Assembly: GCA_938075675.1 (NCBI GenBank)
Contig: CALJHE010000033.1
Span: 1-33,778 of the forward strand
DNA length: 33,778 nt
Direction of reading: 5' to 3'
Source of the DNA: Candidatus Poseidoniaceae archaeon
GTDB lineage: Archaea > Thermoplasmatota > Poseidoniia > Poseidoniales > Poseidoniaceae
Part shown: one piece after another, positions 1-33,778 of the stretch
How the letters are laid out: each line of letters opens with the position of its first letter
Numbering within the stretch: position 1 is the stretch's first letter
Translations under genes and position numbers: made by a program
Notes under the pieces: generated by a model
Seen by the model: the letters and a program-made list of their open reading frames with translations, nothing else
Told to the model about the DNA's origin: nothing
Database searches by the model: none

Positions 1-103
1 CCACCTGTGCTCTGTAGTTTCCTTACTTCATGTTCCCCAGGTCCGAACGCCATAGTATCATCACCGCCGTCTAAATTGACCTATATAGAATATACATGAT
101 TTT

Positions 104-114
104 GAATATATACT
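104..114 (+). promoter_or_regulatory. TATA box of the phosphate transporter gene
   Basis: The AT-rich element gaatatatact is centred about 26 bp upstream of the ATG at 135. An archaeal TATA box normally sits about 25 bp upstream of the transcription start, so the transcript should begin at or beside the start codon (leaderless). A second AT-rich stretch (ctatatagaatatac) lies at about 81-95 and could serve a divergent gene or another start site. Nothing else is evident in bases 1-134. Confidence 0.5.
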
Positions 115-134
115 GAATTGAGGTCAGTAGAACC

Positions 135-2297
135 ATGGAACCCATAACAATGGTCTTGATTGGATTAGCATTGGTTGTATGCGCCTACATGGCATGGAAC
201 ATCGGAGCGAATGACGTAGCAAACGCAATGGGCACATCTGTTGGTTCACGAGCATTAACGCTCAAGCAAGCGGTAATCATAGCAGCAATCTTCGAATTTA
301 GCGGTGCTTTCTTCGCGGGAGATGCAGTCACTGATACAGTCCGGAAGGGTATTCTTTCGGTAGATTTCTCAGATCCAATGGTTGATGCGGCGTTCTCTCA
401 GGACATCGCCTTTGGCTTCATTGCCGCTATGATGGCTGCAGCGACTTGGCTTACTATTGCAACTCGATACGGTCTACCAGTATCCACAACTCACTCCATT
501 ATTGGAGGAATTATTGGTGTTGGTTTGATTCTTGAAGTCAAGCACGACACGTCTCTTATTGACTGGGAAGTTGTCCAGAAAGTCGTCATGTCTTGGGTTG
601 CAAGCCCACTGATGGGTGCTTTACTCGCCTTCTTTTCCTATTACATCATCAAGAAAACAATTCTTGACTCCGAGAATCCAGTTGACAGGTCACAATGGCT
701 GGCTCCGATTCTCGCTTTCCCGACCTTCTTCATTCTTGGACTCGCACTTCAATTTAAGGCGCTGAAAGGATTCTTCTCAAAAGCAGATTCAGAAAACTGG
801 AAAATCGGTTTTATCAATCTTGAAAACAAATACGATTGGCTACCCGTCAAAGAGAACGGAGTGTTCAACCCATTTGCAGAGAATGCCTGGTTCCCAGTTA
901 ATTCGCTTATTCTCGCAGCTGTAATCGGAGCAATAGCAAGTTTCGGATTGTATTTGGTTCTTCGTCGAATCGATATCAATGAAGAAAAGCGAGGATTCCG
1001 TGGTGTCGAGCGAATTTTCGTCTGGTTGCAGATTATTACCGCTGCTTACGTCGCTTTCGCACACGGTGCAAACGACCGCTCAAACGCTATCGGTCCTATG
1101 GCTGCTGTTTGGCAAGTCCTCAGCAGCGATGGTGGTCAACTGATGGAAAAAGCACCTATTCCTGTTTGGCTGATTCTCTTAGGGTCTGCTGGAATCGCAA
1201 TTGGTGTGATGACCTGGGGTTGGAGAGTTATGGAAACGATTGGTAAGAAAATCACTGACATCACACCAACCCGAGGCTTTGCTGCTGAATTCGGAGCAGC
1301 TACCACCATCCTCATCTTCTCTATGCCGTTCTTGGCAGTACCTGTCTCAACAACACACACGCTTGTCGGTGCTGTTGTAGGCGTAGGATTGGCCGGTGGT
1401 GCGAAGGCCGTTGACTTCCGAGTGTTCGGAAAGATTGCCGCCTCATGGGTTGCCAGCGTTCCTGCTGCCGCCTTTGGAGCAATCGTGCTGTTTGTCGCCT
1501 CTGGTGGAGATTCGCTGAACATGATCGTCTTGCTCCCTCTATCCTTCATCGCAGTTGGATTTGCTATCTGGAAGAGCAGTGGTGAAATCCATGTAGAAGA
1601 TGCCCTGTCTGATGCAGGTGCTAGCGGTGAAGGAGCAGGCCAGATAAACAGCGATACAACACCGTTTGAGTTGTTCCACGAACACGCCAAGGCTGTCGAG
1701 AAGACTGTTGAACACATGCTTGAAGCCGTAAACACCGCTTGCGACGGCGAGGATGCATCCGAAGCCATTGATGCGACAATTGCAGCTGAACTCGAGGCTG
1801 ATAACGTCAAGACTGAAGTTCGACGCTTAGCTGGTGAAGACATTCGATTTGGTGTCCATGTGAGTTACGATGACTTCCTCTACATGGTTACACGGCAAGA
1901 CCGAATCGCAGATTATGCTCAAAATGTGGCGGAGCAGTTAGCATTCAGACCACTGTTTGATGATAAGGAAGCAAAACAAAATCTCAAGGACATGGCGAAC
2001 GCAGTAGCAGAGACTGTCGCCAAGTACGAAGATGCTGTCGAAGCATTGCGCGAGTACACCATCAGTGGAGAGACCAAAGCAGCGAAGACCAAACTCGCTG
2101 AACTCATCCGAGAAGTGAACCTCAAGGAACACGAAGCGGATGTTGTCGAAGCCAATGCTGCAGGCTATGTCTTCACGAATGGAGACGATGAACCCCTGGC
2201 TGCTATGCACATGTACCGTGTCTTACAACGGCTTGACGATGTCGCTAACGCCTGCGAGAAGGCTGCTAATGCCTTCCTACCAATCCTCAAGCGCTGA
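135..2297 (+). CDS. PiT-family phosphate permease with fused C-terminal PhoU-like domain
   Basis: Inner-membrane inorganic phosphate transporter of the PiT/Pho4 family, which imports phosphate with a cation (H+ or Na+). The two inverted PiT repeats are visible: GANDVANA at residues 24-31 with PVSTTH at 115-120, then GANDRSNA at 311-318 with PVSTTH at 403-408, all set among hydrophobic helices up to about residue 478. After a Gly/Ser-rich linker (about 490-508), residues 510-720 form a charged, all-helical region resembling the PhoU/DUF47 fold. In many prokaryotes that domain is a separate gene beside PiT. The ATG at 135 fits the upstream TATA box; the next in-frame Met is residue 6. The following gene lies about 100 bp downstream on the same strand. 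The PiT call is firm; the PhoU-like assignment rests on helical pattern and context. Confidence 0.93.
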   Translation: MEPITMVLIGLALVVCAYMAWNIGANDVANAMGTSVGSRALTLKQAVIIAAIFEFSGAFFAGDAVTDTVRKGILSVDFSDPMVDAAFSQDIAFGFIAAMMAAATWLTIATRYGLPVSTTHSIIGGIIGVGLILEVKHDTSLIDWEVVQKVVMSWVASPLMGALLAFFSYYIIKKTILDSENPVDRSQWLAPILAFPTFFILGLALQFKALKGFFSKADSENWKIGFINLENKYDWLPVKENGVFNPFAENAWFPVNSLILAAVIGAIASFGLYLVLRRIDINEEKRGFRGVERIFVWLQIITAAYVAFAHGANDRSNAIGPMAAVWQVLSSDGGQLMEKAPIPVWLILLGSAGIAIGVMTWGWRVMETIGKKITDITPTRGFAAEFGAATTILIFSMPFLAVPVSTTHTLVGAVVGVGLAGGAKAVDFRVFGKIAASWVASVPAAAFGAIVLFVASGGDSLNMIVLLPLSFIAVGFAIWKSSGEIHVEDALSDAGASGEGAGQINSDTTPFELFHEHAKAVEKTVEHMLEAVNTACDGEDASEAIDATIAAELEADNVKTEVRRLAGEDIRFGVHVSYDDFLYMVTRQDRIADYAQNVAEQLAFRPLFDDKEAKQNLKDMANAVAETVAKYEDAVEALREYTISGETKAAKTKLAELIREVNLKEHEADVVEANAAGYVFTNGDDEPLAAMHMYRVLQRLDDVANACEKAANAFLPILKR

Positions 2298-2396
2298 GCG
2301 AGGCATTGATAGCGAAGAAGTTCGACGACCGCTTATCAGAGCCCCTTCCCGACCGTGCCCAGCACAACAGTGGAAATCGGACTAGGAGTGAGCCTC

Positions 2397-3407
2397 ATGG
2401 CTGGAATGGACCTCGCGTTAAAAGCAAAACTGCAGAAGCAACGTTACCATATCGTTGGTGAACACGGCGGCGTCAAAACATGCCACTGGACCAAAGAATC
2501 TCTTCTCCGTGACCGCCAGTGCTACAAGGGGAAATTCTACGGTGTTAAAAGTCACAATTGCATGCAAATGTCACCGGTTGTCGACCAGTGCAATCTTGCC
2601 TGCACATACTGCTGGCGTGAACCGCATATGGACACATTGGAACTCACCGACCAAGATCCCCTCGACCTGCTGTACGAGTCCGTTCGCGCCCAGCGCAGAC
2701 TGTTGTCTGGGTTCGGAGGAAATCCAAAAGTGCCTCGGGAAAAGTGGCTGGATGCTCAAAATCCTAAGCATGTTGCCATCTCACTGAACGGTGAACCAAC
2801 CCTTTACACCCGCCTTTCTGAATACATGGATTTGTGCCACAAGCACGGCATGACAACCATGCTTGTAACCAACGGCACACTTCCAAAGGTTATCGAAAAA
2901 TTGGATACCTTGCCGACACAGCTCTATGTTTCCGTTGATGCTCCAAACAAGAAGGTCTTCGATGAAGTCTGTAAGCCAAAATGGAACGACAATGCGTGGG
3001 ACAAGTTCTCGGAAACACTGGATTTGTTGCCGTCTCTTGATACTCGAATTGTATGCAGGCACACGCTGATGAAAGGAATCAATATGTCCGATGAACACAT
3101 CAAGCAATTTGCTGCCCTTGACATGCGAGCAGACCCCGATTATATCGAAAACAAAGGTTATGTTTTCGTTGGACACAGCCGAGAAAATCTCGGTGTAGAG
3201 AACATGCCAAGCCATGAAGACATCATGGATTTCTCTGCCAAAATTGCACCTTTGACAGGTCGTAAGATTTTATCTGATTCACGTCCAAGTCGTGTGGCGC
3301 TGGTCGGGCAAGAAATCTCACCAATTCCAATTCCTGAACCGACCATGTTCTTCCCTGATGATTTAGGAATCGCACCGTCTGTCAAGCACCTACAGATGGC
3401 GAACTGA
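2397..3407 (+). CDS. taw1: tRNA 4-demethylwyosine synthase (archaeal TYW1)
   Basis: Radical SAM enzyme that condenses N1-methylguanosine-37 of tRNA-Phe with pyruvate to form the tricyclic 4-demethylwyosine. The SAM-cluster motif CxxxCxxC is C65, C69, C72 (CNLACTYCW). The second-cluster cysteines C29, C42 and C55 keep the 13-residue spacing known for archaeal TYW1 (C26/C39/C52 in the Methanocaldococcus enzyme). The N-terminal LQKQRYHIVG and KTCHW are family hallmarks. I chose ATG 2397 (336 aa) over an in-frame GTG at 2355: the family starts just before the KQRY segment, and an AGGAG lies about 9 nt upstream of 2397. The flavodoxin domain of eukaryotic TYW1 is absent, as expected in archaea. 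It converges on the next gene with a 73 bp gap. Confidence 0.95.
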   Translation: MAGMDLALKAKLQKQRYHIVGEHGGVKTCHWTKESLLRDRQCYKGKFYGVKSHNCMQMSPVVDQCNLACTYCWREPHMDTLELTDQDPLDLLYESVRAQRRLLSGFGGNPKVPREKWLDAQNPKHVAISLNGEPTLYTRLSEYMDLCHKHGMTTMLVTNGTLPKVIEKLDTLPTQLYVSVDAPNKKVFDEVCKPKWNDNAWDKFSETLDLLPSLDTRIVCRHTLMKGINMSDEHIKQFAALDMRADPDYIENKGYVFVGHSRENLGVENMPSHEDIMDFSAKIAPLTGRKILSDSRPSRVALVGQEISPIPIPEPTMFFPDDLGIAPSVKHLQMAN

Positions 3408-3480
3408 GCAGTGCTCGAATTGGCACTCAACAGTTGCGCAATGAGGCAATGAGGTCTTTTCAAATCCTTGACCAAACGGG

Positions 3481-4161
3481 TCACTCAGCACTTGAAGGAA
3501 GAGGTGTACCAAGAATCAACAGGTTGAGTGCTGCTGAAATTGCATCGGATTCATCTCTCGTTGGAGAACCAATATCGGTCGCGCACAGGCACAACTCTTG
3601 ATTTTTCTTCGATTCCGGGTCATCAGGGTTGTACACCAGTATACTTGTCACATGACTCACGGATATTTGGGTACTGCCATCTTCGTCAGTACTTTCTGAG
3701 ATGCGTTTGTGGCTGAGGATTTTGACAACATCTGAGAGAGGAATATGCTTGAAGGCCTCTGGAATCCCTTTGTCACTTTTCTCATGACGCAACTCAAGAT
3801 GAGTTTGATGGATGAAAAGCCATTTATCGCCTCGCAAATGTCGACTAAGTACAAAGATACCCACGCTGCAAAAGGCGAGTGGCACCAAGATCATTAAAAT
3901 CAATACAGGTCCATCCAAAGGTTCTTGAGATGCTATGAAGAAAGGTACAAGAATTCCAACTGCAATGAAGATGATTCCTCCTAAGAGTGGCGGTGCTCTT
4001 TCAGCAACCATGCCGACTGAATCATCCGGCATAGTCATACGCGGGTTGGCATAAGTTGAACGTTCTAGGGTCTTGAAACGTTGTCTTAACGTTCCGATGT
4101 CTTCTTTGGTACCAGTATCCCAGACGCTTACTCCACTCATAAGATGAAAATATACCGACAT
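3481..4161 (-). CDS. Two-helix membrane protein of unknown function
   Basis: I do not recognise the family. The 226-residue protein has a short polar N-terminus and two adjacent hydrophobic helices (about residues 55-76 and 84-105). A soluble region with alternating beta-like segments follows, which could be a small PH-like or bPH domain of the kind found in prokaryotic membrane proteins; that is a guess from layout only. It is the last gene of a three-gene minus-strand run (gmd, GST-like, this one), starting 20 bp after the GST-like stop. A second in-frame ATG at 4140 (MSGVSVWD) is an equally possible start, and neither has a clear ribosome binding site. Confidence 0.7.
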   Translation of the reverse strand: MSVYFHLMSGVSVWDTGTKEDIGTLRQRFKTLERSTYANPRMTMPDDSVGMVAERAPPLLGGIIFIAVGILVPFFIASQEPLDGPVLILMILVPLAFCSVGIFVLSRHLRGDKWLFIHQTHLELRHEKSDKGIPEAFKHIPLSDVVKILSHKRISESTDEDGSTQISVSHVTSILVYNPDDPESKKNQELCLCATDIGSPTRDESDAISAALNLLILGTPLPSSAE

Positions 4162-4181
4162 ATGGTATGAAGGTGATGCCG

Positions 4182-4784
4182 TTATTGGATGAAGACAACT
4201 GGCTCATTGCCCTCTTCCCATTGTTGGAATTTCTTCATACATGCAGCGAATGCCTCGCTTCCAAGGTTTTCTGAGAGCCACGAATGTAGATTGTTCCAGG
4301 GCTGAACATCAAACCACTCCCGGTCGTGATTCGCAAATTGACGAACAAAAGGAAACAATGCATCGCTGAGCGGTTCGCTCATCGAGAGCGTCTCACCAAG
4401 ACGAGCATCCAAATCCGAAAGGTAAGACGAGGCAGCAGTTCGCTGTTCGATTTCATCTACATCTTCATATCGATTCGGATATTTGTAGCGATCTAAATGG
4501 AATTTAAACTCCTCATCGTTACGTGAAATCCAATGCTGCTCCTCATCAGAAAGCGTCCAATCAAGTACATGTTGCATAATCTCAAGGCTTTCCTCAATGA
4601 CCGTTCCATTCTCCAAAACGAGTATAGGAACCGTGCCCTTAGGCGAGACTTTCATCATGTGAGCCGGCCTATCCCTCAAAACGACTTCACGAAGTTCAAC
4701 CTGGTATTCCTTTCGAACGATGGACATACGAGCACGCATGGCGTAAGGGCATCTTCGGAACGAATAGAGAAGAGGATATGCCAT
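4182..4784 (-). CDS. Glutathione S-transferase-like protein (thioredoxin-fold N-domain)
   Basis: This 200-residue protein has the GST two-domain layout. The N-terminal thioredoxin-like half carries RCPYAMRAR (C12), the cis-proline motif KGTVPIL (P53) and the ligand-binding ESL (65-67). The C-terminal half is helical. Family members transfer glutathione or act as thiol oxidoreductases; the CPYA motif is closer to omega-type or stringent-starvation (SspA-like) members. Glutathione is absent from most archaea, so the thiol substrate is unknown. Start chosen at 4784 because an AAGGAGG (4792-4798) sits exactly 7 nt upstream. The longer reading from 4832 would overlap the gmd stop. It lies 16 bp after gmd, so they are probably co-transcribed. 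Confidence 0.85.
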   Translation of the reverse strand: MAYPLLYSFRRCPYAMRARMSIVRKEYQVELREVVLRDRPAHMMKVSPKGTVPILVLENGTVIEESLEIMQHVLDWTLSDEEQHWISRNDEEFKFHLDRYKYPNRYEDVDEIEQRTAASSYLSDLDARLGETLSMSEPLSDALFPFVRQFANHDREWFDVQPWNNLHSWLSENLGSEAFAACMKKFQQWEEGNEPVVFIQ

Positions 4785-4800
4785 CTTATGGCCTCCTTCA

Positions 4801-5865
4801 TCACTCAGGTGGAATCGGTGGAGCGTAACCACCGTTCACGGCTTCTTGGACAAGACTCATGTCCGAATCGACCATCATTTGGACCAAATCCTCAAACGAA
4901 GTACCTGGCACCCAACCGAGTTCTTTCTCTGCAAGAGCAGGGTCTCCAATCAGCAAGTCGACTTCTGCTGGTCGGAAGAACTTGGGGTTCGTGCGAACCC
5001 GAACGTTACCGTTTTGATCGGTTGCAATGGTGTCAACGCCTTCACCGGACCAGACAAGGTCCATACCAACGTGAGAGAAAGCGAGTGTAATCATGTCACG
5101 AACGCTGTGTGTTCGACCGGTGGCAACGACATAGTCGCCTGGAGTTTCTTGTTGCAACATTCGCCATTGCATCTCAACATAGTCCCCTGCAAATCCCCAA
5201 TCGCGCTTTGCATCGACGTTTCCAATCCATAGGCACTCATCAAATCCTTGAGAGATTCGAGCAGCCGTCATTGTCACCTTACGTGTAACAAATTCAAGTC
5301 CACGTCGAGGGCTTTCGTGGTTGAAAAGAATGCCAGTGCAAGCAAACATGTCGTAGGATTCTCGATAATTACGAGTAATTTCGAAAGCGAACACCTTCGC
5401 ACAACCATAGGGCGAACGTGGGTGAAATGGAGTCGCTTCGGTTTGAGGAACGTCACGAACTTTGCCGTATTGTTCGGATGAACCAGCTTGGTAGAATCGG
5501 CACTCAGGAGCGTTCTTGCGAATTGCTTCAAGGCATCGCAGAGCCCCGAGACCGGTAATGTCTGCTGTCATCATTGGCGAACGCCATGATTCAGGAACAA
5601 AGGACATTGCTCCGAGATTGTAGAACTCATCAGGCTGAGCACGAGAAACAGCGTTGTCAATGGAATTTTGATCAGCGAGGTCACCGTTGAGAAGGTGGAA
5701 GTTCTCGTTCTCCATCAAGTGGTTGATGAGGCTGCGGCCGGAGGTCGGTTGAGAGACCCTGCGAACCAATCCATAAACCGTATACCCCTTGTCAAGGAGT
5801 AACTCAGCAAGATAGGAACCGTCTTGGCCCGTTACACCGGTAATCATTGCTGTCTTGCCGTTCAT
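4801..5865 (-). CDS. gmd: GDP-mannose 4,6-dehydratase
   Basis: Short-chain dehydrogenase (extended SDR) that converts GDP-D-mannose to GDP-4-keto-6-deoxy-D-mannose, the precursor of GDP-fucose, GDP-rhamnose and related 6-deoxy sugars for surface glycans. The Rossmann motif TGVTGQDGSYL is at residues 9-19 (G10, G13, G16). The substrate signature AGSSEQYG is at 127-134 and the catalytic YxxxK is Y153/K157. The length of 354 aa is usual for the family. It heads a minus-strand run with the GST-like gene and a membrane protein, and its upstream region is shared with the divergent ThiF operon. No epimerase/reductase partner lies beside it, so the final sugar cannot be told; two glycosyltransferase genes lie 4-9 kb away. 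Confidence 0.95.
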   Translation of the reverse strand: MNGKTAMITGVTGQDGSYLAELLLDKGYTVYGLVRRVSQPTSGRSLINHLMENENFHLLNGDLADQNSIDNAVSRAQPDEFYNLGAMSFVPESWRSPMMTADITGLGALRCLEAIRKNAPECRFYQAGSSEQYGKVRDVPQTEATPFHPRSPYGCAKVFAFEITRNYRESYDMFACTGILFNHESPRRGLEFVTRKVTMTAARISQGFDECLWIGNVDAKRDWGFAGDYVEMQWRMLQQETPGDYVVATGRTHSVRDMITLAFSHVGMDLVWSGEGVDTIATDQNGNVRVRTNPKFFRPAEVDLLIGDPALAEKELGWVPGTSFEDLVQMMVDSDMSLVQEAVNGGYAPPIPPE

Positions 5866-6087
5866 GTATCTCCGTTAGCGCCTCCCTTTTTCAATCGTCG
5901 CGTAAAATTGCGTGTAAAAAGGAACATGGCTTTCAGATGTCGGCGTATTAGAAAAAGACTGGATGGCATAGAGGGCCATGGCAATGAAGAGCGATGTGGA
6001 ATGCTTCAATGTCGATGTGCAGATTGATGTATTGCAGCGCATATTCTCCTGATGAGAGTATATATTCAGTAGAATACTTGATTCTAC
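5866..6087. promoter_or_regulatory. Divergent intergenic region between gmd and the ThiF operon
   Basis: This 222 bp stretch must hold promoters for both directions. On the plus side there is a clear TATA box at 6058-6067. On the minus side no single TATA element stands out; a CGGAGA lies close upstream of the gmd ATG and may act as a weak ribosome binding site. Short open frames here have no recognisable protein character. Confidence 0.45.
6058..6067 (+). promoter_or_regulatory. TATA box of the ThiF-JAMM operon
   Basis: The sequence gtatatattc is centred about 26 bp upstream of the ATG at 6088. That places the expected transcription start on or next to the start codon, implying a leaderless mRNA for the first gene. 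Confidence 0.55.
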
Positions 6088-6741
6088 ATGGAAGAAGACT
6101 TGCCGCAAAAATCGCTGCTGATAATTGGTGCCGGAGGCATCGGAACAACCGTTGTAGACCTGCTTGTTCCCGCACTTGAACGAATACAACTCGGCGCCAA
6201 AATCACTTTGATGGATGGCGATACCGTTGAAGCCTCAAACCTCGGCCATCAAAACTACAGTGCAGCCGATATCGGAGCATTCAAAGTGGATGCTCTGGCG
6301 AACAAATGGTCCAAAGCTAATGGCTTACAAGTTCGCTCTGTTGCAGAAAACCTGAGAGATTTGGAACAACTTGATGGATATGATTTGGTTGTGGTCTGTG
6401 TCGACAGACCTGAACCACGACGCCTCGTTCACGCCCTTGATGTGCCGTGGATTGACTTGCGTTGCTCTGGTGATGGCTGGATGGTATTCACTTCTGACTC
6501 CGATCCAAACTTAGTGGCTCAAATGACACCCGACCATGAACCGATGAGTTGCCAAGTTGAGGGAGCGCTCGACGCAGGAAACCTCGAATTTGGATTTTCC
6601 ATCGCCGGGACATTCGGCGCTCAGTGGATTCTGCAACAATTGAGAGAAAGACGTGCGCCGTTGCAATCGATTGGAAGCCTCACATACGGGAGTTTCGAAT
6701 TCCCGAAGGTCAGCAGTCCGGTAATGGAGGTGAAGCCGTGA
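6088..6741 (+). CDS. ThiF/E1-like adenylyltransferase family protein
   Basis: E1-superfamily Rossmann protein, the fold that adenylates the C-terminus of ubiquitin-like and sulfur-carrier proteins (ThiF, MoeB, UbaA, E1). The nucleotide loop GAGGIG is at residues 14-19. The acidic strand end and signature DGDTVEASNL are at 43-52, ADIGAFKVDAL follows with K66, and VCVD ends at D105. The position normally held by the Arg of the NLxRQ motif is His54 (NLGHQ). Cys154 (MSCQVEG) is a candidate thiol; no CxxC zinc pairs are present. At 217 aa it is a minimal E1-like core. It overlaps the JAMM gene by 4 bp, so it probably works with it. The target carrier protein is not in the window. Confidence 0.88.
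   Translation: MEEDLPQKSLLIIGAGGIGTTVVDLLVPALERIQLGAKITLMDGDTVEASNLGHQNYSAADIGAFKVDALANKWSKANGLQVRSVAENLRDLEQLDGYDLVVVCVDRPEPRRLVHALDVPWIDLRCSGDGWMVFTSDSDPNLVAQMTPDHEPMSCQVEGALDAGNLEFGFSIAGTFGAQWILQQLRERRAPLQSIGSLTYGSFEFPKVSSPVMEVKP
6726..6733 (+). promoter_or_regulatory. Ribosome binding site deciding the JAMM start
   Basis: GGAGGTGA is a near-perfect Shine-Dalgarno sequence. The six bases from the end of GGAGGT to the GTG at 6738 match the spacing seen at other internal genes here. It supports the GTG start over a longer in-frame reading from 6624. Confidence 0.7.
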
Positions 6742-7289
6742 TTTTCATTCCTGGACTTGAGCAACTCAATGTCGATGAAGATATGTGGTCTCATGTGACT
6801 GAAATGGCTCAACAACGGCAGGTGGATGACGAAGTCTTGCTCGATGTGCAACAGCGTGCAGCACAGAACGGTCGATGGGATGTCGTCTATGCCATATCCG
6901 TTCTCGCAGGCCTTGAGACATCGGTGCTTATCGATGCAGAGAATGTCATTTCGATCGATTGGGGCACCTCCGGTTTCGTCCAACTTTCACCACCGGTTGG
7001 ATGCGTTGCACCGTTCAAACTCTGGGTGCATACACACCCTGGATTCAGTGCGTATTGGTCCGGAACAGATACACGAAGCCTTTCCATCGGAGTGGGCATC
7101 GTTGCGAAAGCAATGGTTCTCGGTTCACCAGGAGTCAAGTGCGCTCACAACGCCACAATGCTTCCGTTGACTGAAGATACTGCAAGAATTGCAACCAACG
7201 GCCCACTGAGTGATTGGTCAGATGAAGAAATTATACCCTGGGGAGATTGGTATGAAAGCAACCTCAACACCGAAGAGGTGAGAGCATGA
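6738..7289 (+). CDS. JAMM/MPN+ metallopeptidase-like protein
   Basis: The 183-residue protein carries the zinc-binding JAMM signature HxHPx6SxxD: H98, H100, P101, S108, D111 (HTHPGFSAYWSGTD). A catalytic Glu is expected upstream; E60 or E68 are the candidates. JAMM proteins are isopeptidases or deconjugases that remove ubiquitin-like modifiers (HvJAMM1 in archaea, RPN11 in eukaryotes), or they process carrier proteins. The GTG start overlaps the ThiF stop (GTGA), and the ATG of the next gene overlaps this stop (ATGA), so the three genes are translationally coupled. Pairing with an E1-like gene suggests a conjugation/deconjugation or carrier-maturation role. No ubiquitin-like or E2-like gene is adjacent. 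Confidence 0.85.
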   Translation: MIFIPGLEQLNVDEDMWSHVTEMAQQRQVDDEVLLDVQQRAAQNGRWDVVYAISVLAGLETSVLIDAENVISIDWGTSGFVQLSPPVGCVAPFKLWVHTHPGFSAYWSGTDTRSLSIGVGIVAKAMVLGSPGVKCAHNATMLPLTEDTARIATNGPLSDWSDEEIIPWGDWYESNLNTEEVRA

Positions 7290-7525
7290 GTGGAATCCGA
7301 AAACCAAAGGACGACGCAGAGAAAATCAAAGCGCGTATTGCGATTGCCCAAGGAAAAGGGACTTCACTGGAAGACTTCATCGAAAACATCACTGGTGTTA
7401 AACCAGAAGATGAATTCGTTCAAGCAGTCAAGAATCGAATCGAACTTGCTCACGAGCAGGAAGAAACACTGGACATCATAGCGCTCATCAAACAAATGGA
7501 AGAACTCCAGAACCAATGGGCTTAA
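7286..7525 (+). CDS. Small charged helical protein coupled to ThiF/JAMM
   Basis: A 79-residue protein of unrecognised family, rich in Glu, Lys, Gln and Ile. It reads as mostly helical with a possible coiled-coil C-terminus (about 50-78). It does not look like a ubiquitin-fold protein: no beta-rich pattern, and the C-terminus is NQWA rather than Gly-Gly. The ATG overlaps the JAMM stop by 4 bp, with GAGGTGAG just upstream. The coupling argues that it is real and stoichiometric with the JAMM protein, perhaps as a partner, adaptor or substrate; that role is inference. Its TAA directly abuts the stop of the convergent HADH-ECH gene. Confidence 0.8.
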   Translation: MSGIRKPKDDAEKIKARIAIAQGKGTSLEDFIENITGVKPEDEFVQAVKNRIELAHEQEETLDIIALIKQMEELQNQWA

Positions 7526-9616
7526 TCACGAGTTTGAATACGACGGTTTTCGACCTTCGATGAGCGCAGACAAACCTTCCAGAGAATCAGAAGTTGAGAA
7601 AATATCAGTCAACTGGTCGAGTTCCATCTGAAGCCCTGCTGGCAATTCGGTAGTCGAAGTGGCGTCAATCAAATCACTGGCCATCTTCAAGGCGATTGGT
7701 GCCGTTCGAGAGAGAGATTTCAATTGACGTGAAACAATCTTATCCTCGGAGTCAAACCCTTCTGGACATGTTCCGTTCAAGATGGATGTCATGTTCTCAT
7801 CGCTGTAAAACGAGGCAGCAAAAGCAGCTGCTGGACTGGAAGGGTTTGTAGGTGCACCGGGGTATTTGTTGTCCGGTTTACCGGCCGATGCCAATTCTGC
7901 AACGCATGAATCAACTGAAGCCACATCCACCAAGTGTGTGAGAAGACCAAGATCATATCCAGTTTGCGCATCCATGAAATTACCAGCGAGAACAGACCAG
8001 CGTGCAGCAGGAATGCCGCAAATACGTGCAGGTCGTTGTGTGCCGCCCAATCCGGGGTAAATACCGATGGAGGTCTCTGGGAAACGGAATTGTGTACGCC
8101 GGGTACCGATTCGATAGTCGCAAGCAAGAGCCAATTCCAAACCACCGCCAAGAGCAAGACCCGTGGTCAATGCAACAGTGGTCTTCTTTGATGATTCCAA
8201 TTTGTTGAGCATGGTATGTCCATCAGCGGTGAACGTGACAATATCAGGGATTGATTCTGCTCTAATTTTATCAACGAAAAACTTGACATCTGCACCGGCA
8301 ACAAATGCCTTACCAGCACCATCGAGTACAATGGTGTGAACTTCTGCATCTGCATTGACAAGGTCAAGAGCATCGTTCAGTTGTCCAACGACCGTTTCAT
8401 TGAGCGCATTCATGGCTTCGGGCCGATTGATAGTGAGCGTAGCAACTCCAGATTCTATGCTTACATCGACGTATGAAAAATTCCATCCTTGGTTCGTTTG
8501 CGCTTGCTTGGAAAAGTATTCAGGAACGGTCCATGAACGCTCAGGGTCGCTTTCAGCACTCAAATCAGCGTAGGATTGAGCCATGCGATGTGCTTCTTGA
8601 ATCCCGACTCGGTTCATCATCTCGAAAGGTCCTCGCGCCCAGCGTAGTCCGACCTTAGCGCCTCTGTCCACATCTTCCATCGAACAAACGCCCTCTTCCA
8701 CAATCTGTGCTGCAACGCCAAAGACGACGCCATAGAGTCGCTCTGCGACTGCGGCGTATTGTTCAGGAGAGTAGGCTTGCTCGCCAGACACGTCCCAGTG
8801 CTCATTCGCTTCGATGAGGTCCCGAAGGTTTTGAGCACCGTTGTAGCGAGGAGTGTGGAGTTGTTCAGCAAGGTAATCCGTAGAATGCAGAGCAATCGGT
8901 GGGCCTGTAAGGTTCATGAGGCCAAACGGTCCCAAACCAATTCGGAACGCTTTGCATGCTGCTGCGTCTATTTGTGCAGCAGTAGCAACGCCCTCTTCAA
9001 GCAGTAAACATGCTTCATTGAGCCACGGAACAAAGAATCGATTGACGACAAACCCTGGTCGGTCGCCACAAACAATGACCACTTTACCCAGCATCTTACA
9101 GTATTGAACGACCTTTTCGACCGTTTCAGCGCTTGACGCCTCAGCTGGAATAACCTCTACTAAGCGGTTCTTTGCCGGGTGATAAAAGAAGTGCAATCCA
9201 ACGAATCGGTCCGCTCGACCGGTTGCTTCAGCAAGGGCATTCACGGAAAGCGAAGACGTGTTGGAGGCAAGGATTGTTTCAGGCCCACATGCTGAGTCCA
9301 AGGTGTTGAAAACTGCTGTTTTTATGTCAAAATCTTCGAAAACTGCCTCGATAACAAGGTCGGTGTTTGCGGCAGTGTTTTCTACGCCAACAACTCCCGT
9401 AATTCGACCTTGGATCGCCTCGACTTGAGCCGGCGAAAAAATGCGACGTTCTACAGCCTCAGAGAGGAAATCACGAATGATGCCTTGACCGCGGTCGACC
9501 CACTGTTGTTCTCTGTCAACCATCTGGACGTCGAATTCTTCCTGAGCCGTTTTCTGAGCGATACCGGAACCCATGTTCCCTGCACCGACGATTGCTACAC
9601 GCTGAATAGGTTGCAT
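7526..9616 (-). CDS. 3-hydroxyacyl-CoA dehydrogenase / enoyl-CoA hydratase fusion
   Basis: Bifunctional beta-oxidation enzyme (696 aa): the hydratase hydrates enoyl-CoA and the dehydrogenase oxidises the L-3-hydroxyacyl-CoA with NAD+. Domain order is the archaeal one, dehydrogenase first. The NAD loop GAGNMGSGIA is at residues 11-20. The His-Glu pair is H142/E154 (GLHFFYHP...LVEV). Two dehydrogenase C-terminal helical domains lie at about 186-280 and 296-372. The crotonase domain runs from about 383, with an oxyanion-hole segment FVAGADVKFF (438-447) and both catalytic glutamates, E494 (GGGLELALACD) and E514 (FPETSIGIYPG). Both halves therefore look active. A TATA-like gagtattcat lies at 9641-9650, about 29 bp upstream of the ATG. 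No thiolase or acyl-CoA dehydrogenase is nearby. Confidence 0.95.
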   Translation of the reverse strand: MQPIQRVAIVGAGNMGSGIAQKTAQEEFDVQMVDREQQWVDRGQGIIRDFLSEAVERRIFSPAQVEAIQGRITGVVGVENTAANTDLVIEAVFEDFDIKTAVFNTLDSACGPETILASNTSSLSVNALAEATGRADRFVGLHFFYHPAKNRLVEVIPAEASSAETVEKVVQYCKMLGKVVIVCGDRPGFVVNRFFVPWLNEACLLLEEGVATAAQIDAAACKAFRIGLGPFGLMNLTGPPIALHSTDYLAEQLHTPRYNGAQNLRDLIEANEHWDVSGEQAYSPEQYAAVAERLYGVVFGVAAQIVEEGVCSMEDVDRGAKVGLRWARGPFEMMNRVGIQEAHRMAQSYADLSAESDPERSWTVPEYFSKQAQTNQGWNFSYVDVSIESGVATLTINRPEAMNALNETVVGQLNDALDLVNADAEVHTIVLDGAGKAFVAGADVKFFVDKIRAESIPDIVTFTADGHTMLNKLESSKKTTVALTTGLALGGGLELALACDYRIGTRRTQFRFPETSIGIYPGLGGTQRPARICGIPAARWSVLAGNFMDAQTGYDLGLLTHLVDVASVDSCVAELASAGKPDNKYPGAPTNPSSPAAAFAASFYSDENMTSILNGTCPEGFDSEDKIVSRQLKSLSRTAPIALKMASDLIDATSTTELPAGLQMELDQLTDIFSTSDSLEGLSALIEGRKPSYSNS

Positions 9617-10243
9617 GGCAGTGCCAGCAAAACGCCACCCATGAATACTCCGCTCAGAAGTTCTCGCTGTGCTCGGAGTGGAAGAAGATCCAGAACAGAT
9701 ACTGGCCTCATGATGTGAACTGCAGTATGAATTACTTGGGCCTCAGAGGATGTGCCTTTCAGATTCGTCCAGCAGTATATCGTTTTCAAGAAAATACCAT
9801 ATTGGGGGAAGGATGAGCCCACGCAGAATTGACTCAAACAACGATGTTGGTAAGGCGTATGGACGTCCCCAAAGGTAATTACCGCCAGATTTGAGCGTTA
9901 AGTGGCGATGAGGTTGACTAAACGGCATCATCCGAAGCGAAGATGGCATTCTTGTCGGTGTCGATGATGCCGACGGTTTATCTGAAGCAATGCGAAATAT
10001 GATTGGATGAAATGGGACACACAACCAATGCGGGACGGCGTCGTAGCGAGATATACGAAAGCATCCAACCGCAGGCAATTATTGGATATATACGATACGA
10101 TGCTCTAATCCTATTCTTTCAGATGTGAGCCCACAGTAAGTGTATGTTGACTGCCCTAAACACTCTCGTAGAAATCACGCATTATGCAGTTGCTTTAATC
10201 ACCCGAACCCATTGCAAGATTCGAACCCTTCAAGGGTCCTGGC
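9617..10243. other. Gene-poor stretch of about 630 bp
   Basis: I see no convincing intact gene here. Open frames exist (for example 111 codons at 9743-10078, minus), but their composition is not protein-like. The stretch holds the promoter of the HADH-ECH gene, a short plus-strand fragment resembling a glycosyltransferase C-terminus (9918-10010), an isolated TATA-like ggatatatacga near 10083-10094 with no clear gene after it, and a small inverted repeat accctt-c-aagggt near 10225-10237 just past the next gene's stop. Confidence 0.5.
9918..10010 (+). pseudogene. Possible decayed glycosyltransferase C-terminal fragment
   Basis: The plus-strand frame between stop codons at 9915 and 10008 encodes about 30 residues, including EDGILVGVDDADGLSEAM. 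This resembles the GT4/GT1 C-terminal pattern (G-(I/L)-L-V-x-x-x-D-x-x-x-L-x-x-A-(I/M)). The neighbouring intact glycosyltransferase has the parallel segment GGILVDDGHDADAVIEAL on the opposite strand. Upstream in the same frame are several stops and no conserved glycosyltransferase blocks, so if real it is a remnant. The evidence is one short motif and could be chance. Confidence 0.3.
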
Positions 10244-11479
10244 TCAAAGGCCTTCAAACAGGCTCTCAAGCCCACTGCGGAAAGCAGCAACAGAACGTCG
10301 ATGGTCAACCATTCGGGTGTGCTCGCGGGCTAATGCACCGTAACGCTCACGGTCGTCATACACCGCCCTCAGGGCTTCAATGACAGCATCAGCGTCATGG
10401 CCATCGTCCACCAGAATGCCCCCTTCGCCCAAGGCTTCCTTTTGCGACCCCACGTCCGACGTCACGCTTGGCACCCCGAACAAACCCGCTTCGCCGATGA
10501 CCCGACCCCAAGAACCGGTCGTCTCGAAAAGGATGAGGTGGAGGTCGATGCTGGCGAAGAATGCCCCTGCATCCACATGGCCGACGACGCGCGCGTTCGG
10601 GTGATGAGCGAGTTCCTGCGGGTATGCACTACCCCCAGCAACGTGAACTTCCGCCTCCGGCCAAAGCTCAAGCAATCTCGGCAGAAGGCGTTGATACATC
10701 CGCAACCCCTTCTCTGGGGTGACGACCATGATACCAATCACAGGTGGTGCTCCATCTGGTCGCTTTGCCTGCTCGGCAGCGCGCAAGGCGTTTACATCAT
10801 CCATGCCCCCAAAGCGACCGCCAAAATCGATTGGCAGAGGTACGCTGTGGCCTTGTTGAATGGCAAATCGAGATCGAATGTCAGCAAGCAAACCTTCTCC
10901 AGCCGCACACACGAGGGCTGCTCCCTCCATCACGGGTCGAAACCGTTCCTCAAGGCGAAACACAGTGTCGTCGCGCACGAACATGATGTAAGGCATCCCA
11001 CGGGCTGTGAACGCTTCAGCAGCACCTGGCGCCCATTCGAGTTGGGTCAATCCGATGCCACCTGCGTGCTCCTGCTTATCCAACCATGTCCCTACACGAT
11101 CAGCGAACTGGGAGCTACGTCGACCAATGTGCCGGTCATGGGCCCACTTTCTGCGTCTCATCTCACCCTTTCGTTCCCGCAAGCCCCAGGCCACCTTCGA
11201 CCAGAAACCTTCGATGCGGAGGTCCGTTGTGGAGAAATCTACTTGCGGCTCAAGCAAACCGATTTGTTCGCCTAGATCGCTGCTTGCAAACGCGCAAACC
11301 GTCCACGCAGGATGCGTTGGAGCATTCGCCGCGGGTGACATTGGAACGAACGTTGGTGCGGTTTCAAGCGTCGGCCCGGGTACCGCAATACCGTTCAGCA
11401 AGGCCGCCAGAGAACGCTCTGCGCCACCTCCAGGTGGATCGAGGTCCCGCACTGCGGCAAAGAGACGGCGGGTGCTCAT
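10244..11479 (-). CDS. Glycosyltransferase, GT4-like (GT-B fold)
   Basis: This 411-residue protein resembles family 4 glycosyltransferases. The N-terminal acceptor half opens with LFAAVRDLDPPGGGAERSL. A donor half starts near IGIMVVTPEKGL and carries VHVAGG, then GRVIGEAGLFGVPSVTSDVG. The family's E-x7-E motif has kept only its second Glu (GEAG); the first position is not acidic here. The gene is markedly GC-rich (38 of 60 bases in 10441-10500) compared with its neighbours, suggesting recent transfer. I chose ATG 11479 (MSTRRLFAAV) over upstream starts at 11503 and 11581 because the recognisable fold begins there. It probably adds a sugar to a surface glycan, lipid or glycoprotein; donor and acceptor are unknown. 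Confidence 0.85.
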   Translation of the reverse strand: MSTRRLFAAVRDLDPPGGGAERSLAALLNGIAVPGPTLETAPTFVPMSPAANAPTHPAWTVCAFASSDLGEQIGLLEPQVDFSTTDLRIEGFWSKVAWGLRERKGEMRRRKWAHDRHIGRRSSQFADRVGTWLDKQEHAGGIGLTQLEWAPGAAEAFTARGMPYIMFVRDDTVFRLEERFRPVMEGAALVCAAGEGLLADIRSRFAIQQGHSVPLPIDFGGRFGGMDDVNALRAAEQAKRPDGAPPVIGIMVVTPEKGLRMYQRLLPRLLELWPEAEVHVAGGSAYPQELAHHPNARVVGHVDAGAFFASIDLHLILFETTGSWGRVIGEAGLFGVPSVTSDVGSQKEALGEGGILVDDGHDADAVIEALRAVYDDRERYGALAREHTRMVDHRRSVAAFRSGLESLFEGL

Positions 11480-11571
11480 ACAACTGCCTTCGCTCCGACC
11501 CATTTGAGCGTTGTGGGCTCTTATCAACCCGGCTGAGGCATAGAAGTGTTGGACACATCTCTGAATACAAA

Positions 11572-11580
11572 TCAAATACA
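11572..11580 (+). promoter_or_regulatory. TATA-like box of the small zinc-ribbon membrane protein
   Basis: tcaaataca is centred about 24 bp upstream of the ATG at 11600, consistent with a leaderless transcript. Confidence 0.35.
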
Positions 11581-11599
11581 TGCATCGTGTGGGTCAAAC

Positions 11600-11860
11600 A
11601 TGCGCTTGGAATGGCCAGTCTATGCATTTACTGCCAGTGTATTCCTCGCTTTTGCTCTAGGTGTTCAGTTCTTGTCTCTCAGCACCGGTGCCGTCTTTGG
11701 ACTGTTTCTGTTACTGACTGTGGCCTATGCATGGGTCGCTTGGTTGATGATCAAACAAAAGGCCGTCCTCGAACTGCATGGCTACATCACCTGCAGCACG
11801 TGTAATGAGCAGACACCCTCGCAAGGTAAGCACTGCATGAACTGCGGTGCTGAAATTTAA
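11600..11860 (+). CDS. Small membrane protein with C-terminal zinc ribbon
   Basis: The 86-residue protein has two membrane helices (about residues 8-28 and 30-51). A cytoplasmic-type zinc ribbon follows, with C65, C68, C79 and C82 in a CxxC-x10-CxxC arrangement. It matches no named family that I know. The two-helix-plus-ribbon layout is common among small archaeal membrane proteins and usually means a metal-stabilised docking module. ATG 11600 fits the TATA-like element 24 bp upstream; a GTG at 11546 would add 18 poorly hydrophobic residues. It is divergent from the glycosyltransferase and converges on the lipoprotein gene with one base between stops. Confidence 0.7.
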   Translation: MRLEWPVYAFTASVFLAFALGVQFLSLSTGAVFGLFLLLTVAYAWVAWLMIKQKAVLELHGYITCSTCNEQTPSQGKHCMNCGAEI

Positions 11861-11861
11861 A

Positions 11862-12395
11862 TCATTGACTCATCCAAAAATTCGTCGTGTGTCCAACAGG
11901 GCCACCTATTGATTCTTGAGCGATATATTGCAGATTCTCTTCTTGTTCGGTCGTTATGTCTCCGTTCATTATTGTCAATTGAATAAGACAACCTTCACTG
12001 CAGATGTCTACACTGTTTTCTCGCAATGTAATAATTTCATCAGGCACCCACACTCCGTCGTCGACGGCTTCTATGATGAGGCAAGCATCTGGTGAATCGG
12101 ATGCTAACCTACATTCGTAAGTGGGGCTGTTTTCGTCATCTGCATCGCCTACTACAAGCCGGAATCTGTAGTGTTCTGCTCCATCTTGTGTAGATGTACC
12201 ATCGTGGAACTGAACTGGAGATGTGCTGTTTATCAACTCCAATTCTACAATCATATCACCTGTTTCTGCTGTTCCTGTGCCGAGGGTGTCGATGTCAAAA
12301 GTTCCCACATGCTCTCCACCAAAGGGTGTTAGGTCACTTATACAACCAACGAAAACCATTGACGCCATCACAAGAGCAATCATTAAATTCTTCAT
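11862..12395 (-). CDS. Predicted secreted lipoprotein, unknown function
   Basis: The 177-residue protein has a lipoprotein-type signal: Met-Lys start, hydrophobic core and a lipobox ending VFVGC (C18). The mature part is acidic and beta-rich, with several Cys (YECRL, DACLI, DICSEGCLI) that could form disulfides outside the cell. I do not recognise the domain. Alternative in-frame starts are at 12401 and 12416; 12395 gives the most typical signal peptide. It is the only minus-strand gene in this spot, so probably transcribed alone. Confidence 0.75.
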   Translation of the reverse strand: MKNLMIALVMASMVFVGCISDLTPFGGEHVGTFDIDTLGTGTAETGDMIVELELINSTSPVQFHDGTSTQDGAEHYRFRLVVGDADDENSPTYECRLASDSPDACLIIEAVDDGVWVPDEIITLRENSVDICSEGCLIQLTIMNGDITTEQEENLQYIAQESIGGPVGHTTNFWMSQ

Positions 12396-12666
12396 AGTCA
12401 TGAAACTACTAAACAAAACTCTGCATTAGTCTTTTCTGTACACCTTTTCAAACACAGTGACATAAGACAACGAACTCTTTCTATCCAACCAAAGTTATTC
12501 TTTGTTCAATATTCAAGCAGTGGGTACCGACTGCCAACCTGCTGCTGGACAACTGAAGGGCACTTTGCCTCAAGTTCAACTTTTGGTTCCGTGTAAACCA
12601 CGTGAGAAAGTATTGTCAACCAGTTTGCATGGCGATAATCATGTCCAGTCAGAAACTGTTGCAACC

Positions 12667-12673
12667 AAGGAGG
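12667..12673 (+). promoter_or_regulatory. Ribosome binding site of the DUF1772-like gene
   Basis: AAGGAGG ends 7 nt before the ATG at 12681, the same spacing as at the GST-like gene and nuoN. This gene has no same-strand neighbour upstream, so not all first genes here are leaderless. The rest of the 12396-12680 gap shows no convincing gene or RNA. Confidence 0.65.
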
Positions 12674-12680
12674 TTTTGAG

Positions 12681-13181
12681 ATGGACTTAACCCCTCTTCA
12701 TGTGGCTCTCATGTTATCGATTTTGTTGTGCTCGTTAGTGGCAGGACTGTTGTTTGGATTCGCAGTGGTTGTAATGCCTGGTATTGCTAAACTCACTGAC
12801 AAAGGATTTCTTTTGGCATTCAAACACATGGATGAAATAATACAGAACAATCATCCTTTGTTCATTCTCGTCTGGGCAGGTTCAATTCTCACAGTTCTTG
12901 CGACACTGATTTTAGGAACAATGAACCTAACTGGCACGCAACTCTATCTTCTATGGGTTGCATCAACTCTGTATTTATTTGGTGTTCAATTACCGACATT
13001 TCGATTCAATATTCCCCTCAATGATTCGTTACAAGCGTTGGATATTGAAGCACTTGATGATCCCGAGGCTGCAGCATCTCGTATGGACTTTGAATATCCA
13101 TGGAACCGTTGGAACAGATTCCGAACCGTAAACGCCGTCTTCGCTGTTTCAATGTTGCTCATCCTTCTCTTCCAACTCTAA
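12681..13181 (+). CDS. DUF1772-like four-helix membrane protein
   Basis: The 166-residue protein has four hydrophobic helices (about residues 8-32, 57-79, 84-103 and 147-165). It shows the pattern of the DUF1772 / anthrone-oxygenase-like family: a glycine-rich first helix running into GFAVVVMPGI, an F-K-H-M-D-x-I segment after it, and a C-terminal WNRWNRFRTVNA before the last helix. Some family members act on small aromatic or polyketide substrates, but most are uncharacterised, so I assign no reaction. The gene stands alone with its own strong ribosome binding site. Confidence 0.75.
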   Translation: MDLTPLHVALMLSILLCSLVAGLLFGFAVVVMPGIAKLTDKGFLLAFKHMDEIIQNNHPLFILVWAGSILTVLATLILGTMNLTGTQLYLLWVASTLYLFGVQLPTFRFNIPLNDSLQALDIEALDDPEAAASRMDFEYPWNRWNRFRTVNAVFAVSMLLILLFQL

Positions 13182-13287
13182 TGCAACCCTACGTTCCAGA
13201 GCAAAAATACCGACTCTCAAAGTAGGTATGGGACGGCATACGACCCTGATGTTTGTTGACGGAAAGTTTCCCTTACGAGCGTGTTGT

Positions 13288-14457
13288 TCACAAGGAATCG
13301 TACACTTCAGCCATTCGAGCGCAAAACCTGCTCTGGTCAAATCGTGTAGCAAATTCAATCAAACCTGAGCGAGGTTTTGGCCAGGAATGTTCATCGTCGT
13401 TTTTCGTACGATTTTTCCAATTTGAATGGACTGAAAGGATAGCTTCCTTCCATGCTTCTTTGTCATCAGGTCTTAGGCATGTGTCATCGGGCATCAGTTC
13501 ATTGTGAGAAGGAAGATTCGAACACAGCACAGGAGTACCACTCGCCATCGCCTCAAGCGGGGGGTAGCCGAATCCCTCACTGGCACTCGGGAAAAGCAAT
13601 GCTTCACTGGCGAACCGCATGTGCATCAATGCTTCACTGGAAACATCACCACCGTGAGGGGTCCAATTGAGAACCTTGTGAGCGCGGGCATACGCAGATG
13701 CAGATGGGCCTCCGTACGGGCAGTTCTCATTTCCAACATGATGAATCTGAATGCTGTTTTTGACTTCCTCATCCAATTCGCCAAGAACCTTGCACAGGAA
13801 TTCGAGGCGCTTTCGAGGAGCGTGACTCCCGACAATGAGCAGATGGCATTTCTTCGTAAAGTCGCGAGCAGGAGTGAGTACATCAACGGAATCTTGAGCC
13901 ACTGGAGTAAACGATTGAACACGGAGTCCGAGCGGTACGCAAACCGACTTTATCGCAGGGAAATGTTGTTTGCAGGCGGACAGTGTTGCTTGTGAATCAC
14001 AGACAAGGAGGTTCGCTCGCGAAATTCCATCTCGTAATTTTTGCAAATCTTTGCGGCGAAACCAGCCCGGTTTCTGTTCGCCAACATCGATCGTTTCGTC
14101 ACCAATTCGAATTTGTTGTGGATACAGATGGAATAAATCGTGAACGGTAACAACCACTGGTAAAGAGCAATTTTCTGGAATGAGGTGGGCTTGTTCTTGA
14201 TCGGTGATGTGGAGAAGAGTGAGTCCATGTTCACCACGAATCTTTTTGTCAACTTTTCTCGGATGAGAAAACCATCGTTTGTAGAGACGGGAGAGCGGGT
14301 TCATGCGGCGGCGCAACGGATACTCGCAAACTTCGGGAGTTGACCATCCAGAAATCTCTCCTTCTGCAAGTGAAGTTGCAAGGTTATGATGGGCCCCGCC
14401 GATACCCGTATTGCTCGAGAGGGCGCCGCCTCGGACGAGCAACACCTGTTTGGGCAT
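13288..14457 (-). CDS. Glycosyltransferase, GT4 family
   Basis: The 389-residue GT-B enzyme has an N-terminal glycine-rich acceptor loop (NTGIGGAHHNLA) and a VVVTVHDLFHL segment. Its donor half has LLIVGSHAPRKRLEFL and the intact E-x7-E motif EGFGYPPLEAMASGTPV. It probably transfers a nucleotide-activated sugar to a surface glycan or lipid; specificity cannot be read. ATG 14457 (MPKQVLLVRGG) is preferred to a TTG at 14499 because the first beta strand starts there. It is divergent from the HxlR-type regulator. Unlike the other glycosyltransferase at 10.2-11.5 kb, its base composition matches the surroundings. Confidence 0.88.
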   Translation of the reverse strand: MPKQVLLVRGGALSSNTGIGGAHHNLATSLAEGEISGWSTPEVCEYPLRRRMNPLSRLYKRWFSHPRKVDKKIRGEHGLTLLHITDQEQAHLIPENCSLPVVVTVHDLFHLYPQQIRIGDETIDVGEQKPGWFRRKDLQKLRDGISRANLLVCDSQATLSACKQHFPAIKSVCVPLGLRVQSFTPVAQDSVDVLTPARDFTKKCHLLIVGSHAPRKRLEFLCKVLGELDEEVKNSIQIHHVGNENCPYGGPSASAYARAHKVLNWTPHGGDVSSEALMHMRFASEALLFPSASEGFGYPPLEAMASGTPVLCSNLPSHNELMPDDTCLRPDDKEAWKEAILSVHSNWKNRTKNDDEHSWPKPRSGLIEFATRFDQSRFCARMAEVYDSL

Positions 14458-14542
14458 GCGTGAGCCTAGCGTCGATACTTCTTGAAAGGTGAGACTCAAA
14501 CTTCGGCATTGTTCTCTTTTCGTTTCGCAATTCAGTGTTAAA

Positions 14543-15052
14543 ATGGAATTAAGTAGTCGAACAGTTAGCGTTGTTTGGGATGAGAATATGACTACACCAC
14601 CACTTCGAGTTTCTCGTGAGGATTACAACGATGTTCGAAGTTCAATCGAAAACGCCATCTCACTCGGTGGAGATATTCGAGGTATTCTTGAATCACAAAA
14701 GGAATTGAACCCAACCAACGATTTGCATAACGAAGTGTGCAGAGCTGGAGAGGCCCTCAGCGTGTTCGGCTCTCGATGGACCATCGAAATACTCTCAGCA
14801 TTGTACATTGCTGGACCGCGTCGATTCAATCAAATGAAAAACCTCCTTGAAGGGATTTCCTCTCGTACTCTTTCGGACAAACTACGCTATCTCGCCGAGG
14901 AAGGACTCGTACACCGGCAGGTCACTGAAGGGCCACCAATCAGAGTGTCCTACCTTCTTACCGAACACGGACGAACGTGTGGCCGCCTCCTCTCACCCCT
15001 TGTAGCCCACTTGAAGATTCATCTTGGAACGGTAATTGCTCAAGACGAATAA
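14543..15052 (+). CDS. HxlR-family winged-helix transcription regulator
   Basis: The protein (169 aa from this ATG, or 154 aa from ATG 14588) has the HxlR/MarR-like DNA-binding core. EALSVFGSRWTIEILSAL begins the first helix. RRFNQMKNLLEGISSRTLSDKLRYL is the recognition region, followed by EEGLVHRQV and a beta-wing. HxlR proteins usually act as dimers sensing redox or small toxic molecules. Here the N-terminus is extended by 50-65 residues of helical sequence that the family normally lacks. Which ATG is used is unclear; a weak GGGATGAG precedes 14588. It is the first of three consecutive winged-helix genes on this strand. Confidence 0.85.
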   Translation: MELSSRTVSVVWDENMTTPPLRVSREDYNDVRSSIENAISLGGDIRGILESQKELNPTNDLHNEVCRAGEALSVFGSRWTIEILSALYIAGPRRFNQMKNLLEGISSRTLSDKLRYLAEEGLVHRQVTEGPPIRVSYLLTEHGRTCGRLLSPLVAHLKIHLGTVIAQDE

Positions 15053-15108
15053 CCAATCCTCAAACATGAAAGGGATGGCTTAAGAAAGGAGAACTTCGAG
15101 TTCACGTT

Positions 15109-15771
15109 ATGCCTCTGCTTGCACAATGGGTACGACAACGGCCTTGGTTGTCTGCAGGCCTGGTGGGTGCAGCTGGTGGCGTTGTTGGCATTGCAAGTGG
15201 TGTAGCGGCCGCTGCTACCGCAGTTGGAGCCTTTGCTGTTGGCAGTGTTTCAAGTAAATCTCGTGCCTATGAACACCCATTACGGCAAAGAATCTTGTCC
15301 ACACTCGAGCAACATCCTGGCCTATGTTATCGTGAACTCCAATCAACGCTTAATGCAGCGAATGGGACACTTCGTCACCATTTGGATGTGTTGCAAACCC
15401 GAAGAAGCGTTACTGTTCTTCCCGTAAACGGTAGAACATGCTACTTTGCTGGAGCACCAAGTCAAGTCGAAATCCTTCGCGGAATTGCTGTGACTGAAGA
15501 ACGCGCGGCTACCGCACTCCCAATTGGACTCTCTCTGGTTCAGAAACTCATTATCGAAGATATCCAGAAAGAAGGTGTTCCTCGCTCTCAAGCCGCGCTC
15601 GCTCGCAGGATTGGTCGCTCACGTGCGACCGTCCACTCTGCGGTCAAGGTCCTTCGTCGGAGAGGTATTCTGCGAGAAGATCGTATCGAAATGATGCCAC
15701 ATATCGACATGGAAATCGAATGGCATGGTTCGAAAGGCGTTGATTACGAGTGGCACGACGAGCGACGATAA
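15109..15771 (+). CDS. Membrane-anchored protein with two winged-helix domains
   Basis: This 220-residue protein begins with a Gly/Ala-rich hydrophobic stretch (about residues 14-48, several GxxxG-like steps) that should span or insert in the membrane. The first winged helix is at about 58-115 (RQRILSTLEQHPGLCYREL, then NGTLRHHLDVL). The second is at about 138-195 (SQAALARRIGRSRATVHSAVKVL). Tandem ArsR/MarR-like domains on a membrane anchor suggest a one-component regulator working at the membrane; its signal and targets are unknown. A TATA-like cttaagaa lies about 27 bp upstream of the ATG. It lies between two other regulator genes. Confidence 0.8.
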   Translation: MPLLAQWVRQRPWLSAGLVGAAGGVVGIASGVAAAATAVGAFAVGSVSSKSRAYEHPLRQRILSTLEQHPGLCYRELQSTLNAANGTLRHHLDVLQTRRSVTVLPVNGRTCYFAGAPSQVEILRGIAVTEERAATALPIGLSLVQKLIIEDIQKEGVPRSQAALARRIGRSRATVHSAVKVLRRRGILREDRIEMMPHIDMEIEWHGSKGVDYEWHDERR

Positions 15772-15850
15772 CCGCTCTATTTTTCGCCGCTTGAGAGGCA
15801 AATAATACACAGCCTTCAAAGACCTTCGACAGAAACGAAGGCTGAGTGTC

Positions 15851-16978
15851 ATGTTTAGCGTCCGATTATCGGAAGTTTCGCTGCCTGCAAGCGAGCGAGA
15901 TTTGGACAATCTCGTGGGATGGTTCATTGAGACACTTTGCCTTGTTCGAAAACGAGGAGAGGCAACTGCGGATTTTGGCAGGGCAGGACCCGTTCATCGC
16001 CTGTTGAAGGAATACTTGTTCGCACAACCAGATATCAGCTGGGATGCAAAAATGCTCGCTGATGAATTAGCGTTGACTCCGGCTTCGCTCAATCACCATC
16101 TCACCCGTCTTGTTGAGGCTGGAATCATTGGTTTTTCGAATGAAGGTAAAGGATGGCGACGCTATTTTCTGCGAGGTGGCTCGCTGCCCAATGCTGTAGA
16201 ATTTTTCACGCTCCAATGCGAAACCATTGTCAAACAACGCATGGCTCTTCTCGATGCGCATTGGAATCGAAAGGAACTGCCTTCGGTCGTCAAAGCCACC
16301 CCATCTGAGACACCTCCTCTCACCATCGGTATTGTCGATCACCGACCACTGTTTTCCGATAGCCAAGAAAACGCCCTTTCCCAATGGATGGGAGATTTCG
16401 GCCTACTTGGGGAGCGGCCTGGAAAAGAAGCCAATGCCGAGTCAATATCGGTTCAGTTGTTTGAACTGTTGCTGAGCAGAGACATACCTCTATCGTTGGA
16501 TGAAGCAGGAGAATTACTCGATGAACAGAAACCTCGTTTGGGTCGAATACTGGAGCGGTTTCGCACCACTGGCATGGTACAAAGAGTGCCACGTATCGAC
16601 CGATTGAACGTCGCCTTGTGGACTGCAATGACGGCGCAGCACCAACGGCGAGGTGAAGATTGGATGTTGAAGAAAGGAGGGTTTCAGCGCATACTCAATA
16701 CCAAACAACAATCCTCACTCCTTTCACAATTAAAGGCTGGGAAATTGAAAGTCGAAGACGTGGAAAAGAACATGAAAGAACATACTCATGAAGAACAAAT
16801 GCTGTTGCTCAATTTACTCGGTGGAAGGCTGCCACTTGGCCACCAAATGTCAGGATTCTCTTCCGATGAAGTGCATAGGGAAATCGCTGCTCGAATTGAT
16901 AAAATCCTTCGCCGTATGCGAAGAGTTGCTCAATTGTATGAAAAGGAAATGAGTCCTAAAGAAGAACCATTCGAGTGA
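15851..16978 (+). CDS. Tandem winged-helix DNA-binding protein
   Basis: The 375-residue soluble protein has one clear winged-helix domain at about residues 45-110 (DAKMLADELALTPASLNHHL, then RLVEAGIIGF) and a probable second one at about 200-250 (SLDEAGELLDEQKPRLGRIL, then FRTTGMVQRV). The C-terminal third is charged and helical. No small-molecule or enzymatic domain is recognised. It starts 79 bp after the previous regulator and ends 19 bp before the dihydrouridine synthase, so it is probably co-transcribed with dus. An AT-rich aataataca lies about 45 bp upstream and may be its own TATA box. Confidence 0.75.
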   Translation: MFSVRLSEVSLPASERDLDNLVGWFIETLCLVRKRGEATADFGRAGPVHRLLKEYLFAQPDISWDAKMLADELALTPASLNHHLTRLVEAGIIGFSNEGKGWRRYFLRGGSLPNAVEFFTLQCETIVKQRMALLDAHWNRKELPSVVKATPSETPPLTIGIVDHRPLFSDSQENALSQWMGDFGLLGERPGKEANAESISVQLFELLLSRDIPLSLDEAGELLDEQKPRLGRILERFRTTGMVQRVPRIDRLNVALWTAMTAQHQRRGEDWMLKKGGFQRILNTKQQSSLLSQLKAGKLKVEDVEKNMKEHTHEEQMLLLNLLGGRLPLGHQMSGFSSDEVHREIAARIDKILRRMRRVAQLYEKEMSPKEEPFE

Positions 16979-16997
16979 ATCAGCAGGTCGTGAGAAT

Positions 16998-18026
16998 ATG
17001 AGTGAACACATCGGTGCTAAACCAGGCACATGGGAGGGCGAATCTCGACTCCTCTTTCTCGCTCCAATGGCTGGAGTCTCTGACCTTCCATTCCGATTAC
17101 TTGCCAAAGAATGTGGCGCTGATGTCACAATTACGGAGTTCACCAACAGCACCGCCCTGTCGCGTGAAGCCGCCATGTCATGGAGAAAAATGGAATCGCA
17201 CGAAAAGGAAGTTCCTTTCATTCCTCAAATATTCGGGGGGGATGCTGGAGACATGGCTACGGCCGCAGAAATGCTTGCTGCAAGCGCTGACATCATCGAC
17301 CTCAACTTTGGTTGTCCCGCTCCAAAAGTTACCAAGATTTGTGCGGGTGCAGCACTGATGGGAGAACCGAAGAATCTCGTCTCCATGGTTGACGGAATAA
17401 TTCAACGCGTGGACATTCCAGTGACTGCAAAAATGCGGCTCGGTACTGGACAAGGTGCAAACAATGCATTTGAAATTTGTAAGGAACTTGAGGACATCGG
17501 CACTTCGCGGTTGTGTGTTCACGGCCGAACTCTGCGTCAGCGTTATTCTGGTGAGGCTGACTGGAATGAAATCAAACGCATTGTCGAAGCCGTCGAAGTT
17601 CCAGTCATTGCTAACGGTGATGTTGTCAACGCCAAGAGCGCAAAATTATGCCTGGAGACAACGCATGCGGCGGGACTGATGATTGGCAGAGGGGCAATAG
17701 GCCGGCCATCGGTTTTTGGAGACATTAAGGTGGGACTTGGTTGGATGAAAGAAGAGGATTTACCTTGGATCCAAGACCTTGGCGATGAATGGTATGAACG
17801 CTCAGCGATTGGCCAAGCATTTGCCACCCGCAAATGGTGTTGGGACAAATACATCGATTATTCTCATCAAAGCGTTGGCTTACAGCCACGATGGATGCAA
17901 CGACATGCTGTCGCATTCACCAAGGGGCTACCTGGTGCGAAGAAGATTCGAAACTTGATGCACGGTGCTCCAACGCCTGAAGCGTTCGCTGATGCAATAT
18001 CGACATATCTAGCAGCAAACGAGTGA
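16998..18026 (+). CDS. dus: tRNA-dihydrouridine synthase
   Basis: FMN-dependent TIM-barrel enzyme that reduces uridine to dihydrouridine in tRNA using NADPH. Seen here: LAPMAGVSDLPFR (21-33), the catalytic cysteine in NFGCPAPKV (C106), K145 in AKMRLG, and CVHGRTLRQRYSGEADW (173-189) binding FMN and phosphate. The later VIANGDV and GLMIGRGAIG also bind FMN and phosphate. The length of 342 aa is usual. The target position in tRNA cannot be inferred. The gene follows a winged-helix regulator by 19 bp and converges on uS2 with 32 bp between stops. Confidence 0.95.
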   Translation: MSEHIGAKPGTWEGESRLLFLAPMAGVSDLPFRLLAKECGADVTITEFTNSTALSREAAMSWRKMESHEKEVPFIPQIFGGDAGDMATAAEMLAASADIIDLNFGCPAPKVTKICAGAALMGEPKNLVSMVDGIIQRVDIPVTAKMRLGTGQGANNAFEICKELEDIGTSRLCVHGRTLRQRYSGEADWNEIKRIVEAVEVPVIANGDVVNAKSAKLCLETTHAAGLMIGRGAIGRPSVFGDIKVGLGWMKEEDLPWIQDLGDEWYERSAIGQAFATRKWCWDKYIDYSHQSVGLQPRWMQRHAVAFTKGLPGAKKIRNLMHGAPTPEAFADAISTYLAANE

Positions 18027-18058
18027 TGTTCTGCTCTGCGGAGCAGGTGTAGAATGTC

Positions 18059-18673
18059 TCAGAAGGTTGATTGCCAGTCTTCCAAATCTTGGGAAGCTGC
18101 CCAATCTTCGTCGGTTGTTTCACCACGAACCTTGAGGACTTCACGAGCCAAGAGCCAGTAAACGAGTGCAAGAGAACGGCGTCCCTTGTTGTTTGCTGGT
18201 AGAGCAACATCGACGTTTCGAAGGTTGTTGTTTGCATCAACAATGCCAACAATTGGTAATCCGGAGTTAACTGCCTCACGGAGTGCTTGTTGGTCAGCAG
18301 CTGGGTCAGTAACGAAAAGGACATCCGGTTCAACGTATGAGCGAAGAACTGGGTTGGTCAAAGAACCAGGAATAAAGCGGCCTACAGCAGCGTTTGCTCC
18401 AATTGCTTCAGAGAAAAGACGAGCAGGGCGTTGGCCGTATTGACGAGCAGAAACAACCATGATTCGTCCTGCGTCGTACTTGTTGAGGAATTGTGCGATG
18501 GATCGAATACGAGAGTCGGTCATGTTCACATCAAGGAGGTACAGTCCATCTTCACGAACACGTTCAATGAAACGGGCCATGTCAGCACTCTTCTGTTGAG
18601 TACCAATGTTGACTGCGTTCTCTTCATACGATTCGAAGGGCAAGAGTAAGTTCGATTCTTCGGACATGGTCAT
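18059..18673 (-). CDS. rps2: Small-subunit ribosomal protein uS2
   Basis: Archaeal uS2 (204 aa), a component of the 30S head-body junction near the mRNA exit. Recognisable blocks are DGLYLLDVNMTDSRI, GRIMVVSARQYGQRPA, GRFIPGSLTNP, PDVLFVTDPAADQQALREA and NSGLPIVGIVDANN. Met1 and Met3 (18667) are both possible starts. A TATA box ctttaatatg at 18701-18710 would start transcription 6-12 nt upstream, leaving a very short leader. In many archaea uS2 sits with RNA polymerase subunits, enolase and uL13/uS9; here it stands alone. Confidence 0.95.
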   Translation of the reverse strand: MTMSEESNLLLPFESYEENAVNIGTQQKSADMARFIERVREDGLYLLDVNMTDSRIRSIAQFLNKYDAGRIMVVSARQYGQRPARLFSEAIGANAAVGRFIPGSLTNPVLRSYVEPDVLFVTDPAADQQALREAVNSGLPIVGIVDANNNLRNVDVALPANNKGRRSLALVYWLLAREVLKVRGETTDEDWAASQDLEDWQSTF

Positions 18674-18700
18674 TCCTCAGCAGTCGTCCGACTTGGACTC

Positions 18701-18710
18701 CATATTAAAG
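18701..18710 (-). promoter_or_regulatory. TATA box of rps2
   Basis: On the minus strand ctttaatatg matches the archaeal TTTAWATR-like consensus. It lies about 32-38 bp upstream of the two candidate ATGs, so the leader would be only about 6-12 nt. Confidence 0.5.
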
Positions 18711-18825
18711 CGGTTCGTAGAGTATCGGAACGAAAATTAGACCAACCTTTGGGTAATTTGGGCGGGATTGCCTAGGAAGAACTCAAGAGGTAAAGCCAAG
18801 GTGTTCAATGAGAGGGGGGTTGTAA

Positions 18826-20004
18826 ATGACTGAGAATACTGGACTAATCGGTGTACTGAGTGCAACTCAATCCGAAGATGGTGTTTGGCGTAACTCTCAA
18901 GGCGTCGCTTTACCGGTGAGCGCCAGCGATTTAGAGCGCCACGAGTATTGTCCGCTTTCATGGTCGCTGTCCCGAGAAGGAAATTCCGGACAAGGGGAAG
19001 CCATCACCGCCGGAATCAAAAGACACGCGGAAATCCACTCCCAAATGAAAGATTTCAAACACGTTCAAACTCAGATGCGTCGGTCCGTCACCATCTGGAC
19101 TTGGTGGTTCTCCGTAATCATTGCATTGTCCATCGATGCTGTGGCGTTCAATTACATCGACGACGTGGTCACTCCACTCTATATGGCTCGATACCTCGCC
19201 TTGTGGAGCGTTACAACCCTCATAGCTGGACTTGTTGCCATATCGGTCCCATGGCGTTCATGGATTGGCATCAACGAAACCGTGCCTCGGCAGAAAACGA
19301 AATTTCTGGAAGAACGTGATGACCTGCAACAGTTCTGGGAGCCCAAAGGATTCATCGGCGGTTGGTTTGAAGCAGGCAGGGTTGAAGCAAGTTTGCTGTT
19401 TGGCTCCATTGTCTTGGGTCTCCACGCAATTGCCCTTACAGCAGCTGATAACCGTGAACAAGCAACCTTTATTCTGTTCATCACGGCAATGACTTGGACA
19501 CTGGCTGCATCATGGCAACTCCAGCGTGTTTTGCTTTCAGACAGCGAACTTCAATCGATGAAAAAGGATATTGATCTTGAAGAGGATGTTGAAATTGCCT
19601 ATTCGGATAACGATGTCGACTCGAACCTTCTCAGCGATGAAAAACTGGGACTCCGCGGCAGACCCGACCAAATTGTCATCGTTGATGGCGAGTTTATTCC
19701 GGTCGAACAGAAAACGGGTAAAGTACCTAAAAACCCACATTCAAGCCACCGAATGCAGCTCCTTGCCTACCTGCATTTAGTCGAAAAAAGTACCAACAAA
19801 AGTTCACCCTATGGCGTGTTGCGATATGGGAGCGAGAACTTGCACCAGATACCTTGGACTGATAGTGCAAAGAGCGAACTTTACGATGCAGTATTTGAAA
19901 TTCAAAGGCTCATGGTAGAAGGTGGTGCAGAGCGTAACCACGATCGCCCTGGCAAGTGTCGTAATTGTTCTCGACGCTACGCTTGCAATGATTCGCTTGT
20001 TTGA
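18826..20004 (+). CDS. Cas4-like PD-(D/E)XK nuclease with inserted membrane helices
   Basis: The 392-residue protein joins a Cas4/RecB-type nuclease to a membrane segment. Four cysteines that could hold a 4Fe-4S cluster are split across the chain: C42 (EYCPLSW) near the N-terminus and C378, C381, C387 (CRNCSRRYAC) near the C-terminus, as in Cas4/AddB/Dna2. Nuclease motifs follow in order: H67 (GIKRHAEIH), D281 (RGRPDQIVI), E294-x-K296 (VEQKTGK) and Q311 (QLLAYL). Between motif I (H67) and the D/ExK core lie four hydrophobic helices (about 87-110, 118-142, 187-207 and 213-236). Family enzymes cut or resect DNA ends. No cas1, cas2 or CRISPR repeat lies in this window. The ATG is preceded by a GAGAGGGGGG. 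Confidence 0.87.
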   Translation: MTENTGLIGVLSATQSEDGVWRNSQGVALPVSASDLERHEYCPLSWSLSREGNSGQGEAITAGIKRHAEIHSQMKDFKHVQTQMRRSVTIWTWWFSVIIALSIDAVAFNYIDDVVTPLYMARYLALWSVTTLIAGLVAISVPWRSWIGINETVPRQKTKFLEERDDLQQFWEPKGFIGGWFEAGRVEASLLFGSIVLGLHAIALTAADNREQATFILFITAMTWTLAASWQLQRVLLSDSELQSMKKDIDLEEDVEIAYSDNDVDSNLLSDEKLGLRGRPDQIVIVDGEFIPVEQKTGKVPKNPHSSHRMQLLAYLHLVEKSTNKSSPYGVLRYGSENLHQIPWTDSAKSELYDAVFEIQRLMVEGGAERNHDRPGKCRNCSRRYACNDSLV

Positions 20005-20005
20005 A

Positions 20006-20563
20006 TCACTCACAGACATCTTCCATTGGATACGTCAAGCATGTTCTCTTGATGTTAATGTCGACTTGGAAATTGTCTTGCAGAGCGGTGTTTTGCAATC
20101 CTCCGCCACGTGCGTTAATCTCCAGTCGCCAGTTTCCGCTTTCAAAGGTAGTTGAGCCTTCTTCCATGCTAAGCGGGTCAGTCGATGCCCCGAGGTCTTT
20201 ACACACATCAATCGACCAAGCAAGATTATTGGAAGGTGTGTACAACTCAGCACGCACATAGCGGGTAAAACTCTCGAAGCATCCAATGTCTTCTGTTCCG
20301 GTTATCTGTACTTTCCTGTAAATCGAAATTTCGCTGACCGAGTCATCGATTGGAATGAACGTCGTATTGGTATATGCTTCCCATTCAAACAGGTTGTTAA
20401 ACACCTTGATTTCTTTGTAACTGTCTGTTTTAGTTTCAAAGACTGGGGCATCTCTCCGGTCTTCCAACCACTCTCTCGATTGGAGAAGCCCTAAACACCC
20501 AGAGAAGGAACCGAGAAGGAGGGTCATGACCAATAAAAATGGTAAACTCCAACTGCTCTTCAT
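20006..20563 (-). CDS. Predicted secreted lipoprotein, unknown function
   Basis: The 185-residue protein has a hydrophobic signal peptide ending in a lipobox-like FSGC (C23). The exported part is beta-rich with a few paired cysteines (IGCFESF, DVCKD, RTCLTYP, EDVCE) suggesting disulfides. I recognise no family. Its stop is one base from that of the convergent Cas4-like gene. It lies 148 bp downstream of the large surface protein gene on the same strand, so read-through from that gene is possible. Confidence 0.75.
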   Translation of the reverse strand: MKSSWSLPFLLVMTLLLGSFSGCLGLLQSREWLEDRRDAPVFETKTDSYKEIKVFNNLFEWEAYTNTTFIPIDDSVSEISIYRKVQITGTEDIGCFESFTRYVRAELYTPSNNLAWSIDVCKDLGASTDPLSMEEGSTTFESGNWRLEINARGGGLQNTALQDNFQVDINIKRTCLTYPMEDVCE

Positions 20564-20711
20564 CGTATGATGCCAAGAGCGCCCCCCATATCAATTCAAT
20601 GTCGGAATGATACGAGGGTTTGAAGGCTAATGAATGCAGCAGCGTCTGTCCGAATGACGCTTGTGGTTGCCGAGCACCTGCGATGACGAACCCTATGAAA
20701 GCCGACGGACA

Positions 20712-23513
20712 TCACTCAAACTTAGCGCCGCAGGTTCCACATTCTGTAGCCTCAACCGGCAAGTCAGCGCCGCATGCACCGCACTCTGCCACGTCGGGCT
20801 TCGCTTCTTCAGCAGCCTTACGACGAGCTCCTTTTCTACGGGCAGGTTTCTCGGCCTTAGGTGTTAAGTCGTCAATCTTTGAAAGCGGTTTTTCGTCGTC
20901 AATCACTGTGAAATCTGAAGTGGGTTCTGATACTTCGTTCCCAGCAAATGCTGAATCGGACAGTTGCATACCTACGTTGACTTTGTCACCTGGCATGATT
21001 CCGTCTTCCCCGGTAATCTCATACAATCGGCCACGAATATCTGCATCGCTTGCTGAGAGGTCCTTTCCATCGTCCTTGTGGGCAATGATCTCGCCTTTCG
21101 AAGCCAGAATAGCATCAATGTCGTTCGTACTTTCGCTGAGGTCTTTCATACTCTTGAGTGTCGTTGTAACCGTGTTTTGATACGCTTCCAGTTCTTCTTC
21201 AGTCATGTCCTCACGCATAATTTCGTCAGCGTTTCGGCGATCGTAAGCGGCTTCCACCTCTGCCTCAGCAGATACGATGTTTTCATCCCATTCAAATTCG
21301 AGATCATCTTCATCGAAGCCAAACTCCTTCACCGTTTGAGCAAAGTTCTCGGTTCCAGTCACGATAGCATCTTCGTCAATTTCGTCAGGCAAAGCAACTG
21401 TTTCTTTGGCTGTACGCTCCTTTCGTTCACGCTTTTCAAAGTACGATGAGACATCTTGTTCTGCACCACAATAGACACAGTTATCGAGTAAATCAGGAAT
21501 TGATTCGCCACATTCATTGCAATCGTGGAATTGCTTTCTCGCCTTCTTGAGATTGAATGAACAATGTGGGCATCGGTCTTCATCACCCTCAAGTTCGCCG
21601 TCACATGCTGGACAGTACTCGAAAATGTCACGTTCAACTTCCTCCTCTGATTCGCGAGTCAAGAACACTGAAATCGCAAGGATTGCAATAAGAATAGCAG
21701 CAACCAGCCCGATGAGCGTGAACGTCCCAAGTTCAGAATTGGAATTCATATCTTCAATATCTTCTCCGCTTAGTACGGTAGCGAATGTCCGAGTAAAGGT
21801 GTTCGAAATCGTTGAATCCGAGGGCACCAATCTCACAACAGTAGACGGGGCTACAGCGGTAAAGTCACACGCAAGAGTAACCTTGTCACCGAGGTTCACG
21901 ACTTCAGCATTGATCGTGCTAATGATTTCATCGTTGCCATCTACACAATCGTAGGTCAGTGAACCAGTAGCAGTACTGGTCAAGTCGATGGAAAGGGAAT
22001 AGTCAATTCCTTGCGTCATCGGGAGGGTGAATGCCGAACCTTCTGAATCGGTCACTTCGAGTGTTGAGAGAGCCCAGTTGAGGCGTAGTTCTGCTTCTAC
22101 GGAGACCATGCCAGTTGCGACGCTGTTCAAAGGGTTTGAATCCCAACTGTTGGAAGAAGCGATCCATTGAGCCTCGAAATCAGCCTGGTGTGCACCAATA
22201 GCAGTGGTGAGTTCAACAATCCAAGTGTAATCTTGACCAGAATCAAGGTAGATAATTGGAGAAGTCTCAGTCGTGCCTTCCCACGTGTAGTGCAATCGAC
22301 CAGAAACACGAATATCGCCGGTGTTAATCATACTTACACGCCATTCAATAGAATCACCAGAGTTTACCGATGGGGATGAAGCGATAGCGTTTGCATCAAC
22401 GAAAACGTCAGGTACTTCAAACTTGGAGAGGGTGCTTGAAAGCTCGTCGTTATCTGTTGACTCTTGTGTAAAGTCAGCATTCGAGAACGGGTCAATTTTG
22501 GCCGTGATGGTGTGCATACCAGCCGGCAGAGCATCGAGTTCAGCAGCAGTGAGGGTATGGCTCCATATTGACTCAGCGTATCCAGTTCCGCTCAATGACA
22601 CGCTAAATGGCGCCGTTGTCACCAATTGACCGGTTAGACTTGAAATTTGAAGCCACATGGGTACTTCAGACACACCGGTTCCGTTGGTTCTACCGAGTTT
22701 TCCTGAAACCACCCAAGGGCCTTGGAGAGCACCTTCTGCAATGTCTACAGTAAGTTCCCCAACGTGGAATACATCCATTCGAGTATCAACAACAAAAGAA
22801 ACTTCTACCACCTTGTTGAACTCAGAAGATTCCTCAACTGCATCTTGGTAATCCGGCGTCAAATAGAGTGTATGTGAGCCACTTTCTGGAGCAGTAAAAG
22901 TCGTGTTGATCCACTCGGTTGCGCCAGCTGCAAGTGGCGGTGTTGTAAGGTCCAAATCGCTTGCACCGGGCAAATCGATGTGAAGGGTGCTGGCGACTGC
23001 AGGTTCACTGCCCACATTTCGGACAAGTGAAGAAAGTGTAACTGTGTCTCCAGAGAAAATTCCAGTCGATGGCGTGAGTTCAGTTTGCGTCACCTTAAGG
23101 TTTGGAAGTCCGGTGACTGTAAAATCAACATAAAATTCTGCAACTGTTCCAGAACCTCGAGGATGTTCGAAGGTGATATGGACTTCATGATCACCTTCAG
23201 TGAGCCCGTTCCACACTGCTGAAACTTGTTCTGAAGTGTCCGTATCTATGTCAACTGTTGCCTTTTTGATGAGTTGATCTGAAGATATGTAATCACGGTA
23301 AAACGAATATTCGACATCTGTCGCATAGTTACCACTGTTGTACAATTGCAGGTTAATCGTGACCGAACCGCCTGCAACAGGATTGGCCGGTTGAAGGGCA
23401 ACCGTACTCGGACTTGCCTGAATTGAACCGCTTTGCTCCGCTGATGCAGGCATCGGAACAGATGCGATACAGAGGAGAAGAATTGCCAATATCGGCTTCC
23501 ACGCGCTTGCCAT
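20712..23513 (-). CDS. Large surface protein: CARDB-like ectodomain, one membrane helix, three cytoplasmic zinc ribbons
   Basis: The 933-residue protein has a signal peptide ending PASA (about residue 25). About 570 residues of repeated beta-sandwich sequence follow, of CARDB/Ig type (PANPVAGGSVTINLQLYNSG, FSGDTVTLSSLVRNVGSEP, SVNSGDSIEWRVSMINTGD). A single membrane helix lies at about 596-619. The cytoplasmic side begins with two CxxC-x10-CxxC zinc ribbons (C634/C637/C648/C651 and C665/C668/C679/C682), then an acidic helical linker and a third ribbon at the very end (C911/C914/C925/C928). CARDB domains are typically adhesive. The ribbons suggest docking to an intracellular partner, which is inference. 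ATG 23513 is chosen over GTG 23540 because it starts a proper signal peptide. Confidence 0.85.
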   Translation of the reverse strand: MASAWKPILAILLLCIASVPMPASAEQSGSIQASPSTVALQPANPVAGGSVTINLQLYNSGNYATDVEYSFYRDYISSDQLIKKATVDIDTDTSEQVSAVWNGLTEGDHEVHITFEHPRGSGTVAEFYVDFTVTGLPNLKVTQTELTPSTGIFSGDTVTLSSLVRNVGSEPAVASTLHIDLPGASDLDLTTPPLAAGATEWINTTFTAPESGSHTLYLTPDYQDAVEESSEFNKVVEVSFVVDTRMDVFHVGELTVDIAEGALQGPWVVSGKLGRTNGTGVSEVPMWLQISSLTGQLVTTAPFSVSLSGTGYAESIWSHTLTAAELDALPAGMHTITAKIDPFSNADFTQESTDNDELSSTLSKFEVPDVFVDANAIASSPSVNSGDSIEWRVSMINTGDIRVSGRLHYTWEGTTETSPIIYLDSGQDYTWIVELTTAIGAHQADFEAQWIASSNSWDSNPLNSVATGMVSVEAELRLNWALSTLEVTDSEGSAFTLPMTQGIDYSLSIDLTSTATGSLTYDCVDGNDEIISTINAEVVNLGDKVTLACDFTAVAPSTVVRLVPSDSTISNTFTRTFATVLSGEDIEDMNSNSELGTFTLIGLVAAILIAILAISVFLTRESEEEVERDIFEYCPACDGELEGDEDRCPHCSFNLKKARKQFHDCNECGESIPDLLDNCVYCGAEQDVSSYFEKRERKERTAKETVALPDEIDEDAIVTGTENFAQTVKEFGFDEDDLEFEWDENIVSAEAEVEAAYDRRNADEIMREDMTEEELEAYQNTVTTTLKSMKDLSESTNDIDAILASKGEIIAHKDDGKDLSASDADIRGRLYEITGEDGIMPGDKVNVGMQLSDSAFAGNEVSEPTSDFTVIDDEKPLSKIDDLTPKAEKPARRKGARRKAAEEAKPDVAECGACGADLPVEATECGTCGAKFE

Positions 23514-23705
23514 GTAGGTAATCGACAACCTGCGGAGCACTTGAACCCATCTCTACGAGCCGTGAAAAAAAACACTTCAAGGCTAGGATTCGTCAATTCC
23601 GTAAGGGGTGATGCAAGACTGATGGGCAAAGACTGAACTCATTTGACCTGAAAACGACCCGTATCAAGGGGAGCATTCAAGGATAACCGCACCCGTCACA
23701 GTCTC
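23514..23705. promoter_or_regulatory. Divergent promoter region between two surface protein genes
   Basis: About 190 bp separates the starts of two divergent exported proteins, so it should contain both promoters. A run of eight A (near 23564-23571) is notable on the plus strand, but I see no strong TATA box for either gene. Confidence 0.35.
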
Positions 23706-25511
23706 ATGGGAAGGAGTTGGCCGAGTGTGGTTCTGGTCGTGCTACTTCTCTTCTTGAGTACAACTCCAGCGGTTAATTTGGAACTCGACGATTCGAAAAC
23801 CAACTTTTTCACCAACTCTGACCTAACTTTGGGCTTCTCAAACGGTCCGACTCAAAATCAAGATGTTACTGGATTGCTCAGCCTGTCGTTTTCGATGAGT
23901 GGAGAGGCCAATGTATCATCCCTTCTCATTGAACTATCCAGTGATGGAAACAGTTGGACGACGGTCACCAACCTCACGACTACGCCATGGTTGACCTATT
24001 TTGACTCAACCAGTTACACCAACGGCTCTTACACCCTTCGAGCAACGGCATGGGATGATGATGTCAACGAATCCGTAATTGCAACATCAGGCACATTCAA
24101 CATCGTCAATCAAGTACCTGTGATCACGATTTTCACCGCACTCAATGCTGCTGCTGGAACCGGAACTTCGGCTTCGGACAGAGCATGGTTTGGTATCGCA
24201 ACGGACGGAACATTGGCCTACCGTTGGGGCGCAAGCGATGACGACCTCAGCTATGCAACAATCACCAACGTACCTGGCCCAGGTGCACCGTCAAACGACG
24301 GACCAGGAAACCTAGCCTATGGATGGGATTGGAGCAGCGGTGCTATGGAGGAAGGAACGTGGAACTCTCGCCTCACCGTTTACGACAGTTCGAGTCTATC
24401 GGCAACTCAGACAATGTTTGTCGGCATCGACCGAACAGGACCGACGCTTTCATCGGTCACGGTCGGAGACGGATCAAACTGGCAAAAATCAACCGATGTA
24501 ACCCTGAGTGGCCTCATCAACAACGCCGATGATGGTCAAGGCAGCGGCGTTGCATCCGCCGAATATTCACTGGACGGTGTGGTCTGGAATGCAACAACTT
24601 CCGATTCCGTCCAACTTAGCCTTGCAGAAGGCAACCACACCGTTTCAGTTCGCTCGATAGACAGAGTCGGCAACATTGGCGCCACAACCTTGGTCGAAGT
24701 CCGTATCGATGACACACTTCCCCTGTCAATTGGATGGACCGTCGATGAGTTAACCACAAGTCGTATTGGTCCAGCGAATGTTCAATTCAATGCGGTAGAC
24801 GACGGCTCAGGAATTGATTCCTCCAACTCATACATCCAATTCGGTTTCGACTCGAACGGTGTTGGGCAAACTCCTGACCTTTCGGGTAACTGGTTGCAAA
24901 TGAGCTCTCCCGGACTTACCGGTTCCATTGGACTGGCCAGTTGGGCCACAAAATCACGTCAATACTTGATGTTCCGAGCAATTGTAGTTGATAATGCTGG
25001 AAATGAATACACATCAAATCCAAGCGCTTACCAAATCCTGCCAGGCCTTGACCTGTACTGGAACGCAACAGAGACCAACCTTGACCGACAAATTGTCCGA
25101 CCCGGAGAAGCAGATGGGAATGTTACCATCACAAGCCTGCTGGAAAGCAACCAAGATTACGGCGGCAGCGTCGTTGTACGGCTCGAATCAGCACCGGCCG
25201 ACCGAACTTCAACCGTGGCATGGACGGTTATGGAATCACGAACCCTGGAATCAAACTCGCTTGCCGATCGTGAAGAATTACTGATTTGGAACTACACAGT
25301 ACCCAAAACTGGACAGTTCGACCTACGCTTGGTCATCGACTACGTCAACGTCATCGATGAGTACGATGAAGGGAACAACTACAACCACATGGTGGTAACT
25401 GGTGCTTCGATCGGTTCACCGGGATTAGTGCCGTCTTTTGCTCCGTCAGTATTGCTCCTTCTCTTAGCTGGTTTTGCCATCAGTGTATTCCAACGCCGTA
25501 CAAGAGATTGA
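23706..25511 (+). CDS. Secreted cell-surface protein with Ig-like and CARDB-like domains and C-terminal anchor
   Basis: The 601-residue exported protein has a signal peptide at about 1-23 (VVLVVLLLFLSTTPAV). Several beta-sandwich domains follow, one of the bacterial Ig type (SGVASAEYSLDG, then GNHTVSVRSIDRVGN), and a CARDB-like domain at about 450-570 (NVIDEYDEGNNYNHMVV). The end is tripartite: a short SPGLVPSF motif, a hydrophobic helix, and a basic QRRTRD tail. That layout resembles archaeal PGF-CTERM-type sorting signals but lacks the exact PGF. It is divergent from the giant surface protein, which suggests a shared role in the cell envelope or adhesion. The exact function is unknown. Confidence 0.8.
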   Translation: MGRSWPSVVLVVLLLFLSTTPAVNLELDDSKTNFFTNSDLTLGFSNGPTQNQDVTGLLSLSFSMSGEANVSSLLIELSSDGNSWTTVTNLTTTPWLTYFDSTSYTNGSYTLRATAWDDDVNESVIATSGTFNIVNQVPVITIFTALNAAAGTGTSASDRAWFGIATDGTLAYRWGASDDDLSYATITNVPGPGAPSNDGPGNLAYGWDWSSGAMEEGTWNSRLTVYDSSSLSATQTMFVGIDRTGPTLSSVTVGDGSNWQKSTDVTLSGLINNADDGQGSGVASAEYSLDGVVWNATTSDSVQLSLAEGNHTVSVRSIDRVGNIGATTLVEVRIDDTLPLSIGWTVDELTTSRIGPANVQFNAVDDGSGIDSSNSYIQFGFDSNGVGQTPDLSGNWLQMSSPGLTGSIGLASWATKSRQYLMFRAIVVDNAGNEYTSNPSAYQILPGLDLYWNATETNLDRQIVRPGEADGNVTITSLLESNQDYGGSVVVRLESAPADRTSTVAWTVMESRTLESNSLADREELLIWNYTVPKTGQFDLRLVIDYVNVIDEYDEGNNYNHMVVTGASIGSPGLVPSFAPSVLLLLLAGFAISVFQRRTRD

Positions 25512-25536
25512 AAAGAGGTCGGCTGTAGGAATAGAC

Positions 25537-26283
25537 ATGCGCCAGCCTCTGCCTCGTGTCCCGATGAACCGCGTTGCGGTTCTTATTGGTTCGAAAGGAA
25601 CGACTGCGAAGTCCCTTCGAAACGCCTCAGGATGCAAGGAATTCAACATCGATTCCGAAACCGGGGATGTTGAAGTTGTTTGGGGTGACCCAGGGACCTA
25701 TGATCCTGTCAAGGCAATGAAATTTCCAAACGTCATCAAGGCCATCGGCAGAGGCATGGCTCCTAAGGCAGCAATACAATTGCTTGAAGACAACCACTTT
25801 TTCGAACTTGTTGATATCCGTAAATTCGTTGGTAAAAGATCGAATCAACAACGAAGAATTCGCGGCCGAATTATTGGAAGCCAGGGTAAAATCCGCAAAC
25901 TCATCGAAGGATTAACCGACACTCAAATCACCATTTACAATTCGACGGTTGTATTGGTTGGAGAAGAAGAAGGGCTTTCCGCAGCCCGACAAGCTGTCGA
26001 AATGATTGCTGGTGGAGCAGAACACGGCACCGTACTCAACTTCCTTGAGCGTGACCGAAGGCGCTCTCGAATCGTGAACCGTCAACTTGACAGCATCGAA
26101 ATACGCGAAGACATAGCAGTCCCATCCACTGGATTTGAAGGACTTGTACCGGGATTGTCTGACCTTTCAGAGCGCCGCAACCGACGGATGCGTGCGGCCC
26201 AAGTTGACCCTGAAGACGAAGAAGCAGTCATCGAAATGATGGAACTTGCCGAAGACGAAGAAGTCAGTTGGGGCGAAGAGTGA
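25537..26283 (+). CDS. KH-domain RNA-binding protein, Dim2/Pno1-like
   Basis: Archaeal homologue of the Dim2/Pno1 (Krr1-like) small-subunit assembly factor, which binds the 3' end of pre-16S rRNA. The 248-residue protein has two KH domains, with GxxG loops GSKG (18-21, RVAVLIGSKGTTAKSL) and GSQG (114-117, RGRIIGSQGKIRKLIEG), then a charged C-terminal extension. ATG 25537 is chosen because the KH fold starts at once; the frame stays open back to a TTG at 25474, which would overlap the preceding gene. It lies 25 bp after the surface protein but is probably a separate unit. Its stop directly abuts that of RIO1 on the other strand. Confidence 0.9.
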   Translation: MRQPLPRVPMNRVAVLIGSKGTTAKSLRNASGCKEFNIDSETGDVEVVWGDPGTYDPVKAMKFPNVIKAIGRGMAPKAAIQLLEDNHFFELVDIRKFVGKRSNQQRRIRGRIIGSQGKIRKLIEGLTDTQITIYNSTVVLVGEEEGLSAARQAVEMIAGGAEHGTVLNFLERDRRRSRIVNRQLDSIEIREDIAVPSTGFEGLVPGLSDLSERRNRRMRAAQVDPEDEEAVIEMMELAEDEEVSWGEE

Positions 26284-27291
26284 TTATTCCTCTTCGGAAA
26301 ACATCTGCTGCTGTACATGATCGAGATTCATGTTGAGTACCTCGAACATTGCTTCGGCGAGTTCCATTTTTATTCCGTTCTTCTTCCCCCACTCGACCAA
26401 CCGTGTGACGTCACGAACGAGGAACTCCTGCGCTTTCGGGTGGGTTTGAATGACCGCTTGACCGACATCGATGACCATGGCTCTTCCGTCATGCCAGAGA
26501 ATATTGTACGGTGAAAAATCGCCGTGGACCAACTTTGCTTTTTGCCAGCAAATGGCCAAAAACTCCAGCAAATCTTGGAAAACATCTTCTGGAGCATCGA
26601 CTTTCACCTCACGAAGTTTAGGCGAAGCAGAGACATCGGTCCCTACATACTCCATCACGAGGACATTTTTGTGAATGCCAAGAGGGCGAGGAACATTCAA
26701 TCCCCAGCGAAAGAGTCGTGACAAATTGCGGTGCTCCTTTCGAACCCAGATGTCTACAAGATCACGGTGTCGGCGTCGAAGACCACCAAATCTGCGGTCG
26801 CCTTCGATGTATTGAATAAGATTCTTGAAAACTGCATTTGAAGTGTGGAAAATCTTCACTGCAACGACCTTACCGTCGATATCTGTGGCGTGAAAGACGT
26901 GAGCTTCCTTACCTCGAGCGATTGGAAAGTCAAGAGTATCAATCGTACCGGCTTTCATTAATTTGTACAGAGACATAAGGGTCATTCTGTCAAAAACTTG
27001 GTCGAATACTCGTCGGTCAACCCAATCGTACGTCCCTTTCCCCAACGCACCTTGAATCTTGGATTCTATGTCACGAAACATTCGCTTGTGACGGTCTTCC
27101 TTCATCCAGTTGAACGCACCGGATTTGGCCTCAAGATTGCTGAGAAAGTGGTCTTGTTCACTCTTAGCGTAGTCCTCATCCATGCCCTGCTCGGAAGAGT
27201 TCTTCTTCCGGGGTTGTTTATTCTGGCGACGGCGTTTACGCTGGCGTTTGTTAGAACCCAACTCGTCTTCCCAGTCGTTTCCTTTCGCCAT
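26284..27291 (-). CDS. rio1: RIO1-family serine protein kinase
   Basis: Atypical protein kinase/ATPase that acts in 40S/30S subunit maturation. The 335-residue protein has a basic N-terminal tail (RQRKRRRQNK), the RIO ATP loop IARGKEAHVFHA (from about 125), and the ATP-binding lysine in VAVKIF (K146). The catalytic loop is LVHGDFSPYNIL (D258) and the metal-binding segment is VIDVGQAV (D275). The following THPKAQEFLVRDV matches RIO1 rather than RIO2, and no RIO2 winged helix is present. ATG 27291 is chosen over a TTG at 27321 that would overlap the aIF1A stop. It follows aIF1A by 26 bp in the same operon. Confidence 0.95.
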   Translation of the reverse strand: MAKGNDWEDELGSNKRQRKRRRQNKQPRKKNSSEQGMDEDYAKSEQDHFLSNLEAKSGAFNWMKEDRHKRMFRDIESKIQGALGKGTYDWVDRRVFDQVFDRMTLMSLYKLMKAGTIDTLDFPIARGKEAHVFHATDIDGKVVAVKIFHTSNAVFKNLIQYIEGDRRFGGLRRRHRDLVDIWVRKEHRNLSRLFRWGLNVPRPLGIHKNVLVMEYVGTDVSASPKLREVKVDAPEDVFQDLLEFLAICWQKAKLVHGDFSPYNILWHDGRAMVIDVGQAVIQTHPKAQEFLVRDVTRLVEWGKKNGIKMELAEAMFEVLNMNLDHVQQQMFSEEE

Positions 27292-27317
27292 TCGCCCACC
27301 CAGGGTCTTGCACCAGT

Positions 27318-28007
27318 TCAACCAAACAAGGCTTCGAGGTCCTCGTCGTCGTCATCGTCTTCTGCTGGATATTCTTCAACAGGGACATGTGGAACTTCTT
27401 CAGCCGGTGCTGCCTCTTCTGCATCATCGGAACCAAACAAATCATCGTCGTCATCGTCATCATCGTCTGAGCCGAACAAATCATCGTCGTCATCGTCATC
27501 ATCTGAACCAAACAAATCGTCATCATCGTCATCTCCGTCGTCACCAAACAACTCCTCAGTTGGTTGTTCCTCAGGCTCGTCCATTGTGCCGAAAGTGTCA
27601 GAGAATTCATCGTCGTCATCATCGTTTGAGGTGTTCATACCAAAGAAATCCAACTCCTTAGGAAGAACACCTTTGCGTGAAAGGTACATCGCTTGAGTTT
27701 TTGTGTAACGGTGCTTTACATCTGCTTTCGAGTCTTGGAAATCCCAAGGCCAGACAATGATCAAGTCTCCATCACGAACCCACTGACGGCGACGCATCTT
27801 ACCTGGGATGCGGGCCATACGGGTTTCACCGTCTTCACAGAGAACAGTAACACGTCGACCACCGAGGATTTGTTCAGCAAATGCGAACATTTCGTTGATT
27901 TTGCGGTTCGGCATCTTAACACGGATTTTGCCACCTGTCGCGTCTTCTGGATTTTCGAGTCGAGCAAGCTCTTCTACATCCACTTTTTCTTCATAACGTC
28001 GACCCAA
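27318..28007 (-). CDS. eif1a: Translation initiation factor aIF1A with long acidic LFG-repeat tail
   Basis: OB-fold factor that binds the A site of the small subunit during initiation. The conserved core is residues 26-118 (KIRVKMPNRK, EQILGGRRVTVLCEDGETRM, RIPGKMRRRQWVRDGD, WPWDFQDSKAD, HRYTKTQAMYL). Archaeal aIF1A normally ends near residue 105-115. Here about 110 extra residues follow, almost all Asp/Glu, with five LFG motifs at 153, 165, 177, 190 and 227, the last forming the C-terminus. The start must be TTG at 28007: a stop lies three codons upstream, the first in-frame ATG (codon 32) is inside the fold, and AGGTGA (28014-28019) sits 6 nt before the TTG. Confidence 0.93.
   Translation of the reverse strand: MGRRYEEKVDVEELARLENPEDATGGKIRVKMPNRKINEMFAFAEQILGGRRVTVLCEDGETRMARIPGKMRRRQWVRDGDLIIVWPWDFQDSKADVKHRYTKTQAMYLSRKGVLPKELDFFGMNTSNDDDDDEFSDTFGTMDEPEEQPTEELFGDDGDDDDDDLFGSDDDDDDDDLFGSDDDDDDDDDLFGSDDAEEAAPAEEVPHVPVEEYPAEDDDDDEDLEALFG
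27433..27550 (-). repeat. In-frame acidic coding repeat (units of 36-39 bp)
   Basis: About three tandem units encode Asp runs ending in LFG(S/D)D, built from gat/gac triplets (read on the plus strand as tcatcgtcg-type runs between aaacaaatc blocks). Unit lengths are multiples of three (12, 12 and 13 codons), so copy number can change without frameshift. Confidence 0.8.
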
Positions 28008-28013
28008 GTAGTC

Positions 28014-28019
28014 TCACCT
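28014..28019 (-). promoter_or_regulatory. Ribosome binding site supporting the aIF1A TTG start
   Basis: Minus-strand AGGTGA is complementary to the archaeal 16S rRNA 3' end and stands 6 nt before the TTG at 28007. A candidate TATA element gcttaaacg lies further upstream near 28092-28100. Confidence 0.5.
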
Positions 28020-28111
28020 GTATATCCCAACAGCCGACCCTTCTTGAATACAGCACCCAAGAATCAGTCGTAAAAGTCCCGCAATAAGGCGTTTAAGCCG
28101 AAAGAACGGCC

Positions 28112-29842
28112 TCACCAATCGTAGTTGAGGCTTTGAGCAGCCATTTCACAGAGGCGAAGCACAGCGTCTCCCGCAACACCGATGAGAAGTGTCGTAAGGA
28201 CGCAAGCAAAGATTGCTGCACGGACTTGCCAGCCGGTCGGAAGTGGTCCTTCACGACCTTCTTCAGGTTCGTCAAAGAACATGACAACACCAACACGGAG
28301 ATAGTAAAACATCGAGATGGCTGAGTTGAGAACCATCAACAACGCAAGCCACCATACCCAGTGCATATCGCCAAGTGCATAGATGCCGCCATCAGCGAGT
28401 TCCGCACCCATGTCACCTACGGCGACACGGACGATTCCCATGATGACGAGTAACTTCGAAAGGAATCCAGCCATTGGAGGGACACCTGCAAGTGAAATCA
28501 TGAAGATGAACATTGAAACTGCAAGGAGCGGTTCTCGCTTTGCAAGGCCGCCGAGTGAAGACAAGCGGGAAACGTCGCCTTCGGATTCAAGAATGGACAA
28601 CACGAGGAAGGCCCCGAGTTTGAAAGCAACCAGAACCAGCAGGTGGAAGATTACAGCCGTCAAGACTGCCACCGCTGCTGCACCCGCATCACCTGACACT
28701 GCTGCGTCCCAGTTCCAAGCACCAACTGCTGTGAGAGCAGCCAGCATGTAACCTGCGTGTGCGACTGAAGAATAAGCGAGCATTCGCTTTGGGTTGTCGC
28801 TGCCAAGAGCGGCAAGGTTGCCCCAAGTCATGGTAACCGCTGCGAGAACGCCAAGACAAGCAAGCCAGATAGCACTGCCGTCACCGGTTTCAGGAGCCGC
28901 AACAATGAGCAACATGCGAACCAATCCAATCATTCCCATTGCCTTACTTGCAGTCGCAAGAACACCGGCAACAGGGCTTGTTGCACCAGCATAAGCATCG
29001 GGAGCTGCGAAGTGGAACGGTGCTGCACTGACCTTGAAACCAAATCCAACCAGCACAAAGCCGATTCCAATTAACGGTAGAGCCATTTCTGTTGAACTGG
29101 TCGTAGCAAAAGCAGTAGCCAATACATCAAATTGCAGCGAACCTGCCCATAGATAAAGCATCGAGAGGCCGTAAAGTCCGACACCAGAAGCAACAGAACC
29201 GACGATGAAGTATTTCATACCGGATTCAACACCAACCTTGGATTCCTTGAGGAAAGCAACAAGCACATAGGTGGAGAACGATGCAAGTTCAAGTCCAATG
29301 AACAAAACAAACAGATCTTGAGCAAGTGCGACTACGGACATTCCGAGTGCACAGGTAACCATCAAGATGTAGAAATCTGCTTGCCGTCGGTTGTTGAACA
29401 ATTCAGTTTCTGAGACCTTTGAACCGACACCGTTCACAGGTAGTCGGTTCATGCTGGAAAAGGCAGCAAGCGCAAGAGCGCCGAAGAAAATCAGTTCGAA
29501 AATCCGACTGAAGCCGTTAACAAGAAGCAATTGCTTACCGGATTCACTGACGATAGCTACTCGGTCGAGTCCCTGACTGAATGCGTAGAGGACATTGAAG
29601 AACGCACCACCAAGAGTGAGGGTTGCCAGCCAAGCAGGCAGACGTGGGTCACTGGTAAATTCAAACCTTTTACCACCAAGAAGCCATGGTAGTCTCACTT
29701 GAGTTCCAGGAATGCGGAATGTACCTTGACCAAGATTTGGTACGATGATAAGAAGAAGCATGCCAGCAAACAGAATCAATTCTGGTCCCATGGCTTCGAC
29801 AAATCCTTTGCCAAACGGTTCGATTTCAGTTAGGTTCGACAT
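28112..29842 (-). CDS. nuoN: Complex I-like antiporter subunit NuoN
   Basis: Membrane subunit of an NADH dehydrogenase-type (Nuo/Fpo-like) proton pump. The protein is 576 aa with about fourteen hydrophobic helices and the proton-antiporter core. Typical blocks are ASFSTYVLVAFLKESKVGVE, GMKYFIVGSVASGVGLYG, APFHFAAPDAYAGATSPVAG and KRMLAYSSVAHAGYML. The N-terminus precedes the first helix by about 20 residues. ATG 29842 is chosen because a CGGAGGT (29850-29856) lies 7 nt upstream, inside the end of nuoM; an in-frame TTG at 29869 would overlap nuoM. It starts one base after the nuoM stop, and aIF1A follows about 105 bp downstream. Confidence 0.95.
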   Translation of the reverse strand: MSNLTEIEPFGKGFVEAMGPELILFAGMLLLIIVPNLGQGTFRIPGTQVRLPWLLGGKRFEFTSDPRLPAWLATLTLGGAFFNVLYAFSQGLDRVAIVSESGKQLLLVNGFSRIFELIFFGALALAAFSSMNRLPVNGVGSKVSETELFNNRRQADFYILMVTCALGMSVVALAQDLFVLFIGLELASFSTYVLVAFLKESKVGVESGMKYFIVGSVASGVGLYGLSMLYLWAGSLQFDVLATAFATTSSTEMALPLIGIGFVLVGFGFKVSAAPFHFAAPDAYAGATSPVAGVLATASKAMGMIGLVRMLLIVAAPETGDGSAIWLACLGVLAAVTMTWGNLAALGSDNPKRMLAYSSVAHAGYMLAALTAVGAWNWDAAVSGDAGAAAVAVLTAVIFHLLVLVAFKLGAFLVLSILESEGDVSRLSSLGGLAKREPLLAVSMFIFMISLAGVPPMAGFLSKLLVIMGIVRVAVGDMGAELADGGIYALGDMHWVWWLALLMVLNSAISMFYYLRVGVVMFFDEPEEGREGPLPTGWQVRAAIFACVLTTLLIGVAGDAVLRLCEMAAQSLNYDW

Positions 29843-29843
29843 T

Positions 29844-31484
29844 TCAGATACCTCCGTTAAAGTCGCCAAGAATTGGCAAAATCAAACCGTCAAAGATTTG
29901 CTTTGTCCAATCATGCATCATATCGAGACCAATCCACGGCATAACACCGAACAGGATTGTGAAGGCAGCCAAAATGAGCATAGCCAATTTCTCCGGCGAT
30001 GCAAGGTCAGGCACTGGTTCTCCATGCAATGAAGCAGGTGGCTGAGTTTCGTCTCCACCCTCGAAGATTGTTCGTTGCATCGACCAAAGGTAGTATGCAG
30101 CGGTCACAGCGAGTACGAGAGCCGGTCCAACCATCCAAAAGACGCTCCATCCGTTGGCATCGATGAAATACCACAAGGCAATGAACATCATTAATTCAGC
30201 AACGAATCCTGCCAAAAGAGGAAGACCAAGTGAAGCCATCCATGCAAACATCATTGATGTGGCAATCCAAGGTGAGTGCTTTGCCATACCACGCATAGCA
30301 CCGATTTCCATGCTGTGGTAATGGTGCTTGAAAGCGCCACACACGGCGAAGAGCATTGGGCTAATGATTCCGTGAGCGAACATCATGAAGAGTGCTGCTG
30401 CCCAGCCCATTGGTTGCATTGTAGCGATTCCGATGAGGATAACACCCATGTGAGAAACGGATGAGTAGGCAACCATCTTCTTCAGATTGGTTTGACCCAA
30501 ACAGACGATAGCCCCCCAAACAAGCGAAACCATACCGATGATCATCAAGGCGAGTTGGAAATACTCCAAAGCATGCGGGAACAAACTGATTGGCAATCTG
30601 AACATACCGTAAGCGCCCATTTTGAGCATAACACCTGCAAGCAGCATTGAACCACCTGTGGGCGCTTGAACGTGAGCATCAGGCAGCCAAGTGTGGAAAG
30701 GAACTGCTGGAAGTTTCACCAAAAATCCAAGCATAAGCATTGCGAACAGAACCTTCTGAATGTTGGCTCCAAGGTACCAGTTGCCGTTGCTGTTCTCTGC
30801 AAGTGCGTGTTGTGTGATGGTTGGAATATCGAAACTTCGACCGGTCATGCTGCCTGCGTAATCCAGTGGATTTCCGGGGTCTTGGAAGAAGTAGAGCGTT
30901 ATGAGACCGAGCAACATGACAACAGAAGCGGTGAAGGTGTAGATGAAGAACTTCTGAGAAGCATACTTTCTGTCTGCTCCACCCCACATGAGGATAAGGA
31001 AGAACATTGGGATAAGTGTCAATTCCCAAAACACGTAGAACATGAACAAATCAAGAGCGACGAATACACCGATTAAAGCGCCGCCCATTGCCAGAACGAT
31101 TGGGAAGTAGGTAGCACCGTTCTTTTCGTTCCATGTAGCAATAATTGTCACAGGGAGGAGGAAAGTAGTCAACCAAACCATTGGGAAGGAGAGAGCATCC
31201 AAACCTACAGTCCAATGAATTCCGAGTGATTCAATCCAAGTGTAGCGGTGAGAGTACTCGTATTGATTGAAACCTATACCCTCCCAGCTGACGTCTCCGA
31301 AGTACTGGAAGAACATACCCGTGGTGATTCCGAGAAGAACCAATGAGAACACCAAACAAGCCATTCGGATCGGGTCCGAAAGTTTGTTTCGCATCGATTC
31401 ACTTGCTTTCGAAACGAATGCCAAGAGAAGAAGACTTGAAATCAAAGGGAAACCGACGAGCGGTAGCGAAATCCAATCTTGCAT
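29844..31484 (-). CDS. nuoM: Complex I-like antiporter subunit NuoM
   Basis: Antiporter-like membrane subunit of 546 aa. The essential glutamate in helix 5 is E154 (FYVFWELTLIPMFFLI). Other family blocks are WTVGLDALSFPMVWLT, YASQKFFIYTFTASVVMLLG, GFLVKLPAVPFHTWLPDAH (with the lysine), KKMVAYSSVSHMGVILIG and MFAHGIISPMLFAVCG. The ATG immediately follows the nuoL stop (TGA-ATG) and the gene ends one base before nuoN, so the three subunits are translationally coupled. It pumps protons across the cytoplasmic membrane as part of the complex. Confidence 0.96.
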   Translation of the reverse strand: MQDWISLPLVGFPLISSLLLLAFVSKASESMRNKLSDPIRMACLVFSLVLLGITTGMFFQYFGDVSWEGIGFNQYEYSHRYTWIESLGIHWTVGLDALSFPMVWLTTFLLPVTIIATWNEKNGATYFPIVLAMGGALIGVFVALDLFMFYVFWELTLIPMFFLILMWGGADRKYASQKFFIYTFTASVVMLLGLITLYFFQDPGNPLDYAGSMTGRSFDIPTITQHALAENSNGNWYLGANIQKVLFAMLMLGFLVKLPAVPFHTWLPDAHVQAPTGGSMLLAGVMLKMGAYGMFRLPISLFPHALEYFQLALMIIGMVSLVWGAIVCLGQTNLKKMVAYSSVSHMGVILIGIATMQPMGWAAALFMMFAHGIISPMLFAVCGAFKHHYHSMEIGAMRGMAKHSPWIATSMMFAWMASLGLPLLAGFVAELMMFIALWYFIDANGWSVFWMVGPALVLAVTAAYYLWSMQRTIFEGGDETQPPASLHGEPVPDLASPEKLAMLILAAFTILFGVMPWIGLDMMHDWTKQIFDGLILPILGDFNGGI

Positions 31485-33764
31485 TCAAGCCACCCCCCAG
31501 ATTAACATGAAGATCGCTAATGTTCCAACAGCCACCATGAGGATGTAATCACGTGCAGAGCCAGTGGTCATCGAGCGAACGATGGATGAAAGCGATTGTG
31601 AACCGCTTTCAATCGCTTTGATTGTTCCATCAATGACTTCGCTGTCTGCTTCTGCCGCTTTGTTTGAGAATCCTGCAACGATGTTTACCATGGCCTTGTC
31701 GTAGTACTCGTCAATGTAAAGACGGTTCTCAAGGGCAGTTGCCAAACTGGATTCTGCAAAAGCAGAGTTGTCGAAGTGGAAGCGCTTGTTAACCCAAGCG
31801 CTGAGTTGAATGACTGGGCGCATCCATGGTTTCGTTTCTTCTCCGTCAGCAAGTTTACCACCGTAAAGCGCCATAGCAAGTCCAGGACCGACGATTGCGC
31901 CTAAGAAGATGGCAACATAGGTGAGGATGAAGAAGAACGCATCGGAGTTTGCAAAGGCGTGTTCCAGTTCGTAGACAAGTCCCTTGAGCAGACCTTTCTC
32001 ACCGAGTTCATACGAATTATCAGAAGCCCAGTGGGTGAAGCCTAATCCTGCGAAAATTACCGAAGAAAGGGTAACGAACGTCAAGATAAACAGTGGTGTC
32101 TTGATCCATGTGTTGGTCGGTCCAACGTGAGCTGCGACCTCGTTGTTTGGTTTACCGGCAAACGTCTTGAACCACATTCGAGACATGTAGAAGCCAGTCA
32201 TGGCCGCTCCGATGAGTACGCAAGTCGCCGGTAGGAAGAAGCGTGGGTCGTCTTGAGCGACTCTCCAAGCATTGGCGATAATGCCTTCCTTGGACCAGAA
32301 TCCACCAATGAGTGGTAATCCCATAATCGAGGCCGAACCAACAAGCATTGCTGTGGCGGTAATAGGCATCTTTGAGGCTAGGCCTCCCATGTTCTCCATC
32401 GATTGAGCATCAAAGTCATCGTCGTGATGGTCGTCATGGTGCCCGTCGCCGTGGTCGTCATGGTGGTGGAGGTGGTGATGAGCGTGATGAACTTCGTGAA
32501 TCACCGAGCCACTGGCCATGAACAGCATACCCTTGGCCATGGCGTGATTAAAGAGATGGAACAAAGCAGCACCGAAGGCGACGACAACGATGTAATGTGC
32601 ATCATCATCGTGATGCCAGTCAAGCGTGTTAGCCAGATACATTGCACATCCAAGTCCGGTGAAGATGTAAGCCAATTGGCTCATGGTCGAGTAGGCGAGG
32701 ACTTTCTTCAAATCCATTTGAACGAAAGCGATTGCTGCAGCCATAACTGCGGTAATTCCACCAATTGCGGCGATGATGAAGGCGAGGTCTTCGAGATCAC
32801 CGTGAAGTGCTTCTGCTCCAAAGAACGGGAACATTCGAGCAACAAGATACAATCCTGCGTTAACCATGGTTGCTGCGTGAATAAGTGCGGAAACAGGTGT
32901 AGGTCCTTCCATAGCGTCCGGCAACCAAACGTGAAGTGGGAATTGGGCAGATTTGCCAACAGCACCGATGAACATCAACCCAAGTGCCCATTGAAGTGTA
33001 CCGGCTGAGTGCTTCGCTACTTCCTCGATGTTGTGGGTGTCGAAAACAACTGCGTAGTCAAGTGAGCCAAAGAGGTCCCAAAGCATGACCAGTCCAATCA
33101 TGAGGAATACGTCACCAATACGTGTGGTCAAGAAAGCCTTCTTAGCCGCAGATGCTGCACTTGGGCGTTCGTAATAGAACCCAATAAGAAGGTACGAGCA
33201 AAGACCCATGATTTCCCAGAAAATGAACAACCAAAGGAACGAATCCGAGAGAACCATTCCGAGCATACCAGAACAAAACAGAACGAATTCTGCATAGAAG
33301 CGGTGGTTACGGTTGTCGTTGATTGGGTCCGTGTTCATGTATCCAATACTGAACGTGTTGATGAGCAAACACAAGAAAGCAGCAACAAACAACAGCATAA
33401 CAGTCACGTGGTCGACGTAGATTCCGAACCCGAAGGAGACGGGAGTGACGGTACTGCCACCGTTCCATACCGCTGAGTTTACCCAAGCGATCTTATCAGC
33501 AACTGCAGGGTCAAACACTTTGAGAGGATTGAAGCCTCCAAGAAACTCAGAAATCAAAAGCAGCGAGAGCACCAAACTGGCACCCATTACTGGCAGAGCA
33601 ATGAGACCGCCTTCTTTGAGCGTGTTTTTCCAAAACGGGTTACCGTTGAACACACGTCCAAGGAACAAGATGACGGCAAATGCAACCATTGGTAAAAGTA
33701 TGATGAGGGGAGCGAAATCAAGCCACTCCGATTGGATTGTTGTTGTAACGTCTGTACTTGCCAT
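31485..33764 (-). CDS. nuoL: Complex I-like antiporter subunit NuoL with His-rich insertion
   Basis: Distal proton-pumping subunit, 759 aa. Hallmarks are YVDHVTVMLLFV, E184 in WLFIFWEIMGLCSYLLIGFY, K271 in GAVGKSAQFPLHVWLPDAM, PTPVSALIHAATMVNAG, KKVLAYSTMSQLAYIFTGLG and FNHAMAKGMLFMASGSVIH. The C-terminal third (about 650-759) fits the lateral amphipathic helix and final membrane helix. After SVIH (423) an insertion to about residue 452 is almost only His and Asp; other NuoL proteins have a loop of about ten residues before MGGL. The ATG follows a GAGGTG. An upstream subunit (nuoK expected) would end at the window edge, probably at the TGA at 33774-33776. Confidence 0.96.
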   Translation of the reverse strand: MASTDVTTTIQSEWLDFAPLIILLPMVAFAVILFLGRVFNGNPFWKNTLKEGGLIALPVMGASLVLSLLLISEFLGGFNPLKVFDPAVADKIAWVNSAVWNGGSTVTPVSFGFGIYVDHVTVMLLFVAAFLCLLINTFSIGYMNTDPINDNRNHRFYAEFVLFCSGMLGMVLSDSFLWLFIFWEIMGLCSYLLIGFYYERPSAASAAKKAFLTTRIGDVFLMIGLVMLWDLFGSLDYAVVFDTHNIEEVAKHSAGTLQWALGLMFIGAVGKSAQFPLHVWLPDAMEGPTPVSALIHAATMVNAGLYLVARMFPFFGAEALHGDLEDLAFIIAAIGGITAVMAAAIAFVQMDLKKVLAYSTMSQLAYIFTGLGCAMYLANTLDWHHDDDAHYIVVVAFGAALFHLFNHAMAKGMLFMASGSVIHEVHHAHHHLHHHDDHGDGHHDDHHDDDFDAQSMENMGGLASKMPITATAMLVGSASIMGLPLIGGFWSKEGIIANAWRVAQDDPRFFLPATCVLIGAAMTGFYMSRMWFKTFAGKPNNEVAAHVGPTNTWIKTPLFILTFVTLSSVIFAGLGFTHWASDNSYELGEKGLLKGLVYELEHAFANSDAFFFILTYVAIFLGAIVGPGLAMALYGGKLADGEETKPWMRPVIQLSAWVNKRFHFDNSAFAESSLATALENRLYIDEYYDKAMVNIVAGFSNKAAEADSEVIDGTIKAIESGSQSLSSIVRSMTTGSARDYILMVAVGTLAIFMLIWGVA

Positions 33765-33778
33765 TCAAACACCTCAGT

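Follow-up and report, generated by a model that had tools for sequence, protein, structure and literature searches.

The locus examined here lies in a window of 33,778 nucleotides from an uncultured marine archaeon (the whole stretch of DNA that was analysed) and couples a ThiF/E1-like adenylating enzyme to a JAMM metalloprotease and a 79-residue protein. On which protein do these enzymes act, if no ubiquitin-like modifier (Ubl) is encoded beside them? Our analysis indicates that the trio is probably the enzyme arm of an archaeal Ubl modification system, the modifier of which is encoded elsewhere in the genome. This reading is based on a Ubl in the same genome, its co-occurrence with the enzymes, Ubl-Ubl-E1 fusions in relatives, the conserved C termini of the Ubl repeats, and the catalytic motifs.

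Table 1. Features of the trio locus, numbered by position in the window
Feature	Position	Strand	Basis
TATA-like box TATATATTC	6059..6067	+	~25 nt before first ATG, read from sequence
ThiF/E1-like adenylating enzyme gene, 217 aa	6088..6741	+	Pfam ThiF match and motifs
Shine-Dalgarno-like GGAGGTG ahead of JAMM gene	6726..6732	+	sequence
JAMM metalloprotease gene, GTG start, 183 aa	6738..7289	+	motif and weak PDB profile match
Shine-Dalgarno-like GAGGTGA ahead of small gene	7275..7281	+	sequence
Four-helix protein gene, 79 aa	7286..7525	+	ORF and AlphaFold2 model

The first-pass annotation had described three plus-strand genes locked together by 4-bp overlaps and internal ribosome binding sites, and this description holds. 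The ThiF and JAMM genes share GTGA (6738-6741), the JAMM and small genes share ATGA (7286-7289), and the motifs GGAGGTG and GAGGTGA precede the second and third genes. The position of the TATA-like box fits a putative promoter of the leaderless archaeal type. The co-occurrence in relatives that had been proposed as a check was found: the trio is complete, in the same order and on the same strand, in 72 of 80 related loci. Three of the eight incomplete loci are broken by contig ends (L089, L119, and L139), and the remaining five comprise Ubl-ThiF-JAMM with the small gene not recognised. Because the loci were collected with a single amino-acid motif, F[KQ][LVI]W[VT]HTH (80 of 81 loci kept), absence of the trio elsewhere cannot be read from this set. 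The arrangement is more than chance, and the data support an E1-JAMM-small protein set that marine archaeal relatives keep as a unit. The trio occupies the same site in several genomes, between a 354-aa gmd-like gene and a FadB-like gene of approximately 700 aa (both named by eye). A glycosyltransferase gene of 438-452 aa stands upstream in L036, L037, L041, L043, and L044, and partially in L038 (the Pfam identification concerns the L036 copy); it was rejected as a core part because the window, L040, and L042 lack it.

The first protein contains the motifs G14xGGxG, D43xD45, N51, H54, Q55, K66, D106, and C155, and its Pfam ThiF score (65.3 bits against a cut-off of 28.1; E 6e-18) agrees with the E1/ThiF core recognised earlier. 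In the aligned rows with a residue at the position, window included and close relatives only, GxGGxG, DxD, N51, Q55, K66, D106, and C155 are invariant (C155 in 79/79). The PDB matches include Uba4, MccB, and MoeB. The adenylation-site Arg of Uba4 is replaced by His54 in 78/78 rows, and in L205 the motif at this position is different again; because of this replacement, full E1 activity is not certain. Thiamine or molybdopterin synthesis, which the first-pass annotation had named as a possible home for the enzyme, did not claim it: the scores are far below the cut-offs of the equivalogs adenyl_thiF (thiamine; 50.7 against 275.25 bits) and MoeB (molybdopterin; 35.1 against 376.55 bits). The UbaA equivalog (NF047750; 35 against 450 bits) and PRTRC_ThiF (NCBIfam TIGR03736; 62.5 against 144.75 bits), the latter being the best NCBIfam match, were also rejected.

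The second protein carries the complete JAMM motif that had been read at H98, H100, S108, and D111, in the form E60, H98-T-H100-P, S108, and D111. No variation occurs at these five residues among the 80-81 rows of the alignment (window and close relatives) that are occupied at the position. We assign the protein to the JAMM family by this motif together with its best PDB profile match, a weak one (E 0.03) to the Rpn11-like protein 6fjv, which we take to be that of Caldiarchaeum. Its Pfam Prok-JAB match is sub-threshold (16.5 against 25 bits), and the NCBIfam search gave no match for the JAMM protein or the small protein.

No ubiquitin-like partner had been visible in the first reading of the window. 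With a profile built from the Ubl gene that adjoins E1-JAMM in sister loci, we found two tandem Ubl units in the window's own genome, on another contig (G000:C22:37200-37622, minus strand). Of the unusual E1-JAMM system that had been proposed, the coupled and conserved trio thus stands, and its modifier-free part falls. When genomes are taken as independent, ignoring species kinship and assembly incompleteness, JAMM and Ubl co-occur in 145 genomes of the order (both 63, JAMM only 7, Ubl only 5, neither 70; Fisher p 9e-27), as do ThiF and Ubl in 59 genomes (both 21, ThiF only 3, Ubl only 2, neither 33; p 8e-11); the JAMM/Ubl split among the genomes listed for the window's own genus, which include only some of the match-free ones, is 17/2/3/5 (p 0.011). 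Within the 59-genome set, 24 genomes have ThiF; no Ubl was found in G001 and G023 among them, and G016 yielded no more than a Ubl scrap at the end of a contig (the assemblies are incomplete). Across 194 genomes of the phylum, searched at E up to 1e-6, the Ubl was found in 21, all of the window's order.

According to coordinates read from the lists, the Ubl and the trio are linked in 17 of the 63 genomes that have both and unlinked in 46; they are unlinked in the window's genome. An RFC-like gene neighbours the Ubl. In each of L194, L195, and L196, a gene for two Ubl units fused to ThiF precedes JAMM and the small gene (the L194 and L195 fusion proteins are nearly the same). In L198, L199, L203, and L204, the neighbours of a single Ubl are a ThiF-JAMM fusion (ThiF first) and a small gene; the small-gene profile matches in the first three (E 7e-4 to 7e-6) and has no match in L204. 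In L132, two identical Ubl units precede another domain, and the Ubl of L137 forms one protein with an AAA+ ATPase. The number of units is one to four in relatives and two in the window's genome. In that genome, which is 90% complete, the best score for the Pfam E2 family UQ_con is 13.7 against a cut-off of 27 bits, and Pfam gave no RWD/E2 match in the three trio proteins. No E3 was found either.

The Ubl units of the window's genome end in ...PALQAG, and those of most relatives examined end in ...PGLVGG. AG or GG closes each of the 58 internal units in 45 tandem Ubl proteins. Of the last units of 69 Ubl proteins (66 loci), 68 carry AG or GG ahead of a tail or a further domain, except that one of the 68, a G113 fragment, runs into unread bases. 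As judged from the protein sequences, this is the layout of a polyubiquitin precursor. In a comparison of 36 genomes, three of them without a Ubl, the AG type occurs in 10/10 genomes with a JAMM at least 70% identical to that of the window (window included), and the GG type in 23/23 genomes with a JAMM at most 59% identical; a second, decaying trio of G003 (JAMM approximately 58%) was excluded, although the G003 Ubl is of the AG type. ThiF identities overlap between the types (G027 with 85% and G019 with 78% are both GG). The type tracks the clade of JAMM rather than that of ThiF, and the pattern may stem from one ancestral switch. Mantel distance correlations covered the 29 genomes with full-length sequences among the 36 with JAMM and had no control gene.

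The fold of the modifier was assessed on a model from a relative (L131), not on the Ubl of the window's genome itself. The model has a b-b-a-b-b-a-b topology with a core pLDDT of 86-92, and ubiquitin or SUMO accounts for most of the best 50 Foldseek matches listed, none of which reaches E < 0.001 (TM 0.3-0.4); the structure of CsUb is match 37. In hhalign, the Ubl profile aligns end to end with ubiquitin, ThiS, and MoaD at scores of 14-16, compared with at most 6.3 for 12 shuffled controls, with probabilities of only 2-3%; the score against Urm1 is no better than the shuffles. Single-domain ubiquitin sequences match at E 0.15-1, and the polyubiquitin match at E 5.7e-19 is a sum over repeats. 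Pfam has no family at cut-off with the Ubl, and for the tandem protein of the window's genome, neither Pfam nor NCBIfam gave a match to ubiquitin, ThiS, or SAMP. The predicted fold gives a moderate link to ubiquitin; the sequence and hhalign comparisons do not discriminate between direct homology to ubiquitin and homology to ThiS/MoaD. The window's genome and its relatives present an E1-like enzyme with ATP-site residues and a modifier (beta-grasp in the relative's model) with a C-terminal Gly, as in systems of the E1-JAMM-Ubl kind.

The 79-aa protein starts with R5-x-P7-x-D9, has no cysteine, and lacks a C-terminal Gly-Gly. The best of five AlphaFold2 models (pLDDT 86.9) has four helices. Database searches agree with the earlier statement that it belongs to no known family and has no Gly-Gly end: Pfam, NCBIfam, and PADLOC gave no match at E up to 1, the single PHROG match has E 0.087, a PDB sequence search found nothing below E 0.5, and a PDB fold comparison of the model found no match (best E 4.0). 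R5, P7, and D9 are the best-kept residues (71-72 of 71-72 aligned rows with a residue there, close relatives only), and the C terminus is variable (e.g., WA, WQ, MA, MT, SM, WI, and SV). The small-gene candidates of L198, L199, L203, and L204 lack the R-x-P-x-D start. The protein was rejected as an E2 because the window's copy has no cysteine, and as a modifier because of its four helices and missing Gly end; the latter role is also improbable because a Ubl gene is present in the genome, co-occurs with JAMM, and is adjacent or fused to E1 in relatives. A role as an adaptor is possible.

We infer the following course of cleavage, activation, conjugation, and deconjugation. The modifier would be made as two head-to-tail Ubl units, and JAMM would cleave after each [A/G]G, thereby removing the linker and the last residue. 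A precedent is the Caldiarchaeum JAMM, which, according to an excerpt of PMC6043591, cuts a ubiquitin precursor exactly after Gly-Gly. The ThiF-like enzyme would adenylate the freed C-terminal glycine, and its conserved C155 may hold the Ubl. Target proteins would then receive the Ubl on their amines with no classical E2 involved, comparable with SAMP/Urm1 systems, and JAMM would also take it off conjugates. The four-helix protein would most likely be an adaptor that recruits or regulates E1, JAMM, or Ubl.

The main rival to this scheme is a sulfur-carrier role, in which ThiF adenylates the Ubl for thiocarboxylate formation in biosynthesis or tRNA thiolation and JAMM only matures the carrier. 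Fold, E1 type, and conserved Cys are shared with ThiS/MoaD-type carriers, and a four-unit Ubl (L207) scores 30.1 bits against NCBIfam thiS, summed over units and below the cut-off of 37.45. Simple bacterial Ubl/E1/JAB operons have been interpreted as sulfur transfer systems in an excerpt of PMC1779556. However, Pfam matched no rhodanese domain in the trio, no sulfur-metabolism gene was seen by eye among the neighbours scanned, and, in our judgement, it would be odd for a carrier to be made as a chain in which each internal end keeps an [A/G]G. Moreover, the same genome already encodes a separate MoeB/UbaA-like E1 (with a rhodanese-like tail by eye) and a Pfam ThiS-family protein, and the distinctness of the trio from these usual sulfur-carrier proteins is supported. 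We regard the sulfur-carrier role as unlikely.

A role in antiviral defence, as a Bil/Bub- or CBASS-like module with the same chemistry, is less probable still. It would suit the patchy presence inside one genus and those relatives whose contigs also hold a T7-like RNA polymerase or AAA+ ATPase; such contigs suggest carriage by viruses or mobile elements. In a virus collection, the JAMM alignment found one weak viral locus only, a mobile-type ThiF query had no match, and the Ubl query had one short match in a sequence in which profiles found nothing. Against a defence module, PADLOC gave nothing for JAMM or the small protein, and its listed matches of ThiF are confined to the E1 portion of E1-E2 models. 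Inspection by eye showed neither a cyclase nor an effector beside the trio, and several genomes hold it at the same gmd-like/FadB-like site. ThiF might instead act on the 79-aa protein or a peptide, comparable with MccB and its peptide or Cap2 and its nucleotidyltransferase; the tight coupling of the small gene to E1 and JAMM in the 72 complete loci and the PDB match to MccB are in line with this, and Cap2 provides a precedent for activation of a non-Ubl protein (excerpt of PMC12355090). The discovery of a Ubl that co-occurs with JAMM and is fused to E1 in three loci makes such a modifier-free system very unlikely, as does a small protein conserved near its N terminus and variable at its C terminus.

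Among archaea, Ubl tagging has been described for SAMP/Urm1-like modifiers and for the operon of Caldiarchaeum. SAMP/UbaA/HvJAMM1 modification is E2-less and uses a MoeB-like E1 (UbaA), a JAMM protease, and single-unit SAMPs; in contrast, the Ubl described here is tandem, and its genome has a MoeB/UbaA-like E1 and a ThiS-family protein apart from the trio. The PRTRC cassette also contains a ThiF with a JAMM partner, but the present ThiF is far below the PRTRC_ThiF cut-off, and neither partner has an NCBIfam match. In type II CBASS and Bil systems, an E2 is fused to or beside E1, whereas the listed PADLOC matches of the 217-aa ThiF are to the E1 part alone. The ubiquitin system of Caldiarchaeum subterraneum resembles the present one in its precursor with residues after Gly-Gly and its JAMM maturation enzyme (excerpt of PMC6043591). 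It differs in having E1/E2/RING/Rpn11 and a single ubiquitin, whereas here the genome has no UQ_con E2 over the cut-off, the E1 is a short ThiF-type enzyme, and the Ubl units are tandem without a significant sequence link to CsUb. Bacterial type 6e polyUbl operons, as described in an excerpt of Iyer, Burroughs and Aravind 2006 (PMC1779556), share an E1-like enzyme, a JAB/JAMM protein, and one to three Ubl repeats of approximately 70-75 aa, with a metal-binding protein often close by. In the same excerpt, the JAB is mostly fused at the N terminus of E1, and an inactive E2/RWD domain occurs. Here, JAMM is separate in the window or follows E1 where fused (L198, L199, L203, and L204), a four-helix protein is coupled instead and none of the trio matches E2/RWD, and the modifier is mostly unlinked, has up to four units, and belongs to an archaeal order.

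A search confined to the open-access literature turned up no report of this kind of system from Marine Group II; a prior description in subscription papers or preprints may exist. One MG-II single-cell genome has UCH peptidase and RING genes, which differ from this trio and Ubl (excerpt of PMC4327156). If real, the system would combine a tandem precursor with its own E1 and JAMM, with no E2 found, in a planktonic euryarchaeal order, and would be a new point for the origin of polyubiquitin genes and E2-dependent transfer; its four small genes could be reconstituted in a test tube. It is a more doubtful possibility that Poseidoniales have true polyubiquitin-type signalling, with a tandem precursor, a dedicated JAMM, a minimal E1, and a four-helix protein replacing E2/E3. 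If so, this would be a separate archaeal invention of polyubiquitin or an early relative of it, present in approximately half of the genomes examined from an archaeal order that is abundant in the ocean, and viruses or mobile elements of the order would also carry a polyubiquitin-type system.

The window is the entire contig C33 of a 1.89 Mb assembly that is 90% complete. Re-reading its sequence bore out the three overlapping genes described in the first-pass annotation: four bases are shared at both junctions (ThiF/JAMM and JAMM/small gene), Shine-Dalgarno-like sequences precede the JAMM gene and the small gene, and a TATA-like box lies approximately 25 nt 5' of the ThiF ATG. The closest relatives of the JAMM gene show 98% and 97% identity (records of Candidatus Poseidoniaceae and Candidatus Poseidoniales archaeon). 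Of 81 loci picked up in a scan based on the JAMM alignment, 80 were retained; these are recorded as Poseidoniales, Poseidonia, Poseidoniaceae, MG-II, or only Euryarchaeota, euryarchaeote or Thermoplasmata archaeon. The proposed grouping of the three genes holds among these relatives: 72 of the 80 loci have the complete trio, with all three genes in ThiF-JAMM-small order and on the same strand. The trio is interrupted by contig ends in three loci (L089, L119 and L139), and five (L128-L131 and L133) contain a ubiquitin-like modifier (Ubl) gene, ThiF and JAMM, with the small gene not recognised. The window also has a radical SAM gene that is TYW1-like by eye; a similar gene adjoins the small gene directly in loci L194 and L195 and is approximately 60 bp from it in L196.

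Positions of the trio, the Ubl genes and other features in the window and related loci (L), genomes (G) and contigs (C)
Feature	Location	Positions	Strand	Remark
ThiF-like gene	window	6088-6741	+	217 aa
JAMM gene	window	6738-7289	+	183 aa, GTG start
Small gene	window	7286-7525	+	79 aa
Radical SAM gene	window	2355-3407		TYW1-like by eye; ~2.7 kb 5' of trio
Tandem Ubl gene	C22, window's genome	37200-37622	-	
Ubl gene	G059, C1	111217-111636		
JAMM gene	G059, C1	506894-507409		
Ubl-Ubl-ThiF fusion	L194	4539-5780		each Ubl unit ends GG
Ubl-Ubl-ThiF fusion	L195	4181-5422		each Ubl unit ends GG
Ubl-Ubl-ThiF fusion	L196	3789-5063		each Ubl unit ends GG
Three tandem Ubl units	L208 (G062)	4527-5801		next gene opens with degenerate Ubl unit, then another domain
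TFIIB-type zinc ribbon gene	L202	6469-7446		near Ubl-E1-JAMM genes
TFIIB-type zinc ribbon gene	L205	6407-7456		near Ubl-E1-JAMM genes
TFIIB-type zinc ribbon gene	L200	5792-6925		near Ubl-E1-JAMM genes
T7-like RNA polymerase or AAA+-type ATPase sharing contig with Ubl-ThiF-JAMM	L130	2-3758		
T7-like RNA polymerase or AAA+-type ATPase sharing contig with Ubl-ThiF-JAMM	L131	2937-4370		
T7-like RNA polymerase or AAA+-type ATPase sharing contig with Ubl-ThiF-JAMM	L137	3502-5175		
JAMM-motif and ThiF-like proteins	L141	7767-9316		IMG/VR viral contig

With the window included, E60, H98, H100, S108 and D111 of JAMM are invariant in 80-81 aligned rows, as are D43, D45, N51, Q55, K66, D106 and C155 of ThiF in 78-79 rows. 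The Arg of the ThiF NxxRQ motif, present in the Uba4 match, is replaced by His54 in 78 of 78 rows, and the motif differs once more in the more distant L205. The small protein conserves R5, P7 and D9 (71-72 rows). Its AlphaFold2 model (47 sequences) consists of four helices, with a mean pLDDT of 86.9 for the best of five models (range 67.5-86.9), and a PDB fold search with the model gave no match (best E 4.0). We placed it as a putative adaptor by elimination. The operons of L034 (genome G027) and L035 (G019) are mosaic, with ThiF 78-85% and JAMM 58% identical to those of the window, and look as if they had recombined internally. A second trio copy (L039, G003:C6) has a small gene without the usual N terminus and a short upstream glycosyltransferase-like gene, and is apparently decaying.

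In sister loci, the gene 5' of ThiF encodes 73-102 aa ending in LPGLVGG or a similar sequence, followed by a short tail; it adjoins ThiF, or in L056 stands one gene further away. The A4 profile, built from these Ubl sequences and searched in 59 related genomes, detected two tandem copies on contig C22 of the window's own genome (E 2e-16 and 2e-14), which goes against the first-pass reading of a set without a visible modifier. The C22 product has 141 aa (start inferred; longest ORF 172 aa), and both of its units end in PALQAG, followed by KDE after unit 1 and by a final Q after unit 2. Because the Ubl and JAMM genes are approximately 395 kb apart in the one-contig genome G059, their non-linkage is not merely an assembly effect. 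Among 194 genomes sampled from the phylum, Ubl matches occurred in 21, all of the window's order. In L132, two identical copies in direct succession occupy the N-terminal region of a longer protein, and L137 encodes a fusion of one copy with an AAA+ ATPase.

Four observations link the Ubl to the trio: co-occurrence, gene linkage with fusions, the C termini of the Ubl units, and a match between Ubl and JAMM types. In the 59 genomes, ThiF of the trio family was found in 24 (best E <=1.2e-38) and Ubl in 23 (E <=1.3e-8), with both in 21, ThiF only in three (G001, G023, and G016, with just a Ubl fragment at a contig end), Ubl only in two and neither in 33 (Fisher p 8e-11, ignoring kinship and incompleteness). 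Across the order (145 genomes obtained of 150 requested), 70 genomes have JAMM and 68 have Ubl; the two occur together in 63, with JAMM only in seven, Ubl only in five (including G005, which has ThiF at a contig end) and neither in 70 (p 9e-27, again ignoring kinship and incompleteness). The same split among the listed genomes of the window's genus is 17/2/3/5 (p 0.011, with the same two factors ignored). Reading the coordinates by eye, we find Ubl and JAMM separated by a few kb at most in 17 of the 63 genomes that have the two genes. L194, L195 and L196 each encode a single Ubl-Ubl-ThiF protein, nearly identical between L194 and L195, with the JAMM and small genes coming next. In L198, L199, L203 and L204, a single Ubl lies 5' of a gene fusing ThiF to JAMM and of a 77-81-aa small gene, which matches the small-gene profile weakly in the first three (E 7e-4 to 7e-6) and shows no match to it in L204.

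We surveyed the C termini of 69 Ubl proteins (45 tandem) from 66 loci. AG or GG closes every internal unit (58/58). It is also present in 68 of the 69 last units, where a tail or another domain follows or, in a G113 fragment, unread bases; the exception, from G123, has FG as its final residues and no tail. This arrangement matches that of a polyubiquitin precursor, and AG or GG at internal ends would not be expected if the last C terminus alone were important. Among 36 genomes with JAMM, three of them without Ubl, all 10 with a JAMM >=70% identical to that of the window have a Ubl ending in AG, and all 23 with a JAMM <=59% identical have one ending in GG. ThiF identity does not separate the two types: the ThiF of G027 (85%) and of G019 (78%) resembles that of the window, yet these genomes have the other JAMM and a GG Ubl. 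In distance matrices of 29 genomes, without a control gene, the Ubl-JAMM correlation is 0.87 (0.68 allowing for ThiF) and that of Ubl-ThiF is 0.75 (0.19 allowing for JAMM). This matching of Ubl type to JAMM, which may go back to one GG-to-AG change, is suggestive only.

The model of the L131 Ubl (eight sequences) has a b-b-a-b-b-a-b topology, with pLDDT 86-92 in the core and 75.6 overall. Ubiquitin and SUMO make up most of its best 50 Foldseek matches, with Caldiarchaeum ubiquitin at rank 37; with E no lower than 1.6e-3 and TM at 0.3-0.4, the fold support is moderate. In a PDB profile search, 58 of the best 60 of 106 matches were named ubiquitin but were near-copies of one another; single ubiquitin domains reached E 0.15-1 only, and the polyubiquitin value of 5.7e-19 is a sum over repeats. 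Profile comparison gave 14.3 for ubiquitin, 15.8 for ThiS and 14.6 for MoaD (probabilities of only 2-3%), compared with <=6.3 in 12 shuffles, which the Urm1 score of 4.1 did not exceed. The four-unit Ubl of L207 matches NCBIfam thiS below cut-off with a score summed over units, the two-unit Ubl of the window's genome does not match it, and Pfam gave no family at its cut-off for the Ubls scanned. We conclude from the models and profiles that the Ubl is probably a beta-grasp modifier, the scores leaving ubiquitin and ThiS/MoaD ancestry undecided.

JAMM would cut the tandem precursor after each [A/G]G, in just the way that a Caldiarchaeum JAMM is reported to cleave its own ubiquitin precursor (PMC6043591). 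ThiF would next adenylate the exposed glycine. By eye, C155 aligns with the SC of the sequence PSCAEGG in the separate MoeB/UbaA-like E1 that the genome encodes, and is a putative catalytic residue. Because a UQ_con search of the window's genome gave no E2 above cut-off, we propose transfer without an E2, as is described for SAMP and Urm1. JAMM may also strip the modifier from targets. We infer these roles in cleavage, activation and conjugation, and the function of the trio with Ubl as a whole, from genomic evidence.

Among systems already described, bacterial type 6e operons come closest; according to PMC1779556, these combine an E1, in most cases joined to JAB, with one to three Ubl domains, an inactive E2/RWD domain and a protein that binds zinc. 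The trio with its Ubl would work much as they do, but departs from them in two of the features examined, the domain order of the fusion and the RWD protein, which none of the three genes matched. Nor did it show the features tested for PRTRC, UbaA/SAMP, the Caldiarchaeum E1/E2 operon, or the thiamine/molybdopterin enzymes, the pathway that the first-pass annotation had set against its own reading.

TFIIB-type zinc ribbon genes lie near the Ubl-E1-JAMM genes in the order's other family. The three that were scanned, out of six such neighbours, gave Pfam Zn_Ribbon_TF at E 7e-7 and 4e-7, over the cut-off, and 1e-4, below it; the protein is a possible target or regulator. The contigs of L130, L131 and L137 contain a T7-like RNA polymerase (PHROG RNA polymerase match, E 2e-79) or an AAA+-type ATPase, and may come from Marine Group II viruses or mobile elements. 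In L141, distant from the trio's family, a JAMM-motif protein is directly 5' of a ThiF-like protein.

We found no description of an unlinked tandem ubiquitin-like gene family in the open-access literature searched. The trio is real and leads to such a family, which is more interesting than an orphan trio.
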